A stretch of DNA of 64,000 nt, taken from Paenibacillus timonensis (GTDB taxonomy: Bacteria > Bacillota > Bacilli > Paenibacillales > Paenibacillaceae). The translations under genes were made by a program, and so were the position numbers. Below, piece after piece: positions 1-64,000 of this stretch. The stretch covers positions 124,001-188,000 of the forward strand of contig NZ_WNZY01000007.1 in assembly GCF_009725205.1 (NCBI RefSeq). Reading direction: 5' to 3'. Within the stretch, counting starts at the first letter, position 1. Every line of letters begins with the position of its first letter. The notes beneath the pieces are model-generated. The model did no database searches. It saw nothing but the letters and a program-made list of their open reading frames with translations, and was not told the origin of the DNA.

Positions 1-38
1 CATGGGTGTCGGCCCTGAAAGAGAATGGAGTATCCTGA
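1..38 (+). CDS. tsaE: 3' end of TsaE (tRNA t6A ATPase), partial
   Basis: An open frame from the left edge reads WVSALKENGVS and stops at 36-38, two bases before the tsaB start. In Bacillus and Paenibacillus the gene just upstream of tsaB is tsaE (ydiB), the ATPase partner in tRNA t6A synthesis. Only eleven codons are visible, so the call rests on gene order and tight spacing rather than on a motif. The ribosome site of tsaB (GAATGGAG) lies inside this tail. Confidence 0.45.
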   Translation, partial: WVSALKENGVS

Positions 39-40
39 AG

Positions 41-874
41 ATGAACGAATACGAAAACATACGGCCACCGCAGCGGCTGTTGGCGTTTGACACCGCCACG
101 TCCTCGCTGGCGGTGGCGGTAACGGAGGGCGGCCGCGTGCTGGCCGAACGAAATATCCATGCCGAACGGAACCATTCGGCATATTTGGTGACGGCGATCG
201 GGGATTGCCTGGAGGCGGCAGGGCTCGCCAAGCAGGATGTAGATGGAATCGCCGTCGGGATTGGGCCAGGCTCCTACACCGGGATCCGGATTGCCGTCAC
301 GACCGCCAAGACTTTGGCGTGGTCGTTACGGCTTCCGGTTTACGGTGTCTCGAGCCTGGCCGCTTTGGCGCTGGGCGGCTGGGCCGGCGCCAGCGGGCAA
401 GACGCCGCCGCGCTGGGCGAGCTCGCCGCGCGGCGGGGCGAAGCAGGCCGCCGCGCCACCGCCGGCGGCCACTGGATCGCGCCGCTGATCGATGCGCGGC
501 GCGGCCAGGCCTATACGGCGCTGTTCGGCGTACCCGCGCCGGGCGGATGGCCGGAGCGTCTCGAACCCGACGCGATCCGGCTCATGGACGGGTGGGCCGA
601 CGAGCTCCAGCGGCAGCTGGAACAGCTGCCGCCGGACGAACGGCCGGCCCGCCTCTGGTTCGTGGGCGAGACCGAGAAGCACGAAGCGGCGATCGCGCCG
701 CTGATCGCCGCCTTCGGCGAGCTTGTTCAGCTCGTGCCTTACGAGCTGGAAGGCGCTTGGATGGGAATCGCCGGCATGGCGCGCACGTGGCTGCCGGCGG
801 ACGAGGTCCATGCGCTGGAGCCAAATTATACGCAGCTGGCCGAAGCCGAAGCCAAACGGCTGCGGAACGCGTAA
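41..874 (+). CDS. tsaB: tRNA threonylcarbamoyladenosine protein TsaB
   Basis: TsaB is the inactive ASKHA paralogue that dimerises with TsaD and is needed, with TsaE and TsaC, to form t6A37 on ANN-decoding tRNAs in the cytoplasm. Family hallmarks are visible: LAFDTATSSLAVAV near the N-terminus and GPGSYTGIRIAV around residues 75-90. The start at 41 is chosen over an upstream ATG at 2 because GAATGGAG lies ten bases before it and the tsaE stop is two bases upstream. The product is 277 residues, somewhat longer than the B. subtilis protein; the extra length seems to be an Ala/Gly/Arg-rich insert around residues 110-145. It is the second gene of a tsaE-tsaB-rimI-tsaD operon. Confidence 0.93.
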   Translation: MNEYENIRPPQRLLAFDTATSSLAVAVTEGGRVLAERNIHAERNHSAYLVTAIGDCLEAAGLAKQDVDGIAVGIGPGSYTGIRIAVTTAKTLAWSLRLPVYGVSSLAALALGGWAGASGQDAAALGELAARRGEAGRRATAGGHWIAPLIDARRGQAYTALFGVPAPGGWPERLEPDAIRLMDGWADELQRQLEQLPPDERPARLWFVGETEKHEAAIAPLIAAFGELVQLVPYELEGAWMGIAGMARTWLPADEVHALEPNYTQLAEAEAKRLRNA

Positions 875-892
875 GGCGAGGGGGCGGCGAAG

Positions 893-1387
893 CTGGAACA
901 AGAGATCGTATTTCGTAACATGAGGCTCGCGGACCTTCCGGACGTCATGGTCATTGAACATGAGTCGTTTTCGCTCCCATGGAGCGAGGAAGCCTTTCGC
1001 AACGAGTTGACCCATAATCATTTTGCCCGTTATCAAATCATGGAAATTCACGGCGAACCGATCGGGTACGCCGGGATGTGGACGATCCTCGACGAGGCCC
1101 ACATCACGAACATCGCGGTTCGAACCGCTTACCGCGGACGTCATCTCGGGGAGAAGCTGCTGCGCCGGATGATGGACTGGGCGGTGGAGCTGGGGATGGT
1201 TCGGATGACGCTGGAGGTGCGGGTGTCCAACGGGGTCGCCCGCGCGCTATATGAGAAAATGGGCTTTGCCCCGGCGGGCGTGCGCAAAGGGTATTATTCC
1301 GATAATCATGAAGATGCAATCATAATGTGGTGCGAGCTGCCAGGATCGCAGTCGGAGACCGGGGAAGGAAGCGAAAGTTTGTGGTAA
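893..1387 (+). CDS. rimI: Ribosomal protein alanine N-acetyltransferase RimI
   Basis: A GNAT acetyltransferase; RimI acetylates the N-terminal alanine of ribosomal protein S18. The sequence shows [24 protein letters not shown] at the N-terminus, the acetyl-CoA loop [14 protein letters not shown] and the C-terminal [15 protein letters not shown] motif typical of RimI. An ATG at 920 gives 155 residues but has only a weak ribosome site. A CTG at 893 has AGGGGG at 879-884, eight bases away, and adds EQEIVFRN, which resembles the residues before MRL in Bacillus RimI, so 893 is given as the start. Its end overlaps the GTG start of tsaD by seven bases, implying translational coupling. Confidence 0.88.
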
Positions 1388-2421
1388 AGCAAGAGCAGGA
1401 TGTATATATATTGGCGGTAGAAACAAGTTGCGACGAAACCTCGGCATCCGTAGTGAAGAACGGGACGGAGGTGCTGTCCAACCTGATTGCCAGCCAGATC
1501 GAAACGCACCGGGCATTCGGCGGAGTCGTGCCGGAGGTCGCTTCACGCAAGCATGTGGAGAGCATTACGCGAATGCTGGAGGAGGCGGTGCAGGAGGCGG
1601 GGATTCCGCCGCAATCGCTGTCGGCAATCGCCGTGACGGAAGGCCCCGGCTTGGTTGGCGCGCTGCTCGTCGGGATTATGGCCGCCAAGAGCCTTGCCTT
1701 CGCGCTGGACAAGCCGCTGATTGGCGTTCATCATATCGCCGGTCATATCTACGCCAATCGTTTGGAGGCGGAGATGTTATACCCGTCCATGGCGTTGGTC
1801 GTCTCGGGCGGTCATACGGAGCTGGTGCTGATGGAGCAGGAGGGCAGCTTTCGCCTGCTCGGCCGGACGCGCGACGATGCCGTTGGCGAAGCCTATGACA
1901 AGGTCGCCCGGGCGCTTGGCTTCCCTTATCCGGGGGGGCCCTTCGTGGACAAGCTGGCTGCGGAGGCGGAGGAAGCAGAGGAGCTGCCGCGGGCGTGGCT
2001 GGAGCCGGACTCTTACGACTTCAGCTTGAGCGGCCTCAAGTCAGCCGTACTGAATGCGGTGAACCAGCACAAGATGCGCGGCGAGGACGGCTACCAGCCG
2101 GCCATTGCCCGCGGGTTCCAGGAATCGGTGATCGAGGTGCTCGTGGAGAAAGCGATTCGCGCTGTTCGTGCCACCGGTGCGCGGCAGCTGTTGCTTTGCG
2201 GCGGCGTAGCTGCCAATCGGGGGTTACGGGCTGCGCTTGCCGAACGCTGTGATCGCGAGGGGATTGCCCAGCTGATCCCACCGTTGAAATACTGCACCGA
2301 TAACGCCGCGATGATTGGCGCAGCCGCTTACCTGAAGTGGAAGAACGGTGAATTTTCCAGCCTGGAGCTAAAAGCCGAGCCTTCACTTTCGCTGGAAGGC
2401 TGGTCTGTTAATCCAAGCTAA
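1381..2421 (+). CDS. tsaD: tRNA N6-adenosine threonylcarbamoyltransferase TsaD
   Basis: TsaD (Gcp/YgjD/Kae1) transfers the threonylcarbamoyl group from TC-AMP to A37 of tRNA, as part of the TsaB-TsaD-TsaE complex. The start is the GTG at 1381, with GGGGAAGGA upstream; an in-frame ATG at 1327 would lie deep inside rimI. From this start the protein has 346 residues. Seen: the N-terminal phosphate motif [12 protein letters not shown], the metal-binding HxxxH (H118 and H122 in HHIAGH), VSGGHTEL, and the C-terminal [10 protein letters not shown]. These are the hallmark residues of a functional enzyme. It is the last gene of the operon, which ends at the terminator at 2450. Confidence 0.96.
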
Positions 2422-2449
2422 TTCAAAATTGAGGCGACCGCCCCAAGCA

Positions 2450-2477
2450 AAAGGCCGGACAAATTGTCCGGCCTTTT
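2450..2477 (+). terminator. Rho-independent terminator after tsaD
   Basis: AAAGGCCGGAC and GTCCGGCCTTTT form a near-perfect stem around a five-base loop, followed by TTATT. It lies between tsaD and the convergent bactofilin gene and may serve both strands. Confidence 0.85.
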
Positions 2478-2496
2478 ATTATTCGATGGGTTCGCG

Positions 2497-2973
2497 TTAC
2501 CACGTTTTATAAACCGCATCGTTTTCCGACTTCGCGTTGTTCTTGGCAGGAGGCGTTTGCTCGGGGTCAACCGCAGCCGCCGTTTCCTTCATTACAGCGG
2601 GATTGGGCTTGTCCGAGCCGCCCATCTTACTGGTACCTTCGAATACGCTGCCCTCCTCAATGGAGAGAGAGGAAGCAACCATGTTGCCGTACAGCTTGCC
2701 TTTGGAGGTGATGGACAGCTTGAGCTTGGCTTGCACGTTGCCGTTCACGGTGCCGGCGATAATGATGTTACGGGCCAGGATGTTGGAATGGACCACACCT
2801 TTCTCCCCAACGGTCACGTCGCCTTCGCATTCGATATCGCCGGTAATTTGTCCTTCGATGCGCACGCCGGCGTCCGAGCGGATTTTCCCTTCAAAAATGC
2901 TGCCTTCCCCGATCAAAGTGTCGGTGGTGTTCGGGTCCAGCTTAACAGGTTTCGCGTTATTCCTTAATTTCAT
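2497..2973 (-). CDS. Bactofilin family cytoskeletal protein
   Basis: Bactofilins (DUF583) polymerise without nucleotide into right-handed beta-helix filaments at the inner face of the membrane and often scaffold cell-wall enzymes. The 158-residue product has the expected pattern: a polar N-terminus, then the repeated short beta strands of the beta-helix (TLIGEGSIFEG, IRSDAGVRIEGQITGDIEC, VTVGEKGVVHSNILARNI, GTVNGNVQA, KGKLYGNMVASSLSIEEGSVFEG) at about residues 18-115, and a disordered Pro/Ala/Asn tail. It starts three bases after the stop of the M23 peptidase gene, so the two are almost certainly one transcript, a pairing known from other bacteria where a bactofilin positions an M23 enzyme. 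Confidence 0.92.
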   Translation of the reverse strand: MKLRNNAKPVKLDPNTTDTLIGEGSIFEGKIRSDAGVRIEGQITGDIECEGDVTVGEKGVVHSNILARNIIIAGTVNGNVQAKLKLSITSKGKLYGNMVASSLSIEEGSVFEGTSKMGGSDKPNPAVMKETAAAVDPEQTPPAKNNAKSENDAVYKTW

Positions 2974-2976
2974 GAA

Positions 2977-3996
2977 TTACTCTTCCTCTCCGGGTTTTCT
3001 AAGGTATTTGGCCGGGTCGACCGTACTGCCGTTCTTCACGACTTCGATGTGTAGATGAGGACCGGTGCTACGCCCGGTGGAGCCCAGCTCTGCGATGGTA
3101 TCGCCTTGCTTAACGGTGGCGCCAACCTTGGTTAGGATTTTGCTCAAATGCATATAGTTCGTTTTCAATCCCGAAGGATGCGAAATCGTGATAAAGTTCC
3201 CGCGTGCGCTATTGTATCCGGTATCGACGACCTTACCGTTCGCTGCCGCATAGACAGGATCGCCGATGCTTCCCCCGATATCCATTCCGGCGTGCATGGT
3301 CAAACGCCCGTTAAAAGGGTCTTCTCGTTCACCATACTCGGAGGTGACTCTGACGGAATCGGCGGGCCAAAAGGTCGGCAAGATGGCCATCAACGCTTTA
3401 TATTCCTGGATCGAAATTTTCGTTTGCTCCAGCCGTTGCTGCAATTCGGGCATCTCCGTCAGCGAGGTGGTGATGCTCTCCTTCGTCTCTTTGACCAGCT
3501 TTGCCACATCCTGTTCGGTGAGTGGGATCGATTCTCCGCCAACTCCACCTTCGGAAGCGAGGGAGTCCATCGCTGCTTCTTTGCCCGCGGCTGCGGTTTT
3601 GTCTTTTGCTTTTGTCGATCCGCCGTCCGTAATCGATTTAAGCTCGGCTTCCAGTTGCTCCAGCTCGCTCATCTTCGTCTCAATGGTCTTCGACTTCTTG
3701 GATAACTCCATCAGCTCGTTTAAGAGCCGGTCGATTTCCTGTTCCTTATTGACGACGGTGTTCCTGAACTGGTCGGAAGAATCGGATAGCTGCGCTTCGA
3801 GCGTCCCGATCCGGCTCGTATGCGTGCGGTTGACGGCATACAAAACCAACACGGAGCTGAGCAGCACCACCGCGGTGACCAGGATGGCCAATAAATAGAA
3901 CAAGCGGAATTTAAAGCGGAACACAGGGCTGGTGCCTTCCGGCACGATCAGCAGCGTGTAGCGCCGGTTCACGTTTTTTTTGAATCTGATCTTCAT
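2977..3996 (-). CDS. Membrane-anchored M23 family metallopeptidase
   Basis: Likely a peptidoglycan endopeptidase, or a regulator of one, acting outside the membrane. Order of parts: a short basic cytoplasmic head (MKIRFKKNVNRRYTLLIVP), one membrane segment (FYLLAILVTAVVLLSSVLVLYAV, about residues 30-55), a long coiled coil (about 60-200), then a LytM/M23 domain with the zinc motifs HAGMDIG (HxxxD) and HLHIE (HxH). All ligands appear present. The start at 3996 is chosen because AGGAGGAAG sits just upstream; a longer frame reaches 4032. It is the first gene of a two-gene unit with the bactofilin, and diverges from the actin-like gene at 4219. The layout resembles peptidases tied to sporulation or cell shape. 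Confidence 0.92.
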   Translation of the reverse strand: MKIRFKKNVNRRYTLLIVPEGTSPVFRFKFRLFYLLAILVTAVVLLSSVLVLYAVNRTHTSRIGTLEAQLSDSSDQFRNTVVNKEQEIDRLLNELMELSKKSKTIETKMSELEQLEAELKSITDGGSTKAKDKTAAAGKEAAMDSLASEGGVGGESIPLTEQDVAKLVKETKESITTSLTEMPELQQRLEQTKISIQEYKALMAILPTFWPADSVRVTSEYGEREDPFNGRLTMHAGMDIGGSIGDPVYAAANGKVVDTGYNSARGNFITISHPSGLKTNYMHLSKILTKVGATVKQGDTIAELGSTGRSTGPHLHIEVVKNGSTVDPAKYLRKPGEEE

Positions 3997-4151
3997 GACT
4001 TCCTCCTGATCTTCTTGGGTTGAATATGCCATTATGTAGGACCAAGGTCATTCCTTGCGACTTGCCAATACAACTATTTCGGCAAAATGTGGCAAATCCC
4101 TTTTTCATTTAAAAAAATTTTGTAACTATTTTCACTCCTAAAGCAGGAATT

Positions 4152-4158
4152 TGTCGAA
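4152..4158 (+). promoter_or_regulatory. Possible Spo0A box between M23 and actin-like genes
   Basis: TGTCGAA, the core of the Spo0A box, occurs in ATTTGTCGAAGG between the divergent M23 and actin-like genes. A seven-base match can arise by chance, so this is only suggestive. Confidence 0.2.
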
Positions 4159-4218
4159 GGGAAGCGAAATGAGAAATAATTGGAAAAGTGTCTTCTTTCC
4201 TAATGTAAGGAGGTTATT

Positions 4219-5313
4219 ATGATCAGAATTGCCGGAATCGACGTTGGCAACGACAGCGTTAAGGTAGTGGTTGACGGTTCACAACGACCGATCATTATTC
4301 CGAGTATCGTTTCTCCCGGATATGATAGACATGTGCTGCAAGAGGAAGACTCTCCGCTGAAGGCGCTGGATGTTCGGGTCTATAGCCCTAAATTAAAGAG
4401 AAATAACCAGCGGTATTTCGTAGGCTTGCTGGCGATGGAGGATCAAGACAATTCCGAGTTGGAAGAGACGGACAACAAAGCCACCAGCGATCAGTCCCTG
4501 GTCGTGGCGCTGACGGCGCTGGCTTATGCAGCCCTGTCTGGACAAACTTATCCGACGGCGGGAACCGGGATCGAAGAGGCTGAATACATAATCGGGACAG
4601 GACTTCCGGTCCGTTCTTACGTTGCCTTTCATCAAGCGTTCGAGGAGCGGCTGACCGGCGAGCACGAAGTGACGTTCCTGTCCACGCCGGAGCTGCGCGG
4701 GCGCACGGTACGCCTTCAGATCCGCCGTACGATCGTGTCGGTGGAAGGCGCGGCGGCGCTGTTCCATTTGGCGACGAACGATACGCTCCAGGTGCGAAAC
4801 GAAGAACTCCATAACGGCTGTATCGGCATTTGCGAAATCGGCGCTTTGACAACGGATTTCCCGGTCGTGAAGCGGATGAATATCGACAACCAGTTCAGTA
4901 CAGGGGAGCAGTTCGGACTTGCAACCTATCTGGATTCGATTATCCGCGATATAGAGGACCAGTTCGGCTATCGCTTCCCGAGCCGTACGAAGCTGATTGG
5001 ACGCATCCGGAATCGCGAATTCGTCATCCAGCGTGTAGGTGAAGGACAAGCGGATATTCGGCCGATTGTCGATATGTATTTCAGCCGAGCCGCGCAGAAG
5101 TTGGTTGATCTGATTCGCAAGCGGTGGAAGAAGTACCCGGACATCGAATGCTTTTATGTGCTTGGCGGCGGCGCCGCGGCGTTGAAATCGTACTTGATCG
5201 ATGCGGCCGGCCCCATGCGTTTGCGGTTTGAAGAGAATAGCGAGATTCTGAACGTGCAGGGTTACTTGAAGCTGGCCAAGAATAAGGCCGGCCAACAGCC
5301 GAACCCGGCGTAA
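4219..5313 (+). CDS. ParM/StbA-like actin-family ATPase
   Basis: A bacterial actin relative of the ParM/Alp group; these assemble ATP-dependent filaments that usually segregate plasmids but also occur as chromosomal genes of unknown role. The 364-residue protein shows the phosphate-1 motif GIDVGNDSVKVV at residues 5-16, GICEIGALTTDF in the middle (phosphate-2 type, with Gly-Ala where many have Gly-Gly), and the adenosine motif FYVLGGGAAALKS near residue 320. It has a strong AAGGAGG site. No parR-like adaptor or centromere repeats were seen beside it, which argues against a plasmid-type segregation cassette. It diverges from the M23/bactofilin pair, so a role in shape or sporulation is possible; this is inference. 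Confidence 0.85.
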   Translation: MIRIAGIDVGNDSVKVVVDGSQRPIIIPSIVSPGYDRHVLQEEDSPLKALDVRVYSPKLKRNNQRYFVGLLAMEDQDNSELEETDNKATSDQSLVVALTALAYAALSGQTYPTAGTGIEEAEYIIGTGLPVRSYVAFHQAFEERLTGEHEVTFLSTPELRGRTVRLQIRRTIVSVEGAAALFHLATNDTLQVRNEELHNGCIGICEIGALTTDFPVVKRMNIDNQFSTGEQFGLATYLDSIIRDIEDQFGYRFPSRTKLIGRIRNREFVIQRVGEGQADIRPIVDMYFSRAAQKLVDLIRKRWKKYPDIECFYVLGGGAAALKSYLIDAAGPMRLRFEENSEILNVQGYLKLAKNKAGQQPNPA

Positions 5314-5329
5314 GATTCAAGTAATTGTT

Positions 5330-5358
5330 CCGGCGGTGCATGCACCGCCGGTTTTTTT
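5330..5358 (+). terminator. Rho-independent terminator after the actin-like gene
   Basis: CCGGCGGTGCA and TGCACCGCCGG (5330-5351) are perfect inverted repeats followed by seven T residues. Confidence 0.92.
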
Positions 5359-5410
5359 ATGAGTTTAGATGTTCATCTCCTGGATACCGGAGGCCCACAG
5401 GCAGAGATGG

Positions 5411-5585
5411 ATGCGAAAAACCGAATACAATGGGGCGATTTCGGCGTTAATAACGGAATGTATATGAAATTTCATATCTATTTGCCCATCAGGAAAGCGT
5501 AAGCCTAGATTCTGTATGAAATATCGAATAGATTTCGGATTTTTGGGCTTCAGCACCGTTTTGTATGCGAAAAACCGAATACAAT
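5411..5585 (+). repeat. Intergenic direct repeats in a 350-bp gene-free stretch
   Basis: The 350 bases between 5314 and 5663 hold no convincing gene. They contain a perfect 21-base direct repeat (core GCGAAAAACCGAATACA) at 5411-5431 and 5565-5585, and a degenerate copy around 5514-5532 (TATGAAATATCGAATAGA). A TATAAT at about 5627 may be the -10 box of the following gene. Confidence 0.7.
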
Positions 5586-5663
5586 TGACGAAGAAGGATC
5601 ATATTCTTTAAATTTGAGGATTCAGGTATAATAAGGAAAAAAAAGCGAAGGAGGCCGGGGGCC

Positions 5664-6077
5664 GTGAGCTACAAAAATACGTTTATTCGCGTCTCGCCCG
5701 ATTGTCCTGCAGATCGTGGCATCGAGCCGGTGTCGACGAGACCTGCGAAACCTGCGCACATGATCCAATACGAGCTGCTCTCGCAAGCTCCGTACCGGTA
5801 CAATCACGAGGAGCTGCTGTTCGAGGTACATATTCGCCATAAGCAGATTCCGAAGGAAGTTGTGCAGGAGCGGAGGCAGGAACTCTGGGAGGAGTTGTTC
5901 AGCAAACCGCACCCTTGCTTGCGGGCCTCGGTCCTTCCCAAGAAGTATGGATGGGGCGTGCATTATGACGAACAGGGGAAAATCGCCATCTACGGCATGG
6001 ACTCGCCGGATTATCAGCGGTTTACCGCTTCAACCGATGTCCAACTGCTGAACGCGATGAGAAACAGCCGGAAGTAA
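5664..6077 (+). CDS. DUF6157 family protein
   Basis: A 137-residue protein starting at GTG with GAAGGAGG upstream. The N-terminus YKNTFIRVSPDCPA and the C-terminal block KYGWGVHYDEQGKIAIYGMDSPDYQ are what I recognise as DUF6157, a small soluble family with no known function. No signal peptide or membrane segment is present. It is followed after 42 bases by a PNPOx-like gene in the same direction, so the two may be cotranscribed, but nothing else in the context hints at a role. Confidence 0.8.
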   Translation: MSYKNTFIRVSPDCPADRGIEPVSTRPAKPAHMIQYELLSQAPYRYNHEELLFEVHIRHKQIPKEVVQERRQELWEELFSKPHPCLRASVLPKKYGWGVHYDEQGKIAIYGMDSPDYQRFTASTDVQLLNAMRNSRK

Positions 6078-6119
6078 GGACGGCACCGTTGGCTGCATTT
6101 ATTGATGGGAGGGGTAGAC

Positions 6120-6668
6120 ATGGGGAAAATGTTCGATTCGATGCTGCCGGAGCATGAGGCATTTATTCGTCGGCAGCATCTCTTTTTTGTTGGTTCGGCA
6201 CCACTTAGCGCAGAAGGGCACGTCAATCTGTCGCCCAAAGGGTATGATTCGCTGCGGATCCTTTCGCCAAACGAGGTCGCTTACCTGGATTTGACCGGCA
6301 GCGGGAATGAAACGGCAGCCCATCTCGAGGAGAACGGACGGATCACGATCATGTTCGCCGCTTTCGAAGGGCAGCCTTTGATCCTGCGCCTGTATGGGAA
6401 AGGCCAAGTGATTCTGCCGGGATCGGCGGATTGGGGGCGACTCGAAGGCTTGTTTCCCAAGCTGAGCGGGGCGCGCCAAATCGTTCTTGTCTCTGTTTAC
6501 GGGGTGCAGACATCCTGCGGCTATGGTGTACCGCTGTTCAGCTATGACGGGGATCGCGAAACCTTGGTCAAATGGGCTGAAACCAAAGGATCTTCCGGCC
6601 TGGAGGAATATCGTCGCCAGAAAAACGCCGTAAGCCTGGACGGCTTACCGTCATCGTTTGCAGACTAG
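6120..6668 (+). CDS. Pyridoxamine 5'-phosphate oxidase-like flavoprotein
   Basis: A split-barrel FMN-binding protein of the PNPOx-like superfamily, which includes many flavin or F420-dependent reductases of unknown substrate. Visible are FVGSAPLSAEGHVNLSPKG, LDLTGSGNETAAHL and ITIMFAAFEGQPLILRLYGKG, the usual strand order. The start at 6120 is chosen for GGGAGGGG six bases upstream; a frame-extending ATG at 6102 lacks such a site. The product is 182 residues. The substrate cannot be named from sequence. It is probably cotranscribed with the DUF6157 gene and the AAC(3)-like gene. Confidence 0.85.
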   Translation: MGKMFDSMLPEHEAFIRRQHLFFVGSAPLSAEGHVNLSPKGYDSLRILSPNEVAYLDLTGSGNETAAHLEENGRITIMFAAFEGQPLILRLYGKGQVILPGSADWGRLEGLFPKLSGARQIVLVSVYGVQTSCGYGVPLFSYDGDRETLVKWAETKGSSGLEEYRRQKNAVSLDGLPSSFAD

Positions 6669-6692
6669 AGAAAGTAGGGAGATCGAAGCATA

Positions 6693-7517
6693 ATGGAAGA
6701 AATTCAAGGGGAATTGTACACGGTAGAAACATTGCGGTCAGACTTAGCGGCTCTAGGGGTTCGAGAAGGGTCGACACTGCTTGTCCATTCGTCTTTTAAA
6801 GCGCTGGGGAAATGGGTGTGCGGCGGCCCAGCGGCGGTTGTCCTGGCTCTAGAGGCAGCGTTGGGGGAGGAAGGGACCTTGGTAATGCCCACCCATTCGG
6901 GCGACGTTGGAGACCCGGCCAGATGGCAAAATCCGCCGGTACCCAAGGAATGGTGGGACACCATTCGCGAGCAGATGCCGGTTTATGATCCCGAGCTGAC
7001 GTCGTTATGGTACATGGGCGTGATTCCGGACACGTTCCGCAAGCAAAAGGGCACCTTGCGCAGTGGACATCCGCAAGTGTCGTTTGCAGCCAGAGGCCGC
7101 GAGGCCGAGAACATTACGGCGAATCACGGCCTGGAATTCGGGCTAGGCGAGCGTTCTCCGCTTGCGCGAATTTACGAGCTTCGAGGAGATGTTTTGCTGC
7201 TTGGCGTAGGTCACGGAAACAATACGTCGATCCATTTGGCGGAGTGTCGGATGAACGATCAGTTCAAAGAAATTTATAAGGCAAAAGCACCGATGCAGGT
7301 GAATGGGGAAAGACAGTGGGTGGAATTTCCCGAGCTCGAATACGATTCAGAGGATTTTATTCAGCTCGGTGCAGATTTTGCACGGGAAACCGGAATGGTG
7401 AAACAGGGACAAATCGCCGGGGCAACCGCCTTGCTGATGCCCCAACGAGAATTGGTTGATTATGCCGTAGGATGGTTGGAACGCCACCGCAAGCGGCAAG
7501 ATCATCTTACCGTCTGA
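6693..7517 (+). CDS. AAC(3)-family aminoglycoside N-acetyltransferase-like protein
   Basis: A member of the antibiotic N-acetyltransferase (AAC(3)/YokD/FrbF) fold, which transfers acetyl from acetyl-CoA. Seen: LLVHSSFKALGKWVCGGPAAVVLALEAAL, VMPTHSGD, a GVIPDTFRKQKGTLRSGHPQVSFAARG block and LLLGVGHGNNTSIHLAE. Length (274 residues) suits the family. Many chromosomal members have no proven resistance role, so aminoglycoside acetylation is a family-based suggestion only. Its last 16 bases overlap the convergent reductase gene. Confidence 0.88.
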   Translation: MEEIQGELYTVETLRSDLAALGVREGSTLLVHSSFKALGKWVCGGPAAVVLALEAALGEEGTLVMPTHSGDVGDPARWQNPPVPKEWWDTIREQMPVYDPELTSLWYMGVIPDTFRKQKGTLRSGHPQVSFAARGREAENITANHGLEFGLGERSPLARIYELRGDVLLLGVGHGNNTSIHLAECRMNDQFKEIYKAKAPMQVNGERQWVEFPELEYDSEDFIQLGADFARETGMVKQGQIAGATALLMPQRELVDYAVGWLERHRKRQDHLTV

Positions 7518-8077
7518 TATACGAGACCGATGGCTCCAGAGTCAAAGGTCTTGTTTTCGATGAGCTTAAGGTTAATCTTCTCCTTGAGACCTTGGAATAA
7601 GGGCAAACCTTTACCGATCAGGACAGGGGATACGGTAATTTTATACTCATCTATTAAGTCAAGTTGCATAAAGTGGTGCGCTAACCTAGGACTGCCGAGA
7701 ATGACCATGTCCTTACCAGGCTGCTGTTTGAGGTGACGGATTTCATTCTCGATATCTTTGTTCACAAGTCTGGAGTTATTCCAATCGGCGTTCTCCAGCG
7801 TAGTGGAAAAAACGATTTTCTCTGTCTTATCGATCCACTCGGCATGATCCCGTTCATGCTGCGAAGCTGACGGGTTTGAAGGCACGGACGGCCAGTAACT
7901 GTGCATCATCTGATAAGTACCGCGGCCCCAAATAACCGTATCGGCCGTACTCAGAATTTCTTTCGCGTGTCTCTCGAGATCCGTATCGTAGGAAACCCAG
8001 CCAATATCCATTTCTCCGTTAGGACCTTCCACAAAACCGTCAAGCGATGCGTGTAGAAATAGAACGAGTTTTCTCAT
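7502..8077 (-). CDS. Dihydrofolate reductase-like (RibD C-terminal domain) protein
   Basis: A 191-residue stand-alone RibD_C/DHFR-fold protein. The N-terminus RKLVLFLHASLDGFVEGPNGEMDIGW, the cofactor region ADTVIWGRGTYQMM, and MVILGSPRLAHHFMQLDLIDEYKITVSPVLIGKGLPLF are typical of this large NADPH-dependent reductase-like family. The true substrate is unknown; it is not the folA gene. AAAGGAG lies upstream of the ATG. It is convergent with the AAC(3)-like gene and lies 21 bases downstream of the rhodanese gene. Confidence 0.87.
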   Translation of the reverse strand: MRKLVLFLHASLDGFVEGPNGEMDIGWVSYDTDLERHAKEILSTADTVIWGRGTYQMMHSYWPSVPSNPSASQHERDHAEWIDKTEKIVFSTTLENADWNNSRLVNKDIENEIRHLKQQPGKDMVILGSPRLAHHFMQLDLIDEYKITVSPVLIGKGLPLFQGLKEKINLKLIENKTFDSGAIGLVYQTVR

Positions 8078-8098
8078 CTTCTGTTCTCCTTTGTTTTC

Positions 8099-8449
8099 TT
8101 AATGGGATGCATCTTCTTCCAGCCCGGACGTCACCTCGAGGTCCCAGCCAAGCATGCCGCCGAGAAAATTGTGAATCCGCGTGAAGCCCTGTGCCTGTAG
8201 GTAACGGGCGACTTCGTAACTGCGGGAGCCGCTTCGGCAGACCAACACATATTCCTGCTCCGGGTCGAGTTCTTCCAGCCGGTAGGGGATTTCACCCATC
8301 GGAATCAGGGGGACCCCTGGAATATGCGCAGCTTCGTATTCAAACGGCTCACGGACATCGATGACGACGATGTCGCTGGCAGGATCCTGAAGGATGGCGT
8401 GCAACTCCGCTTTGTCGAAATGGGAGATGCCTCCGATTAGTTGGGGCAT
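8099..8449 (-). CDS. Rhodanese-like sulfurtransferase
   Basis: A single-domain rhodanese of 116 residues. The domain includes IVVIDVREPFEYEAAHIPGVPLIPMGEI and the active-site loop VCRSGSRSYEVARYL with the catalytic cysteine. Such proteins carry persulfide sulfur in the cytoplasm. It lies directly downstream of the cysteine synthase gene on the same strand (45-base gap), consistent with a shared role in sulfur handling; that link is inference from context. Confidence 0.93.
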   Translation of the reverse strand: MPQLIGGISHFDKAELHAILQDPASDIVVIDVREPFEYEAAHIPGVPLIPMGEIPYRLEELDPEQEYVLVCRSGSRSYEVARYLQAQGFTRIHNFLGGMLGWDLEVTSGLEEDASH

Positions 8450-8493
8450 AAATTCATTCCTCTTTTCCCGATAAAATGGTTTGTTTCATCTAC

Positions 8494-9438
8494 TTATTCT
8501 TCTACGCGTGCGGGCTCATCGAAGATGCCCATGCTAAGATACCTCTCCCCGGTGTCCGGAGCGATGCACAAAACGCGGCGCCCAGGGCCTAAGTGCCGAG
8601 CTAAACGAATCGCCGCCCAAACCGAGGCCCCGGACGAAGGTCCGACCAATAGGCCTTCTAGTGCCGCTAATCGCCGTGTCGTCTCCAGCGCATCCGCATC
8701 GCTGACCTGGACGATTTCATCATAGACAGCGGTATTCAGGATCGGTGGGATAAAACCCGGGCTGGTACCGACCAACTTATGCGGGCCGGGTACCCCTCCG
8801 GAGAGGACGGGGGAGCCTTGCGGCTCGACGACGGTGATATGGATGTTCGGCAATACGCCCCGCAGATACTCGCCGGTTCCGGTGATGGTGCCGCCCGTGC
8901 CTGCCGTGGCTACGAACCCGTCGAGCCGGCCATCCATTTGCCGCATGATTTCTGGCCCTGTCGTGAGCCGGTGAATTTCCGGGTTGGCAGGGTTTTGAAA
9001 CTGCTGCGGCATAAAACTGCCGGGGATTTGGTCCAGCAGCTCCCGGGCTTTGGCGATTGCGCCGGGCATGCGCTCCGCAGCCGGCGTCAGCACGACCTCG
9101 GCCCCGTAAGCTTGCAGCAGGACGATTCGCTCTTTCGTCATGTTGTCCGGCATGACGAGGATAATCCGATACCCTTTGGCCGCGGCGTTCATCGCCAGCC
9201 CGATGCCCGTATTCCCGCTTGTCGGCTCGATGATCGTGGCCCCCGGAGCAATCAGACCGGCCTGTTCTGCCTTTGCGAGCATGTGGGCAGCGGCTCGATC
9301 CTTAACGCTTCCGCTCGGATTGGCAAACTCCAGCTTGACGTATACGTCCGCCTCCTCGTTGGAGACCAGTTTGTTTAACTTGACGGCCGGGGTTTCGCCA
9401 ATCAGGTCTGTAATGCTTCGGACCGCTTTACGATTCAT
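8494..9438 (-). CDS. cysK: Cysteine synthase (O-acetylserine sulfhydrylase)
   Basis: A PLP enzyme that makes L-cysteine from O-acetylserine and sulfide. The PLP lysine is K46 in PSGSVKDRAA. The substrate loop EPTSGNTGIG and the phosphate-binding GTGGTITG are both present, and the 314-residue length is normal. The GAGAGAGGG stretch upstream of ATG 9438 acts as ribosome site. A second CysK or CysM elsewhere in the genome is likely, so the symbol refers to family rather than proven main enzyme. It heads a cysK-rhodanese unit. Confidence 0.93.
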   Translation of the reverse strand: MNRKAVRSITDLIGETPAVKLNKLVSNEEADVYVKLEFANPSGSVKDRAAAHMLAKAEQAGLIAPGATIIEPTSGNTGIGLAMNAAAKGYRIILVMPDNMTKERIVLLQAYGAEVVLTPAAERMPGAIAKARELLDQIPGSFMPQQFQNPANPEIHRLTTGPEIMRQMDGRLDGFVATAGTGGTITGTGEYLRGVLPNIHITVVEPQGSPVLSGGVPGPHKLVGTSPGFIPPILNTAVYDEIVQVSDADALETTRRLAALEGLLVGPSSGASVWAAIRLARHLGPGRRVLCIAPDTGERYLSMGIFDEPARVEE

Positions 9439-9555
9439 ATGGCCGAGCCCTCTCTCTCTTAAATTTTAAGTTTTTATCTATTCTACTCGGGAACCTCCTA
9501 TTCTTTCAAGCCACGCCGTTTATTCGACATTTAACCGTTTCCAACCCGGGCATCC

Positions 9556-9616
9556 TATGATAAAGTAGCAGTAACAACGAAGATGAGCCGAAATAGGCCC
9601 CATCTTCTTTTTTTTT
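9556..9616 (+). terminator. Short leader or small transcript: -10-like box and terminator hairpin
   Basis: GAAGATG (9579-9585) pairs with CATCTTC (9601-9607), followed by nine T residues. TATGAT at 9556-9561 could be a -10 box only about 20 bases before the hairpin; the matching -35 is poor. The 229 bases between cysK and the next gene show nothing else definite. No known riboswitch fold was recognised. Confidence 0.6.
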
Positions 9617-9667
9617 GTGAATGGGTGAATTGAATCACAAATAGAAAGACGCAAAAGGGGTGTACAA

Positions 9668-10147
9668 ATGGGGGGGACGGTAGATAAACCGGTGGCAAGT
9701 TTGTTATTGATAGGATTGCAGGGGTTACTCGGAATCGGTGCTGTATTCGGCGGTGGAGCGTTGATGCTAGATCCGTCAGGCGCCTTGTTGGGGATGCCGA
9801 CAGAGTTGATGCAGATCCCGTTGTTCCCGAATTATTTGATTCCGGGGGTGATCCTTCTGATGGCCTTTGGCGTGTTGCCGCTTACGGTCACGACGGCTCT
9901 CGTATGGAAATGGAATTGGGGTTTAGGAGAGAAACTGAACCCATTTAAAGACCGGCATTGGTCTTGGGCCTTTTCCCTTTATATCGGCTTTGGATTAATC
10001 GTCTGGCTTTCGGTCCAAATCTACATTCTCGGCAGTTCTTCGGTCGTACATTTGGTTTATACGGCTTGGGGCTTGGCGATCCAAGCGTTAACCATACTGC
10101 CTTCGGTCACAGGATTTTATCGAAAGTCATTTACGGACAACGCCTAG
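9668..10147 (+). CDS. Small four-helix membrane protein of unknown function
   Basis: A 159-residue hydrophobic protein with about four membrane segments: near residues 8-32 (SLLLIGLQGLLGIGAVFGG), 56-80 (YLIPGVILLMAFGVLPLTVT), 98-122 (WAFSLYIGFGLIVWLSVQIYI) and 128-148. I recognise no named domain. An AAAGGGG site precedes the ATG. A lipoprotein gene follows after 12 bases, so the two are probably cotranscribed; no function is proposed. Confidence 0.75.
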   Translation: MGGTVDKPVASLLLIGLQGLLGIGAVFGGGALMLDPSGALLGMPTELMQIPLFPNYLIPGVILLMAFGVLPLTVTTALVWKWNWGLGEKLNPFKDRHWSWAFSLYIGFGLIVWLSVQIYILGSSSVVHLVYTAWGLAIQALTILPSVTGFYRKSFTDNA

Positions 10148-10159
10148 GAGGGGAGAAAT

Positions 10160-10681
10160 ATGCGTAATCAAAGGATGCCGGGCAACTCTACGCGGCTGCC
10201 CGGCGGAATACGGCTGCTTCTCGGCCTTCTGTGCGCTGTGATGCTGCTGGCTATTTTGGGGGGCTGCAGTCTGGCTACGGAAAGGCAAAAGCAGCTTTAC
10301 GACGACGAAGCGGAGCTGGCCCAGGAAGGCGACACTTTCACCTATGTGAAGCGGGTAGGCGATACGAGCAACGAGTCGAACACGGTGTCCTTCTCCTCTT
10401 TCTACGGGATGGAAACGATTTGGTTCATCCACGCCTCGGCGAAGGGCAAGGTGAATTTCATCCATCAGCAAGAGATCGACGGCGGCCGATTCAAGCTGGT
10501 GGCGATCGGACCGGATCGCGAGGTGACGACGCTTGCCGAAGGAACTAGCGAAGGCAAGATGGAGTTGAAGGTTAGCCCGGGAACGTACCGCATCAAATTT
10601 GTAGGTAACAATGCCAAGGGCCGAGTGAAGACGGAAATCCAGGCAGATGCGGGCATACGTATCGTAGCCGCCGATCATTGA
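10160..10681 (+). CDS. Putative lipoprotein of unknown function
   Basis: A 173-residue protein with a basic start, a hydrophobic stretch (LLLGLLCAVMLLAI) and the lipobox LGGC, so it should be lipid-anchored on the outer face of the membrane. The mature part has alternating strands (DTFTYVKRVGD, TIWFIHASAKGKVNF, GTYRIKFVGNNAKGRVKTEIQ) suggesting a small beta domain. No family was recognised. AGGAGGGG lies upstream of the ATG. It is convergent with a second lipoprotein gene, six bases away. Confidence 0.7.
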   Translation: MRNQRMPGNSTRLPGGIRLLLGLLCAVMLLAILGGCSLATERQKQLYDDEAELAQEGDTFTYVKRVGDTSNESNTVSFSSFYGMETIWFIHASAKGKVNFIHQQEIDGGRFKLVAIGPDREVTTLAEGTSEGKMELKVSPGTYRIKFVGNNAKGRVKTEIQADAGIRIVAADH

Positions 10682-10687
10682 GCAAGG

Positions 10688-11569
10688 TCACCAATTGGAC
10701 AACTCCGTTCGTTTCCAGGTGTCTTTGGCTACGCAGACATAAACATAGTTTTCGTCCCAGGCGATGTCGCCGGGATTTCCGGGAGCTTTGGAAGAAGCCG
10801 GCGTGCGGGACTCGCGAATACGAATTCCGTCTCCATTGATGTCCAGCGCGCTTTGCGGATCCTCCGTACCGATGCCAACTTGTCCATGATCCCGTTTGAT
10901 TGTCAGGGCACTGTCGAGCACTTCTCCTTCATCCGAGTAACGGATCACGTTAAAATCGGCCCCGGCATTGCTTCCCTTGAGCTCGGCGCTGTTGGCACGC
11001 AGACTCCAAAGCGGGGAGGTGGCGTTATCCTTGCCGGTGTTGGCCAACTGCACGTCCCGATTACCTTCGCCGGCTACGCGCAAAATACCGTCCATGACGT
11101 TAAAATTGGAAGAGTGGGTGCGAATCTCGGCGACGTCGGTATCGTAAGGGATTTCCAAACGGGTAAACAGTTGATCCTTATTCTCTCCGGTGGGTGACAT
11201 CGTCGTTTCGATCGAAATATGCTTATGATCATGCTGTTCGGGATTGTTCGCTTTATCATGTGAGATGATCGCCGTTTTGTCCTTCCCTTGCTCATCGGCC
11301 CAAGCGATCGCGGGTTTGGCGCGGTCCCCCGTCCACTGCAGGCGGATCAGGTCGGATAAATGCCCTTCTTTTTCGATCCATTGATTATCGGTAGACAAAT
11401 GGATTCGTTCGTTCTGCGGGAGGGCTAGACCCCCTCCGGGCAGCTTGGACTCCGTAAAAGGGGATGTCGTGGATGAAGCGCCCTTAGAAGAACCGAACAT
11501 TTGGCATCCTCCTACAAAGACGAGGCTGACGCCTAGTGCGGCGATTGATGCGGCTTTGACAAATTTCAT
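10688..11569 (-). CDS. Lipoprotein with a tail-fibre-like C-terminal region
   Basis: 293 residues, starting with a lipoprotein signal ending VFVGGC (cysteine near residue 22). After a low-complexity Ser/Thr linker, the body carries repeated polar strands (IRLQWTGDRAKPAIAWADEQGKD, LFTRLEIPYDTDVAEIRTHSSNF). The C-terminal part has GQVGIGTEDPQSALDINGDGIRIRE followed by GDIAWDENYVYVCVAKDTWKRTEL. The GIGT.PQ..LDI.GD pattern and the closing motif are well known from phage tail fibres and related surface proteins. No phage genes lie nearby. It may be a trimeric surface adhesin-like protein; function is unknown. Confidence 0.7.
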   Translation of the reverse strand: MKFVKAASIAALGVSLVFVGGCQMFGSSKGASSTTSPFTESKLPGGGLALPQNERIHLSTDNQWIEKEGHLSDLIRLQWTGDRAKPAIAWADEQGKDKTAIISHDKANNPEQHDHKHISIETTMSPTGENKDQLFTRLEIPYDTDVAEIRTHSSNFNVMDGILRVAGEGNRDVQLANTGKDNATSPLWSLRANSAELKGSNAGADFNVIRYSDEGEVLDSALTIKRDHGQVGIGTEDPQSALDINGDGIRIRESRTPASSKAPGNPGDIAWDENYVYVCVAKDTWKRTELSNW

Positions 11570-11765
11570 TCCATTCTCTCCTTTTCGGTGAATATTTGAC
11601 GGCCTATGTGTTTTTTTGGCCGCAGTTCTATAGAGATCATAATGATTTTAAAAAGGGCAGGGCAATAGGCATTTCGGATGGTTTCAGGGGCTCGGGGCGA
11701 GCGCATATGCAAAATGGCAGGAAATTGGGAAGTAAGCATCAGACTAGATGAAGGAGGAATTAACT

Positions 11766-12083
11766 ATGAGTGGAGCCCCCTCTTTTGAAGAATTCAAGAG
11801 GTACGTGATCCTGCTTTCCCTAAATCCGGGCCGACGATTGGACGAGGAATTAATCCGCGAACACGTTGCTCACCTAAGAGAACTGGACCGAAACGGTCAA
11901 CTTGTGATATGCGGGCCTTTTCTCGATTACAAGGGCGGGATGGTCATTATCCAAGCGGACAGTCTGGAGGAAGCAAGGAAAATCGCGGAACGCGATCCGT
12001 TCGTGAAATCGGGAGCGGAGAACTATGAGCTTCGAACCTGGGCGATTTCCTGTGAAGAAAATCAGCATTTGGGGATGGGTTGA
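11766..12083 (+). CDS. YCII-domain protein
   Basis: A 105-residue soluble protein of the YciI-like family, a ferredoxin-like dimeric fold of unclear activity. The block REHVAHLRELDRNGQLVICGPFLDYKGGMVIIQADSLEEARKIAERDPFVKSGAENYELRTW matches the usual YCII layout, including the conserved His and Asp-Pro. GAAGGAGGAA precedes ATG 11766, so the in-frame ATG at 11748 is not used. It stands alone. Confidence 0.88.
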   Translation: MSGAPSFEEFKRYVILLSLNPGRRLDEELIREHVAHLRELDRNGQLVICGPFLDYKGGMVIIQADSLEEARKIAERDPFVKSGAENYELRTWAISCEENQHLGMG

Positions 12084-12116
12084 GGAGTTGGACCTAAGAC
12101 GAAGGTTTTGTCAAGT

Positions 12117-12260
12117 TGTGGACAAGGTTATCCACAGCTTGTTGGCTATCTTGATGAAAAGTTGATGAAAGCTTGCGTACCAGCCTATGAAGCAAGATCG
12201 AAGAAAACGAGTCTCATGTTTTCAGAAAACTGTGGATAATGTGGACAAGTTGGTGGATAA
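12117..12260. promoter_or_regulatory. DnaA-box cluster
   Basis: Within 144 bases there are five DnaA-box matches: TGTGGACAA (12117-12125), TTATCCACA (12128-12136, perfect), TGTGGATAA (12231-12239, perfect, opposite strand), TGTGGACAA (12240-12248) and GGTGGATAA (12252-12260). A weaker TGTGTATAA lies at 12357-12365. The 327 bases between the YCII gene and the ABC-F gene hold no gene. No dnaA, dnaN or DNA-unwinding region is adjacent, so this is not a typical oriC; it looks like a regulatory DnaA cluster. Confidence 0.8.
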
Positions 12261-12295
12261 AACAGGGTTTTGACAAAAAACGACGATTTCCCCGG

Positions 12296-12322
12296 AAAAA
12301 AACGGCCCCGCGGGCCGTTTTT
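12296..12322. terminator. Rho-independent terminator, probably bidirectional
   Basis: AAAAACGGCCC, a CGC loop and GGGCCGTTTTT form a strong stem with A- and T-runs on both sides, between the DnaA boxes and the 3' end of the ABC-F gene. Confidence 0.85.
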
Positions 12323-12410
12323 AGGTCGAATATTTTCTGCATAATGGGGATAACGCTGTGTATAACCAAGGTGAAAAAAATGGGGTAAGGATCAAAATAT
12401 TTTGTGAATT

Positions 12411-14378
12411 TTATCCTTCAGCCAAGGATTCCCATTCCTCATAGGCCGTGGATAACTGTTCTTTCCGGCGGTCGATCCCGTCCTGCCGCTCTTGGACTGC
12501 GGTGTAGTCCTGATAGACCTCGGGAAGGGTCAGTTCCGATTCCAGTCGGGCAATTTCGTCCTCGAGCACGGAGATCAATTCCTCCAGTTGCTCCAACCGG
12601 CGTTGTCGGTTCCGCTCCTCGCGTTTCGCCTGTTTATCGGCTTCATAGGAAGCGGCACCGGATTTAGCTGTCGAAGACTCCGGTTCGGACGGCTTGTTGG
12701 TCGAGTTTGCGTTCGACTTGGCTGCCTCAGCGTTCGCCTGCTCGGTAGCGAGTTCGGCAAGCTCCTGCTTTTTGGCTAAATAATCGTCATAATTACCCAG
12801 GAAATGATCCGCACCATACGGATGAAGTTCAACGATACGCTCCGCCATCTTGTTCAGAAAGTAACGGTCATGGGAGATGAACAGCAGCGTTCCATCGTAT
12901 TCAATCAGAGCGGACTCCAGGACTTCTTTGCTGAATAGGTCCAAATGGTTGGTTGGTTCGTCCAGGATCAACACGTTGGCTTTTTGCAGCATTAGCTTGG
13001 CTAAGGCGACCCGGGCTTTCTCACCGCCGCTTAACGCCGCGACCTTCTTGAGCACGTCCTCGCCGCTGAACAGGAAATTGCCCAGTACGCTGCGAATACG
13101 CGCTTCCTCAATGTGGGGATAGGCACCCCAGACTTCCTCAAGCACCGTGTTGGCGGCATTCAAATGCGTTTGCTCTTGGTCGTAGTAACCGACCTTGACC
13201 TTGGCGCCCCAAGAAATCGTTCCATCCGATGGTCGCAAATCGCCGGTCAGCATTTTCAGCAGCGTCGATTTTCCGATCCCGTTCGGGCCGATCAAGGCTA
13301 CGGTTTCGCCGCGGTATAGATCGAAGTTGACGTTTTGGAATAACGGTTTGGGTTTATCCGCAAACGTGTAGGTAAGGCCATTGACGTGCAGCACTTCCTT
13401 ACCCGTCATAACCTCGGCCTCGAAGGAGAAGGTCGCCCGTTTCAGGTCGCCAAGCGGCCGGTCGAGAACATCCATCTTCTCCAACGCCTTCCGACGGCTT
13501 TGCGCCCGTTTCGTCGTGGACGCACGGACGATGTTCTTCTGAATAAACGCCTCCATTCGGGCGATTTCATCCTGCTGTTTCTCGTATTGCTTCAATTGGC
13601 TTTCGTATTCCGCCGCTTTCAGCTCGATGAAACGGCTGTAGTTCCCCGTATAACGGCGGGATTGATGTCGTTCGATCTCTACAATCGCTGTGACAAGCCG
13701 GTCGAGGAAGTAACGGTCATGCGAGACGACCAGCAAGGCTCCGGAATAATTGCGCAAATAATCCTCGAGCCAGGTTAATGTTTCGATGTCAAGATGGTTG
13801 GTTGGTTCGTCCAGCATCAGCAGGTCCGGTGCCTGCAGCAAAATACGGGCAAGCGCAAGCCGGGTTTTCTGTCCGCCGCTTAACGTTGCGATGGGGGTGT
13901 CCGGCGCAAAATCGCCAAATCCCATACCGTGCAGCACCATGCGGATGCGGGTCTCCATTTCATAACCGCCATGATCTTTGAACCAGTCGGATTTAAGCGC
14001 ATAACGGTCGAGCAACTCCTGGTGCGCTTTCTCGTCCCGGGCTAACTCCGGATCCGCGATCTGCTCTTCCATCCGGCGCAGTTCGCGTTCCGTTTCGATC
14101 AACGGGGCAAACACGGCAAGCATCTCTTCCCAGAGGGTGCGGTCCGATTGTAATCCGCTATTTTGCGCGAGGTAACCGATCGTAGTCTCCTTGGCTTTGA
14201 AAATTTGTCCTCCATCGTGGGATAGTTCTCCAGCCAAAATCTGCAAAAACGTCGATTTACCCGCGCCGTTGACGCCCACGAGGCCGATCCGGTCCCGTTC
14301 GAGCACCTGCAGGTTGATCCCCTCCAGCACGGGGATTACGCCGTATAATTTCGTAATGTTCGAAGCTTGAAGCAGCAT
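12411..14378 (-). CDS. ydiF: ABC-F family ATPase (YdiF-like)
   Basis: A soluble protein with two ABC domains and no membrane part, the ABC-F class that acts on ribosomes. Seen: Walker A GVNGAGKST and GPNGIGKST; signatures LSGGQKTRLALARIL and LSGGEKARVALAKLM; Walker B LLMLDEPTNHLD and VLILDEPTNHLD; a linker between the domains; and a charged C-terminal coiled coil ending near residue 655. The start at 14378 has GGAGGA upstream and begins the normal MLLQASNITK. Position beside the moaC-tat-groES-groEL group matches B. subtilis ydiF. Ribosome-related housekeeping is more likely than drug resistance. Confidence 0.93.
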   Translation of the reverse strand: MLLQASNITKLYGVIPVLEGINLQVLERDRIGLVGVNGAGKSTFLQILAGELSHDGGQIFKAKETTIGYLAQNSGLQSDRTLWEEMLAVFAPLIETERELRRMEEQIADPELARDEKAHQELLDRYALKSDWFKDHGGYEMETRIRMVLHGMGFGDFAPDTPIATLSGGQKTRLALARILLQAPDLLMLDEPTNHLDIETLTWLEDYLRNYSGALLVVSHDRYFLDRLVTAIVEIERHQSRRYTGNYSRFIELKAAEYESQLKQYEKQQDEIARMEAFIQKNIVRASTTKRAQSRRKALEKMDVLDRPLGDLKRATFSFEAEVMTGKEVLHVNGLTYTFADKPKPLFQNVNFDLYRGETVALIGPNGIGKSTLLKMLTGDLRPSDGTISWGAKVKVGYYDQEQTHLNAANTVLEEVWGAYPHIEEARIRSVLGNFLFSGEDVLKKVAALSGGEKARVALAKLMLQKANVLILDEPTNHLDLFSKEVLESALIEYDGTLLFISHDRYFLNKMAERIVELHPYGADHFLGNYDDYLAKKQELAELATEQANAEAAKSNANSTNKPSEPESSTAKSGAASYEADKQAKREERNRQRRLEQLEELISVLEDEIARLESELTLPEVYQDYTAVQERQDGIDRRKEQLSTAYEEWESLAEG

Positions 14379-14641
14379 AGCGAATTCGATCCTCCAAAAA
14401 AAAATTTGCATTCTGTTCATGATGGGGAAAGCATTAGTTCGTTGAAACTCGTACCTTCAGTGTACATGAAACCCAAGCGAATTGCATCGCTGAATGCTTG
14501 GAAGACCGCGTTTTGCAAACCGGGTGCTTTGGTTTTCATTTTCATATAACAATGATACACTAAGGGAGAGAACAGCCGGATCGGCTATGTTGCTAGTGGA
14601 AGACCGGTCATCGTGTGACGGGAGCGGAAGGGGAGAACGGC

Positions 14642-15322
14642 ATGGAGTTTATGGATGCCAAAAAAGAGCTGCGCCAGCGAATGCTGAAGGTTCGCGCCCA
14701 AATTCCGGAGGGATCTCGTTTGGAGCAATCTCTGGCCGCCGGCCGTATAGCCGAACGTGAGGTGCTAAGCCCCCTGCGGGCGCGGCGAGGCGGGAAGCTG
14801 AACTTGTTCTGCTACGTGGCTTTCCGAGATGAACCGGATACTTGGCCATTGCTGGCTAACGGCCTGGCCCAGGGGGACCGGTTGCTCACGCCGAGGATCG
14901 GACCGGAGCGCCGCCTTTCCTTGCACGAGATTTCCGGGACGGAGGACCTCGTTCCCGGTACCTGGGGGATCCGGGAGCCCGCGGGGCATACGGCCGTTTG
15001 GCCTCCTGAGCGCTATCCCGAAATCGACGTCATTGTCGTTCCGGGGCTGGCCTTTGATCGGAACGGGGGGCGGATCGGATTTGGAGCAGGGTATTACGAT
15101 CGCCTAATCGATGAGTTGAGCCGCCTGAGTGGCGGTACCGATCAGGTCGTCCTGGCTGCCCTCGTCCTTCAGGAGTTGATCCTGCCGGAGGGGGCAATCC
15201 CGATGGAACCGCATGATTTCCGGCTAGACCTGTTGTTAACGGCAAAAGAAACGATATATATGAAGGAAAGTAGTGATAAGCTTGACAACCTCGGAATCGG
15301 GTCAAGGAATGACGCATTTTAA
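14642..15322 (+). CDS. 5-formyltetrahydrofolate cyclo-ligase
   Basis: Converts 5-formyl-THF to 5,10-methenyl-THF using ATP, in folate one-carbon metabolism. The 226-residue sequence shows [17 protein letters not shown] at the N-terminus, and the active-site regions [28 protein letters not shown], which are strongly diagnostic (the GRxGxGxGYYDR motif). GGAAGGGGAG precedes ATG 14642. The 3' end overlaps the moaC start, so translation is probably coupled. Confidence 0.93.
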
Positions 15323-15773
15323 CGAACAAGGCCGAGCCCGTATGGTGGACATTTCCGGGAAATCGGCGACCGTTCGCGTGGCCGTGGCGGAGACGAAGGT
15401 CACCATGCTGCCGTCAACCCTTGAGGCCATTAAAGAAGGGCGGGTCGGCAAAGGCGATGTGCTAGCCGTGGCCCAGGTTGCGGGAATCCAAGGAGCTAAA
15501 CGAACCTCCGATTGGATTCCGATGTGCCATCCGCTGGCGTTGACGGGCGTTAACATCACGTTTGGCGACAACGGACAGGACGAGCTATACATTGAGGCGA
15601 CAGTGAAGACAGAAGGCAAAACGGGCGTTGAAATGGAGGCGCTCACCGCGGTGTCCGCCGCCGCGCTGACCGTGTACGACATGTGCAAGGCGTTGCAAAA
15701 GGACATGGTGATTGGTCCGACGCAGCTACGGTCGAAGTTGGGCGGCAAAAGCGGGGATTACGTGCGTTCATGA
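15309..15773 (+). CDS. moaC: Cyclic pyranopterin monophosphate synthase MoaC
   Basis: MoaC completes cyclic pyranopterin monophosphate formation from the MoaA product in molybdenum cofactor synthesis. Signature blocks are [54 protein letters not shown] and the C-terminal [10 protein letters not shown]. The ATG at 15309 has AAGGA directly against it, which is too close; a TTG at 15282 with AAGGAAAG upstream is a real alternative and would add nine residues. The gene overlaps the end of the cyclo-ligase gene. Confidence 0.94.
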
Positions 15774-15906
15774 CATTTGCGGCGGCTACTAGATTTTGAT
15801 ATAGATATAGATGGCAGTTTAAAGTTGATTTCAGCATGAATCGACATGATCCGGCATTACGTTGGACTCCGCAGGGAGTTCCTATATGGATGAGGAGGGT
15901 GACTTC

Positions 15907-16392
15907 ATGGTTTGGAAAACAGCGATCCTTACCGCCAGCGACAAAGGAGCCAGGGGAGAACGTGAAGATACGAGCGCCCAAGTAATCCGTGAGCTGGTGG
16001 AGGAGGAATTGGGCGGCGAAATCGTGGAATACCGGATCGTCCCCGATGAACCGGATGAAATTATCGCCGCATTGATTGAAATGACCGATTATTTTCACGC
16101 CGATTTGGTGTTAACTACGGGGGGGACGGAGCTAGCGATTCGTGACGTGACACCGGAAGCGACCCGCCGAGTCATCGAACGCGAAGTGCCGGGCATGGCG
16201 GAGGCGATGCGGTACCGGTTGATGCAGAAGAACCCTGCAGCCATGCTATTTCGGGGGATCGTGGGCATTCGTGGACGTACGCTGATCGTGAATTTGCCGG
16301 GAACACCTAAAGGCGTGCACGAAAATTTGGCGGCGATCATGGACCAGCTGCCGGAAGCGTTACTGATGGTCACGGGACAATTTCGTTTATAA
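15907..16392 (+). CDS. mogA: Molybdopterin adenylyltransferase-type protein (MogA/MoaB)
   Basis: A 161-residue member of the MogA/MoaB family, which adenylates molybdopterin before metal insertion. The fold markers are TAILTASDKGARGEREDTSA, LVLTTGGTELAIRDVTPEAT, PGMAEAMR and IVNLPGTPKGVHENL. The usual GGTG loop reads GGTE here; the following RDVTPEAT is intact. AGGAGGGTG precedes ATG 15907. It follows moaC by about 130 bases in the same direction. Confidence 0.92.
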   Translation: MVWKTAILTASDKGARGEREDTSAQVIRELVEEELGGEIVEYRIVPDEPDEIIAALIEMTDYFHADLVLTTGGTELAIRDVTPEATRRVIEREVPGMAEAMRYRLMQKNPAAMLFRGIVGIRGRTLIVNLPGTPKGVHENLAAIMDQLPEALLMVTGQFRL

Positions 16393-16552
16393 TGAACCTT
16401 CATTATCGGGCCTTATTCTCTGTTTCTTTGTTAAGTTGTTAAATAAATAGACTGTAACTGTGATATTCATTATGGTATGATGTGGGCGAGTGAATGTATC
16501 GGTTCGGATGATCGCTGTCTATTTATTTGCCGTAACGAAAGGAGAATCAACC

Positions 16553-16774
16553 ATGGGCGCAGGCGGATTTTTGTTGATCGTCATCGCGGCGTTGCTGCTG
16601 TTTGGTCCGAATAAATTGCCTGATCTGGGGCGGGCTGTTGGCCGCACGTTTCGTGAATTCAAAGAGGCAACCCGGGATATCGTAGACGATCAACCGGAAG
16701 TCAGAAGAACGGAAACTGCACCGCAACCGCAGGTAGAAGGCCCCAAACCGGACGACAGCCGTCTTCCTGAATAA
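16553..16774 (+). CDS. tatA: Sec-independent translocase protein TatA
   Basis: A 73-residue TatA: a very short N-terminus, one membrane helix (GFLLIVIAALLLFGP, residues 4-18), then the amphipathic helix KLPDLGRAVGRTFREFKEATRDI with the conserved FGP.KLP.LG motif, and an acidic/proline tail. TatA forms the pore that exports folded proteins. ATG 16553 with GAAAGGAG upstream is the start; longer frames lack a site. tatC follows after 106 bases, giving a minimal TatA-TatC system as in Bacillus TatAy/TatCy. Confidence 0.96.
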   Translation: MGAGGFLLIVIAALLLFGPNKLPDLGRAVGRTFREFKEATRDIVDDQPEVRRTETAPQPQVEGPKPDDSRLPE

Positions 16775-16880
16775 ACGGAAACGGTAGATCCAGTTACATA
16801 GGCGTAACCTGATCCCTTCCTTCGCGGAGGGATTTTGTTTGAGATTTGAAGGGAAGCTTGATGGGGAAGGAGAACAGGAG

Positions 16881-17639
16881 ATGTCGGAGAAAGACAATGC
16901 GCAAAGTCTCGTGGATCATTTGACGGAGTTGCGGCGGCGATTAGTGGTTGTTGGCGTCGTGTTCGTCGCGGTGCTGGTGGCGGCCTTTTTCGTGGTCGAT
17001 CCGATTTACCACTATGTGACGAAGAACGCCATTTCCGGCGTGGCCATCGAACTCAACGCTTTTTCGTTCTGGGACGGCGTTGGCGTTTACATGAAAATCG
17101 CCATGCTGGTCGCACTCGGGATTACACTGCCGTTTACGCTTTATCAGGTTTGGGCGTTTGTGAGCCCCGGTCTGAAGGCCCAGGAACGTAAAGCGACCGC
17201 AAGGTATATTCCGTATGTGTTCGTCTTCTTCCTAGCGGGCTTGGCTTTCGGGTATTACGTGGTATTCCCGCTGGCCATGACGTTTACGGGCTCGTTGAAC
17301 AAGCAGTTGGGACTTGTCGAGACCTACGGGATGGCCGACTATTTCAAGTTTCTGACTAATATCGTGCTGCCGATTTCGTTATTGTTCGAGCTGCCGCTAG
17401 TCATTTTGTTTCTGACGCAGCTGCGGATATTGAACCCGCTTCGGCTTAAGAAGATGCGCCGGGCAGCGTATTTCGCGCTGGTGGTCGTGTCGGTGATGAT
17501 TACGCCGGCGGATTTCTTTTCTGCCTTCCTGGTGCTCGTCCCACTGGTCCTGCTTTATGAACTCAGCGTGTTCCTGTCCAAGCGGGTATATGCAAAGCAG
17601 CAAGCGGCGGATGCGGAACGGGCGGAAAAGTATAAATGA
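16881..17639 (+). CDS. tatC: Sec-independent translocase protein TatC
   Basis: The twin-arginine signal receptor in the membrane. The 252-residue sequence starts with the conserved LVDHLTELRRRLVV, has six membrane helices, the first-loop block MLVALGITLPFTLYQVWAFVSPGL and FELPLVILFLTQLRI. GGGGAAGGAGAACAGGAG precedes ATG 16881. It is cotranscribed with tatA and ends at the terminator at 17645. Confidence 0.96.
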   Translation: MSEKDNAQSLVDHLTELRRRLVVVGVVFVAVLVAAFFVVDPIYHYVTKNAISGVAIELNAFSFWDGVGVYMKIAMLVALGITLPFTLYQVWAFVSPGLKAQERKATARYIPYVFVFFLAGLAFGYYVVFPLAMTFTGSLNKQLGLVETYGMADYFKFLTNIVLPISLLFELPLVILFLTQLRILNPLRLKKMRRAAYFALVVVSVMITPADFFSAFLVLVPLVLLYELSVFLSKRVYAKQQAADAERAEKYK

Positions 17640-17644
17640 GGGGG

Positions 17645-17678
17645 AACGCACCTTCGCGTAAGCGGGGTGCGTTTTTCT
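17645..17678 (+). terminator. Rho-independent terminator after tatC
   Basis: AACGCACC (17645-17652) pairs with GGTGCGTT (17666-17673), followed by a T-rich run. Confidence 0.85.
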
Positions 17679-17818
17679 TTTGCCCGCTGGACCTGGGCTT
17701 GGTTGGGTGAAGGGGCCCTGTCCGTGACCAGCGGAATATTTATCCAAGTGCAAGGATAAAATGGGAAGGGCGTGGGTGAAGCCCTATGAAACAAAGAAAA
17801 AAATTTGTACAAAGGAAC

Positions 17819-17847
17819 TTGAAATCTACTCGCAACTTGAGTAATAT
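17819..17847 (+). promoter_or_regulatory. groESL sigma-A promoter
   Basis: TTGAAA (17819-17824), a 17-base spacer and TAATAT (17842-17847) give a near-consensus housekeeping promoter placed directly before the CIRCE operator. Confidence 0.85.
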
Positions 17848-17858
17848 AAAAGTGGTTG

Positions 17859-17885
17859 TTAGCACTTGAGTAGATCGAGTGCTAA
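17859..17885. promoter_or_regulatory. CIRCE operator (HrcA binding site)
   Basis: TTAGCACTT, nine spacer bases and GAGTGCTAA form the CIRCE inverted repeat with a single departure from consensus (final C of the left arm). It starts 12 bases after the -10 box, so HrcA would repress groESL until heat shock. Confidence 0.95.
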
Positions 17886-17941
17886 TACATATGACAAACA
17901 TCTACCCATAACACCACATATTTAAAGGAGGCTGTTTTTTC

Positions 17942-18223
17942 ATGATCAAACCTTTAGGTGAACGCGTTCTCGTGCAACCGATCGAGCAAGAGGAGACAAC
18001 GGCATTTGGTATCGTGCTTCCAGACACGGCCAAAGAGAAACCGCAGGAAGGTAAAGTCATCGCTGTTGGCAGCGGTACTTTGAAAGATGGCGTCCGCGTT
18101 CCATTGGAAGTAAAGGAAGGCGACCGCGTTCTTTTCTCCAAATATGCAGGCACCGAAGTGAAATACGAAGGCAAAGAATATTTGATTATGAAAGAAAGCG
18201 ACATCCACGCGATCCTCGGCTAA
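17942..18223 (+). CDS. groES: Co-chaperonin GroES
   Basis: The lid of the GroEL chamber. The 93-residue protein has the standard start [17 protein letters not shown], the mobile loop [21 protein letters not shown] and the end [27 protein letters not shown] lies upstream. It is the first gene of the HrcA/CIRCE-controlled groESL operon. Confidence 0.98.
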
Positions 18224-18280
18224 ACCGCCGAAGGGTATCGAACGAACAATCCTACACACATCTATATGGGAGGTAATTGA

Positions 18281-19903
<1,623 letters not shown>

Positions 19904-19904
19904 T

Positions 19905-20000
19905 TAGGGTTCAAAACCCTAGGGGGTCCCTGGGGAGAACGCCTTTTGAACAAATTTATGAAAATAGACCTCTCAGAATTCAAGCTGAGAGGTCTATTTT
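19905..20000 (+). terminator. Two hairpins after groEL, the second a strong terminator
   Basis: TAGGGTT/AACCCTA (19905-19921) forms a small stem just after the groEL stop. A second, perfect 16-base stem has arms 19961-19976 (starting AAAATAGACCTC) and 19985-20000, with an eight-base loop. Its T-run is short (TTTT then AAATTT). The next gene begins only 20 bases later. Confidence 0.85.
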
Positions 20001-20020
20001 AAATTTAAGGAGAAATTACG

Positions 20021-20764
20021 ATGACCATACACGATTATTATGAAAATCGGGTAGTCGCTTTTATTGATATTTTGGGTTTCCGAGAACATGTTAGACTAAC
20101 GCTAACAGATACAACCCATGCAAAGAACATCCAACGAGTACTCGAGTTCATAACCGAACTAAAACATGATAATGATCAGGGGCTTTTATCAGAAAAAGAG
20201 TTGGGTAAAGAAGTATCGGTTTTTTCTGATTCTATTGTGATCTCTTATCCGCTATCCTTAAAGTCAGCATGTTTCTATCTGTTGCTCGACATCATTCATC
20301 TTCAATTGGAAATGATGGGGTTAGGAATATTAATGAGGGGTGGGGTTACAGCAGGCAAACTCTATCATAATGATCATATTGTTTATGGTCCTGCGATGAT
20401 CGAAGCTTATGAGCTAGAAAGTAAGCGTGCCATTTATCCCCGTGTCTTAGTGAATCCAATTATTATTGAAGAGGGAATGAAAAATGCTCTTCATGATCCG
20501 GAAGATGAACTCGAGCAACTCCTTGGTCTGCTGGAGAAGGATGAGGATCATCAGTTGTTTATCGATTATATGTTTCAGTGGCAAGAGATAGATGAAGAAT
20601 CTGCTTACTTTGATGCGTTAGACACAACAAAATCCTTAATCAAGGATCAACTACATTCGCTTCAGGATCCTGGGGTATTACTTAAGTACAACTGGCTCAA
20701 GCGTTATTACAATAAGACCTTAGATAAGCTGAAACCTCAGTACACTAAAGGACGCTATCTTTAA
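20021..20764 (+). CDS. Class III nucleotide cyclase-like protein, orphan
   Basis: A 247-residue protein with the signature of the adenylate/guanylate cyclase catalytic fold: AFIDILGF (D16) and FSDSIVI (D70) would be the two metal-binding aspartates, and LMRGGVTAGKLYHND..VYGPAMIEAYELE (about residues 104-133) matches the region after them in class III cyclases and in the Pycsar PycC cyclases. No receptor, HAMP or effector domain is fused. The sequence is visibly AT-richer than both flanks, hinting at transfer. AAGGAG lies upstream, and the start is only 20 bases beyond the groEL terminator. No obvious Pycsar effector (TIR or membrane type) adjoins it. The C-terminal 110 residues are unassigned. 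Activity and product are unknown. Confidence 0.65.
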   Translation: MTIHDYYENRVVAFIDILGFREHVRLTLTDTTHAKNIQRVLEFITELKHDNDQGLLSEKELGKEVSVFSDSIVISYPLSLKSACFYLLLDIIHLQLEMMGLGILMRGGVTAGKLYHNDHIVYGPAMIEAYELESKRAIYPRVLVNPIIIEEGMKNALHDPEDELEQLLGLLEKDEDHQLFIDYMFQWQEIDEESAYFDALDTTKSLIKDQLHSLQDPGVLLKYNWLKRYYNKTLDKLKPQYTKGRYL

Positions 20765-20910
20765 AAGAACTCTGCTACAGCTCTCTATTTCCTTACATCC
20801 TATGAAACTTTATGAAAATTTAACAATTTAATTTTCAGTTTCCAGCTTACGGTGTTCTCGATCTGTGATAGAATGAATAAAAATTTTATTCCATCAGGAG
20901 GAGGACGAAG

Positions 20911-21882
20911 ATGTGGACCTATCTGATCCGTCGTGGGATTCATTCGTTAATTGTATTGTTTATCGTGATGAGCGTGTGCTTTTGTATCATGCGTTTGATG
21001 CCGGGGAACTTCTGGTCATTAAGCATAGGGATGACGGAAGAGCAGATCCAAATGGCAAACGAGCAGAAGCATCTGTTTGGACTGGATCTCCCGATTTATC
21101 AGCAATATATCCGGTGGATCAACGATCTCCTGCATGGGAACTTTGGTCTGGATTATTACCGCACACCGATTAATCACTACATTTGGAAATATGTATGGAA
21201 CAGTTTCACCTTGTTAAGCACATCATTGATCATTGCCCTACTGATCGCTATCCCATGGGGGATCTATAACAGCAAAAGGCAGGACGGACTCTCCGACAAG
21301 CTGGGTCTCATCCTGAGCCTGATCGGGTACTCCATTCCCGTATTTGTGCTGGGGCACTGGCTGCAGAACATCTTTGCCTTCCAATTGTTTTGGTTCCCGC
21401 CAAGCAGCATGCATACCCCGAACAAAACCGGGGAGTTGGGCGACCTCCTCTACCACATGGTTCTCCCGGTAACCACGATAACGATCGGCCTCATTGCATA
21501 CTACTTAAAAATGATCCGTACCAGTATGATCGAGGTACTGCCTTCCGAATTTCTAAACTTGGCCCGCGCCAAAGGACTATCGGAACGAAGAGTCACCTAT
21601 CGACATGCATTGAGAATGGCCTTGATCCCCATGATCACGATCCTCATGTTGGACCTGCCGGTTCTAATTTCCGGCGCAGCCGTGGTAGAGAATGTATTTA
21701 ACTGGAACGGTCTCGGAAGCTTGGCGGTGAGCTCCGCGCAAAGCCGGAATTATCCCGTGTTGCTCATGAGCATCTTGATTATCTCCGCATTTGTGGTGGT
21801 CACCAACTTCCTGGCGGACTTGCTCTACACGATCGTGGATCCTCGCGTGAAAATTCACCGAAAAGGCATCCTGCGGCGTTGA
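20911..21882 (+). CDS. Lone ABC transporter permease, DppB/OppB type
   Basis: A 323-residue permease of the peptide/nickel (OppB) class. Seen: the N-terminal RRGIHSLIVLFIVMSVCFCIMRLMPG, six helices, and the EAA-type loop EFLNLARAKGLSERRVTYRHALRMALIPMIT, with the end VNFLADLLYTIVDPRV typical of the family. AGGAGGAGG precedes the ATG. No OppC, ATPase or binding-protein partner lies beside it, so the transporter is incomplete here. Its stop directly abuts the stop of the convergent response regulator. Partners may be encoded elsewhere, or the gene may be a remnant. Confidence 0.9.
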   Translation: MWTYLIRRGIHSLIVLFIVMSVCFCIMRLMPGNFWSLSIGMTEEQIQMANEQKHLFGLDLPIYQQYIRWINDLLHGNFGLDYYRTPINHYIWKYVWNSFTLLSTSLIIALLIAIPWGIYNSKRQDGLSDKLGLILSLIGYSIPVFVLGHWLQNIFAFQLFWFPPSSMHTPNKTGELGDLLYHMVLPVTTITIGLIAYYLKMIRTSMIEVLPSEFLNLARAKGLSERRVTYRHALRMALIPMITILMLDLPVLISGAAVVENVFNWNGLGSLAVSSAQSRNYPVLLMSILIISAFVVVTNFLADLLYTIVDPRVKIHRKGILRR

Positions 21883-23505
21883 TCAGCCGGAAGGAATCGA
21901 GCTGTCTTTGCGCTGCATGAACTCCCGCGGCGAGATTCCCTCCACTTTTTTGAACACTTTGCTGAAATAGAAGGCACTTTCATACCCCAGCTTTTGCGAG
22001 ATCTCATAAATTCGTCCCTCACCGCGAACCATCATTTCCTTGGCCGCCGCGATTTTGGTTTCCGTCACATATTCCACGAAATTGATTTTGGCGGTCTTGG
22101 AGAACAGATGGCTGAGGTAGTTTGGGCTAAAGTTGAACACATCGGCAACCTGATTAAGGGACAGCTTGCTGCTCAGATTCCGTTTGACGTAATCCTGAAC
22201 GTTCCGGACGATTTGCTCCTTGTAGCTCTGTTTACGCGAAGACAGAATATCACAGCACCCGTCCCGAAATTGGACAAGCCAATCGATTACGCCTTGGGTC
22301 GTTTGCTTCTTATAAATCGCGCGGTAGCCCTCTGGCTCGTTCTCGTAAATTTGCTCGACCACGTTTTCACCATCCGCCAGCAATGAGGTCGCCATATACA
22401 AGATGTTGCAGGCCGCATCGGTGGCTGGAACCAGCAGCTCGGATCTGCCTTCATATCGATCGATGAGATTCGTGATCATCGCGTATAAGGCGCCGATATC
22501 GAGCTCCTCAAAAGCACGGCGAATTTCCGAGCGGGAGGCCGCATCGTCTTCACCCGAAGGAGCAAGCTCGGCTGCGCTGCTCTGGGCAAAGAAGACGAAG
22601 GATTGCCGCTCGAGCGCCTTCGGCAATGCCCGGCGGGCAGCCAGGTAGCTCTCGTGCAGCAGATAAGGGTCATCCACGGCGTAACCGGCGGCGCCGATGA
22701 TATTCACATTGAAATAGGCATGGAGTACCGCGGCCATATCGTGAAGTAGGCCTTCGACCTCCGGCATCCAGTGCTGCGGGTCTTTATCGGAAACGGGCAG
22801 CACAATCGCGAAGTTCCGCAGATCCAGGCTAGTGACGAAGCAAGGCCGTGCCGAGGCGAGCGTGTCCTTGGCCATCTGCACCGTGCTGGAGCATAAGGCG
22901 ACCAGCTTATCCCCGCGCGGAGGGACACTTTCCGGCCCCTGAATCCGACAGGTGCAGACCAGATAGGCGGGAGCCGATAAATCCAGCTCGAGATCATCCC
23001 TTTGCAGGAGAAACTGGTTTTTGTTCTCGAACAGCTGGTTAAACAGCCGGATAAAGAATTTGTCGCGAAGGGCATGCAAATTGCTGCGATAGAGCATATT
23101 GGGGTAGCTCTCCACGGTCTTGTAATCTTCCAGTAGGGTCACGGCCTTCCGTACGGATTCGGCCAGCGTCTGCGGCGTCAGCTCCAGCTTGACCAGGTAA
23201 TCCGCCGCCTGCAAGTGAATCGCGCTGCGCGCATATTCGAATTCTTCGTAGCTCGTTAGAAAGATAAACAACGGGATCCGGCCATATTTATGGCGAACGG
23301 ATTCGGCGACCTGTAAACCGGTTTTGACCGGCATTTTAATGTCGGTGATGACAAGGTCGGGACGCAAAGACTCGATCATCTCCTCGGCTTGAGCCCCGTT
23401 ATGGGCGATGCCGACAACTTCAATCTGATACTCCTCCCATTTAAGCATGGACTGCAGGCCGATGCAGACCAGAGCCTCGTCATCGGCGATCAGTAGTTTA
23501 ATCAT
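21883..23505 (-). CDS. AraC-type response regulator (YesN-like)
   Basis: A 540-residue response regulator. The receiver domain at residues 1-125 has the acidic pair DD near 8-9, phospho-acceptor D55 in VITDIKMP and K at LVKLEL. A middle region of unknown fold (about 150-420) follows, then an AraC/XylS HTH (about 435-535) with LSLNQVADVFNFSPNYLSHLFSK and IYEISQKLGYESAFYFSKVFKKVEGISPREF. It is transcribed with the histidine kinase 53 bases upstream and should activate the divergent sugar transporter operon. Confidence 0.93.
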   Translation of the reverse strand: MIKLLIADDEALVCIGLQSMLKWEEYQIEVVGIAHNGAQAEEMIESLRPDLVITDIKMPVKTGLQVAESVRHKYGRIPLFIFLTSYEEFEYARSAIHLQAADYLVKLELTPQTLAESVRKAVTLLEDYKTVESYPNMLYRSNLHALRDKFFIRLFNQLFENKNQFLLQRDDLELDLSAPAYLVCTCRIQGPESVPPRGDKLVALCSSTVQMAKDTLASARPCFVTSLDLRNFAIVLPVSDKDPQHWMPEVEGLLHDMAAVLHAYFNVNIIGAAGYAVDDPYLLHESYLAARRALPKALERQSFVFFAQSSAAELAPSGEDDAASRSEIRRAFEELDIGALYAMITNLIDRYEGRSELLVPATDAACNILYMATSLLADGENVVEQIYENEPEGYRAIYKKQTTQGVIDWLVQFRDGCCDILSSRKQSYKEQIVRNVQDYVKRNLSSKLSLNQVADVFNFSPNYLSHLFSKTAKINFVEYVTETKIAAAKEMMVRGEGRIYEISQKLGYESAFYFSKVFKKVEGISPREFMQRKDSSIPSG

Positions 23506-23558
23506 CCCATCACTTCCTTGCGTGGTTTACGTTCGCGATAGACAGAAAACACGGATGT

Positions 23559-25334
23559 TCACATCTTCCGGTAAGGCAATAACAGGTTCATGCTTGTATA
23601 TTGGCCCAGCTCGCTTTCGATGGATAGGCCGTAACGCTCCCCAAAGGTCAAGCGCAGACGATCATGTACGCTGCGCAGTCCAACATTTTCAAAGAGGCCT
23701 TTCGATCCGGGTTCTTGCTGGGACAAGATGGAGGCGATCTGTGCCTCATTCATCCCGACCCCGTTATCCTCAATTGTGATCCGAATGTCGTTTACACCGC
23801 TTTTGGCTACAGTAACGGCAATTTCTCCTCGCCCCTTAGGCTCAATCCCGTGGAAAATCGCATTTTCCACCAGCGGCTGCAGGGTAAAGCGGGGAATCAG
23901 ACCGGACAATAACTCCTCGTCTTCCAGCTTCTGTTCCATCGTAATCGTGTTGCCGTAGCGATATTTCTGGATGAGGAAATAATCGTCCATTAAGCTGAGC
24001 TCCTCCCGCAGGGGAACCAGCTTGCGGTGATCCTTGGCGATACTGCGAAGCAGTCTGGACAAGGAGGTGGTCATTTCCGCGATCCCCGTGGCATTCTGGA
24101 GCGTGGCCATCCATTTAATCGAGTTCAGCGTGTTATAGAGGAAATGAGGACTGATCTGGCTTTGCAGCATCCGGTATTCCAACTCCTGCTTCTGCTTCTC
24201 ATCCGCCACGCGGGAATCCATCAGGGTCAGGATATCATGGGACAATCGGTTGATGCCTCGTCCCACATCGCCCAGCTCGCTGTTCCATTCGATATTCCGG
24301 TCGATGAGGAAATTGCCTTGGGCGATCTTATCGATCCGCTTTCGCAATTTCTCTACTGGCAGGCTGATCGTCCGGGTGAGGTAAAGGGTAATAAAGCCGC
24401 TTAACGCAATGACCAGCAGAGATACGCCGATCATCAATAGCAGCCAAGCGTTCAACTGCGGAGCGAATTGCTTCTCGTCCAGCGTCTGCGATAGGAGGAC
24501 CCCTTCCTTCACCGGATAAGACACGGAAATGCGGCGCTTCCCGTCCTGCTCCATCCACGCCAGCTGGGTGAGAGCTCCGGTGGCTTCATTTTTCTCATAA
24601 GGAAGCAGGGTGTAAGGACTGGAGAGAGGCTGAACGGTGTCCCCTTCGATCCGATATTTCTGGCTGCCTAGTGTGACCAGCAATTCCGAGCCCTCCGGCA
24701 GGCCATATCCCTTCAGCTTATCGGTAATGACCGAGGTGTTGGCCAGAAGGTATACGGTTCCGATGCGTGCGGCCCGATCTCCGTAAATCGGTAATACGAT
24801 CGGAATGCCGCTTGAACGGGAGAACGGATCCTGAACGACTCGTTCCCACGCTTCCTTCGCGTCGGAGGAAAGCCCGGGCAGTTGGTTGATATTATGGATA
24901 CTCAGTGGAACTGAAGCGCTTCCAGAATTGTCGACTTGAATAAATTTTGCTTGGGTGTCAGTGATGATCAGACGACGCACATAGCTGTTGGACCGGTTGA
25001 CCCGGAAGTCCTCCTGCATGGAGGCGAAGACGTTCAGCCCGTCCTTGGGGCTGGCGTTCGGCGAGACAAAATAGTCCTGAATCAGGTTATTGGTAGGGGA
25101 GTTTGTACTGCTGGCCAAGGCCAAGGCAGATAAATTGTTGAGATCCTGGTCGATGATGTGAGAAACGAGCTGCAGATTGAATTCCGTCGCCTGGATCGTC
25201 GTTTTGCGTTGGAAATACGAGATCAACTCATAGCTGAAAAAGGAGAGCATCCCCGCGATCAGCAAGGCAAACAAGGTCATGATCAAGATGATGCGGCTTT
25301 TGATGGTGGCTTTTCTTGCGCTCGTGTCGATCAC
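23559..25334 (-). CDS. Sensor histidine kinase (YesM-like)
   Basis: A 591-residue membrane sensor: helix 1 at about 15-38, an extracellular sensing region (about 40-294), helix 2 at about 296-320, HAMP (about 320-375), then a His_kinase domain with H397 in QISPHFLYNTLNS, the N-box LQPLVENAIFHG (486-497) and the G-box EDNGVGM (522-528). This HisKA-less type pairs with AraC-type regulators in carbohydrate uptake. The ligand is presumably a sugar or an ABC-bound sugar, as the operon across the gap is a CUT1 transporter; that is inference. Confidence 0.93.
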   Translation of the reverse strand: MIDTSARKATIKSRIILIMTLFALLIAGMLSFFSYELISYFQRKTTIQATEFNLQLVSHIIDQDLNNLSALALASSTNSPTNNLIQDYFVSPNASPKDGLNVFASMQEDFRVNRSNSYVRRLIITDTQAKFIQVDNSGSASVPLSIHNINQLPGLSSDAKEAWERVVQDPFSRSSGIPIVLPIYGDRAARIGTVYLLANTSVITDKLKGYGLPEGSELLVTLGSQKYRIEGDTVQPLSSPYTLLPYEKNEATGALTQLAWMEQDGKRRISVSYPVKEGVLLSQTLDEKQFAPQLNAWLLLMIGVSLLVIALSGFITLYLTRTISLPVEKLRKRIDKIAQGNFLIDRNIEWNSELGDVGRGINRLSHDILTLMDSRVADEKQKQELEYRMLQSQISPHFLYNTLNSIKWMATLQNATGIAEMTTSLSRLLRSIAKDHRKLVPLREELSLMDDYFLIQKYRYGNTITMEQKLEDEELLSGLIPRFTLQPLVENAIFHGIEPKGRGEIAVTVAKSGVNDIRITIEDNGVGMNEAQIASILSQQEPGSKGLFENVGLRSVHDRLRLTFGERYGLSIESELGQYTSMNLLLPYRKM

Positions 25335-25611
25335 CTCGTCCGAAGTAAGATTCCTGCCGGGATAAACCGATATAAATTACAATAACATGACTTGGCTGCA
25401 CAGACAGCGGCATGGATCATAAACAACCATTTTTACATCTTTTGAGTATGATTTTACAGCTTTCCGCCCGTTTATTGAAGAAGCGAATAGAAAAGTGTAG
25501 GAAAAGAACGTAAAAATGTATGCCCTTTCATTTGAGATTTCGTTACCATGAACCTAAGGATTTGGCGATGCCGATCCAGAAGTTCAATACAGGAGGAAAA
25601 GGGGTTTGAAC

Positions 25612-26955
25612 ATGAGACGAAAGAAAGTATTCGGCTTTACCTTGGCAGCAGTTCTCCTCGTAGGTCTGCTCGCAGGATGTTCCGGCAATAACGGAAACTC
25701 GGGCAAAACGCCTGCAGCAGAGCCTAAAACGAACAATTCTGCAAGCGTTTCCAATGAGAAAAGCGACGAACCCGTCACGCTGAAATGGGCATTATGGGAC
25801 TGGGAGGCAACGGCTTATTATCAGCCATTGATCGACGCTTATAAGAAAGATCATCCGAACGTAACGATCGAATATGTCGACCTGGGCTCTACCGACTATA
25901 TGACGATGCTCAGCACGCAGCTCTCCGGCGGCGCGGACCTGGATATTTTGACCATCAAGGATATTCCGGGCTATGCCAACCTGGTGAAGCAGAACCATCT
26001 GGAACCGTTGAAGAGTTACATTGACTCCAATGGCATCGATACATCCCTATACGGCGGAACCGTGGAGCAAATTCAAGTGAACGGTGACGTGTACGCGCTG
26101 CCTTTCCGCAGTGACTTCTGGATTGTCTACTATAACAAGGATTTGTTTGATAAAGCAGGCGTTCCTTATCCTACAAACGATATGACGCTGGATCAATATG
26201 ATGAGTTGGCCAGAAAAATGACGTCCGGCAGCGGCTCGGAGAAAGTATACGGCGCTCACTACCACACCTGGCGCAGCGCGGTACAACTGTTTGGCATCCT
26301 GGATGGGAAGAACACCATCGTTGACGGGAAATACGCGTTCTTGAAACCGGTTTACGAACGGATCTTGAAAGAGCAAGACGACGGGATTGTGATGGATTAC
26401 GCAACGCTGAAGACCTCCAGCACGCACTATTCCGGCGTATTCTACAATAACTCCGTCGCCATGATGAACATGGGCAGTTGGTTTATCGCCACGCAAATCG
26501 ACAAAGTGAAAAGCGGCGAGTCTCAGGCTACGAATTGGGGGATCGTGAAATACCCGCATCCGGACGGCGTGAAAGCCGGTACGACGCTGGGAACGATTAC
26601 CTCGCTGGCGGTGAACCAAAAGTCCGCCAACAAAGAAGCCGCTCTGGACTTCCTGAAATTTGTCACCGGAGAAGAAGGCGCATCCGTGATCGCATCCATG
26701 GGGACGATTCCGGCGATCAAAAACGATGAGGTTGTTAACTCCATCGCTTCCATTGATGGCTTCCCATCGGACGAGAACAGCAAAGCGGCTCTGACGACAG
26801 ATAGAACCTACCTGGAAATGCCGCTACATGAGAAGAGCGCAGACATCGAAGTCATCCTGAACGAAGCGCACGATAACATTATGACGAAGAATGCCACCAT
26901 TGACGAAGGTATAGCGGATATGGAGAAACGGGTACAAGAGGCGCTAGGCAACTAA
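25612..26955 (+). CDS. Extracellular sugar-binding protein (CUT1 ABC transporter)
   Basis: A lipoprotein binding protein: signal MRRKKVFGFTLAAVLLVGLLAGC with lipobox LAGC, a Ser/Asn-rich linker, then the SBP fold (VTLKWALWDWEATAYYQPLIDAYKKDHPNVTIEYVD, DVYALPFRSDFWIVYYNKDLFDKAGVPYP). ATG 25612 sits behind AGGAGGAAAAGGGG; a TTG at 25606 is an alternative. It heads the operon with two permeases and three catabolic genes. No dedicated ATPase lies in the locus; CUT1 systems of Firmicutes often share MsmX. Confidence 0.94.
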   Translation: MRRKKVFGFTLAAVLLVGLLAGCSGNNGNSGKTPAAEPKTNNSASVSNEKSDEPVTLKWALWDWEATAYYQPLIDAYKKDHPNVTIEYVDLGSTDYMTMLSTQLSGGADLDILTIKDIPGYANLVKQNHLEPLKSYIDSNGIDTSLYGGTVEQIQVNGDVYALPFRSDFWIVYYNKDLFDKAGVPYPTNDMTLDQYDELARKMTSGSGSEKVYGAHYHTWRSAVQLFGILDGKNTIVDGKYAFLKPVYERILKEQDDGIVMDYATLKTSSTHYSGVFYNNSVAMMNMGSWFIATQIDKVKSGESQATNWGIVKYPHPDGVKAGTTLGTITSLAVNQKSANKEAALDFLKFVTGEEGASVIASMGTIPAIKNDEVVNSIASIDGFPSDENSKAALTTDRTYLEMPLHEKSADIEVILNEAHDNIMTKNATIDEGIADMEKRVQEALGN

Positions 26956-26991
26956 TTCGATCAACTCGTATGAAGTTTCAGTGCTGCCGGG

Positions 26992-27018
26992 GGCGGGCTT
27001 GAGAGCCCGCCTCTTTTT
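26992..27018 (+). terminator. Hairpin between binding-protein and permease genes
   Basis: GGCGGGCT (26992-26999), loop TGAG and AGCCCGCC (27004-27011), then TCTTTTTT. It resembles an intrinsic terminator inside the operon and would make the binding protein more abundant than the permeases. Confidence 0.75.
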
Positions 27019-27061
27019 TCCGAATTCTCTAGCACAAGCAAGCAGGTTTGGAGGAGAAATC

Positions 27062-28000
27062 ATGCAGAATGAACCCGTGTTAGGTAACGAAATGGTAAAA
27101 AGAAACGCGATGTCCAAAAACGTGAGGGATCATTTGGTGGCGTACAGCTTCATTGCCCCCAATTTTATCGGCTTTGCCGTATTTACGCTGGTACCGATGA
27201 TTTATGCATTTGTTCTCGCTTTCGTAAAATGGGATGGCGCCAATCCGATGGAGTTCGTGGGGCTGCACAATTTCGCCCGGCTTCTTCAGGACAGCACCTT
27301 CCACAAAGCGTTTTGGAATACGATTATTTATACCGCCGGCGTCGTGCCGGTCACGATGGTATGCGCGCTCGGACTAGCGATCCTGCTGAATCAGAAGCTG
27401 CGCGGGCGCAACTTTATGCGGACCGTGTTCTTCTTCCCCTACGTCGCCTCGCTGGTGGCGGTAGCGGCTGTATGGAATTTCGTGTTCAGTCCGACGATGG
27501 GGCCGGTCAACAATATCCTGCACGCGATCACCGGGGTTCCGATCGAGGATTTACCCCGCTGGGCCGCGGATAAGGATTGGGCCATGTTTACGGTAGTTCT
27601 TTTTACAGTGTGGAAAAATATGGGGTATTACATGGTGATTTATTTGGCGGGGCTGCAGGGAGTAAATCCCGAGCTTTACGAAGCCGCCGAGCTGGACGGA
27701 GCCGGTCCATGGAAGAGATTCCGCAACGTGACGATCCCGCAGCTGGCGCCAACAACGTTCTTCGTACTGATGATTCTGGTCATCAACTCGTTTAAGGTAT
27801 ACGACATCTTTATCAACCTGTTCGCCGGTGCCGACAATCAGTTGAACAACTCGACCCGGGTACTTGTCTATCAAATCTACAACACCGCGTTCCGCTCTCT
27901 GGATTACGGGTACGCCAGCGCCATGGCGATTGTGCTGTTCCTGCTTGTTTTGGGCATTACCTTGATCCAGTTCCAGGGCGAGAAGAAGTACGGACAATAG
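27062..28000 (+). CDS. Sugar ABC transporter permease, MalF/UgpA type
   Basis: A 312-residue CUT1 permease with six helices (first near AYSFIAPNFIGFAVFTLVPMIYAF) and the cytoplasmic EAA loop ELYEAAELDGAGPWKRFRNVTIPQLAP. ATG 27062 has GGAGGAGAAATC upstream; the longer frame from 26981 crosses the hairpin and is not used. It pairs with the downstream MalG-type permease, whose start follows after 12 bases. Confidence 0.94.
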   Translation: MQNEPVLGNEMVKRNAMSKNVRDHLVAYSFIAPNFIGFAVFTLVPMIYAFVLAFVKWDGANPMEFVGLHNFARLLQDSTFHKAFWNTIIYTAGVVPVTMVCALGLAILLNQKLRGRNFMRTVFFFPYVASLVAVAAVWNFVFSPTMGPVNNILHAITGVPIEDLPRWAADKDWAMFTVVLFTVWKNMGYYMVIYLAGLQGVNPELYEAAELDGAGPWKRFRNVTIPQLAPTTFFVLMILVINSFKVYDIFINLFAGADNQLNNSTRVLVYQIYNTAFRSLDYGYASAMAIVLFLLVLGITLIQFQGEKKYGQ

Positions 28001-28012
28001 GAGGATGCAAAA

Positions 28013-28852
28013 ATGACAAGAGCCAACAAACAAGCCAAAACCGTCGCTAAAATTTTTGCGTACCTGATCCTCGCGGTGGTCATTCTGTGTATGCTCGTTC
28101 CTTACGCGTGGATGCTGTCGTCCTCGCTTAAACTGAACAAGGACGTCTTTTCGTTTCCGATGCATTGGATCCCGGACGCTCCCCGCTGGCTCAATTATGC
28201 GGAGATTTGGACGCGGATTCCGCTCGGCCGATTTATATACAACACGGCGAAGTTGTCCGTTATTGTCACGGTACTTCAGCTGCTGACTTCCAGTTTTGCC
28301 GCATATGCTTTCTCGAAGCTGCGGTTCAAGGGGAGAAACCTGCTGTTTCTCGGTTATATCGCAACGATCGCCATTCCGTGGCAGGCTTATATGGTTCCGC
28401 AGTTTATCATGATGCGTTCCATGGGGCTGAACAACACCCATCTCGCAATCATTTTTCTGCAAGCCTTCTCGGCGTTTGGCGTCTTCTTGATGCGTCAGTT
28501 CTACCAGAGTATTCCCGATGAGCTGTGCGAAGCGGCACGGATTGATGGACTCAGCGAATATGGAATCTGGGGGAAAATCATGCTCCCGCTCTCCAAACCG
28601 GCGTTGTCGACACTTACGATTTTCACGTTCGTGAATACCTGGAACGACTTTCTCGGTCCGATGATTTACTTGACCAAAACGGAGTTAAAGACGATCCAAA
28701 TCGGCCTGCGGATGTTCATCACGCAATATTCCGCCGAATACGGCTTGATCATGGCGGCCAGCGTCGTATCGATCATCCCGGTGCTGATTGTGTTCTTGGC
28801 GCTGCAGAAGTACTTCGTGCAGGGCGTAGCCTCGTCCGGCATCAAGGGGTAA
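28013..28852 (+). CDS. Sugar ABC transporter permease, MalG type
   Basis: The second CUT1 permease, 279 residues with six helices. Seen: LCMLVPYAWMLSSSLKLNKDVF near the start, FSKLRFKGRNLLF, the EAA loop ELCEAARIDGLSEYGIWGKIMLPLSKPAL and the end KYFVQGVASSGIKG. AGGAGGATGCAAA precedes the ATG. Together with the previous two genes it forms a complete transporter except for the ATPase. Confidence 0.95.
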   Translation: MTRANKQAKTVAKIFAYLILAVVILCMLVPYAWMLSSSLKLNKDVFSFPMHWIPDAPRWLNYAEIWTRIPLGRFIYNTAKLSVIVTVLQLLTSSFAAYAFSKLRFKGRNLLFLGYIATIAIPWQAYMVPQFIMMRSMGLNNTHLAIIFLQAFSAFGVFLMRQFYQSIPDELCEAARIDGLSEYGIWGKIMLPLSKPALSTLTIFTFVNTWNDFLGPMIYLTKTELKTIQIGLRMFITQYSAEYGLIMAASVVSIIPVLIVFLALQKYFVQGVASSGIKG

Positions 28853-28880
28853 TCAACACGGGTAAAAAGGAGTTGACGAA

Positions 28881-30719
28881 ATGAACGTGACTTTCGATCA
28901 TCCGCTCCAAACACGAAGCGATATGGTAAAAGCTTTGGAGCAACTGGTGAGCCCCCTCCGGCCGTTCTATAGCCAAGGCGGCGCTCGGTTGGCGCTTGGC
29001 CGAACCGGCGTGTCTTACCCGGCGACGGTGGCGGAGATGGAAGGGTTCTCCCGTGTACTGTGGGGCTTGGTTCCTCTGCTGGCTGGCGGAGGTTCCAGTG
29101 AGCTTTGGGAGATCGTCCTGGACGGCATTCGCTCAGGTACAAATCCGGAGCATGAAGAATATTGGGGCGAAGTCGGCGATTATGATCAGCGGCTGGTGGA
29201 GATGGCGGTCTTTGGGTATGCGCTGGCGCTGATCCCGGAGCATATCTGGGAACCGCTACGCCCGGCGGAACGTGACCGGCTGCACCGCTGGTTGAATCAA
29301 ATGAATCAGCATCCTTGTTACGACTGCAATTGGCTGTTCTTTAACGTCCTGGTGAATATAGGTTTCCGCAAGGCCGGCTTGCCCTACGATGCGGTGCAGC
29401 TGGAGCGGAATTTGGACCGACTGGATGCATTTTATCTGGAGGACGGTTGGTACAGCGACGGGATCGGGGGACACAGCGACTATTACGTCCCCTTTGCGTT
29501 CCACTATTATGGGCTGCTCTATGCACGCTTGATGGAAGAGGAAGATCCTCTACGATCTCAATTGTTCAAGGAACGCGCCGCAGCGTTCGCATGCGATTTT
29601 CTGGCTTGGTTCGCGCCGGATGGCGCTGCGTTGCCGTACGGGCGAAGCCTCGCATATCGTTTCGCTCAATCCGCCTTCTGGAGCGCGCTTGCCTACGCTG
29701 GCGTGGAGGGGTTCCCGGCCGGCGTGCTGAAGGGGCTTGTATTGCGCAACTTACGCTGGTGGCTAAATCAGCCGATTCGGAGCTCTGACGGGCTCCTTAC
29801 GGTAGGTTACGCCTATCCGAATCTGGTGATGGCGGAGAACTACAATTCGCCTGGCTCGCCGTATTGGGCGCTTAAGGCGTTCCTGCCCCTGGCGTTGCCG
29901 GAGGATCATCCGTTCTGGACGGCGGAAGAGCTGCCGCTGCCGGAGCTTCCGGCGTTGTCGGTGCAGCGTCCGGCGCATTTTGTGCTGGCCCGCGATAACC
30001 AGTCCGGTCACGTTGCGGCCTTCAACAGCGGCCATCGCGGTACGAACGAGCATACCCATACTTCGGCCAAATACGAGAAGTTCGTCTATTCGACCGGGTT
30101 TGGGTTTAGCGTTCCGCGCGCGGAATGGGGCTTGGCTCAAGGCGCGTTCGACTCCATGCTTGCGCTCAGCGAACGCGGGGAGAATCTGTATCGGGTCAGA
30201 CGCCGTAACCTGGATATGTCGATTCAGGATAACGTACTGTATGCGTTATGGAAGCCTTGGTCCGACGTGGAGGTAAGTACCTGGGTCGTGGCAGGACTCC
30301 CCTGGCATGTACGGATTCACCGGATTGTGAACGGGCGTCCGCTAGACGCTGCGGAAGGCGGATTCGCGTTAGGGGTGGAAACGGAGCTGATGGAGTGGAC
30401 GGAAGTAGACCGGACGGCGGCGGGTGTGGCAAGTCCTTATGGATCAAGCGGCGTGCAGAGCCTGCTTGGCTACGAGACGGCTGAACTCATTCGCCCGAAC
30501 GCCAACACGAATATCCTGCATCCACGCACCGTTCTTCCGACGCTCCACGCTTCCTTGAAGCCGGGAGTTCATGTGCTTGCGTCGGCCATTTACGGGGATC
30601 CGACACCGGGCGTTTCCTGGCAGCCGATATCGCCTGAATCGTTGAACCTCGTGATTCGGGAGCGGGACATCGTCTTGAAGACCTGCCAAGGGAATGAGGT
30701 ACGGATCGAGCTGGGGTAA
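28881..30719 (+). CDS. DUF2264 domain-containing protein
   Basis: A 612-residue protein without a signal peptide. The N-terminal two thirds match DUF2264, an alpha-helical toroid-like domain: GFSRVLWGLVPLLAGGG, EYWGEVGDYDQRLVEMAVFGYALAL, NWLFFNVLVNIGFRKAGLPYD, DRLDAFYLEDGWYSDGIGGHSDYYVPFAFHYYGLLYA. A C-terminal beta part follows (from about 360). The family is found among polysaccharide-degradation genes and is suspected to be a lyase or hydrolase, but no activity is assigned here. AAAAAGGAG lies upstream. It acts in the cytoplasm with the next two genes, presumably on imported oligosaccharides. Confidence 0.88.
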   Translation: MNVTFDHPLQTRSDMVKALEQLVSPLRPFYSQGGARLALGRTGVSYPATVAEMEGFSRVLWGLVPLLAGGGSSELWEIVLDGIRSGTNPEHEEYWGEVGDYDQRLVEMAVFGYALALIPEHIWEPLRPAERDRLHRWLNQMNQHPCYDCNWLFFNVLVNIGFRKAGLPYDAVQLERNLDRLDAFYLEDGWYSDGIGGHSDYYVPFAFHYYGLLYARLMEEEDPLRSQLFKERAAAFACDFLAWFAPDGAALPYGRSLAYRFAQSAFWSALAYAGVEGFPAGVLKGLVLRNLRWWLNQPIRSSDGLLTVGYAYPNLVMAENYNSPGSPYWALKAFLPLALPEDHPFWTAEELPLPELPALSVQRPAHFVLARDNQSGHVAAFNSGHRGTNEHTHTSAKYEKFVYSTGFGFSVPRAEWGLAQGAFDSMLALSERGENLYRVRRRNLDMSIQDNVLYALWKPWSDVEVSTWVVAGLPWHVRIHRIVNGRPLDAAEGGFALGVETELMEWTEVDRTAAGVASPYGSSGVQSLLGYETAELIRPNANTNILHPRTVLPTLHASLKPGVHVLASAIYGDPTPGVSWQPISPESLNLVIRERDIVLKTCQGNEVRIELG

Positions 30720-30759
30720 TCCGCGCCGTCTTCAGGCTGCGGCGGAAGGAGGAGAGTCG

Positions 30760-32583
30760 ATGACAGAACACGAAGAATGGGAGAAGCTGACTGAGGGTCT
30801 GCCCCCCTTAAGGGCAGACGATTATTATCCGGAGGGTGAAGGCGGGACTGCATTCTGGAAGTCGCTGCGCGTGGATCCGGACGTCCAGACCGAGGTCGAT
30901 GTGATCCGGACCGAGGGGGAGAGGCTGTTATGCTGCCCGTCGGAAGAGCTGACTTATTCGCTGTTTTCCTTGTTTGCCGTGCAGGGGTCACGGCTGGAGT
31001 ATGAGCGGGTTTATTTCGAGAAGAGGCGGCGTCTGAACACCTTTGCCTTTCTGTCACTGCTCGAACCGGAGTCGGAGACGTACGAGGCCGCGCTGTGGGA
31101 TGCGATCTGGGCGATCTGCAGCGAGTTCACCTGGTGTCTTCCCGCGCACGTGGATGCAAACCGTCCGGTCTCGGAGACGATTGACCTGTTCTCGGCGGAG
31201 ACCGGGTTTGCGCTGGCTGAGTTGTCCCTGCTGCTGGGCGGCAGGTTGCCGGAACTGCTGCGCGTGCGGATTGCCGAACTGGTGGATGAGCGGTTGTTTC
31301 GCCCTTTTCTCGAGAAGGGGCCTTTCCATTGGGAGGAGCTGACGAACAACTGGTCGGCCGTTTGCGCCGGTTCGATAGGTTCGGCAGCGCTACTGTTGAT
31401 GGAAGAGAAGCGGGATCACGCCCGTCTGGCCCGAATTCTGGAGAAGACCGAGCGCAGTATGTCCTTCTATTTGCAGGGCTTCGGTGAGGACGGGGCTTGT
31501 CCGGAAGGGCTGGGATACTGGAATTATGGTTTTGGTTATTTTGCTTATTACGCGGATTTGCTGCTGAAGCGAACCGGGGGCCAGCGGGACTGGTTCCGCG
31601 AGGATAAGGTTCGGCGAATTGCCGGTTTCCAGCAAAAAAGCTTTATGGGCGGCCGCCTGGTCGCCAATTTCTCCGACACGTTAGCCTACGGCAGCGTCCA
31701 TCCCGGGCTGTCGCATTACCTCGCGGCGCGGTATGCGGAGGTGGAAGTTCCGCCCGCCCCGCTTCATGCGGATTACCGCGAGGATCATTGCAGCCGGTGG
31801 GCTCCGGCGCTGCGCAACCTGATCTGGCGGGACCACGCCGTTGAAGGGGCAGCGGAGTGGAAGGACGGCGACTTTGTGTTCGAGGATGCCGCCTGGCTGA
31901 TCTCGCGGTTCACGGCCGTGGAGGGGACGTTTGGTTTTGCCGCGAAGGGCGGGCATAACGGCGAATCGCATAACCATAACGATCTGGGCCATTTCATGCT
32001 GGCGGGCAGGGGCGCGTTTTTCTTGTCCGATCTCGGGTGCGGGGAATATACGCGGGATTATTTTGGCGAGGCTAGGTATGAGTATGATTGTAACGGCTCG
32101 CAAGGGCATTCCGTCCCGATCATCGACGGGCGTTATCAGCAAGAGGGAACAGAGAGATCCGCTACAGTCGTTCGATGCGAGACTTCAGAGGAAGTATGCC
32201 GTTTGGAGTTGGAATTGTCTGGGGCTTACGAGGACGGAAATCTGCGGTCGTTCGAGAGAAGGTGGGTTTGGAATAAAACAGACCTGCCCAGCCTGTCGCT
32301 TCGGGATGAATTCCGGTTTGCGGAAGCACCGGAGCGTCTGACGGAACGGTTCGTGTCCCCGGTTCGGCCGGAGGTCACCGAGGTGGGAGTGCTGCGCTTC
32401 GCCCGCGCTGAGCTGATGCTGGAGCTGCATTATGATCCGAAGCGGCTGGAGGCCGAGGTTGAGGAACGGACGTACCGCGATCATTACGGGAAGAATATGG
32501 TCTGGTACGCACTGGATTTTCGGGTGCGGCGCACGGAAGCGGATCTTGGTATCGATTTTCTTTTTAATTTTGTCACGTTGTAG
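30760..32583 (+). CDS. Heparinase II/III-like polysaccharide lyase
   Basis: A 607-residue protein of the heparinase II/III architecture: an N-terminal alpha/alpha toroid (about 50-350) with NNWSAVCAGSIGSAALLL and GACPEGLGYWNYGFGYFAYYADLLL, then a beta-sandwich with the family motif GGHNGESHNHNDLGHFML around residues 400-417, which carries catalytic and metal-near His and Asn residues. No signal peptide is seen, so it probably acts on imported oligosaccharides by beta-elimination at uronic acid. ATG 30760 has GGAAGGAGGAGAG upstream. It lies 40 bases after the DUF2264 gene. Confidence 0.92.
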   Translation: MTEHEEWEKLTEGLPPLRADDYYPEGEGGTAFWKSLRVDPDVQTEVDVIRTEGERLLCCPSEELTYSLFSLFAVQGSRLEYERVYFEKRRRLNTFAFLSLLEPESETYEAALWDAIWAICSEFTWCLPAHVDANRPVSETIDLFSAETGFALAELSLLLGGRLPELLRVRIAELVDERLFRPFLEKGPFHWEELTNNWSAVCAGSIGSAALLLMEEKRDHARLARILEKTERSMSFYLQGFGEDGACPEGLGYWNYGFGYFAYYADLLLKRTGGQRDWFREDKVRRIAGFQQKSFMGGRLVANFSDTLAYGSVHPGLSHYLAARYAEVEVPPAPLHADYREDHCSRWAPALRNLIWRDHAVEGAAEWKDGDFVFEDAAWLISRFTAVEGTFGFAAKGGHNGESHNHNDLGHFMLAGRGAFFLSDLGCGEYTRDYFGEARYEYDCNGSQGHSVPIIDGRYQQEGTERSATVVRCETSEEVCRLELELSGAYEDGNLRSFERRWVWNKTDLPSLSLRDEFRFAEAPERLTERFVSPVRPEVTEVGVLRFARAELMLELHYDPKRLEAEVEERTYRDHYGKNMVWYALDFRVRRTEADLGIDFLFNFVTL

Positions 32584-32614
32584 GAAGTGGGAATGGAGGA
32601 GGAACTGAAGTCTT

Positions 32615-33754
32615 ATGGGGAACGGGAGAGCATGGGTAGAAGAAGCTTGGTCGAAGACGTTGGACAAAACGCTGCGGAATACGGCAAGAATCGGTTCCGG
32701 GTTTCCACACGCAAGTCAGGGCGGGGTTTATGATTTGGCCGAGCCGGCTTGGTGGACCGCGGGATTTTGGCCGGGACTGCTGTGGGTGCTGTATGAGGGA
32801 AGCGGAAGAGACGAATTGAAGGCGTTGGCGCAAGAATGCGAGGCCAAGCTGGATGCGGTGCTGGACGGTTATGTAAGGTTGGACCACGATCTGGGGTTTA
32901 TGTGGACGCTGACCAGCATCGCTTCTTATAAGCTGACGGGGAGCGACGTTTCGCGGATTCGGGCGCTGAAGGCCGCGAACTATTTGGCGGCGCGCTTTAA
33001 TCTTAAGGGGCGTTACATTCGGGCCTGGAACCCGTGGAAGGAAGGCGAGCAGAATGAAGGGTGGGCAATCATCGACTGCTGCATGAACATGCCGCTGTTA
33101 TTCTGGGCGTCCCGAGAAAGCGGTGACCCCCGCTTCGCCCATGTGGCCGAAGCGCATTTGGATACGGTGCTTGAGCAGTTTATCCGCGAAGACGGTTCGG
33201 TTTATCACATCGTGGTCTTTGATCCGGCCACAGGCGAGGTGGTGGGGCCGCAAGGCGGGCAAGGATATGCGCCGGAGTCGGCGTGGTCGCGCGGTGCCGC
33301 TTGGGCGATTTACGGTTTGACGCTGGGCTTCCACCATACGGGGAAGCCGGAATATCTGTCCGCCGCGCAACGGGCGGCTGACTTCTTCCTTAGCCAGTTG
33401 CCGGACGATCAGGTGCCGGCCTGGGATTTCCGCGCGCCGTTAGAGATACGCGATCTGCGGGACTCGTCCGCCGGTTCCTGCGCGGCCAGCGGTCTGTTGC
33501 TGCTGGCAGAGAAACTTGGCGACGCAAGCGCGGCGACCGCAGCGAAGTACCGCGAGGGGGGCGAACGCATCCTCAAATCGCTGTACGACAACTACGGCGC
33601 CTGGGACGACCCGTCGGAGGAAAGCCTGATCCTGCACGGTACGAGCAATTACCCGCAGGGAACGAACATCGACGTCCCGCTGATTTACGGCGATTACTTC
33701 TTTGCGGAAGGCCTTGCCCGGCTGAAGGACGGCGGGGCGTCGTATTGGGAATAG
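32615..33754 (+). CDS. Glycoside hydrolase family 88 (unsaturated glucuronyl hydrolase)
   Basis: A 379-residue GH88 enzyme, which removes the 4,5-unsaturated uronic acid left by polysaccharide lyases. Marker blocks: AEPAWWTAGFWPGLLWVLYE, DHDLGFMWTLTSIASYKLTG with D92 and GWAIIDCCMNMPLLFWAS with D154, corresponding to the two catalytic Asp residues of Bacillus GL1 UGL, and the end ESLILHGTSNYPQGTNIDVPLIYGDYFFAEGL. GGAGGAGG precedes the ATG. As the last gene of the locus it fits a lyase then hydrolase pathway. Confidence 0.95.
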   Translation: MGNGRAWVEEAWSKTLDKTLRNTARIGSGFPHASQGGVYDLAEPAWWTAGFWPGLLWVLYEGSGRDELKALAQECEAKLDAVLDGYVRLDHDLGFMWTLTSIASYKLTGSDVSRIRALKAANYLAARFNLKGRYIRAWNPWKEGEQNEGWAIIDCCMNMPLLFWASRESGDPRFAHVAEAHLDTVLEQFIREDGSVYHIVVFDPATGEVVGPQGGQGYAPESAWSRGAAWAIYGLTLGFHHTGKPEYLSAAQRAADFFLSQLPDDQVPAWDFRAPLEIRDLRDSSAGSCAASGLLLLAEKLGDASAATAAKYREGGERILKSLYDNYGAWDDPSEESLILHGTSNYPQGTNIDVPLIYGDYFFAEGLARLKDGGASYWE

Positions 33755-33801
33755 CAGGGATAGCGGTAGCTCCCGTGATCGATTTCCAATGAAAAGGGGC
33801 A

Positions 33802-33848
33802 GCTCCATTAGCCATACATTATGGCTTTGGGGCAGCCCCGTTTTGTTG
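33802..33848 (+). terminator. Terminator at the end of the uronate locus
   Basis: GCTCCA with TGGGGC, and inside it AGCCATA with TATGGCT, form a two-part stem (33802-33833) followed by a T-rich tail. It lies between convergent genes. Confidence 0.75.
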
Positions 33849-33851
33849 TTT

Positions 33852-34784
33852 TTACTGCGCGTGATTCCCTTTATCCTGCCTCTCCACGTAAAACACTTCC
33901 GCGCTCGGATGCTCGCCGTAATTGCCGAATCCTTTACCGAACAGAGTCAAACCGCCGGGGTAGCGGGCGTCCGGCTCAACGGACAAGCGGAATGTCCATT
34001 GCTTCTGCCTGATGTCGATGTCACGAAAAGTGATGTCTGACATTTTCAAGCCGTCCATATACGTCCCGTCGCCCGTAATGCGCAGCCGTTTTAACAGTCC
34101 ATATTGATTCGCCTGCCTTGGCCACCAATCAGGAGTATATTTGCCGAGCTGATCCCCATAGTCGCCGGGACTCGTCCAGGTGCCGAGCTGCATCCCGTTC
34201 AGGGTGAACGTAATATCGGAAGGATAATCATCCCTGGTTCCCGGGGCTTCGGATGCGAGCTCCATCGTGAAGACGAACTCCTCCGGTTCTTGACTGGATA
34301 GCAGATAATTAGGTGTCTTGTATTCGATAAATCCTGTGCCAAACCAAAGGATGGCTGCATCGATCCGTTCTGGATCCCAAAAATACCGGGGATCATCAAA
34401 GCTGCCGATGATCTTGGCGGTCGTCGCAATGCCGCAGGTTGGCTCGATATGAAAGTCGGAGTAATGTCCCACCGGGATTTCGACCCGGTAGCTCTTGCGC
34501 TCGGCGGTTGCCTGTACCGGAAAGTGAATATCCGCGCTAGTGACGGCAAGCGAACAAATCTTCTGCAGACCGCTCTTGCCGGGCGCCATTTGCGTGACGA
34601 CCAGTCCGCATTCGGACAGCTTGCGCACATGCATGGTCATGATCGCGCTGGATAACCCGACCGCTGCGGCCAATTCCTTAATGTTCATTGGGCGGTTGGC
34701 CAACAGCCGCAGAATGCGCAGACGAACCGGGCTCGCAAGCGCCTCATAGACCGGAAGTGATTTTTCAGTTAAATCGAGTTTCAC
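33852..34784 (-). CDS. ArsR-type regulator with a beta-rich C-terminal domain
   Basis: A 310-residue regulator. Residues about 10-80 form an ArsR-like winged helix: VYEALASPVRLRILRLLANRPMNIKELAAAVGLSSAIMTMHVRKLSECGLV. From about 90 to the end is a long beta-rich domain (ILWFGTGFIEYKTPNYLLSSQEPEEFVFTMEL, DITFTLNGMQLGTWTSPGDYGD, LSVEPDARYPGGLTLFGKGFG), unusual for this family and suggestive of ligand binding. It is divergent from abfA, and operator-like repeats lie before both genes, so it probably controls abfA and itself. The ligand may be an arabinose-containing sugar. Confidence 0.85.
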   Translation of the reverse strand: MKLDLTEKSLPVYEALASPVRLRILRLLANRPMNIKELAAAVGLSSAIMTMHVRKLSECGLVVTQMAPGKSGLQKICSLAVTSADIHFPVQATAERKSYRVEIPVGHYSDFHIEPTCGIATTAKIIGSFDDPRYFWDPERIDAAILWFGTGFIEYKTPNYLLSSQEPEEFVFTMELASEAPGTRDDYPSDITFTLNGMQLGTWTSPGDYGDQLGKYTPDWWPRQANQYGLLKRLRITGDGTYMDGLKMSDITFRDIDIRQKQWTFRLSVEPDARYPGGLTLFGKGFGNYGEHPSAEVFYVERQDKGNHAQ

Positions 34785-34807
34785 GGTTTCCCCACCTTAA
34801 CCGAAGT

Positions 34808-34952
34808 TTAATTAACCATTATATTAACGAAAAGTCATTTGTTTAGCAAGCATGGACAGGGTTCTATTCTTGCTCGAAAATCGTTTGACGAACCGGCGGA
34901 GGGCCGCCTATAATATTAGTGATATGGTTATTTAATTAATAAATATATTAAC
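34808..34952. promoter_or_regulatory. Operator-like direct repeats between regulator and abfA
   Basis: Two 21-base copies of TTAATTAA-N5-ATATTAAC stand at 34808-34828 and 34932-34952. The first lies 24 bases before the start of the ArsR-type gene and the second ends just before the abfA ribosome site. Flanking arms are identical and only the five spacer bases differ, so they look like two binding sites for one protein. Confidence 0.75.
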
Positions 34953-34970
34953 TAAGGAGTGAAGCAACGG

Positions 34971-36467
34971 ATGTCACTACGAGGTGTGCTGAACGCCGAT
35001 TCCGGCAAAGGAACGATTAACCGCAATATTTATGGACATTTCTCCGAGCATTTGGGTCGTTGTATTTATGAGGGCATATGGGTGGGTGAGGATTCGCCGA
35101 TCCCGAATACGAATGGAATCCGTAACGATGTTGTGGAAGCGCTTAAGCAGATTCGGATTCCCGTACTCCGTTGGCCTGGGGGTTGCTTTGCTGACGAATA
35201 TCACTGGAAAGACGGCATCGGACCAAAGGGAACACGCAAACGGATGGTTAACACCCATTGGGGCGGCGTGGTGGAGAATAACCATTTCGGGACCCATGAG
35301 TTCATGGAGCTGTGCCGACAGCTGGGCTGTGAGCCTTATATTAACGGTAATCTCGGCAGCGGGACGGTCCAGGAGATGTCCGAGTGGGTTGAATATTTGA
35401 CCTTTGGCGGTGTGTCGCCGATGGCGGAGCTTCGGACACAAAACGGGCGCAGGGAGCCTTGGAAGGTCACTTACTTCGGCGTCGGCAACGAGAATTGGGG
35501 CTGCGGCGGTAACATGCGTCCGGAATATTATGCCGATGAGTACCGCCGGTACCAGACCTACGTACGTAACTATGACGACAACCGAATTCACCGGATCGCC
35601 TGCGGTCCGAACTCCGACGATTACAACTGGATGGACGTCCTGATGCGGGAAGCTGGACGGTTCATGGATTCCATCACATTGCATTACTATACACTGCCAA
35701 CCGATAACTGGCAGGATAAAGGGCCGGCAACCGGGTTCGACGAGCAGGCCTGGTTTACCACACTGCAAAAAGCGCTTCGGATGGACGACTTGATTACCCG
35801 TCACCGTACGATCATGGATAAATACGATCCGGAAGGTCGGGTAGGGCTGATCGTAGATGAATGGGGGACCTGGTACAACGTGGAGCCGGGAACCAACCCA
35901 GGATTCCTGTATCAGCAAAATACGATGCGCGACGCGCTCGTCGCCGGGCTTACGCTGAACATCTTCCACAAGCATAACCAGCGCGTACGCATGGCAAATA
36001 TCGCCCAGACCGTCAACGTGCTCCAAGCCGTGATCCTGACGGAAGGCGAGAAGATGCTTCTGACGCCAACGTATCATGTATTTGATATGTATAAGGTTCA
36101 TCAGGATGCCGAGATGCTGGATCTGTCGCTGGATACAGGCAGCTACAAGCTGGACGGCGGGGAAATTCCGGCGGTGACCGCCACGGCATCGTGCGATACG
36201 CAAGGGAAGATCCATCTCAGCTTCTGTAATCTGCAGCATCAGGCGGAAGCGCAGGTGACGATCGACGTTCGGGGGTTGGACAGCGGTAGTTTGACGGCGA
36301 CGGGTTCGACGTTGACCGGCCATTCGATCGACGCCCATAATACGTTCGACCAACCGGACGCGGTGAAGCCACAGCCATTCGAGTCGTTTCAGCTGGATGG
36401 CGGCAAGCTGACGGTTAACCTGCCGGCGATGTCGGTGACGACACTCGAATTGGTGACAAGGGGTTAA
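34971..36467 (+). CDS. abfA: Alpha-L-arabinofuranosidase, GH51
   Basis: An intracellular-type GH51 enzyme of 498 residues that removes L-arabinofuranosyl side chains from arabinan or arabinoxylan fragments. The acid/base E174 lies in [12 protein letters not shown] and the nucleophile E297 in [32 protein letters not shown] and the C-terminal beta domain are typical. AAGGAG (34954-34959) precedes ATG 34971; a GTG at 34959 lies inside that site. No signal peptide is present. Control by the divergent ArsR-type regulator is inferred. Confidence 0.95.
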
Positions 36468-36473
36468 CCTCTG

Positions 36474-36746
36474 ATGGCGGATACCTCGTGCAAAGCATGC
36501 CGAGACGATTATCGGGTCACGGACGAGCAGATCCAGCGCCTGCTGAAGACGACGGCGTTTGCGCCGGAACGAAGAGTAAGCGAGGAGCAATATCAGGAAA
36601 GGCTGCGCGTTTGCGGTGATTGCCCCAAGCTGATGGACGGGATGACTTGTACGGCCTGCGGCTGCATCATCCCGGTAGTCGCCTGGTTGAAGGAGAGGAC
36701 TTGTCCGCTGCCGGGCGGCGGAATGTGGGCGAGTAACCACGATTGA
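36474..36746 (+). CDS. DUF6171 family cysteine-rich protein
   Basis: A 90-residue protein with paired cysteines: CKACRDDY near the N-terminus, then VCGDCPKL, TCTACGCIIPVVAWLKERTCP. The order fits DUF6171, small presumed metal-binding proteins with no known function. It starts six bases after abfA, so it may be cotranscribed, though the link to arabinose use is probably incidental. It ends before the terminator at 36764. Confidence 0.8.
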   Translation: MADTSCKACRDDYRVTDEQIQRLLKTTAFAPERRVSEEQYQERLRVCGDCPKLMDGMTCTACGCIIPVVAWLKERTCPLPGGGMWASNHD

Positions 36747-36763
36747 AGGATTGAACAGCGAAT

Positions 36764-36823
36764 AGGGCTTCGTCTTTTACGCAGCAGGGTGGATCAGCTT
36801 GCGCGTAAGGCGAAGCCCTTTTT
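36764..36823 (+). terminator. Terminator after the DUF6171 gene
   Basis: AGGGCTTCG..TTTTACGC (36764-36782) pairs with GCGTAA..CGAAGCCCT (36803-36819), followed by TTTTT. Confidence 0.85.
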
Positions 36824-36850
36824 ATCGGGAGTAAGACCGATTCTATCCGA

Positions 36851-37522
36851 CTATTTGACCGCTTCCAACAGTTCCTTGGAATTGTTCCTCACGTTTCCGA
36901 CGGCCGTAGATACCGGGTAAGCTCGCATCTTCGCTGCTTCGTAGGGCTGAAGAAGCTTAAGTAAAGAAGCGGCGTCTGCATGCTCTCGCGCCAGCCACTC
37001 GGCTTCGTGCTCCGGACGAAGGATGGCAGGCATCCGGGTGTGGATTTCAGCCATAAGCGAATTGGGCTCCGTGGTGATGATGGTGCAAGTCGCCAGCTTG
37101 TTGCCTTCGGGATCGGTCCAAATATCGTATAACCCCGCAAAGGAGAAGAGGCCCCCGTCTTTCATGACGATCCGGAACGGCTGCTTACCGCCTTCCCGCT
37201 GCTGCCATTCGTAGAAGCCGTCGGCCGGGATAAGACAACGCCGGGACGTGAGCAGCTTGCGAAACGCCGCTTTCTCCGTTAGCGATTCGGCCCGGGCGTT
37301 GATCATGCTGCCGCCGATCTTGTCCTCTTTGGCCCAGGATGGAACCAGCCCCCATCGCAGCTCGCCGAGACGGTTGCCCTGCTTGCCCGAAATGATAGCG
37401 GGGATGAATTGCATCGGCGCTACGTTATAGTTCGGAGCGAATTTCGCCAGCCGATTTTCAAAAATCAGATACCTGACAATCAGCTCGTCCAGGGGAAGTG
37501 TAATCGTAAATCGCCCGCACAT
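36851..37522 (-). CDS. SOS response-associated peptidase (SRAP/YedK/HMCES)
   Basis: A 223-residue SRAP protein, which covalently traps abasic sites in single-stranded DNA through the cysteine at position 2. The start at 37522 gives MCGRFTITL with Cys2 exposed after methionine removal; a longer frame from 37537 would bury it. Other conserved parts: NVAPMQFIPAI, RWGLVPSWAKEDKIGGSMINARAESL, CLIPADGFYEWQ and the late His in EIHTRMPAIL. It stands alone on this strand. Confidence 0.95.
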   Translation of the reverse strand: MCGRFTITLPLDELIVRYLIFENRLAKFAPNYNVAPMQFIPAIISGKQGNRLGELRWGLVPSWAKEDKIGGSMINARAESLTEKAAFRKLLTSRRCLIPADGFYEWQQREGGKQPFRIVMKDGGLFSFAGLYDIWTDPEGNKLATCTIITTEPNSLMAEIHTRMPAILRPEHEAEWLAREHADAASLLKLLQPYEAAKMRAYPVSTAVGNVRNNSKELLEAVK

Positions 37523-37763
37523 AGGGGAACCCTCCATCGTATCGATGTATTGTTGTTAACATTGTAATCGATTTGTTCGTGGGCATACCAGCCCCACTAA
37601 GGTCACCGAGTACGTTAAGGTTAGTCAACTGCAAAAGTGCAGTTCATTTCGTTCGAAAATCGAGTTTGGCCACCCATCACAACATGCAACTTTTTTAACC
37701 CCGATTTCGTTTTTTCAGTGATACTTAGTTTCAGGTGAGCCCACCGGAAAGGAATCATTTACG

Positions 37764-38846
37764 ATGAATAAACGCAATAAATGGATGATTTATACCCTTG
37801 CTGCAGCACTTATGGCGGCTCCATTGGCCATATCATTACCGGGGCAGCAGGCAGAAGCTGCGGCCAAAGCCAAATATACAGTGTCTCCTCAAGCGTTCAG
37901 CATAGAAGGTGCCAAAAAAACGATCAAAACCATCAACCTACATGGCACTACGTATATTGCGCTGCGTGATTTGAGTAATGGTCTGGGGCTTGGCATCGGC
38001 TTCGATAAAGCGACGCAGATGGCGAAAGTCACCGGCAAAAACCGGGTGCTGGAAATCAATCTGAACGCAACCTCTTTTAAGTTAAATGAGCAGCTCCTCT
38101 GGGGGCCGCAGCTTGTGGTCCAGGATAATACGACCTATTTGCCGATGCGCTTCATTCTCGAACAAATGGGGTATATCGTAGGTTATGATTCCTCCACAAA
38201 GCTTATTGCTCTTCAAGCCGTTCAAGAGAATGACGTGAAAATTGGCGCTAAAGAGATTGGAGCGGACGGGGACGGAAAATCGCTGTTGGTGTATTATCCG
38301 GTCCTTTCCGGATTGGCAGATAGCGGAGTCCAACAGAAGATCAATACCTTCTTCAAAGAAGAAGCTGATAAGCACGTTGCTGCAGGAGCGAAGGAAATCG
38401 GCCTGGCCGCGGAGGAAAACAGCCGGATTCTCGACAACGACCCGAACGCGTCGGTACGTCAGCCCAGCGTTGACGGACGCTTCACAGTGACTTATAACGA
38501 AAAAGGCCGGTTAAGCCTCTATGTGGATTATTACGTGGATCTTGGAGGTGCACATGGGACGACGGCACGCGTTCCGTACACGTTTGATTTGTCTACCGGT
38601 AAAGTGCTGACCTTGAAAGAGGCGGCGAACAATAACGCCAATTACGTTTCGATTATTAACAATACAATTAAAGAGCAAATCAAAGAGCGTAAGCTGGAGC
38701 TGTTTCATCCGTTTACATCGATCGAGGCGGATCGCGACTTTTTCCTGAACCGGAATGGGGTTGTCATCTACTTTACGCAATATGAATATACGCCTTATGC
38801 GGCGGGGATGCCGGAATTCACGATTCCTTACGCCGCCTTCCAATAA
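37764..38846 (+). CDS. Secreted protein, copper-amine-oxidase-N plus RsiV-like domains
   Basis: 360 residues with a Sec signal (MNKRNKWMIYTLAAALMAAPLAISL, cleavage near AEA-A). Residues about 45-155 match the copper amine oxidase N-terminal (stalk) domain common in Paenibacillus surface proteins: INLHGTTYIALRDLSNGLGLGIGFD..NTTYLPMRFILEQMGYIVGYDSSTKLIAL. The rest (about 170-360) resembles the DUF4163/DUF3298 pair of RsiV-type proteins, with VDYYVDLGGAHGTTARVPYTFDL. Probably extracellular or wall-associated; no enzymatic activity is suggested. GGAAAGGAATC is the ribosome site. The 225 bases upstream show nothing definite. Confidence 0.88.
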   Translation: MNKRNKWMIYTLAAALMAAPLAISLPGQQAEAAAKAKYTVSPQAFSIEGAKKTIKTINLHGTTYIALRDLSNGLGLGIGFDKATQMAKVTGKNRVLEINLNATSFKLNEQLLWGPQLVVQDNTTYLPMRFILEQMGYIVGYDSSTKLIALQAVQENDVKIGAKEIGADGDGKSLLVYYPVLSGLADSGVQQKINTFFKEEADKHVAAGAKEIGLAAEENSRILDNDPNASVRQPSVDGRFTVTYNEKGRLSLYVDYYVDLGGAHGTTARVPYTFDLSTGKVLTLKEAANNNANYVSIINNTIKEQIKERKLELFHPFTSIEADRDFFLNRNGVVIYFTQYEYTPYAAGMPEFTIPYAAFQ

Positions 38847-38867
38847 GTTGATTGACTTGCTCTGGTC

Positions 38868-38911
38868 CGCCCCGGGTCGATGTTGCCATCGTCGATTCGG
38901 GGCGCTTTGTT
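38868..38911 (+). terminator. Terminator after the secreted protein gene
   Basis: CGCCCCG (38868-38874) and CGGGGCG (38898-38904) enclose a loop that itself contains TCGA/TCGA, and CTTTGTTTG follows. Confidence 0.7.
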
Positions 38912-38986
38912 TGGGAGAGGAGGAACTTCCGCCAAGCTGAAGAATATGTATTTTAGTAAAAAGGAACGGCTGACGGGGAGATGGCC

Positions 38987-39775
38987 ATGGAACAAGTGGG
39001 GTTGGTGTTAGGCGGCGGGGCCGTACGTGGACTCGCTCACTTGGGTGTGCTGAAGGCATTTGAGCGGCATGGGATTCCAGTGGACACGATCGTAGGCACC
39101 AGTATGGGCGGTGCGATTGGGGGCTTATATGCGGCTGGCATTCCCGCGGGGGACATTGAGGATTTGCTGTACCACACGCCGAAATACCGGTTGATGGACT
39201 TAGGAATCCGCCACCGGGGTCTGATCGGCGGAAATAAAATCTATCACACGGTCAACGAATTATTGAAGCAGCATGGCAAGGATGAGCTGAAGATCGAGGA
39301 TTTTCCCATCCGATTCAAGGCCGTTGCCGTCGATTTGATGCAGGGTAAGCAGGTCATCCTGGATCGAGGCGACTTGGGGACCGCGCTGCGGGCAACGACG
39401 GCGTTTCCCGGAGTGTTTGCTCCGTTAGTACGGGGGGATCAACTGCTGGTTGACGGCGGGGTGTTGAACAATTTGCCTGTTCAGGAGTTGAAGCGGAAGG
39501 AAGTAGGGTTGATTATTGCGGTTGATGTGACCCGAGAACATGAGAAGAAACCGCCCCGCAACATGATCGAGGTCGTTTACCGCTCTTATAGTCTGATGAC
39601 CGCGGAGCGCAAACATACCAGCCTGCGGCTTGCCGACATCGTCATCCGGCCGGACGTGGGGCATGTGTCCGCGTTCGACTTCTCCAAAATGGCCGATTGC
39701 ATCAAAGCTGGAGAGGAAGCAGCCGAGTTGATGATGGATGAGCTGAAGGCGGAGGTACGGCGGGTGAAGTACTAA
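38987..39775 (+). CDS. Patatin-like phospholipase (RssA/YlbK type)
   Basis: A serine lipase-like hydrolase. The oxyanion motif GGGAVRGLAHLG is at residues 9-20, nucleophile S39 in GTSMGG and the catalytic Asp D156 in LLVDGGVLNNLPV, so the dyad is intact. The 262-residue length is normal for short bacterial patatins. GGGGAG lies before the first ATG at 38981, leaving the second ATG at 38987 better spaced. No signal peptide is seen; the substrate is unknown. Confidence 0.93.
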   Translation: MEQVGLVLGGGAVRGLAHLGVLKAFERHGIPVDTIVGTSMGGAIGGLYAAGIPAGDIEDLLYHTPKYRLMDLGIRHRGLIGGNKIYHTVNELLKQHGKDELKIEDFPIRFKAVAVDLMQGKQVILDRGDLGTALRATTAFPGVFAPLVRGDQLLVDGGVLNNLPVQELKRKEVGLIIAVDVTREHEKKPPRNMIEVVYRSYSLMTAERKHTSLRLADIVIRPDVGHVSAFDFSKMADCIKAGEEAAELMMDELKAEVRRVKY

Positions 39776-39812
39776 ACGTTCAGATGAAAAATAATCGAAG
39801 TGGGGGGAAATC

Positions 39813-40250
39813 ATGCGTTGCATCACGATCCGACAACCTTGGGCAACACTGATTGCAATAGGGGCCAAGCGGTTGGAAACGAGGAGCTGGAGAACGAATT
39901 ATCGCGGTGAGCTTGGCATACATGCCGGTAAGCATATGGATCGGAAGGCTTGCGAGACAGAACCGATTCGGTCCCTTTTACTAGCGCACGGATACTCGTC
40001 TACTGAACAACTGCCAGTTGGTGCGATCGTAGCCGTTTGTCGGTTGAATGATTGTCTATCCGTGTTGAGCAACAACGGGGAGACTGCCTGGCTGGGTGGA
40101 GGAGAAAGACAATTGGAAGCCGTGGGGCAGGAATACCGGTTCGGAGACTATGCGCCAGGCCGGTACGCCTGGGAACTGACCGAGCTGCGTCCGCTTCTCG
40201 AGCCAATTCCTGCCCTCGGCAAACAAGGACTGTGGAACTGGGACAGTTAA
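39813..40250 (+). CDS. ASCH domain protein
   Basis: A 145-residue single-domain ASCH protein, an RNA- or nucleotide-binding PUA-like fold. The N-terminal RCITIRQPWATLIAIGAKRLETRSWRTNYRGELGIHAGK and PVGAIVAVCRLNDC are typical. GTGGGGGGAA is a fair ribosome site. Its stop codon overlaps the stop of the small convergent YjfB-like gene. Function is unknown. Confidence 0.88.
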   Translation: MRCITIRQPWATLIAIGAKRLETRSWRTNYRGELGIHAGKHMDRKACETEPIRSLLLAHGYSSTEQLPVGAIVAVCRLNDCLSVLSNNGETAWLGGGERQLEAVGQEYRFGDYAPGRYAWELTELRPLLEPIPALGKQGLWNWDS

Positions 40251-40426
40251 ACTTTGATATCCAAGTTCTTCCCGAGCGTCGGGTGAGCTTGGCTTTGAGA
40301 CATCATTTGCACGAGATTTTGACCTTGGATTTCGGCCTGGTCTTTGGCCATGCTCAACACGCGGATCCCAACGGCTTGGGAAAGCGCGCTTTGGCTCATG
40401 GCTACGGACGTTGCTGCAATATCCAT
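40247..40426 (-). CDS. YjfB family putative motility protein
   Basis: A 59-residue product read from the minus strand: MDIAATSVAMSQSALSQAVG, then a helical Gln-rich middle (SMAKDQAEIQGQNLVQMM) and the end HPTLGKNLDIKV, the layout of YjfB-like proteins. GGAGAGGAGGTGAC is an excellent ribosome site. The family is linked to the flagellar (sigma-D) regulon. A GCCGATAC sequence (minus strand, 40456-40449) matches the sigma-D -10 element 23 bases upstream, although the -35 is poor. Confidence 0.82.
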   Translation of the reverse strand: MDIAATSVAMSQSALSQAVGIRVLSMAKDQAEIQGQNLVQMMSQSQAHPTLGKNLDIKV

Positions 40427-40448
40427 AATGTCACCTCCTCTCCATTTT

Positions 40449-40456
40449 GTATCGGC
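40449..40456 (-). promoter_or_regulatory. Sigma-D-like -10 element before yjfB-like gene
   Basis: GCCGATAC on the minus strand differs by one base from the sigma-D -10 consensus GCCGATAT. No good TAAA -35 was found at 15-16 bases. Confidence 0.4.
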
Positions 40457-40563
40457 TGTTCGGTGACAAATGATAAATTTCCCAAGGAGTCGAATGATTT
40501 ACAGGGTTGAACCCACCGCGTATAATGGGCATAATCTAACGTTTTCACATAAGGGAGAACATC

Positions 40564-41889
40564 ATGAATCGCAGCTACGACGATCCCAAACGAATTTACA
40601 TATCGGTGAATCAGAAATTTTGGATCAGCCATGTGGCGGCAGGTCTGTGGATGCTCTTTTCCATAGGGGTATCGATGCCGTGGCTGCAAGATTTTGCGAG
40701 GTTTGTGACGCTGCCTGCAGCGGTTCTGATCATCGCGGGAATCTCGTATATTCCCGGATACATGAACGCTTTTATGATCGTCAGCCTGTTACTAGACCGA
40801 CAACCTCCGCTTCCGGGGGGCTCCCCCGAACAGCCGGTGACCGTGTTGATCGCTTGTCATAATGAAGAGCGTGGGATCAGGACCACACTTGCGTATCTAG
40901 CCGCTCAAGAGTATTCGGGACCGATGAAGGTCATCGTGATCGATAACAATAGCTCGGATCAAACGGCGGAGCGGGCCAAGGCTGCCGGCAGGGAGCTTGG
41001 TCTGGACCTGCTCGTGATCGAGGAGAAAACGCCAGGCAAAAACCATGCGCTTAACACGGCTCTAACTTTGGTGGAGACCGAACTAATGATCACGCTGGAT
41101 GCAGACACGCTGCTGCACAATCTGGCTGTCAAGCATATCGTGTCCCGCATGGAGTCGGCGCCACCGGATATCTGCGCAGTTGCGGGAGCGGTGCTTGCCC
41201 GTAACAGCCGCCATAATTTCTGGGCCAAGCTGCAGGAATGGGATTATTTTCTCGGGATTGCCAGCATTAAAAGGTTGCAGGGAATGTTCCAGGGAACGCT
41301 GGTAGCGCAAGGGGCTTTTTCCCTCTATAAAACCGATGCCGTGCGCGCCGTGGAGGGTTGGCCGGATGCGATCGGCGAGGACATCGTGCTGACGTGGAAA
41401 TTCTTGGCCCGGCGTTGGCGCGTGTATTTTGAACCGTTGGCGGTCGCTTTTACAGACGTTCCGGAATCGTTCCGTCATCTCGTCAGGCAGAGGAGCCGTT
41501 GGGCTCGGGGGATGATCGAAGCTCTGAAAATGTTGAAGCCGTGGAACCAACCGTCCATTTATGCCAAATATTTGACCGGTTGCAATTTGCTGATGCCGTA
41601 TTTGGATTTGGTGTACACCTTCTGTTGGCTGCCGGGTTTGGTACTCGCCTTTTTCGGCATCTTCTGGATCGTTGGGCCGGCAACGTTGCTGGTGCTGCCG
41701 CTAACGTTTATCCAAAACTTCATTTTGTATCGGTATCAAAGTCAGGTGTTCCGCTCGCTCAACCTGCGGATCCGCAAAAACCTGTTTGGCTTTATTGCCT
41801 ATGTGCTGCTCTATCAAATGGTGATGAGCCCGGTCTCCGTTTATGGGTACGTGCAGGAGGCGCTGCAGCGAAAACGGATTTGGAAATAA
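40564..41889 (+). CDS. Glycosyltransferase family 2, membrane-bound
   Basis: A 441-residue processive-type GT2 of the cellulose/poly-GlcNAc synthase kind. Two N-terminal helices (about 15-75) precede the catalytic domain: VTVLIACHNEERGIRTTLAYLA, VIDNNSSD, DADTLLHN (DxD), the acceptor acid GEDIVLTWKFLARR and QRSRWARG (QxxRW). Three or four helices follow. This set supports a polymer such as poly-N-acetylglucosamine or hyaluronan-like chains, but substrate cannot be fixed. No icaB/pgaB-like partner is adjacent. Confidence 0.92.
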   Translation: MNRSYDDPKRIYISVNQKFWISHVAAGLWMLFSIGVSMPWLQDFARFVTLPAAVLIIAGISYIPGYMNAFMIVSLLLDRQPPLPGGSPEQPVTVLIACHNEERGIRTTLAYLAAQEYSGPMKVIVIDNNSSDQTAERAKAAGRELGLDLLVIEEKTPGKNHALNTALTLVETELMITLDADTLLHNLAVKHIVSRMESAPPDICAVAGAVLARNSRHNFWAKLQEWDYFLGIASIKRLQGMFQGTLVAQGAFSLYKTDAVRAVEGWPDAIGEDIVLTWKFLARRWRVYFEPLAVAFTDVPESFRHLVRQRSRWARGMIEALKMLKPWNQPSIYAKYLTGCNLLMPYLDLVYTFCWLPGLVLAFFGIFWIVGPATLLVLPLTFIQNFILYRYQSQVFRSLNLRIRKNLFGFIAYVLLYQMVMSPVSVYGYVQEALQRKRIWK

Positions 41890-41981
41890 AATTTTAAGCT
41901 GATCTTCAGGTTTCTGTAATGTTCCTTTAAGGAACCGATGCTATTCTTTAGATACTCCCTCTTCTTAATTGATATATACGT

Positions 41982-42014
41982 GAAGAAGCCACCCCTGCCC
42001 GGGGTGGCTTCTTC
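41982..42014. repeat. Perfect hairpin downstream of the glycosyltransferase gene
   Basis: GAAGAAGCCACCCC (41982-41995), loop TGCCC and GGGGTGGCTTCTTC form a perfect stem, without a T-run. It may act as a terminator or transcript-stabilising hairpin. Confidence 0.75.
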
Positions 42015-42131
42015 CTGTTACGCAAGGGTGTTCAAAAAGTCATCTTCCGATCACGAGGCAAGCCGATGTAGCCTATTCGGCGTCGAATCTTGAATTCAGC
42101 CGGTCGCTCCGTTGCTCACTCTTAAAAGTGC

Positions 42132-42314
42132 TAACGGAACCAGGAGACGCTATTTCACACTTTATAGATGTTCAGCGCGGATAACGGAACTAGAAGACCT
42201 TATTTCGGATATAAGCAGCTAATTTGCGGGCATTAGAGCCGAATAAGGTCTCTGGGTTCCGTTAAAGCGGGAAATCACCGGGAAATGGGGGAATAAGGTC
42301 TCTGAGTTCCGTTA
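42132..42314. repeat. REP-like inverted repeat element in a 447-bp gene-free stretch
   Basis: Four copies of a unit starting TAACGGAAC and ending near CTTATTC occur: two forward (from 42132 and 42182) and two reverse (GAATAAGGTCTCTG..TTCCGTTA at 42241-42264 and 42291-42314). The copies could fold into large stems. No gene was seen in 41890-42336. It looks like the short dispersed repeats common in Paenibacillus genomes. Confidence 0.8.
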
Positions 42315-42336
42315 GGAAGAGAAGGTCGTGACTTCC

Positions 42337-43290
42337 TTACTTCAAATCCTCGATCGAGCCAATATTCACGTAAGCCGGGACGACCAGGCCGGTTTTGACG
42401 CCGGTCATGTTCGCGCCGAGGTCGTCGAGTTGATCGCCGTATTTGTCCCAGTAATCCGCATGGGTGAGCGGCAGCCAAGCGGCTGCGGTCGCATCGACGT
42501 CCCCGCTGGCGACGCCGGTCCACATCGGGCCGGCTTCGACCTGGAGGGACTCAACATCATAACCCAGCTTGCTCTCCAGCACGTATTCCAGCAGGTTTGT
42601 GCTGGCGATCTCGGAATCCCAAGCGACGTAGCTCAACTTGAGTTTGTCGCCATCCACCGGCGTCAAGCCTTCGGTCCAGCTGTCAACGCGGTCCGTGTTG
42701 GCCTCTGCCCAGGCTTTGGCGGCTTCAGCCGGATCCTGACCTTCCTGGATCGCGGTCATAATCGCTCCCATTTCATCCGAAGTCCATTCAAAACGGTCAA
42801 GGAATTCATAAGCGGTCGGATGATCTTCCTTCAGGCCTTTCCGAGCCACCGTGTGGATTTCCTCGGCTTCGCCGTAAACCTTCTGCGGGTCCTCCAAATA
42901 TTTCAGATCGTATTTGGCGAACATCCAGTGCGGCGTCCAGCCGGTGATAATGATCGGTTCTTCGGCTTTGATCGCCTTATCTAACATCGCCGTCATCGCC
43001 GCACCGGAGCCTTCGATCAGCTTCCAGTCCGCCAAGCCGTAGGTTTCGATTGCTTGGTTTGTCGCTTTCATGATCCCCGCGCCGGGGTCGATCCCGATGA
43101 TTTCGTAGTCGACTTGCTCGCCAATCGCGACGGCAGTGGAGTTGCCTGCCCCGTTCGCCGACGCATCAGGTGCGTTGCTACCGCCACCTGCGGCGGAATT
43201 GTTCGCTTGTCCGCATGCGGAGAGTACCAACATCCCAACCAGACCTGCCAGCACCATCAGTTTCCTCGTCGTCTTCAACTTCATTTTCAT
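42337..43290 (-). CDS. opuAC: Glycine betaine-binding lipoprotein OpuAC
   Basis: The substrate-binding protein of the OpuA glycine betaine transporter. A lipoprotein signal (LMVLAGLVGMLVLSAC) is followed by a Ser/Asn/Ala linker and the OpuAC domain: EQVDYEIIGIDPGAGIMKATNQAIE, LIEGSGAAMTAMLDKAIKAEEPIIITGWTPHWMFAKYDLKYLEDP and ESKLGYDVESLQVEAGPMWTGVASGDVDATAAAWLPLTH. The aromatic residues that hold betaine are seen in TGWTPHWMF and AAAWLP. The start at 43290 has AAAGGGGAG upstream. Last gene of the opuA operon. Confidence 0.95.
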   Translation of the reverse strand: MKMKLKTTRKLMVLAGLVGMLVLSACGQANNSAAGGGSNAPDASANGAGNSTAVAIGEQVDYEIIGIDPGAGIMKATNQAIETYGLADWKLIEGSGAAMTAMLDKAIKAEEPIIITGWTPHWMFAKYDLKYLEDPQKVYGEAEEIHTVARKGLKEDHPTAYEFLDRFEWTSDEMGAIMTAIQEGQDPAEAAKAWAEANTDRVDSWTEGLTPVDGDKLKLSYVAWDSEIASTNLLEYVLESKLGYDVESLQVEAGPMWTGVASGDVDATAAAWLPLTHADYWDKYGDQLDDLGANMTGVKTGLVVPAYVNIGSIEDLK

Positions 43291-43291
43291 C

Positions 43292-44137
43292 TTAATCTCC
43301 CCTTTGTGATTTGGATTTAAACAAATTTTGTGTAAAGCGGTCGAGCACGATGGCCAAGACGACCACGGCCAGACCGGCCTCAAACCCTTGCCCGATTTTC
43401 AACTGGGTGACTGCTCGATAGACGGTAGCCCCGATACCTTGCGCTCCGATCATGGAGGCGATGACCACCATTGACAACGACAACATGATCGTTTGGTTCA
43501 CCCCGGCCATCAACGTAGGCATGGCAAGCGGAAGCTCCACCTTGAACAGCTTCTGCCAGGACGTGGAGCCGAAGGCGTTGGCCGCTTCCGTCAGCTCGCC
43601 GGACACTTGCTTGATGCCAAGATAAGTGAGCCGGATCGTTGGCGGGATGGCGAAAATCACCGAAGCGATCACCCCGGGAACGACACCTAGGCTAAAGAAA
43701 GTCACGGCCGGCAGCAGATAGACGAATGCCGGCATCGTCTGCATGAAATCCAGCAGCGGCGAAACGATCCGATGGACTAGCTTGCTGTAGGCGCTCCAAA
43801 TGCCGATTGGAATCCCAAGCAGGATTGAAATCAGCCCGGACGTGATAACCAGACCTAACGTACTCATGGTTTCGTCCCAATAACCGAGGTTATCGATCAG
43901 AAGGAACCCGATGACGGTGAATAGGGCCAACTGCCATTTTCCGATCAAATATGCGATGATTCCGATGATGACGATAAACAGCAGGGGATGCGGCAGCAGA
44001 AACAATCCTGCGAAAAAATCAACGATCGTTTCGATCGCCATGGACAATCCGTCGAAAAATCCGCCGAGCGTCCGTTCCATTCCGTCCACCAGCGATTCAA
44101 TCCACTCGGCTAACGGCAATTTCGGTATGGACTTCAT
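43292..44137 (-). CDS. opuAB: Glycine betaine ABC permease OpuAB
   Basis: The membrane subunit of OpuA, 281 residues, with the ProW/OpuAB layout: LPLAEWIESLVDGMERTLGGFFDGLS, a set of helices, and the loop GVIASVIFAIPPTIRLTYLGIKQVSGELTEAANAFGSTSWQKLFKVELPLAMPTLMAGVNQTIM. AAGGAGGTGAG precedes its start, which lies 41 bases inside the end of opuAA, so translation is coupled. Confidence 0.95.
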   Translation of the reverse strand: MKSIPKLPLAEWIESLVDGMERTLGGFFDGLSMAIETIVDFFAGLFLLPHPLLFIVIIGIIAYLIGKWQLALFTVIGFLLIDNLGYWDETMSTLGLVITSGLISILLGIPIGIWSAYSKLVHRIVSPLLDFMQTMPAFVYLLPAVTFFSLGVVPGVIASVIFAIPPTIRLTYLGIKQVSGELTEAANAFGSTSWQKLFKVELPLAMPTLMAGVNQTIMLSLSMVVIASMIGAQGIGATVYRAVTQLKIGQGFEAGLAVVVLAIVLDRFTQNLFKSKSQRGD

Positions 44138-45344
44138 TTGGGCTCACCTCCTTGGATTCATGATGGCTCTCTCCGGCGAGGGCACCCAACACGGCGCCGC
44201 GTACGATCACGCCAAGCAACCGCTCTTGCTCGTCAACGACCGCAAGCGGAACCTTGGACGAGCTAGTGACCTCAAACAGATCACTCAGTACCGTGTCCGG
44301 AGCTACGCGGGGGCCGTCCGTGATCAGAATCTCCTCGAGTCCCACACCGGATTTCGCGGCGCGGGAGGCATCCTCAGCCGTAATAACACCGAGCAGCTGT
44401 TTGCCCCGACCGATGACGAACAGGTTAGAGATCGCACGTTCGCGCATTAATTCGAGGGCAACACGTGGCCCCCGATCCAAGGTGACCGTCTCCGGCCGGC
44501 GCATCACGCGGGCTGCAGTCAGCACCTTGGACAAATCCACATCCTCGATAAATCGTTCCACATAGCGGTTGGCCGGGTTCATCAACATTTCCTCCGGCGT
44601 ACCGATCTGGACGAGCGCCCCGTCTTTCATCAAGGCAATCCGATCGCCGAGGCGCAGGGCCTCATCCAGATCATGCGTAATGAAGACGATGGTTTTCTTC
44701 ATCTTCTCCTGCAGTTCTAGCAGTTCATCTTGCATGTCACGGCGAATGAGCGGATCGAGTGCGCTGAACGCTTCGTCCATCAACAGGATTTCCGGGTCAT
44801 TGGCCAGCGCGCGGGCCAGGCCGACCCGTTGCTGCATACCGCCGCTTAGCTGATCGGGCATTTTGAGCTCCCAGCCCTTCAAGCCGACGAGCTCCAGCGC
44901 TTGCATCGCTTTGTCGCGACGCTCTTTTTTTGCAACCTTCTGGATTTCCAGTCCGTATTCCACGTTCTGCAGGACGGTTCGGTGTGGGAACAAGGCGAAC
45001 TTCTGAAACACCATGCTAATCGATTTACGCCGCACCTCGCGCAACTCGCTTTTGTTCATTTTACGGAGGTCCCGGCCATGCAGCAGGATTTCTCCGGCCG
45101 TCGGTTCAATTAGCCGATTGAGCATGCGAACCAACGTCGATTTGCCGCTCCCGGACAAGCCCATGATGACGAAAATTTCACCTTCCCGGATGTCCAAGCT
45201 GACCTGCCCGACGCCGACCGTAACCCCTTTGTCTTTGAGTAGACGCTCTTTGGTGTAACCTTGTTTTAATAAGGGAATGCCCTGCTCTGGATGAGGGCCA
45301 AATAACTTACTGACTTCACGTACTTGCAATAATGGCTGATTCAT
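44097..45344 (-). CDS. opuAA: Glycine betaine ABC ATPase OpuAA
   Basis: The 415-residue ATPase with tandem CBS domains that sense ionic strength in this family. Walker A GLSGSGKST, signature LSGGMQQRVGLARAL, Walker B ILLMDEAFSALDPLIRRDMQ and switch HDLDEALRLGD are present. Residues about 280-400 form the two CBS domains (ISNLFVIGRGKQLLGVITAEDA, VPLAVVDEQERLLGVIVRGAVL). AAAGGAG lies upstream of the ATG. It is the first gene of the opuA operon and diverges from the GbsR-type regulator. Confidence 0.96.
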   Translation of the reverse strand: MNQPLLQVREVSKLFGPHPEQGIPLLKQGYTKERLLKDKGVTVGVGQVSLDIREGEIFVIMGLSGSGKSTLVRMLNRLIEPTAGEILLHGRDLRKMNKSELREVRRKSISMVFQKFALFPHRTVLQNVEYGLEIQKVAKKERRDKAMQALELVGLKGWELKMPDQLSGGMQQRVGLARALANDPEILLMDEAFSALDPLIRRDMQDELLELQEKMKKTIVFITHDLDEALRLGDRIALMKDGALVQIGTPEEMLMNPANRYVERFIEDVDLSKVLTAARVMRRPETVTLDRGPRVALELMRERAISNLFVIGRGKQLLGVITAEDASRAAKSGVGLEEILITDGPRVAPDTVLSDLFEVTSSSKVPLAVVDEQERLLGVIVRGAVLGALAGESHHESKEVSPNEVHTEIAVSRVD

Positions 45345-45483
45345 AGATTCACTCCTTTTCTAAATCTTCAGTTCCCCCTTCGATATCAGCTCACTGCTAG
45401 AAAATGGCCGAGCGAGACCGTATCGCATCAATCCGTGATGTAAGCTTAACAAACCTCTTGTCAAGAACGCAAAGCCGAAAACC

Positions 45484-45500
45484 GTACGTAAGGAACGTAC
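45484..45500. promoter_or_regulatory. Palindrome in the opuA/gbsR divergent region
   Basis: GTACGT, five bases and ACGTAC form a perfect inverted repeat, with another ACGTA half-site at about 45513. The 349-base region between opuA and the regulator gene holds no gene. It is a candidate binding site for the GbsR-type repressor. Confidence 0.55.
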
Positions 45501-45569
45501 AGAAAAAACTGAACGTAAAGATCTTCCGGATAACTCCATAATCCTCCCAAATGCTCCCTAGGCTGCTTC

Positions 45570-45598
45570 TTTACATTTGGTCTTGACTTTCTTAAGAT
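45570..45598 (+). promoter_or_regulatory. Candidate promoter of the GbsR-type gene
   Basis: TTTACA (45570-45575), 17 bases and TAAGAT (45593-45598) approximate a sigma-A promoter. On the opposite strand a TTGACA (45464-45459) may serve opuA, but its -10 is weak. Confidence 0.5.
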
Positions 45599-45693
45599 AG
45601 AATAAGCGTTGAGCCGCGTGGTGATTTAAGGTTTACGGGTTAAACGCGCTACAGCCGGAGAGTTTTTTTGCAAATGAATAGGAGGTTGCAAGC

Positions 45694-46257
45694 ATGAGCT
45701 TGGACCAGCTCACCGATGAGCAACAGGCATTATTAATGAAGGTACGCAAGCGAGTGATCGAGGCGATCGGACGAAACATGGATTTGTACGGGGTCTCCTT
45801 ATCGACAGGGCACTTGTACGGGTTATTATTCTTTGCCGACAAACCGATGACGCTTGATGAGATGGGCATGGAAATGAAAATGAGCAAAACCAGCATGAGT
45901 ACGGGAGTTCGCACCCTGCTGGATCTCAAAATGGTCAATAAAGTGTGGGAGAAAGGCTCCCGCAAGGACTTATATGAAGTGGAATACGACTGGTACCAAA
46001 CGTTTACGGACTTTTTCGCAATAAAATGGAGAAAAGCGGTGGAAGGCAATATCCTGGTGTTGCGCCGCTCGATCGAGGAATTGACCAAAGCGATGACGGA
46101 AGAGGCGGAGGGGCCGCTTCGCAAGGTGTTGGAGGAAGACGTCCGCAAGATGAAGGAAACGGTGAAGTATTACGAATGGCTGGATCGTCTCATCGATACG
46201 ATGGAAAGCGGAGAGATCTACAAGCTGGTCCCGAAAGAAACCGAATCACGCTCATGA
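45694..46257 (+). CDS. GbsR/OpcR-type MarR-like transcriptional regulator
   Basis: A 187-residue regulator of the GbsR family, which in Bacillus represses choline and glycine betaine genes. Markers: VRKRVIEAIGRNMDLYGVSLSTGHLYGLLFFADKPMTLDEMGMEMKMSKTSMSTGVRTLLDLKMVNKVWEKGSRKDLYEVE, a winged helix, followed by a long C-terminal helix bundle. AGGAGG precedes the ATG. Its divergent place beside opuA supports control of betaine uptake. Confidence 0.93.
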   Translation: MSLDQLTDEQQALLMKVRKRVIEAIGRNMDLYGVSLSTGHLYGLLFFADKPMTLDEMGMEMKMSKTSMSTGVRTLLDLKMVNKVWEKGSRKDLYEVEYDWYQTFTDFFAIKWRKAVEGNILVLRRSIEELTKAMTEEAEGPLRKVLEEDVRKMKETVKYYEWLDRLIDTMESGEIYKLVPKETESRS

Positions 46258-46267
46258 TCAAAAAAAG

Positions 46268-46320
46268 AAACGCTTATTCCAACGACGCCATTAGGTGGCC
46301 GTTGGGAATAAGCGTTTTTT
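46268..46320. terminator. Terminator between GbsR-type and hydrolase genes
   Basis: AAACGCTTATTCC..AACG (46268-46284) pairs with CGTTGGGAATAAGCG (46300-46314), then TTTTTT; bounded by A- and T-runs, so probably bidirectional. Confidence 0.85.
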
Positions 46321-46325
46321 GCGTG

Positions 46326-48689
46326 TCAGTAGGCTCCGATATCGTCGAGCATCAGCTTGGCGGAGCCGCCGCTGAGTTGAAAAGCCAACTCTAGGATTCC
46401 AGTATCCGGGTCGAAATCCAGATTGGCTGCAATGAAGTCTTCCATCGCCAGCCGGTACGTTTGATATACCGCTTCCGTCGGATGCTTGTATTTCCCGTCC
46501 GATAGGTGGCGGTCCAGCCAAGGGTGGATCGTAAACGACGTGATTGGCAACGGTTCGGCTTCCATGAATCTCGTCAGAGGCAGGCGGACGGAGGTGCCGT
46601 TGCCGTCAATGAGCTCTACCTCAACCGTGACGGCCCCCGCAGCCAAGGGCGCATCCGGCGTATCGTCTTCCAGCTCAAAGCTGCGGTCGGTTAGCGAGAA
46701 CGCGAGCCCTTCCAGCCTACCGCTAGCTGGTAGGGGAGCGCCTTGCTTCCAGCTTAGCGCGTAAGTGGACGGCTCGTTTCCGCTCAGCCGGCGCTCCAGG
46801 ACGATCCCGCGGGAGGGCTTGACGCCTTTTTGCCGGTTCTTCGCATCCTCTTCTCTCCAGGATAATCCACGGGCTGCCGCATTCCCGCCACCGGGCAGCG
46901 TCGCCCAGTTCGAATCCTCATCGTAGCGGGCCCAGGCCGTAAACGAACCGCTCTCAAACCGGTTGTAGTAAGCCGTGTCTGGGAGCCAGTCCAGACCGAC
47001 GCGATAATCCTGCAGTAACGGGAGGTACCGGCCCGATTGGCCGTCGTTCCCTGACTCCCCGCCACGCAGCGTCTCTTCGAAGAATGCCGAAAGGTACACC
47101 TTGGCGATGCTTCGCTGTTCGGCCGGCGACAACATTCCGTCCCGGCTAAGCAGGATGCCCTTCGGATAGCTGACGTCGCGGCCGCCCCAACTGCTGTTGA
47201 ATTGGCTGTGATTGGCATCCCCGATGTACAGAGAAGCCTTGAACCGCTCCTCGCCCGATGAATAACTCGTTCGCATGTACTGCCGGTCTCCGTCAAAGTC
47301 GCTAACGTCGCCGTCCCGGGCGCCTTGGAGCGTTAAATAACTGACATCCTTCAACTGAGTGACCTTGCCGTCTACTTTCCTGTCGGTAGGCGCTATGGCG
47401 GCTACGGCCTCGATTTGGTACGAGGCGAGGCTCTGAATCAGCTCCGTATCACTCCCGAACCAATCCTTATAATCGGCGGCCATCGCCACCGCCTGCCCCC
47501 CTCGGGAATGGCCAGCTAGGCCGATGCGGGCAAAGTCGACTTTGCCGTACAACGGGTTGCCGGGCTCGTTGGCAAAATCGCCGATTTGCTGCAGATGCTT
47601 GAGCAGGACCCAGGCCCGGACTTTCATATCGTTGTCGGGAATCCCTGTCCATACGGAGTAATTCAGGAAATTCTCATCAACCGAGACGGCAATGAACCCA
47701 CGGCTGGCCAGCAGTTCCCCGAGATAAGCGTAGCCGTCGTCGGAGAAGTCTTCCATTAAGTGATTCCCGTGAACGATGAGGACGATCGGAAAGTGGGAAG
47801 GACCTTCAGTAGAGTCCTTCCCTTCCGCCATAGCGGGCATCCAGACTCTGCCGTTCAGCGGTAATGCACGTTGATTAAATCCCCAATAAGCGGTTCGGTA
47901 GACCGACCACTTCTTGATATAAGCTGAAGCATCCACCGCCTGGGACGTAACGTCAACCGATTCACCGTATTCGGGTTGCCAAGTGTCGTTCCCGCTACCG
48001 TACGTAAAGGTCGACACAGCATAGGGCCCGGGTTCGGCGGGGTTATCCGGCTGATCGGCCAATAGTCTGCCGCCGTCCCCAGCCTCGCCGGCTTCCTGCA
48101 ACAACCCGGCGCTTTGCACGCCTTGGAATGCGGGCACGGTGGAGTCGTTGCCCGTCCCCGGAGCAAAAGACCAGATCGCAGCCGCCGCAACGAGCAACAC
48201 CGCCGTCAGGGTGATCGCCGCTTTATGACGAAGCCGGAGGCGCCGGCTGGCAAGCATTCCTGCCAGCAGTCCGGCGGCGATCCCCGCCAAGCTGATTACC
48301 GCAGCCACCATCGCAGCTGCGGCTAGGGATACTTCGTTATAGTAGAAAATCAGGAAGGAGGCGGCATAATCAAACAAGACCGCCCCCGTAAACAGCCGGG
48401 GGATCGGCAAGCCGATCAAGGCTATCAGCAGTGTAGTGAGGTGAGCAATCAGGTAAAGCGCGAGCGTTCCCGCCAGCAGAAACAGGAGTAAGTCGACCGC
48501 GGTTCCGAGCCCGGTCGGCATGCCCAGCGCCAACAGACCAAACGCGAACATGCCGGCCCCCCAGGGGCCGGCAACGGCGGATCGCCAGTAGGCGGTATCG
48601 TATTGGTAGGCATTCCGGATGCGGCGAGCGATCCGGTGACGCCGTTTTGGCTTGCGCAACACTAGTTCCGTAACAACCTGAAGTTCCAT
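46326..48689 (-). CDS. Membrane-anchored alpha/beta hydrolase
   Basis: A large (787-residue) protein. The N-terminal 180 residues carry about five membrane helices. After an extracellular linker comes an alpha/beta hydrolase domain: HFPIVLIVHGNHLMEDF (oxyanion region), GYAYLGELLASRGFIAVSVDENFLN, and nucleophile motif GLAGHSRGGQAVAMAAD. The C-terminal 250 residues form a beta-rich part of unknown role. Start 48689 is supported by GGGGGAGACC; a frame-extending ATG at 48728 has no good site. Hydrolase activity on an extracellular ester is likely; the substrate is unknown. Confidence 0.85.
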   Translation of the reverse strand: MELQVVTELVLRKPKRRHRIARRIRNAYQYDTAYWRSAVAGPWGAGMFAFGLLALGMPTGLGTAVDLLLFLLAGTLALYLIAHLTTLLIALIGLPIPRLFTGAVLFDYAASFLIFYYNEVSLAAAAMVAAVISLAGIAAGLLAGMLASRRLRLRHKAAITLTAVLLVAAAAIWSFAPGTGNDSTVPAFQGVQSAGLLQEAGEAGDGGRLLADQPDNPAEPGPYAVSTFTYGSGNDTWQPEYGESVDVTSQAVDASAYIKKWSVYRTAYWGFNQRALPLNGRVWMPAMAEGKDSTEGPSHFPIVLIVHGNHLMEDFSDDGYAYLGELLASRGFIAVSVDENFLNYSVWTGIPDNDMKVRAWVLLKHLQQIGDFANEPGNPLYGKVDFARIGLAGHSRGGQAVAMAADYKDWFGSDTELIQSLASYQIEAVAAIAPTDRKVDGKVTQLKDVSYLTLQGARDGDVSDFDGDRQYMRTSYSSGEERFKASLYIGDANHSQFNSSWGGRDVSYPKGILLSRDGMLSPAEQRSIAKVYLSAFFEETLRGGESGNDGQSGRYLPLLQDYRVGLDWLPDTAYYNRFESGSFTAWARYDEDSNWATLPGGGNAAARGLSWREEDAKNRQKGVKPSRGIVLERRLSGNEPSTYALSWKQGAPLPASGRLEGLAFSLTDRSFELEDDTPDAPLAAGAVTVEVELIDGNGTSVRLPLTRFMEAEPLPITSFTIHPWLDRHLSDGKYKHPTEAVYQTYRLAMEDFIAANLDFDPDTGILELAFQLSGGSAKLMLDDIGAY

Positions 48690-48796
48690 GGTCTCCCCCA
48701 ATAGTTGTAATCTCTCCTCTGCCTTCATTGTAACATGGGCAGGGGAACGGGAGGAACAGGGGAATGAAGGGTCCGAGCTTTTGAACTGCTAGGCTG

Positions 48797-50149
48797 CTAG
48801 TCTCTCTGGCTTGGGCGCGTGCGGAATCGGACGGTTGACCATCCGATCAACAGAACCAGTACGGCGAGGCATACGCCGATGCTGATGCGGTTCTGCGCGT
48901 CGAACAGGAACAGCAGGGCAATGACCGCTAAACCGATGACGGCCAGCACCGTTAGATAAGGAAATCCCCAAACTTTAAAGCTAGGCACAGTCGGATAACG
49001 CCGACGAAGCTTCAGCTGGGACAAGCAGATCGTAATCCACACGAGCAGGACGACAAAGCCGGGCACGGCCATCAGCAGGCGGAACAATCCCGCTTGATTG
49101 AGAACGGCGAGCATGGAGCCCAGGATCAGGACAATCCCGCTGAGAATCAAGCTGTTGATCGGTACGCCCTTGGACGAAATCCGCGCCAACTTGGCCGGCG
49201 CCTCGCCGCCGGTGGCCATCGAATGGAGCATCCGGGTCGCACCGTAAATGCCGGAATTGGCTGCGGACAAGACGGCCGTAATCAGGATGAAGTTCATTAA
49301 ATGCGCCGCGCCTTGCAGCCCTGCCGACGTCAGCACTTGTACGAACGGGCTGGTCTGCTCGCTAAGACTATTCCACGGAATAAGTCCGCAAATGATCAAG
49401 ATCGGCAAGGTATAAAACAGCACCACACGCAAAATAAAGTTTTTGACCACCCTGGGGAGCACCTTTTCAGCGTCCTTGGCCTCCGACAAGGTGAGGCCGA
49501 TTAGCTCGGAGCCGCCGTAGGAGAACATGACGACCAGCAGCGCCGAGAAGATTGCCGTCCATCCGTTCGGAAAAAAGCCGCCGTAATCGATGTAATTGCG
49601 CGGGAATGAGGCTTCCGCACCCGGGATGAAGCCAAACAACATAGCCGCACCAATCAAGATGAACACAATAATCATCGCGATCTTGACCCCAGCCAGCCAA
49701 AATTCAAATTCACCGTAACCACCTACGCTCATCATATTGATGGCGAGGATAAAGATGGCGCTGGCCAGGCTGAGCACCCACAGCGGCACGTCTGGCAGCC
49801 AGAACTGCAGGAAGCTGCCGGCAGCGATCACTTCAATCACGCAAACAGCTAGCCACATGAAACAATACAGCCAACCCAAGATGAACGAGATGCGCTCCCC
49901 AAACGCCTCGCGGATGAAGTCCTTCATGTTTCGGCCGGGATACACGGTGGCCATTTCGGCAATCGCGCCCATGACGACAAGCAGCAGCAGGCCGGCGAAG
50001 ACGTAGGAGAAGATCACGCCAGGACCTGCCAAGCTGACGGTCTCGGCACTGCCTTTAAAGATGCCGGTGCCGATGACACCGCCCATAGCCATGAAGCTGA
50101 TATGGCGGGGCAGCAGTTTTTTCTGCAGCGTAGAAGATTCGGATTTCAC
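48797..50149 (-). CDS. Amino acid permease (APC superfamily)
   Basis: A 12-helix amino acid/H+ symporter of the AAT type. Family blocks: RHISFMAMGGVIGTGIFKGSAETVSLAGPGVIFSYVFAG, EMATVYPGRNMKDFIREAFGERISFILGWLYCFMW, FSYGGSELIGLTLSEAKDAEKVLPRVVKNFILRVVLFYTLPILI and LSAANSGIYGATRMLHSMA. The GTG at 50149 with AGGGGGC upstream gives 450 residues; the ATG at 50203 is less likely. The amino acid carried cannot be named. Confidence 0.92.
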   Translation of the reverse strand: MKSESSTLQKKLLPRHISFMAMGGVIGTGIFKGSAETVSLAGPGVIFSYVFAGLLLLVVMGAIAEMATVYPGRNMKDFIREAFGERISFILGWLYCFMWLAVCVIEVIAAGSFLQFWLPDVPLWVLSLASAIFILAINMMSVGGYGEFEFWLAGVKIAMIIVFILIGAAMLFGFIPGAEASFPRNYIDYGGFFPNGWTAIFSALLVVMFSYGGSELIGLTLSEAKDAEKVLPRVVKNFILRVVLFYTLPILIICGLIPWNSLSEQTSPFVQVLTSAGLQGAAHLMNFILITAVLSAANSGIYGATRMLHSMATGGEAPAKLARISSKGVPINSLILSGIVLILGSMLAVLNQAGLFRLLMAVPGFVVLLVWITICLSQLKLRRRYPTVPSFKVWGFPYLTVLAVIGLAVIALLFLFDAQNRISIGVCLAVLVLLIGWSTVRFRTRPSQRD

Positions 50150-50357
50150 GTAAATAAAGCCCCCTAAACATAAGTTAAATCCTCGAAATGCCCTTAAATG
50201 CAATACGGACTTATATTACACTAATTCCCCAGGCAGAGGAAATGAAATCATAGCCGATTGATTATTATCACATTTCGTTGATTGGTCAGGTAGGCAAGCG
50301 CCCGGGGCCAATATACAATAACTCACAAGATGAATAAAGCGAAAAGGGGAGAAGCGT

Positions 50358-51332
50358 ATGGCCCGGCTATCCGTCGATCAGGAAATGCAACCCGCCCAGC
50401 CGCGCGTGCCTTACATGAGGAGGAACAACGGGTTCGCGCGTTTTATTCGGCAAATCGACCTGCAGCTTATGGTACTCCCGGCGCTCGCGCTCATATTCGT
50501 GTTCAGCTACATTCCGATGTACGGCGTCCTGATCGCCTTTCAGGATTACAAGATCGGACACAGCTTTACCGGTAGTCCGTGGGTGGGCTGGAAGCACTTC
50601 GCCTACTTCTTTCAATCGCCGGATTTCTATACGGTGATGCGCAATACGATTGTGATCAGCTTGCTGAAGTTCTGCATCGGTTTTCCTGCGCCGATCCTGT
50701 TGGCTCTAATGCTGAACGAAGTGCGGAAAATGGCTTTCAAAAGAGTGGTGCAGACCATTACGTATTTACCGCATTTCATGTCCTGGGTCATTCTCGGCGG
50801 ACTGGTCGCCTCGCTGCTCGCAACGGATAATGGCAGCTTAAACCTGTTGCTGGAGCGGCTCGGTACCATTCAGGAACCGATCAACTTCCTGTCCCTGCCC
50901 GAGTATTTCTGGAGCATCCTGATTACGACCAACGTGTGGAAGGAAATCGGCTTCGGTTCCATCGTCTACCTGGCGGCGATTGCCGGGGTGGACCCGAATA
51001 CGTATGAGGCGGCTTCGATTGACGGAGCCAGCCGCTTCAAGCAGATTTATTTGATAACGCTTCCATCCATCATGCCGGTGATCTCGATCTTTATGATATT
51101 GGCGATCGGCAATTTGCTAAGCGCCGGCTTCGAGGATATCCTCGTGTTGGCCATGAACCCGGCGCTGCGGGATGTGTCTGACGTGATCGATACGTATGTG
51201 ATCAGGGTCGGGATCAACAACTACCGATATTCCTACGCTACCGCCGTCGGATTATTCAAAGCGGTCGTCAGCGTCGGGTTGTTGACCATCGCCAACTATG
51301 TGGCCCGCAAATCCGGCAACAGCTTATGGTAA
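50358..51332 (+). CDS. LplB-type sugar ABC permease
   Basis: A 324-residue CUT1 permease of the LplB subfamily common in Paenibacillus. Seen: DLQLMVLPALALIFVFSYIPMYGVLIAFQDYK, NTIVISLLKFCIGFPAPILLALMLNEVR, YLPHFMSWVILGGL and the EAA loop NTYEAASIDGASRFKQIYLITLPSIMP. AGGGGAGAAGCG lies before the ATG. It begins an operon of two permeases, a binding protein and, further on, a two-component system. Confidence 0.94.
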   Translation: MARLSVDQEMQPAQPRVPYMRRNNGFARFIRQIDLQLMVLPALALIFVFSYIPMYGVLIAFQDYKIGHSFTGSPWVGWKHFAYFFQSPDFYTVMRNTIVISLLKFCIGFPAPILLALMLNEVRKMAFKRVVQTITYLPHFMSWVILGGLVASLLATDNGSLNLLLERLGTIQEPINFLSLPEYFWSILITTNVWKEIGFGSIVYLAAIAGVDPNTYEAASIDGASRFKQIYLITLPSIMPVISIFMILAIGNLLSAGFEDILVLAMNPALRDVSDVIDTYVIRVGINNYRYSYATAVGLFKAVVSVGLLTIANYVARKSGNSLW

Positions 51333-51351
51333 TCAGGAGGAGGTGTTTGCG

Positions 51352-52245
51352 ATGTTTAGCAGCAGAGGTGACCGGGTCATGGTTGCTTTCATCTATGTCT
51401 TCTTAATCGTCTTTGCTCTCTCCACGTTATATCCGTTCCTGAATGCCATTGCGATCTCGCTGAATGAGGGGTTGGATACCGCGAAAGGCGGGGTTACTCT
51501 CTGGCCGCGGGCCTTCACCATGGAGAATTACGAGGTCGTCTTTCAGGACGAACGGTTAATGTCGGGTTTCGTCATCTCCGTACTCCGGACCGTCGTCGGG
51601 ACTGTCAGTGCGATCTTGGCAACCGCGATCTTCTCCTACGGAATGACGAAACGTGAGCTGATGGGACGTAAGTATTACATGCTGATATGTATCTTTACGA
51701 TGTATTTTTCCGGCGGGTTGATTCCGACCTTTCTGCTCATTCGTAACTTAGGGATGTTCAACTCGTTTTGGGTTTATATTATTCCTTCGCTGATCGGGGT
51801 GTGGAACATGATCATCTTCCGTACCTTCTTCCAGGGGCTACCCCAAGGGTTAGAGGAATCGGCCAAGATCGATGGCTGCGGGAATTGGGGCACCCTGTTC
51901 CGCATTGTGTTGCCGTTGTCGGGGCCAGTTATCGCAACGCTGTCGCTGTTTACGGCAGTTGGACACTGGAACGAGTGGTTTGTGGCCAGCATCTACATTT
52001 CGAAGGAGGAGCTGCTGCCGATTCAGACCATTCTCAAGCAAATTCTCGCTTCCAATATCGTCTCCGAGCAGACGGCCAATTTGGACGCAGCGGCGCAGGC
52101 CCATATGGCGCAGGCCAAAACCGTCACCAGCAAATCGCTCTCGATGGCAACGATGATGGTGGCAACGCTCCCGATCGTCCTGGTGTATCCATTCGTGCAG
52201 AAGTATTTTGTTAAAGGAGTTCTGGTGGGTTCCTTGAAGGAGTAG
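51352..52245 (+). CDS. LplC/YtcP-type sugar ABC permease
   Basis: A 297-residue partner permease with SRGDRVMVAFIYVFLIVFALSTLYPFLNAIAISLNEG, FSYGMTKRELMGRKYYMLICIFTMYFSGGLIPTFLLIRNLG and the EAA loop GLEESAKIDGCGNWGTLFRIVLPLSGPVIATLSLFTAVGHWNEWF. AGGAGGAGGTG precedes ATG 51352. It begins 19 bases after lplB. Confidence 0.94.
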   Translation: MFSSRGDRVMVAFIYVFLIVFALSTLYPFLNAIAISLNEGLDTAKGGVTLWPRAFTMENYEVVFQDERLMSGFVISVLRTVVGTVSAILATAIFSYGMTKRELMGRKYYMLICIFTMYFSGGLIPTFLLIRNLGMFNSFWVYIIPSLIGVWNMIIFRTFFQGLPQGLEESAKIDGCGNWGTLFRIVLPLSGPVIATLSLFTAVGHWNEWFVASIYISKEELLPIQTILKQILASNIVSEQTANLDAAAQAHMAQAKTVTSKSLSMATMMVATLPIVLVYPFVQKYFVKGVLVGSLKE

Positions 52246-52314
52246 CCATGGGGTTTGGAGCAAATGGTTTTGCTTTGAACATAAAAATGTAAGTAGAAAG
52301 GGGATAACAGTCGC

Positions 52315-54006
52315 ATGCAAAAGAGGGGAATACGGTTAAGCCGAATGATGGTTATTTTCCTGGTGATCGCCTTGTTTATCGCGGGATGCTCCGGCGGCGG
52401 GGGGAACAACGGAAATGGCGGCAATACCGCCGAGGCGCCGAAGGAGAACAGCGGCAATGCGAAGAACAACCAAGCCGAATCTGCTGAACCGCAGCTTTAC
52501 GAGCTTGGCAAGGAGCCGCTGGAATTTACGCTATACGGCAACTACGACTGGTACACCATGCCGAAATGGGGCGCCGATGAGACCACCACCTGGGTCAAGG
52601 AGAACAAGAAGGTGAACATCACGGAAATCCCGAACGGCGGAAATACGGTTCAAAAGCTGAATACGATGATCGCCTCGGGGGATTTGCCGGACGTGATTTG
52701 GGGTGAGCGGGGAGCCGATGTCGAGCGGTTGCGTGAAGCAGGGCTGCTGGTCCCCTTGGATGATTACATCGAGAAGTATCCGAATCTGAAGAAGTGGCTG
52801 GATCCGAAAGCGCTGAATATGCTGCGATCCCCCGACGGCAAGCTGTACCAGTTCCCGAACTGGTATACGAACCGTCCGAACGGCAATGCCGGGTGGGTCG
52901 TGAACAAGAAGATTTATACGGAGCTGGGCTCGCCCAAGCTGGAAACGACCGATGATTTGTACGCCTACTTAAAGCTCGTGAAGGAGAAATATCCGGACGT
53001 GATTCCGCTGGAGACAGATCTGGCCAGCGAAGGCCACGGCCTGGATCAAATCTACTCCGCGTTTAAAGAGAACAATTTAAGCTTTCCGCGTTATTTTGCC
53101 GTTCCGAGCGGGGATAAGATGACTTCGATTTATAAGGATGAGGCTTACCGTGAATCGGTGGTGTACGCGGCGAAGCTGTTCCGCGAGAAGCTGATGACGC
53201 AGGATGCGATGACGCAAACGCGGGATCAGGTGCAGGAGAAGCTGATGAACGGCCGAGTGGCGGTATATACTTCCTCTAACCCGACCTTATATGCAATGCA
53301 GGCCCATGCGGCTTTAACCCAGAAGGATCCGGACGCCGGCTACATCATGATCTGGCCGATCCACAAGGAAGGGCTGGACAAAAACAAAACGTATCCCGGC
53401 ACCTATAATATGCTTGGCTGGAACGCCGCTGTGATTACGACCGGCGCCAAAGATCCGGAGGCGATCTTCGCTTTCCTGGATTGGTGGACCGGTCCGGAAG
53501 GGATGACCTTGCAGATGTGGGGTGTCGAGGGCGAGTTCTGGCAGGGACGTGAAGCCGATGGCATCACGCCGAAGTTTACGGAGAACTATACGAAGGACAA
53601 AGAGAAGCTCGCGGACTACCAAGCGAAGATGGACCCGTTAATGTGGGTCGGCAATACCGTATACGTCGACGACATCAAGGGGAAATTCGAAGCAACGCTG
53701 CCGGAGAACGAGCGAAACTGGTCGACCTATTGGCAGTATGAAATCACGTGGAAAACCCAAGGGGATGCGACCGAGTTTATCAACTTGTTCCCGCTGCCGG
53801 ATACGGAGGAGGGAATCACCTTCCAAAGCGGCAAAGACATTTGGCAGAAAGCGAGAGCTCAAGCCCTGTACGCGAAGACAGATGAGGAGGCGCTGGCGAT
53901 TCTGGACAAAGCGCATGACGATACGATGTCCATCGGGTTCGAGAAGCTGCTGGATTATTACACTCAGCGCTGGCATGAAAACTTGAAGATGATCCAGGGC
54001 AACTAG
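52315..54006 (+). CDS. LplA-type extracellular sugar-binding lipoprotein
   Basis: 563 residues with a lipoprotein signal (MMVIFLVIALFIAGC), a Gly/Asn-rich linker and a large SBP domain: LEFTLYGNYDWYTMPKWGADETTTWVKENKKVNITEIPNGGNTVQKLNTMIASGDLPDVIWG. The size fits LplA-type binding proteins, which take oligosaccharides or their fragments. No degrading enzyme lies next to it, so the ligand is unknown. A strong terminator follows. Confidence 0.94.
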   Translation: MQKRGIRLSRMMVIFLVIALFIAGCSGGGGNNGNGGNTAEAPKENSGNAKNNQAESAEPQLYELGKEPLEFTLYGNYDWYTMPKWGADETTTWVKENKKVNITEIPNGGNTVQKLNTMIASGDLPDVIWGERGADVERLREAGLLVPLDDYIEKYPNLKKWLDPKALNMLRSPDGKLYQFPNWYTNRPNGNAGWVVNKKIYTELGSPKLETTDDLYAYLKLVKEKYPDVIPLETDLASEGHGLDQIYSAFKENNLSFPRYFAVPSGDKMTSIYKDEAYRESVVYAAKLFREKLMTQDAMTQTRDQVQEKLMNGRVAVYTSSNPTLYAMQAHAALTQKDPDAGYIMIWPIHKEGLDKNKTYPGTYNMLGWNAAVITTGAKDPEAIFAFLDWWTGPEGMTLQMWGVEGEFWQGREADGITPKFTENYTKDKEKLADYQAKMDPLMWVGNTVYVDDIKGKFEATLPENERNWSTYWQYEITWKTQGDATEFINLFPLPDTEEGITFQSGKDIWQKARAQALYAKTDEEALAILDKAHDDTMSIGFEKLLDYYTQRWHENLKMIQGN

Positions 54007-54027
54007 GGCGAGGAAGCAGGACATACG

Positions 54028-54060
54028 AAGAGGGGACCCGTTTTTTCGGGCTCCCCTTTC
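54028..54060 (+). terminator. Terminator after the LplA-like gene
   Basis: AAGAGGGGACCCG and CGGGCTCCCCTTTC form a stem around a T6 loop, followed by TTGC. Confidence 0.8.
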
Positions 54061-54190
54061 TTGCATCGCGCCGAACATCCGTAAACGCCTGCTGTTATTA
54101 GAGGATATTCTCCGTTCTCAACCGCCGGGGGGGACGGGTATACTTAGGGATACACCGAACTTCCGCAAAGGGAAAAGGGGGCAGACGATC

Positions 54191-55030
54191 TTGTATAAGG
54201 TATTACTTGCCGATGACGAGCATCTTGACCTGGAGGGCATGAGGACGTTTATTCCCTGGTCCGAGCTGGGGATGGAGGTCGTAGGCGCCGTAAGCAACGG
54301 CTTCTCGGCCTGTGAGCTGATGGAACGGCAGTCCGTCGATATTTTGGTGACAGACGTCAATATGCCGAATATGTCGGGACTGGAGCTGGCGCGCCGAGCG
54401 TTGGACCGAAAGCCGGACGTCCGCGTCGTGTTTGTCAGCGGGCATCAGGACTTCCACTTTGTTAAGCAAGCGCTTTCGTTGAAGGCGTGCAGCTATGTGC
54501 TGAAACCGATGGACGATGAAGAGCTGGTCGCTTCGTTGCGGCAAATCACCCTTGAGCTTGAGTACGAGGCGAATCGCAAACGCACGGAGGAACAGTTCCT
54601 TCAAATGATGCAAGCTTTGGGAGCACAAGACGGCAGAGAGTCAAAGGACGCCCGTGATCGGCTCGCCGAACCGGAGCCTTCGGACCCATCGGACCTGAGG
54701 AACATGCCAGGCAGCAGCCGGTTGATCAAGGAAATCGTGGCCACCATGCAGGCGCGTCTCCACGAGAACCTCACTTTGAAGCAAATCGCCCAGCAGTTTG
54801 CTTTTTCCCCCAATTATTTGGGACACCTCTTTAAAGAAGAAACCGGCCAAGGCTTCAGCGAAATGCTGACCGAGCTTCGGATGAAGCGGGCGCGTGAGCT
54901 GCTAAGGGACCCCAAGGTGAAAATCTATGAGGTCGCCGGTCAGGTCGGGTATCGCTATATGCCATATTTCAGCCGGCAATTTAAGGAAACCTTCGGGATG
55001 ACGCCGATGGAATTCCGCAAACGGGAGTGA
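54191..55030 (+). CDS. AraC-type response regulator
   Basis: A 279-residue regulator starting at TTG with AAAAGGGGGC upstream. The receiver has DDE at 8-10 and D55 in LVTDVNMP; the C-terminal AraC HTH has LTLKQIAQQFAFSPNYLGHLFKEETGQGFSEML and IYEVAGQVGYRYMPYFSRQFKETFGMTPMEFRKRE. Lacking the long middle region of the first regulator, it is of the shorter type. It likely controls the LplABC-like operon upstream, together with the kinase that follows six to nine bases later. Confidence 0.92.
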   Translation: MYKVLLADDEHLDLEGMRTFIPWSELGMEVVGAVSNGFSACELMERQSVDILVTDVNMPNMSGLELARRALDRKPDVRVVFVSGHQDFHFVKQALSLKACSYVLKPMDDEELVASLRQITLELEYEANRKRTEEQFLQMMQALGAQDGRESKDARDRLAEPEPSDPSDLRNMPGSSRLIKEIVATMQARLHENLTLKQIAQQFAFSPNYLGHLFKEETGQGFSEMLTELRMKRARELLRDPKVKIYEVAGQVGYRYMPYFSRQFKETFGMTPMEFRKRE

Positions 55031-55039
55031 GTCGCCTTG

Positions 55040-56836
55040 ATGAAGATTCTCCGCGTTTCGCCAAACCGGTCGCCCCGTTACCTACCGTTCGGCTACAAGC
55101 TGATGCTGACCTACCTTGTTTTTATCCTGATTCCGGTGCTCGCCATCGGTTATTTCTCCCACACTCTTTATCAGGAATCCATCCGCAAGCAAACCCGCAG
55201 CACTATTCAAGGCACGCTGTTGCAAATCCGCGATAACATGGAATACAAAATGGCGGATGTGGAGCGCGTTTCCTCCATGCTATACCACGACTATACACTG
55301 GTGAGGCAACTCCGCAGCTATGAGGAAGGCTGGAGCAGCTATGAACGCACGACAACGGTACTCCAACCGAAGCTCCATATCGCCATGAATGCGACCGGTC
55401 TGAATTTGGCCATGTACGTGTTCCTTGAGAACGATACGCTGCCCGAAGTGTATCACGGTTCATTCCTACAAGAGAACCCGGATGCGCTCGAGGGGCAATA
55501 CAACATCTATCATCTTCAGAGGATTCAGGACAAACCGTGGGTTCTGGAGTTTCCGGAAGAGGAATACGGAGAAACGCTTGTTTGGCGCGAGGTAGAGAGG
55601 GACATGGAGTATGGCCGAATTTCGCTGCTGCGCCGGCTGGTCGACAGCGATAAGCCGCTCGATTTGCAGGTAATCGGCTTCTTGCGACTGAGCGTGCGAA
55701 GCGGCGAGTTGTTCGAAGCACTGGACTACCGCAAAATCGGCGAGGGCAGCCAATTGCTGATTCAAGATGGGGCGGGGAAGACGTTATACGAATCCGGCGG
55801 GATCGAAGAGACCGGCGTTGCCGGAAGTCGGGGGGAATCGGCAGAGTTTTTAACGATCCGCGAGGAGGTCGCAGGTCCGGGATGGGTACTCACGGCCCGG
55901 GTTCCGCTTACGATCATGGAACAGGACTCGACGAAGGTACGTTGGTTCGTGACCCTGATCTGCGTGTTGTGCTTGATCGTGTTTACGTTTGCCGGGATGT
56001 TCATTTCCCGTTATTTTTCGATCCGGGTAACGAAAATCGTGTCGGTTCTGAATGCCTTCCGCGAAGGGGATCTCCATAAACGGATGCGCTACCGGGGGAA
56101 AGATGAGTTTTCCCAGATCGCCTCTGCCCTAAACGAGATGGGGCACAATATCGAACGGCTGATTGAGCAGGTCTATCTGTCCCAATTGGAGAAGAAGGAA
56201 GCCGAACTGGAGACGCTGCAGGCGCAGATCAACCCGCATTTCCTCTATAATACGCTGTCCTCGATCAGCCGGCTCGCCAAGTTCGGGGAGATTGACAAGC
56301 TGCAGCGCATGGTGCTTGATCTGGCGAAGTTCTATCGCTTGTCGCTTAGCGACGGGCGGACCATCATTCCGATTCGCAGCGAGCTGGCCCAGGCGGAGGC
56401 TTACATCAATATCCAGCGAACGAAATTCGGGGAGGCGGTGTCCTTTGGTTTCGAGGTCGACCCGGCGATCCTATCTTTGTCCACGGTCAAGCTAGTCCTG
56501 CAGCCGTTTATCGAAAACGTGTTGGAGCATGCCTGGTTCGGCGATCCGATTCACGTCCGGGTTCAAGGTTATGCGAAAGGGCGGGAAGTTTGCTTCAAAA
56601 TCATCGACGATGGGATCGGCATGCCGCAAGATCGGCTTCGGCAAATTTTCGACTCGGCACCCGGGGCGGAGGCCGGGTTTGGCATACGCAACGTACATAG
56701 CCGCATTCAGTTGCATTTCGGCACGGAGTATGGGGTGAAGATGTTTAGCCGTCCCGGGATCGGCACGACAGTGTTGATCCGGTTCCCGGTAATCCCTTCA
56801 GTCGGGGGGGATCCAGGGGGATTCGCGGGTCTTTGA
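55040..56836 (+). CDS. Sensor histidine kinase (YesM-like)
   Basis: A 598-residue membrane kinase: helix 1 at about 22-44, extracellular domain to about 300, helix 2 at about 302-325, HAMP, then QAQINPHFLYNTLSSISRLAKF with the phospho-acceptor His near residue 400, the N-box LQPFIENVLEHAW and IIDDGIGM. A TTG at 55037 is an alternative start three bases earlier. It partners the response regulator just upstream and probably senses the LplA ligand. Confidence 0.92.
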   Translation: MKILRVSPNRSPRYLPFGYKLMLTYLVFILIPVLAIGYFSHTLYQESIRKQTRSTIQGTLLQIRDNMEYKMADVERVSSMLYHDYTLVRQLRSYEEGWSSYERTTTVLQPKLHIAMNATGLNLAMYVFLENDTLPEVYHGSFLQENPDALEGQYNIYHLQRIQDKPWVLEFPEEEYGETLVWREVERDMEYGRISLLRRLVDSDKPLDLQVIGFLRLSVRSGELFEALDYRKIGEGSQLLIQDGAGKTLYESGGIEETGVAGSRGESAEFLTIREEVAGPGWVLTARVPLTIMEQDSTKVRWFVTLICVLCLIVFTFAGMFISRYFSIRVTKIVSVLNAFREGDLHKRMRYRGKDEFSQIASALNEMGHNIERLIEQVYLSQLEKKEAELETLQAQINPHFLYNTLSSISRLAKFGEIDKLQRMVLDLAKFYRLSLSDGRTIIPIRSELAQAEAYINIQRTKFGEAVSFGFEVDPAILSLSTVKLVLQPFIENVLEHAWFGDPIHVRVQGYAKGREVCFKIIDDGIGMPQDRLRQIFDSAPGAEAGFGIRNVHSRIQLHFGTEYGVKMFSRPGIGTTVLIRFPVIPSVGGDPGGFAGL

Positions 56837-56866
56837 AATGTCAGGCAACACGGAGCCTGTCAAGCC

Positions 56867-56895
56867 TTGACAATTATTTACTTCGCGGGTTTAAT
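56867..56895 (+). promoter_or_regulatory. Sigma-A promoter of the MFS gene
   Basis: TTGACA (56867-56872), a 17-base spacer and TTTAAT (56890-56895) form a near-consensus promoter. Confidence 0.85.
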
Positions 56896-56942
56896 AGGGA
56901 GATAGTTTTGTACAACTCGTGAACAAAGAAGGCGAAAACCGT

Positions 56943-58193
56943 ATGAACGCACATCTCAGAAATATTCACCCTTTATCGTGGACCATCATCGTGGGGACCA
57001 TTTTTGGACGTATGGCTTCGTCCATGAGCATTCCGTTCTTATCCATCTATCTCATCAAGTCCCTTGGAGCGTCCCCGTCCGAAACTGGGATCGTCGTTGC
57101 GGTCAGCTCGCTGATCGGGGTGTTCGCCAGCTTTTACGGAGGGTATATCTCGGACGTCATCGGACGCAAGAGAGTGCTGTACATTTCCATTTTCGGCTGG
57201 GTGCTGGTGTTCATTGGCTTTGGCTTGGCGAATCAAGTGTGGCTCTTTTTTATTATGAATGCCTTAAACGGATTGTGCCGTGCGTTGTTCGAACCGACCT
57301 CCCGGGCATTGTTGGCTGATATCACGCCACAGGAAAGCAAGATGCTGGTATTTAATCTGCGTTACGCAGCGATTAATCTTGGCGTAGTCGTCGGACCGAT
57401 CCTAGGTTTGCAAATGGGGGCTTCGGATTCGGGAATTGCGTTCTATTTCGCCGGTCTCGTCTATCTGGTGTACGGGCTGGTTTTGGTATTCCAGTTTATG
57501 CTGCATAAGGAGATCGGAACGGCGGATCATGGAGCGGGCGAGCGCCTGTCCCTGAAGGGCGCGATGCAGGTGACCGGACAGGACAGGACCTTCTTGTATG
57601 TGCTGGTCGGTATGATTTTCTGCGTGCTTGGGTACGGACATTTCAGCTCGACGTTGGCGCAATACTTAGAGATGACGCCGAGTATCCAGGACGGAGCCAA
57701 GCTGTTTGGCTACATGCTGTCACTGAACGCGGTAGTCGTCCTGGTGGTACAGTTCCCGATCGTCAAGTTCGCCGGCCGCTTCTCGCCGGTTGTGCCGCTG
57801 ATCGCGGGTAATTTGTTCGTCTCCGGCAGCCTGCTGCTGTTCGGCTCGGTACACGCGATCTGGGCGTTCCTGCTAGGCGTCGTCATCTTTACGATCGGCG
57901 AGGTGCTGATGTTTACGATGACTGACGTGCTGGTCGACCGCATTGCCCCGGCATCGCTGCGCGGTACGTATTTCGGCATGTTTGGCTTTAACCAATTAGG
58001 CAATGTGCTCGCGCCGCTGCTGGGCGGCTTCTTATTGGATGCCTTCGGTGCCCCAAAATCCCTGATCATCTTTGGGATCATTGCGTTGACGGCCGCCTTC
58101 GGCGTGCCGTTCCTGCTGCTGGCGAAACGCCATTTAAACGCGCGAGAAGCGGCGGCTGGGAATGGGGAGGTGCAGGCGGGGGTGTCGGGTTGA
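56943..58193 (+). CDS. MFS transporter
   Basis: A 416-residue major facilitator with about 12 helices. Seen: SWTIIVGTIFGRMASSMSIPFLSIYLIKSLGASPSETGIVVAVSSLIGVFASFYGGYISDVIGRKRVLYISI with the DxxGRKR loop, and EPTSRALLADITPQESKMLVFNLRYAAINLGVVVGPILG, the second-half gate of drug-efflux-like families. ATG 56943 is preferred over GTG 56919. The substrate is unknown; export of a drug or metabolite is the usual guess for this group. Confidence 0.9.
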   Translation: MNAHLRNIHPLSWTIIVGTIFGRMASSMSIPFLSIYLIKSLGASPSETGIVVAVSSLIGVFASFYGGYISDVIGRKRVLYISIFGWVLVFIGFGLANQVWLFFIMNALNGLCRALFEPTSRALLADITPQESKMLVFNLRYAAINLGVVVGPILGLQMGASDSGIAFYFAGLVYLVYGLVLVFQFMLHKEIGTADHGAGERLSLKGAMQVTGQDRTFLYVLVGMIFCVLGYGHFSSTLAQYLEMTPSIQDGAKLFGYMLSLNAVVVLVVQFPIVKFAGRFSPVVPLIAGNLFVSGSLLLFGSVHAIWAFLLGVVIFTIGEVLMFTMTDVLVDRIAPASLRGTYFGMFGFNQLGNVLAPLLGGFLLDAFGAPKSLIIFGIIALTAAFGVPFLLLAKRHLNAREAAAGNGEVQAGVSG

Positions 58194-58269
58194 TAAGGTA
58201 ATCAACCCACTGGATTTTCTACCGTTAATAGGGTTCACCAACAATAGCTAAGTCAGGGCACACCAAATA

Positions 58270-58304
58270 ACCGGATCGGGCGATTCACGCCCGGTCCGGT
58301 CTTT
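58270..58304. terminator. Terminator between MFS and ABC permease genes
   Basis: ACCGGATCGGGCG (58270-58282), loop ATTCA and CGCCCGGTCCGGT (58288-58300), then CTTTTG. Lies between convergent genes. Confidence 0.8.
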
Positions 58305-58308
58305 TGTT

Positions 58309-59163
58309 TTATTTGCTTTTACGCGACAAACTCAGTAAGGACAAGCCGAAGAACAACACTGTAGTCGCCAGCAAAATGACGATGCTTAACCAGGACTCGA
58401 CCTGGTAGGAGCCAAAATGATAGACGACGCCCATACTTTCCGTGAACTCCGTCAGTGCCTCGGCGGGGGCCCCGTTGAAGGACACTTCCATCGGATGTTC
58501 CAGCATGACGCTACGAATCAGCACCCCGGCATGGGAGATCGGGAAAATCTTAATGACCCATTGCACCGCCTCGGGCAGGCTGCCCATCGGCACGTAGATG
58601 CCGGTTAGGAAACCGATCAGCGTCCCGATCACCGTGCTGGCTGCCGAGAAGGCGTTCTGACTGCGCAGGAACGTGGTGATGAAGAAGACGATCGAGCTGC
58701 TGGCGAGCACGGATAACACGATGAGTCCAAGCACCTTCAGGATACTGAGCAGCGGCAGTAACTCCCCGTCCAGCATCAGGATGTACAACTCCCCAAGGAT
58801 AAACGTGACTACGCTCATGATGACGCCCACGGAGCAAGCGCTGAGAATATAACCGCCGGTTAGCCGGCTTCTGCGGAGGGGAGAAGTCGTAAAATCCTTG
58901 AGGATCTTACGCGAGCGGTCTTCGACCATGATTCCGAAAGCCCCCATGGTTGAGGTAACGGAGGTGACGGCCAGGATTCCGGCCAGTACCCAACTATTAA
59001 TCAGAACAGACGCCCCTTCGATCACCGGCAGACTGTTTGCGATGGTGTCGCCAAGGAAGACGACATAGAGTCCGAGAATGATGAACACGGCCAGCAAGGA
59101 AAACAATACGGCGGCGCGGTCCCTAAAAAAGATTTTCAAATTTCGGTTTGCGATGCTTAACAT
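58309..59163 (-). CDS. ABC-2 type transporter permease
   Basis: A 284-residue exporter permease with six helices. MLSIANRNLKIFFRDRAAVLFSLLAVFIILGLYVVFLG and the block TMGAFGIMVEDRSRKILKDFTTSPLRRSRLTGGYILS are typical of ABC-2 permeases. Its start overlaps the stop of the ATPase gene by one base. The exported substrate is unknown. Confidence 0.93.
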   Translation of the reverse strand: MLSIANRNLKIFFRDRAAVLFSLLAVFIILGLYVVFLGDTIANSLPVIEGASVLINSWVLAGILAVTSVTSTMGAFGIMVEDRSRKILKDFTTSPLRRSRLTGGYILSACSVGVIMSVVTFILGELYILMLDGELLPLLSILKVLGLIVLSVLASSSIVFFITTFLRSQNAFSAASTVIGTLIGFLTGIYVPMGSLPEAVQWVIKIFPISHAGVLIRSVMLEHPMEVSFNGAPAEALTEFTESMGVVYHFGSYQVESWLSIVILLATTVLFFGLSLLSLSRKSK

Positions 59164-60080
59164 CAGCTTCTGACCTCCGTTCCCGTCAGGTTAATAAAGA
59201 CGTCGTCCATCGTTCCGTTGACGATTTCCAGGTTGGCGAGATTGTCCCGGCACCGGTCTAGGATCCCGAGCGCTTCTAGGGTAGAATTTAGCGCAATACG
59301 GTAGATACCTGCGGCATCCCGTTCGAAGGCAAGGCCCAATTCCTCTAGTAGGGCAGTCAACTTGCCGTCATCCGCTGGCTTAATTCTCAGCATGTCCGAA
59401 GCATACCGGTTCTTAAGTTCCAGCGGCGTACCTTGAGCCAACACTTCACCATGGTCGATGATCGTGATGTAGTCGGCTTGAGCGGCTTCCTCCATATAAT
59501 GGGTGGTCAGGAATACCGTCATGCCCTGTTCTCGCTGCAGCTTGAGGACCATTTCCCACACTCTCTTGCGCGTTTGCGGATCCAATCCGGTTGTTGGCTC
59601 ATCCAGAAACAGCACTTTTGGCGTATGGATTAACGCCCGTGCGATGTCTGCCCGCCGACGCTGCCCGCCGGACAGCTTACCGTAGGGACGCTTTAGAAAT
59701 TCGAAGACACCCGCCGTCTCTGCCGCGACTTCGATCGCCGCTTGGAGTTCCGAACGAGACCGCCCGTAGAATCGGCCCCGGATCTGCAAATTTTCCTCGA
59801 CCGTAAGCAGTGGATCCAGCAGGCTGTCCTGGAACACGATCCCGATGGAAGAACGAATCCGGTCATCGTCCTGTCCCAAGCGATACCCGTCGATGATCAC
59901 CTCGCCGGCGTCCGGCTGAAGCTGGGTGGATATGATGTCGATCGTCGTTGATTTACCTGCTCCGTTAGGACCCAGAAAAGCAAACAAACTTCCTTCCTTC
60001 ACTGTAAAATCCACTTTCTTCACGGCCTCCAGCGAACCAAATGATTTCTTTAGGCCGGTGACCTCAATGATATTCCCCAT
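59163..60080 (-). CDS. ABC transporter ATPase (exporter type)
   Basis: A 305-residue ATPase of the CcmA/DrrA class. Walker A GPNGAGKST, Q-loop region IGIVFQDSLLDPLLTVEENL, signature LSGGQRRRADIARAL, Walker B VLFLDEPTTGLDPQTRKRVWEMV and the His loop TTHYMEEAAQADYI. The C-terminal 80 residues follow the DrrA-type extension. It pairs with the permease in an operon begun by a LytTR regulator and a DUF3021 protein. Confidence 0.95.
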   Translation of the reverse strand: MGNIIEVTGLKKSFGSLEAVKKVDFTVKEGSLFAFLGPNGAGKSTTIDIISTQLQPDAGEVIIDGYRLGQDDDRIRSSIGIVFQDSLLDPLLTVEENLQIRGRFYGRSRSELQAAIEVAAETAGVFEFLKRPYGKLSGGQRRRADIARALIHTPKVLFLDEPTTGLDPQTRKRVWEMVLKLQREQGMTVFLTTHYMEEAAQADYITIIDHGEVLAQGTPLELKNRYASDMLRIKPADDGKLTALLEELGLAFERDAAGIYRIALNSTLEALGILDRCRDNLANLEIVNGTMDDVFINLTGTEVRS

Positions 60081-60103
60081 GCGTTATTCTCCTCCGACTT
60101 CAT

Positions 60104-60511
60104 CTATTTGTTATGTTTGGATTGAATCTGCTGATTAATTTTATCCGCATCCACGCGGTCCTTAATGATCAGAACGCCGTATACAGCAAAATACACCACC
60201 ACCGACATGCCGCTGATCACTGCGAAATTGGGCCAATCCATCGGAAATACGTGAAATAGCCACCCGATGGCAAATACCGAAAACAACACGGTCACGATAT
60301 CAACAAGGATGGATGGCCACAGGCTCTTCCAGGGGATGCGATCGGTAAGCGTCATTAAGAAGGTGATGCATGTCGTCATAGCAAAAATCTGCAAGGCAAT
60401 CAGGGTCGTTAAGGAAGGGAGCAGATCCAGCAGTGACAAACCTGAGAAAATCAAAATAACGAACGTAAACGAGATGCAATCGATCGTGAAGTAGGTTTTA
60501 AATTGGGTCAT
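60104..60511 (-). CDS. DUF3021 family membrane protein
   Basis: A 135-residue protein with four membrane helices (about 8-28, 36-55, 63-88, 95-117) and a polar tail. The size and position, next to a LytTR regulator, are typical of DUF3021. In some LytTR systems such membrane proteins hold the regulator inactive until a signal arrives; that role here is inference from the family and gene order. Confidence 0.85.
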   Translation of the reverse strand: MTQFKTYFTIDCISFTFVILIFSGLSLLDLLPSLTTLIALQIFAMTTCITFLMTLTDRIPWKSLWPSILVDIVTVLFSVFAIGWLFHVFPMDWPNFAVISGMSVVVYFAVYGVLIIKDRVDADKINQQIQSKHNK

Positions 60512-60523
60512 CCTTCAGCCCTC

Positions 60524-60961
60524 CTAAAAATTGAATTTTTCCTTAAATCCCTGCACGTAATGGCGATTTATGACCAGCTTCTCCCCGTTTTGGAGGCGAG
60601 CCTCGAAACGCCCGTTAATTAGGGCTCTCACGCTGGATAACTTCGCAATATTCATAATGCAGCTTTTGCTGATCCGAACGAAATCGGCTTTAGCTAGCTG
60701 CTGCTCCAGCTCGTAAAGCTTCAGGCTGCAATCGTAGACGTCCTTCTCGCAATAAGCAAAAGTCTTGTCGTCGATCGATTCGAAGTAGAAGATATCTTCC
60801 GGTCGCAGGGGATGGACGGCACCGTCCTTTTTGCCCATGATGGAAAAACCATACAACCGTATCTGGGCGATCAGTTTCTCCAAATCGGCGTCGATCAGCT
60901 GGCATTTGATCGTAATTTCTACGTCCTCGTGGTCGAGGGATTGTTCAATAATCAATTTCAA
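60524..60961 (-). CDS. LytTR DNA-binding regulator
   Basis: A 145-residue regulator with a C-terminal LytTR domain: the marker PLRPEDIFYFESIDDKTFAYCEKDVYDCSLKLYELEQQLAKADFVRISKSCIMNIAKLSSVRALINGRFEARLQNGEKLVINRHYVQGFKEKF. The TTG at 60961 behind GAGGAGTGAAACC is the best start (KLIIEQSL); a frame from 61102 lacks a site. No receiver domain is present. It heads the LytTR-DUF3021-ABC operon, and near-repeats upstream look like its own binding sites. Confidence 0.9.
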   Translation of the reverse strand: MKLIIEQSLDHEDVEITIKCQLIDADLEKLIAQIRLYGFSIMGKKDGAVHPLRPEDIFYFESIDDKTFAYCEKDVYDCSLKLYELEQQLAKADFVRISKSCIMNIAKLSSVRALINGRFEARLQNGEKLVINRHYVQGFKEKFNF

Positions 60962-61064
60962 AGGTTTCACTCCTCGGGGTTCGGGGTAAGCCACATCCGC
61001 TGTGAAATGAGTTGGTGAGTTAACCATAGCACGCTGTTTTTTGCATACGCAATACCGTAATCGG

Positions 61065-61096
61065 TAAACTGCATTTGCGGCAGGGTAACCTGCATT
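61065..61096 (-). promoter_or_regulatory. Direct repeats upstream of the LytTR operon
   Basis: GTAAACTGCATT (61065-61076) and GTAACCTGCATT (61085-61096) repeat with one mismatch at 20-base spacing, about two helical turns. LytTR proteins bind such paired repeats, so autoregulation is plausible. They also lie in the shared upstream region of the lipoprotein gene. Confidence 0.55.
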
Positions 61097-61130
61097 CGGC
61101 AACTTGTCTTCGCCCTGCTGGGGCTAGTCT

Positions 61131-61160
61131 GCATAATCGGCCAAGTTCCCTCATAGACAT
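61131..61160 (+). promoter_or_regulatory. Possible sigma-E-like promoter of the LolA-like gene
   Basis: GCATAAT (61131-61137), 14 bases and CATAGACAT (61152-61160) resemble a mother-cell sigma-E promoter (consensus -35 ATA type, -10 CATACAAT). The B. subtilis counterpart ydcC is, as I recall, sigma-E dependent. Confidence 0.35.
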
Positions 61161-61200
61161 GTATCAGTTTAGGAAATCAAACTGCAGAGGGGATGATCTC

Positions 61201-62322
61201 ATGCGCCGTTTCACGTGGATGCTGACCATCGTGATAGCCTTAAGCTTCGTGCTGGCTGCATGCGGGAAAAAGGACGCCGATGGCGTCGTCAAGGATTTGG
61301 ACAAAGTGGTTGCCCAGTTGGCGAGTTATCAAGGTTCAGGCACGATGACGCTTTATACGGGTGACAAGCCTCAGGAGTACAAGGTGGAAGTTTGGTATCA
61401 AAACCCGTCGTTCTACCGGATCGCACTCACGAATGCACAGAAGGACGTCACACAAATCGTGCTCCGCAATGAACAAGGGGTGTTCGTGCTGACGCCAAGC
61501 CTGAACAAGAGCTTCCGCTTCCAAAGCGACTGGCCGGAGAACCAAGGTCAGGTGTATCTGTACCAAACGCTGGCTCGCAGCATTTTGAGCGACAGTTCGC
61601 GGCAATTCGAAAGCGATAAGGAGAACTACATCTTCGAAGTCGCGGCCAATTACAACACCCATGCCTTAGTGCGGCAAAAAATTTGGCTGGCCAAAGATGA
61701 CTATGCGCCGAAGCAAGTGCAGGTATCCGATGCCGAGGCGAAAGTCGTCGTTGAAGTGAAATTCGATAAATTCGACTTCGATGCCAAGTTCGACAAGAAC
61801 TCGTTTGACATGCAGCACAATCTGGATACGGCGGCTCAGGATTCTCAAGGCACGCTGCTGGAAGTCGATGAGAACGGCATGCTCGTGGAGAAGACGCCAA
61901 CTGAGGAGGGCGCAGGCGCTAACGGCGATGCCGCGTCCAGCGAAGCGGATGGCGCGAAAACTCCGGCTACACCGGCTTTAACCGAACCTTTTGGCGTGAT
62001 TATCCCGACTTATCTGCCGGAAGGGGTCTTGTACCAGGATGACAAAGCCGTGGAAGGTGCCGATCGCACGACCGTCATGCTGCGTTATGATGGTACATAT
62101 CAATTTACGCTATCGGAGACGCGTTCCCCGGACCGCACCGCTTCGCTCGTACCGGGCGAACTGGTCGACATGGGCTTTACGTGGGGACTTCTGACCGGCG
62201 ATGCGCTGCGGACCCTCACCTGGACCGTGGACGGGCTGGAATTCCGGATTACCAGCGAGAATTTGCCGGTGACCGAAATGGTTAAAGTCGCCGCATCGAT
62301 GCAGGACCAAACCGGTAAATAA
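61201..62322 (+). CDS. ydcC: LolA-like lipoprotein (YdcC-like)
   Basis: A 373-residue lipoprotein: signal MRRFTWMLTIVIALSFVLAAC, then a LolA/LppX-type beta fold (GTMTLYTGDKPQEYKVEVWYQNPSFYRIALTN, VTQIVLRNEQGVFVLTPSLNKSFRFQSDWPENQ), an Ala/Glu/Thr-rich linker (about 235-265) and a C-terminal DUF4367-like domain. GAGGGGATGATCTC precedes ATG 61201. Position directly before alr and ndoAI matches B. subtilis ydcC. Confidence 0.88.
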   Translation: MRRFTWMLTIVIALSFVLAACGKKDADGVVKDLDKVVAQLASYQGSGTMTLYTGDKPQEYKVEVWYQNPSFYRIALTNAQKDVTQIVLRNEQGVFVLTPSLNKSFRFQSDWPENQGQVYLYQTLARSILSDSSRQFESDKENYIFEVAANYNTHALVRQKIWLAKDDYAPKQVQVSDAEAKVVVEVKFDKFDFDAKFDKNSFDMQHNLDTAAQDSQGTLLEVDENGMLVEKTPTEEGAGANGDAASSEADGAKTPATPALTEPFGVIIPTYLPEGVLYQDDKAVEGADRTTVMLRYDGTYQFTLSETRSPDRTASLVPGELVDMGFTWGLLTGDALRTLTWTVDGLEFRITSENLPVTEMVKVAASMQDQTGK

Positions 62323-62348
62323 AATCAGAACAGGCGGATTGCGGCTGC

Positions 62349-62374
62349 GCCGGCGGGAGACTTCTCCCACCGGC
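62349..62374. repeat. Inverted repeat between ydcC-like and alr genes
   Basis: GCCGGCGGGAGA and TCTCCCACCGGC form a strong hairpin with a short loop. No T-run follows closely, so termination is uncertain. Confidence 0.5.
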
Positions 62375-62538
62375 CCCGACGATTCGCTTCTTTATTCTAT
62401 AGCGAGGTTGTAACTGAAAAAGGCCCTTCTTTCGCAATTGGGTTCTTTTGCAGAATTGACAGTCGCATCCATGAACATTACCATTAGGTTATTGCTCAGA
62501 TATTTGAACTCTCAATCTTTGGAGAAGGTGACCCGAAA

Positions 62539-63720
62539 GTGCAAGTGATGTATCGACCTACCCGTGCGGAAATTGATTTGGACGCGCTGCGCAGCAATTT
62601 CGAGGAATTGCGAAGAAGACAACCGGCGGACATGAAAATGCTGGCATGTGTGAAAGCTAATGCTTATGGGCACGGCGCCGTGCTCGTAGCGAAGGAGTTG
62701 GAACGGATCGGCGCGGATTACCTCAGCGTCGCGTTCCTGGATGAAGCGCTGGAGCTCCGGAAAGCCGGTGTAAAGCTGCCGATTCTGGTGCTCGGGTATA
62801 CGCCGCCCCACGGGGTTCGCGCCGCGTGGGAGCAAGATATCACGCTGAACGTATTCAGCATGGAAGTGCTGGAGGCGATCGAAGCGCTGCATCCCGACGA
62901 ATTCCCGCATAAGCTGAAAGTCCATATCAAGATCGATTCCGGCATGGGCCGCGTCGGACTGCTGCCCGGAGAAGAAGCGGTCGCCTTCATACGCAAGGCC
63001 ACGCAAGCGCCGCAGGTGGAAGTGGAAGGCCTGTTCACTCATTATTCCACGGCGGACGAGGAAGACAAAAGCTATACATTGGAACAATTTCGCCGGTTTC
63101 AGGGTGTGGTGGACGCGCTGCGGGAACATGAAATTCGTATCCCGATCATACATACGGGGAACAGCGCAATCGCCATCGATATGCCGGAACTGTCAGTACA
63201 AATGGTTCGCATCGGCATCGCTTTGTACGGCTTGTATCCGTCCGACGAGGTCCGCCGCGATCAAGTGCGGCTCACCCCGGTTTTATCCTTGAAAACCGAA
63301 ACGGTACGGGTCAAGACGCTGCCGCCTCATTCCGCCATCAGCTATGGAGCGAAATACGTCACCCAGCAGGAGGAGCGCATTGCCACCCTCCCGATCGGGT
63401 ATGCCGATGGATATTCGCGATTGCTGAACGGCAAAGCACAAGTACTGATACGCGGCCGCCGCGTTCCTGTAGCAGGCGTTATTTGTATGGACCAATGTAT
63501 GGTATCGCTTCAAGCTTTGGCTGAGGAAGCCGAAGAAATTCAAGCCGGCGAAGAGGTTGTACTCATCGGCCGGCAAGCCGGCGAGGAAATTACCGCCGGG
63601 GAGCTGGCTTCCGCCATGGGAACGATCCATTACGAGTTGATCTGCATGCTGGCCCACCGAGTGCCCCGGGTATACAGACGGAAGGGTGAACCTGACGTAT
63701 TGCTAAACCCGCTGCTGTGA
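62539..63720 (+). CDS. alr: Alanine racemase
   Basis: Interconverts L- and D-alanine for peptidoglycan synthesis. The PLP lysine is K39 in MLACVKANAYGHGAV, and the second catalytic base Y269 lies in AISYGAKYV. The 393-residue length is standard. The GTG at 62539 has GGAGAAGG upstream at ten bases; an ATG at 62548 is too far from it. It is the middle gene of the ydcC-alr-ndoAI group. Confidence 0.97.
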   Translation: MQVMYRPTRAEIDLDALRSNFEELRRRQPADMKMLACVKANAYGHGAVLVAKELERIGADYLSVAFLDEALELRKAGVKLPILVLGYTPPHGVRAAWEQDITLNVFSMEVLEAIEALHPDEFPHKLKVHIKIDSGMGRVGLLPGEEAVAFIRKATQAPQVEVEGLFTHYSTADEEDKSYTLEQFRRFQGVVDALREHEIRIPIIHTGNSAIAIDMPELSVQMVRIGIALYGLYPSDEVRRDQVRLTPVLSLKTETVRVKTLPPHSAISYGAKYVTQQEERIATLPIGYADGYSRLLNGKAQVLIRGRRVPVAGVICMDQCMVSLQALAEEAEEIQAGEEVVLIGRQAGEEITAGELASAMGTIHYELICMLAHRVPRVYRRKGEPDVLLNPLL

Positions 63721-63966
63721 TAGAATGGAGCGGCAGACAAAATTCTACAAAACTTTTTCCTGAGGGAAGGAATTTATGCCGAGTCTATCGAATACTAAAC
63801 ATGGAAATGATCAGGTATGTACGGCACGAGCGTTTTTGTTTATAATGAAATGCAGCATACTTGATATACTATCGGCATATATTTCTTTTGTATAAATTTC
63901 CTTGAATAATGCTATACTGATATCAGGAAACAGGGTCGAGTAGGTTTTGGGGGTGGAAGTTTTAAG

Positions 63967-64000
63967 ATGGCCAATATGCACAACACCAAAAGAATTATGA
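63967..64000 (+). CDS. ndoAI: 5' end of antitoxin NdoAI (EndoAI), partial
   Basis: ATG at 63967 with GGGGGTGGAAG upstream begins MANMHNTKRIM and runs off the window. By position after alr and by this N-terminus it should be the ribbon-helix-helix antitoxin of the NdoA (MazF-type, EndoA) endoribonuclease. The 246 bases between alr and this start show a possible TATACT -10 box near 63912 and a doubtful 39-codon frame from 63776. Confidence 0.75.
   Translation, partial: MANMHNTKRIM

Follow-up and report, generated by a model that had tools for sequence, protein, structure and literature searches.

The described proteins nearest to the gene studied here are class III nucleotide cyclases and their relatives. 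In the mycobacterial DUF2652 set, PMC4886424 reports that Ile replaces the transition-state Asn and that the transition-state Arg and the Lys-Glu pair are retained; the same text describes the Asn as not required in either Rv1900c or DUF2652. The PycC cyclases of the Pycsar system (PDB 6YII, 7R65, 8JSZ) have, according to PMC11224242, a stand-alone fold, two metal aspartates and base-selecting residues that are not of the purine type. An orphan gene located behind groEL in Paenibacillus timonensis had been tentatively assigned in an initial annotation to this last kind. The analysis presented here suggests instead that the gene belongs to an uncharacterised, mobile class III cyclase-like family whose members are probably active and may plausibly serve in phage defence.

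The gene spans positions 20021 to 20764 (+ strand, stop codon included) of the window, the 64,000-nt stretch of P. timonensis DNA that was analysed. It starts with ATG and encodes 247 aa, as supported by the open reading frame, its homologues and the predicted fold. The frame is intact, and the motifs named initially were all found in it and in the order reported: FIDILGF, which carries D16; FSDSIV, which carries D70; RGGVTAGK, which begins at R106; and VYGPAMIEAYELE, corresponding to residues 121-133. The opposite strand of the same segment, read in a single frame, contains stops throughout. The gene has a GC content of 38.6%, whereas the window as a whole has 53.7%, groEL 53.8% and the permease gene 49.3%, confirming that it is AT-richer than its neighbours. 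The flanking open reading frames lie on the same strand and correspond to groEL (18284-19903) and an ABC-type permease-like gene (20911-21882), and both these neighbours and the clustering of neighbour genes described below agree with the solitary position originally attributed to the gene.

Analysis of the region upstream of the gene revealed a ribosome-binding-site-like sequence, AAGGAG, at 20007-20012 (+ strand). A perfect 16-bp hairpin at 19961-20000 (+ strand) ends 20 nt upstream of the start codon; the folding energy of this stretch is -24.7 kcal/mol (z -6.4). Hairpins are also found behind groEL at the matching position in kin genomes, and this one is probably the groEL terminator. It was omitted by the promoter/terminator scan of 19850-20950, whose rule requires 5 T in 8 bases; the sole promoter-like site detected in that scan lies within the end of groEL, fewer than in shuffled sequences. 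An Rfam scan of 19800-21000 gave no match. The possibility that such a hairpin serves the family as a leader was also considered and rejected: within 80 nt upstream, hairpins with z below -3 were obtained for 4 of 120 family genes vs 6 of 109 controls.

The structure predicted for the protein (pLDDT 95.2) shows a class III nucleotide cyclase fold across residues 1-185, followed by two C-terminal helices, in line with the cyclase-like character and the palm fold initially put forward. The two predicted metal aspartates are D16 (codon at 20066-20068, + strand), at the end of strand 1 (residues 8-17), and D70 (codon at 20228-20230, + strand), in the hairpin turn joining strands 64-67 and 71-77. 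We take these positions, compared through predicted topology, to match the sites that hold the metal aspartates in class III cyclases, as had been expected from the motifs. In an alignment of 242 family rows, D16 is conserved in 240 of the 240 rows having a residue there and D70 in 238 of 241. Since a profile comparison aligned D16 with a cyclase Asp but not D70, an insert lying between the two, D70 is assigned on the basis of its conservation and of the structure prediction. The third conserved element, R106 (codon at 20336-20338, + strand; R in 241 of 242 rows), is predicted to bind phosphate and presumably corresponds to the Arg with this role in classical cyclases.

On the other hand, the classical transition-state residues are poorly kept: of the 242 rows, 44 have Asn at position 127 and 11 have Arg at position 131. 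The base-selecting position 66 is occupied by S or T, and inspection of the alignment by eye showed that the purine-selecting residues, including the Lys, are not conserved. The family has near-invariant residues of its own, namely Y130, E133, R141, K222 and W225. The last two (K222 in 222 of 222 rows, W225 in 218 of 222) are located in the C-terminal extension formed by residues 186-247 (20576-20761, + strand), which is predicted to consist of two long helices.

Structure comparison with Foldseek matched class III cyclases, and non-Pycsar cyclases ranked above the PycC structures recovered (6yii, E 1.5e-3; 8jsz, E 3.3e-3). No PycC structure appeared among the 50 entries listed by the VIA structure comparison, an absence that carries no weight, and Foldseek gave no match to viral models at E <= 0.001. 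PDB sequence searches with the protein and with a 36-row profile retrieved no cyclase, the best weak matches having E values of 0.71 and 0.04. A Pfam scan of the protein detected no domain at E <= 10, so neither PF00211 nor DUF2652 was matched; the PF00211 profile recognised 2 of 36 aligned family members at E <= 1 (best 0.0073).

Relatives of the protein form a large family, with 445 homologues detected by phmmer at E <= 1e-3. Among the best 120 of these, the closest were 80% and 79% identical over the full length, setting aside a 98% cluster to which the protein of the window may itself belong; the one at 79% comes from Paenibacillus polysaccharolyticus. Most of the same 120 bear the name "hypothetical protein"; "guanylate cyclase domain" and "class 3 adenylate cyclase" are used for a few. 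When GTDB genomes were scanned with a profile, at least 381 relatives were identified, 80 of which were kept for locus work, and the taxa represented at these loci include Bacillota, Pseudomonadota, Bacteroidota, Verrucomicrobiota, Chloroflexota, Planctomycetota, Armatimonadota and one archaeal bin. Profile scanning also revealed 44 loci in viral contigs, where the window protein used as single query found no relative, and 57 plasmid records gave matches. Scans of the window protein against PADLOC and NCBIfam found no model at E <= 10. Matches to phrog_23933 (E 8.8e-39, residues 7-236) and phrog_21097 (E 6e-12) were obtained in PHROG, neither with an assigned function; phrog_23933 is the same family as seen from the viral side. 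Our literature search found no paper mentioning phrog_23933, and titles and abstracts under the Pycsar, orphan cyclase, ParA-cyclase, R-M or cUMP/cCMP themes included none on the family. Searches with tblastn against named phages, using the window protein and the proteins of loci L027 and L106, gave no match, nor did blastn of the L027 stretch against E. coli genomes. In a FastTree phylogeny of 151 rows, which has many long branches and of which we used only the surrounding clade, the window protein falls within 13 Bacilli-type rows with support of 99.

Within the genus, the gene was found in the window's own genome (5.12 Mb, 81 contigs) and in none of the other genomes searched (1 of 40). Matches to the family profile were present in 23 of 394 genomes of the taxonomic family, and 6 of 398 genomes of the class, its own included, matched the window protein at 1e-20. 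In a comparison with G014, the nearest syntenic genome, DNA similarity ends at 19921 and restarts at 20792, so that the cyclase-like gene is contained in a segment (19922-20791) lacking such similarity. Of 78 genome loci of the family, 74 had a cyclase-like gene with a lower GC content than the rest of the locus. These data indicate that the gene is foreign-looking, accessory and mobile. The spot behind groEL (19904-20910 of the window; loci L169-L174) carries cargo that differs among close kin, the cyclase-like gene being one of several. According to names given by eye, G014, G022, G019 and G003 have genes for an AraC-like regulator and an oxidoreductase-like protein between groEL and the permease, to which G022 and G003 add a ThuA-like gene; the AraC-like/oxidoreductase-like set follows groEL in G018, where the permease is absent, and an alpha/beta-hydrolase-like gene does so in G032. 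As the permease occurs in kin lacking the cyclase-like gene, it is no partner of the latter.

Clustering of the genes within four positions of the family member over 122 loci, the window's own included, revealed no general constant partner. Isolation was evaluated at those 75 genome loci where the genes on either side could be seen, using genes of 200-350 aa from the same loci as controls: 45 of 75 family genes had no same-strand neighbour within 60 nt, vs 96 of 258 controls. In viral loci the corresponding values (16 of 41 vs 46 of 150) did not make the gene clearly more isolated. Type I restriction-modification-like genes, named in part by eye, occur within four genes at 8 of 121 loci (L003, L014, L028, L046, L071, L074, L077, L110); two of them, L046 and L071, have the cyclase-like gene placed between hsdM-like and hsdS/hsdR-like genes. 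Locus L074 carries two family members (7941-8804 and 8970-9797) in one such locus.

A total of 151 immediate neighbours (70-1300 aa) were listed and 146 scanned. These matched 314 PADLOC models at 1e-10, the top ones among the 25 listed being MTase_I (4 members), mad2 (4), AriA (3), Avs1a (2) and LmuA (2). The control comprised 146 genes, out of 197 present in 20 stretches of Paenibacillaceae DNA (19 random, one shifted by hand off the groEL spot); these genes matched 9 models: mad3 (5 members), mad8 (3) and, with one member each, WYL (two models), Cas3c, mad1, pVip, mad2 and AriA. None of the 146 control genes matched restriction-modification models in PADLOC; the comparison is limited by redundancy among the models and by a control taken from Paenibacillaceae only, whereas the loci span many phyla. 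In Pfam, N6_Mtase, HsdM_N and AAA_21 were the commonest neighbour families (3 of 146 members each, among the 25 of 112 families listed). Several loci and eight plasmid stretches have ordinary or plasmid-maintenance neighbours, the latter carrying rep genes, integrases, TA modules, IS elements, metal-resistance or unrelated genes; two of these stretches have repC upstream. Two further loci showed neighbours of other types. A distant family member in L264 is adjoined by a gene for a HEPN (RiboL-PSP) and leucine-rich-repeat protein (5092-6723) and, on its other side, by an OLD-like ATPase gene (by eye). In L256 the gene following the family member (8046-9203) is weakly TIR-like (PF10137, E 0.0011, under the curated cut-off).

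A recurrent association was observed in one subclade. A ParA-like ATPase of 342-374 aa is encoded directly upstream of the family member in 5 of the 20 Paenibacillaceae loci read (from a set of 22 that excludes the window) and in three viral loci, with gaps of -4, -1 or 0 nt between the two genes, most pairs overlapping by 1 or 4 nt; the copy in L251 matches AAA_31 with E 7.6e-31. When the ATPase was searched in viral contigs, 66 loci were found, and only the best five have a cyclase-like gene directly behind. Three of these are the viral loci already mentioned, giving a total of 10 paired loci (L251, L254, L255, L258, L262, L105, L106, L109, L278, L282) in which the ATPase and a distant cyclase-like member form a two-gene unit. 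The partner is limited to distant rows of the tree, and the window gene is not of the paired type.

The assignment to the Pycsar PycC kind was not borne out. The PycC models of PADLOC-DB 2.0.0 (2023) had no match to the window gene at E <= 10, and none at E <= 1 to the 36 aligned members (the window gene and 35 relatives), while two PycC genes located beside PycTM, used as positive control, matched 7 and 11 of these models. No PycTM was detected in the host genome at E <= 0.001, and no PycTM or PycTIR adjoins the gene at the window locus, where the absence of an adjacent TIR or membrane effector had been correctly described. The genome encodes seven cNMP-binding proteins, which look CRP/FNR-like and all seemingly end in an HTH segment (by eye); none fused to an effector was seen among them. 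It also encodes a 342-aa PF10137 protein (L276; G000:C21:28158-29183), which we take to be a TIR of the CAP12/Pycsar type, with the TIR domain in its first third and the remainder unassigned. This protein, together with the weakly TIR-like neighbour in L256, the stand-alone class III fold and the presence of PycC structures among the Foldseek matches, would fit a divergent Pycsar-type pyrimidine cyclase whose effector lies elsewhere in the genome or comes from a mobile element. Profile comparison points the same way, a PycC set scoring 84% and a PF00211 set from Paenibacillaceae 13%, but these sets are small, and the single PycC of L195, which is of another kind, scored 0.2%. Furthermore, the PF10137 TIR protein is present in 13 of 38 other genus genomes (14 of 39 with its own), with 84-98% identity in the six nearest, and all 13 are devoid of the cyclase-like gene. 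The earlier idea of a split system with a remote effector is weakened, though not eliminated, by this distribution, and we judge a Pycsar-type cyclase to be distinctly unlikely. Altogether, the Pycsar label is not supported by the tests run here; a deep kinship with PycC is possible on sequence grounds.

The conserved residues are also compatible with a protein that binds NTP and is not a cyclase, acting as a sensor, as a regulator or through other chemistry, in a site completed by R141, K222 and W225. The metal aspartates and R106 are kept in such a protein and the transition-state Asn and Arg lost, as observed here, and the conservation of K222 and W225 and the coupling to a ParA-like ATPase in one subclade would agree with it. 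The invariance of both aspartates, however, favours the metal-dependent catalysis typical of the fold, and lack of the Asn alone does not exclude cyclase function, as this residue is also missing in Rv1900c and DUF2652 according to PMC4886424. We consider this explanation rather improbable. Ordinary host signalling, with cAMP or cGMP produced for CRP-like regulators, would be suggested by a host genome with seven CRP/FNR-type proteins yet no PF00211 cyclase at E <= 10. Nevertheless, such a role is very unlikely for a gene present in one of 40 genus genomes, whose family is carried on plasmids and viral contigs and does not keep the purine-selecting residues (S/T at 66, by eye). A decaying pseudo-enzyme or a chance open reading frame might account for the lack of matches in the other 39 genus genomes, but it is hardly credible in view of the full-length relatives, the near-invariant putative active site and the confidently predicted fold; the degenerate relative initially proposed is likewise hard to reconcile with D16, D70 and R106 being almost completely conserved.

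The reading that we favour, with about even confidence, is that of a mobile class III cyclase-like family carrying out NTP chemistry at a dimer interface, with a role in conflict. A soluble dimer would bind a nucleoside triphosphate via R106 and two metal ions at D16 and D70, and would convert it to a cyclic or otherwise modified nucleotide, with Y130, E133, R141, K222 and W225 taking over from the classical Asn/Arg and from the base-selecting pair. As a mostly self-contained accessory, the gene travels among chromosomes, plasmids and proviruses and sometimes enters defence-rich places; its probable role lies in conflicts that involve phages or mobile elements of other types. Given that no dedicated receptor travels with the gene, the product might act on a host protein, or the reaction might drain NTP. 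The gene itself, the residue conservation, the patchy distribution, the mobility and the lack of a general partner are observed and the fold is a confident prediction, whereas the dimer, the catalysis, the substrate, the product and the defence role are inferred. The window's own flanks, groEL and the permease, with no defence genes, speak against this reading, as do the poor conservation of the classical Asn and Arg, the lack of clear isolation in viral loci, the limits of the neighbour control and its own PADLOC matches, the ordinary or plasmid-maintenance neighbours of several loci and plasmid stretches, and the failure of tblastn to find a match in named phages. More tentatively, and with limited probability, the gene could belong to a widespread immune or conflict system, mostly made up of one gene, on a class III cyclase fold whose active site has been rebuilt with R141, K222 and W225 instead of the classical residues; its product would need no dedicated receptor and act via a host protein, or the reaction would drain NTP, one lineage being coupled to the ParA-like ATPase.

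We found no curated model of the family in Pfam, NCBIfam or PADLOC, yet it spans many bacterial phyla, plasmids and viral contigs. If its members make a cyclic nucleotide, they would represent a branch of mobile nucleotide signalling invisible to the PADLOC Pycsar models; if they do not, they would represent a cyclase palm doing other chemistry.

In comparison with class III adenylate/guanylate cyclases (Rv1625c, 7yz9; CyaC, 1wc1; Rv1900c, 1ybt), the protein shares the fold over residues 1-185, both metal aspartates, the Arg in the motif preceding the GIHsG-like strand (by eye) and the helix following the YGPA motif. It differs from them in the lack of a PF00211 match at E <= 10, in the loss of the transition-state Asn/Arg and of the purine-selecting Lys (by eye), and in having C-terminal helices of its own with the invariant K222. 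With DUF2652, as described in PMC4886424, it has in common the condition of a single-domain class III relative of about 250 aa with no recognised partner domain; it gives no Pfam match and differs from the mycobacterial set described there, in which the transition-state Arg and the Lys-Glu pair are retained. Compared with PycC, the window gene shows no PycC model match and no linked PycTM or PycTIR, and it shares the stand-alone fold, the two metal aspartates and the non-purine base-selecting residues reported in PMC11224242. The two aspartates are 54 residues apart here and 44 residues apart in EaPycC and AnPycC, according to the residue numbers given in that paper.
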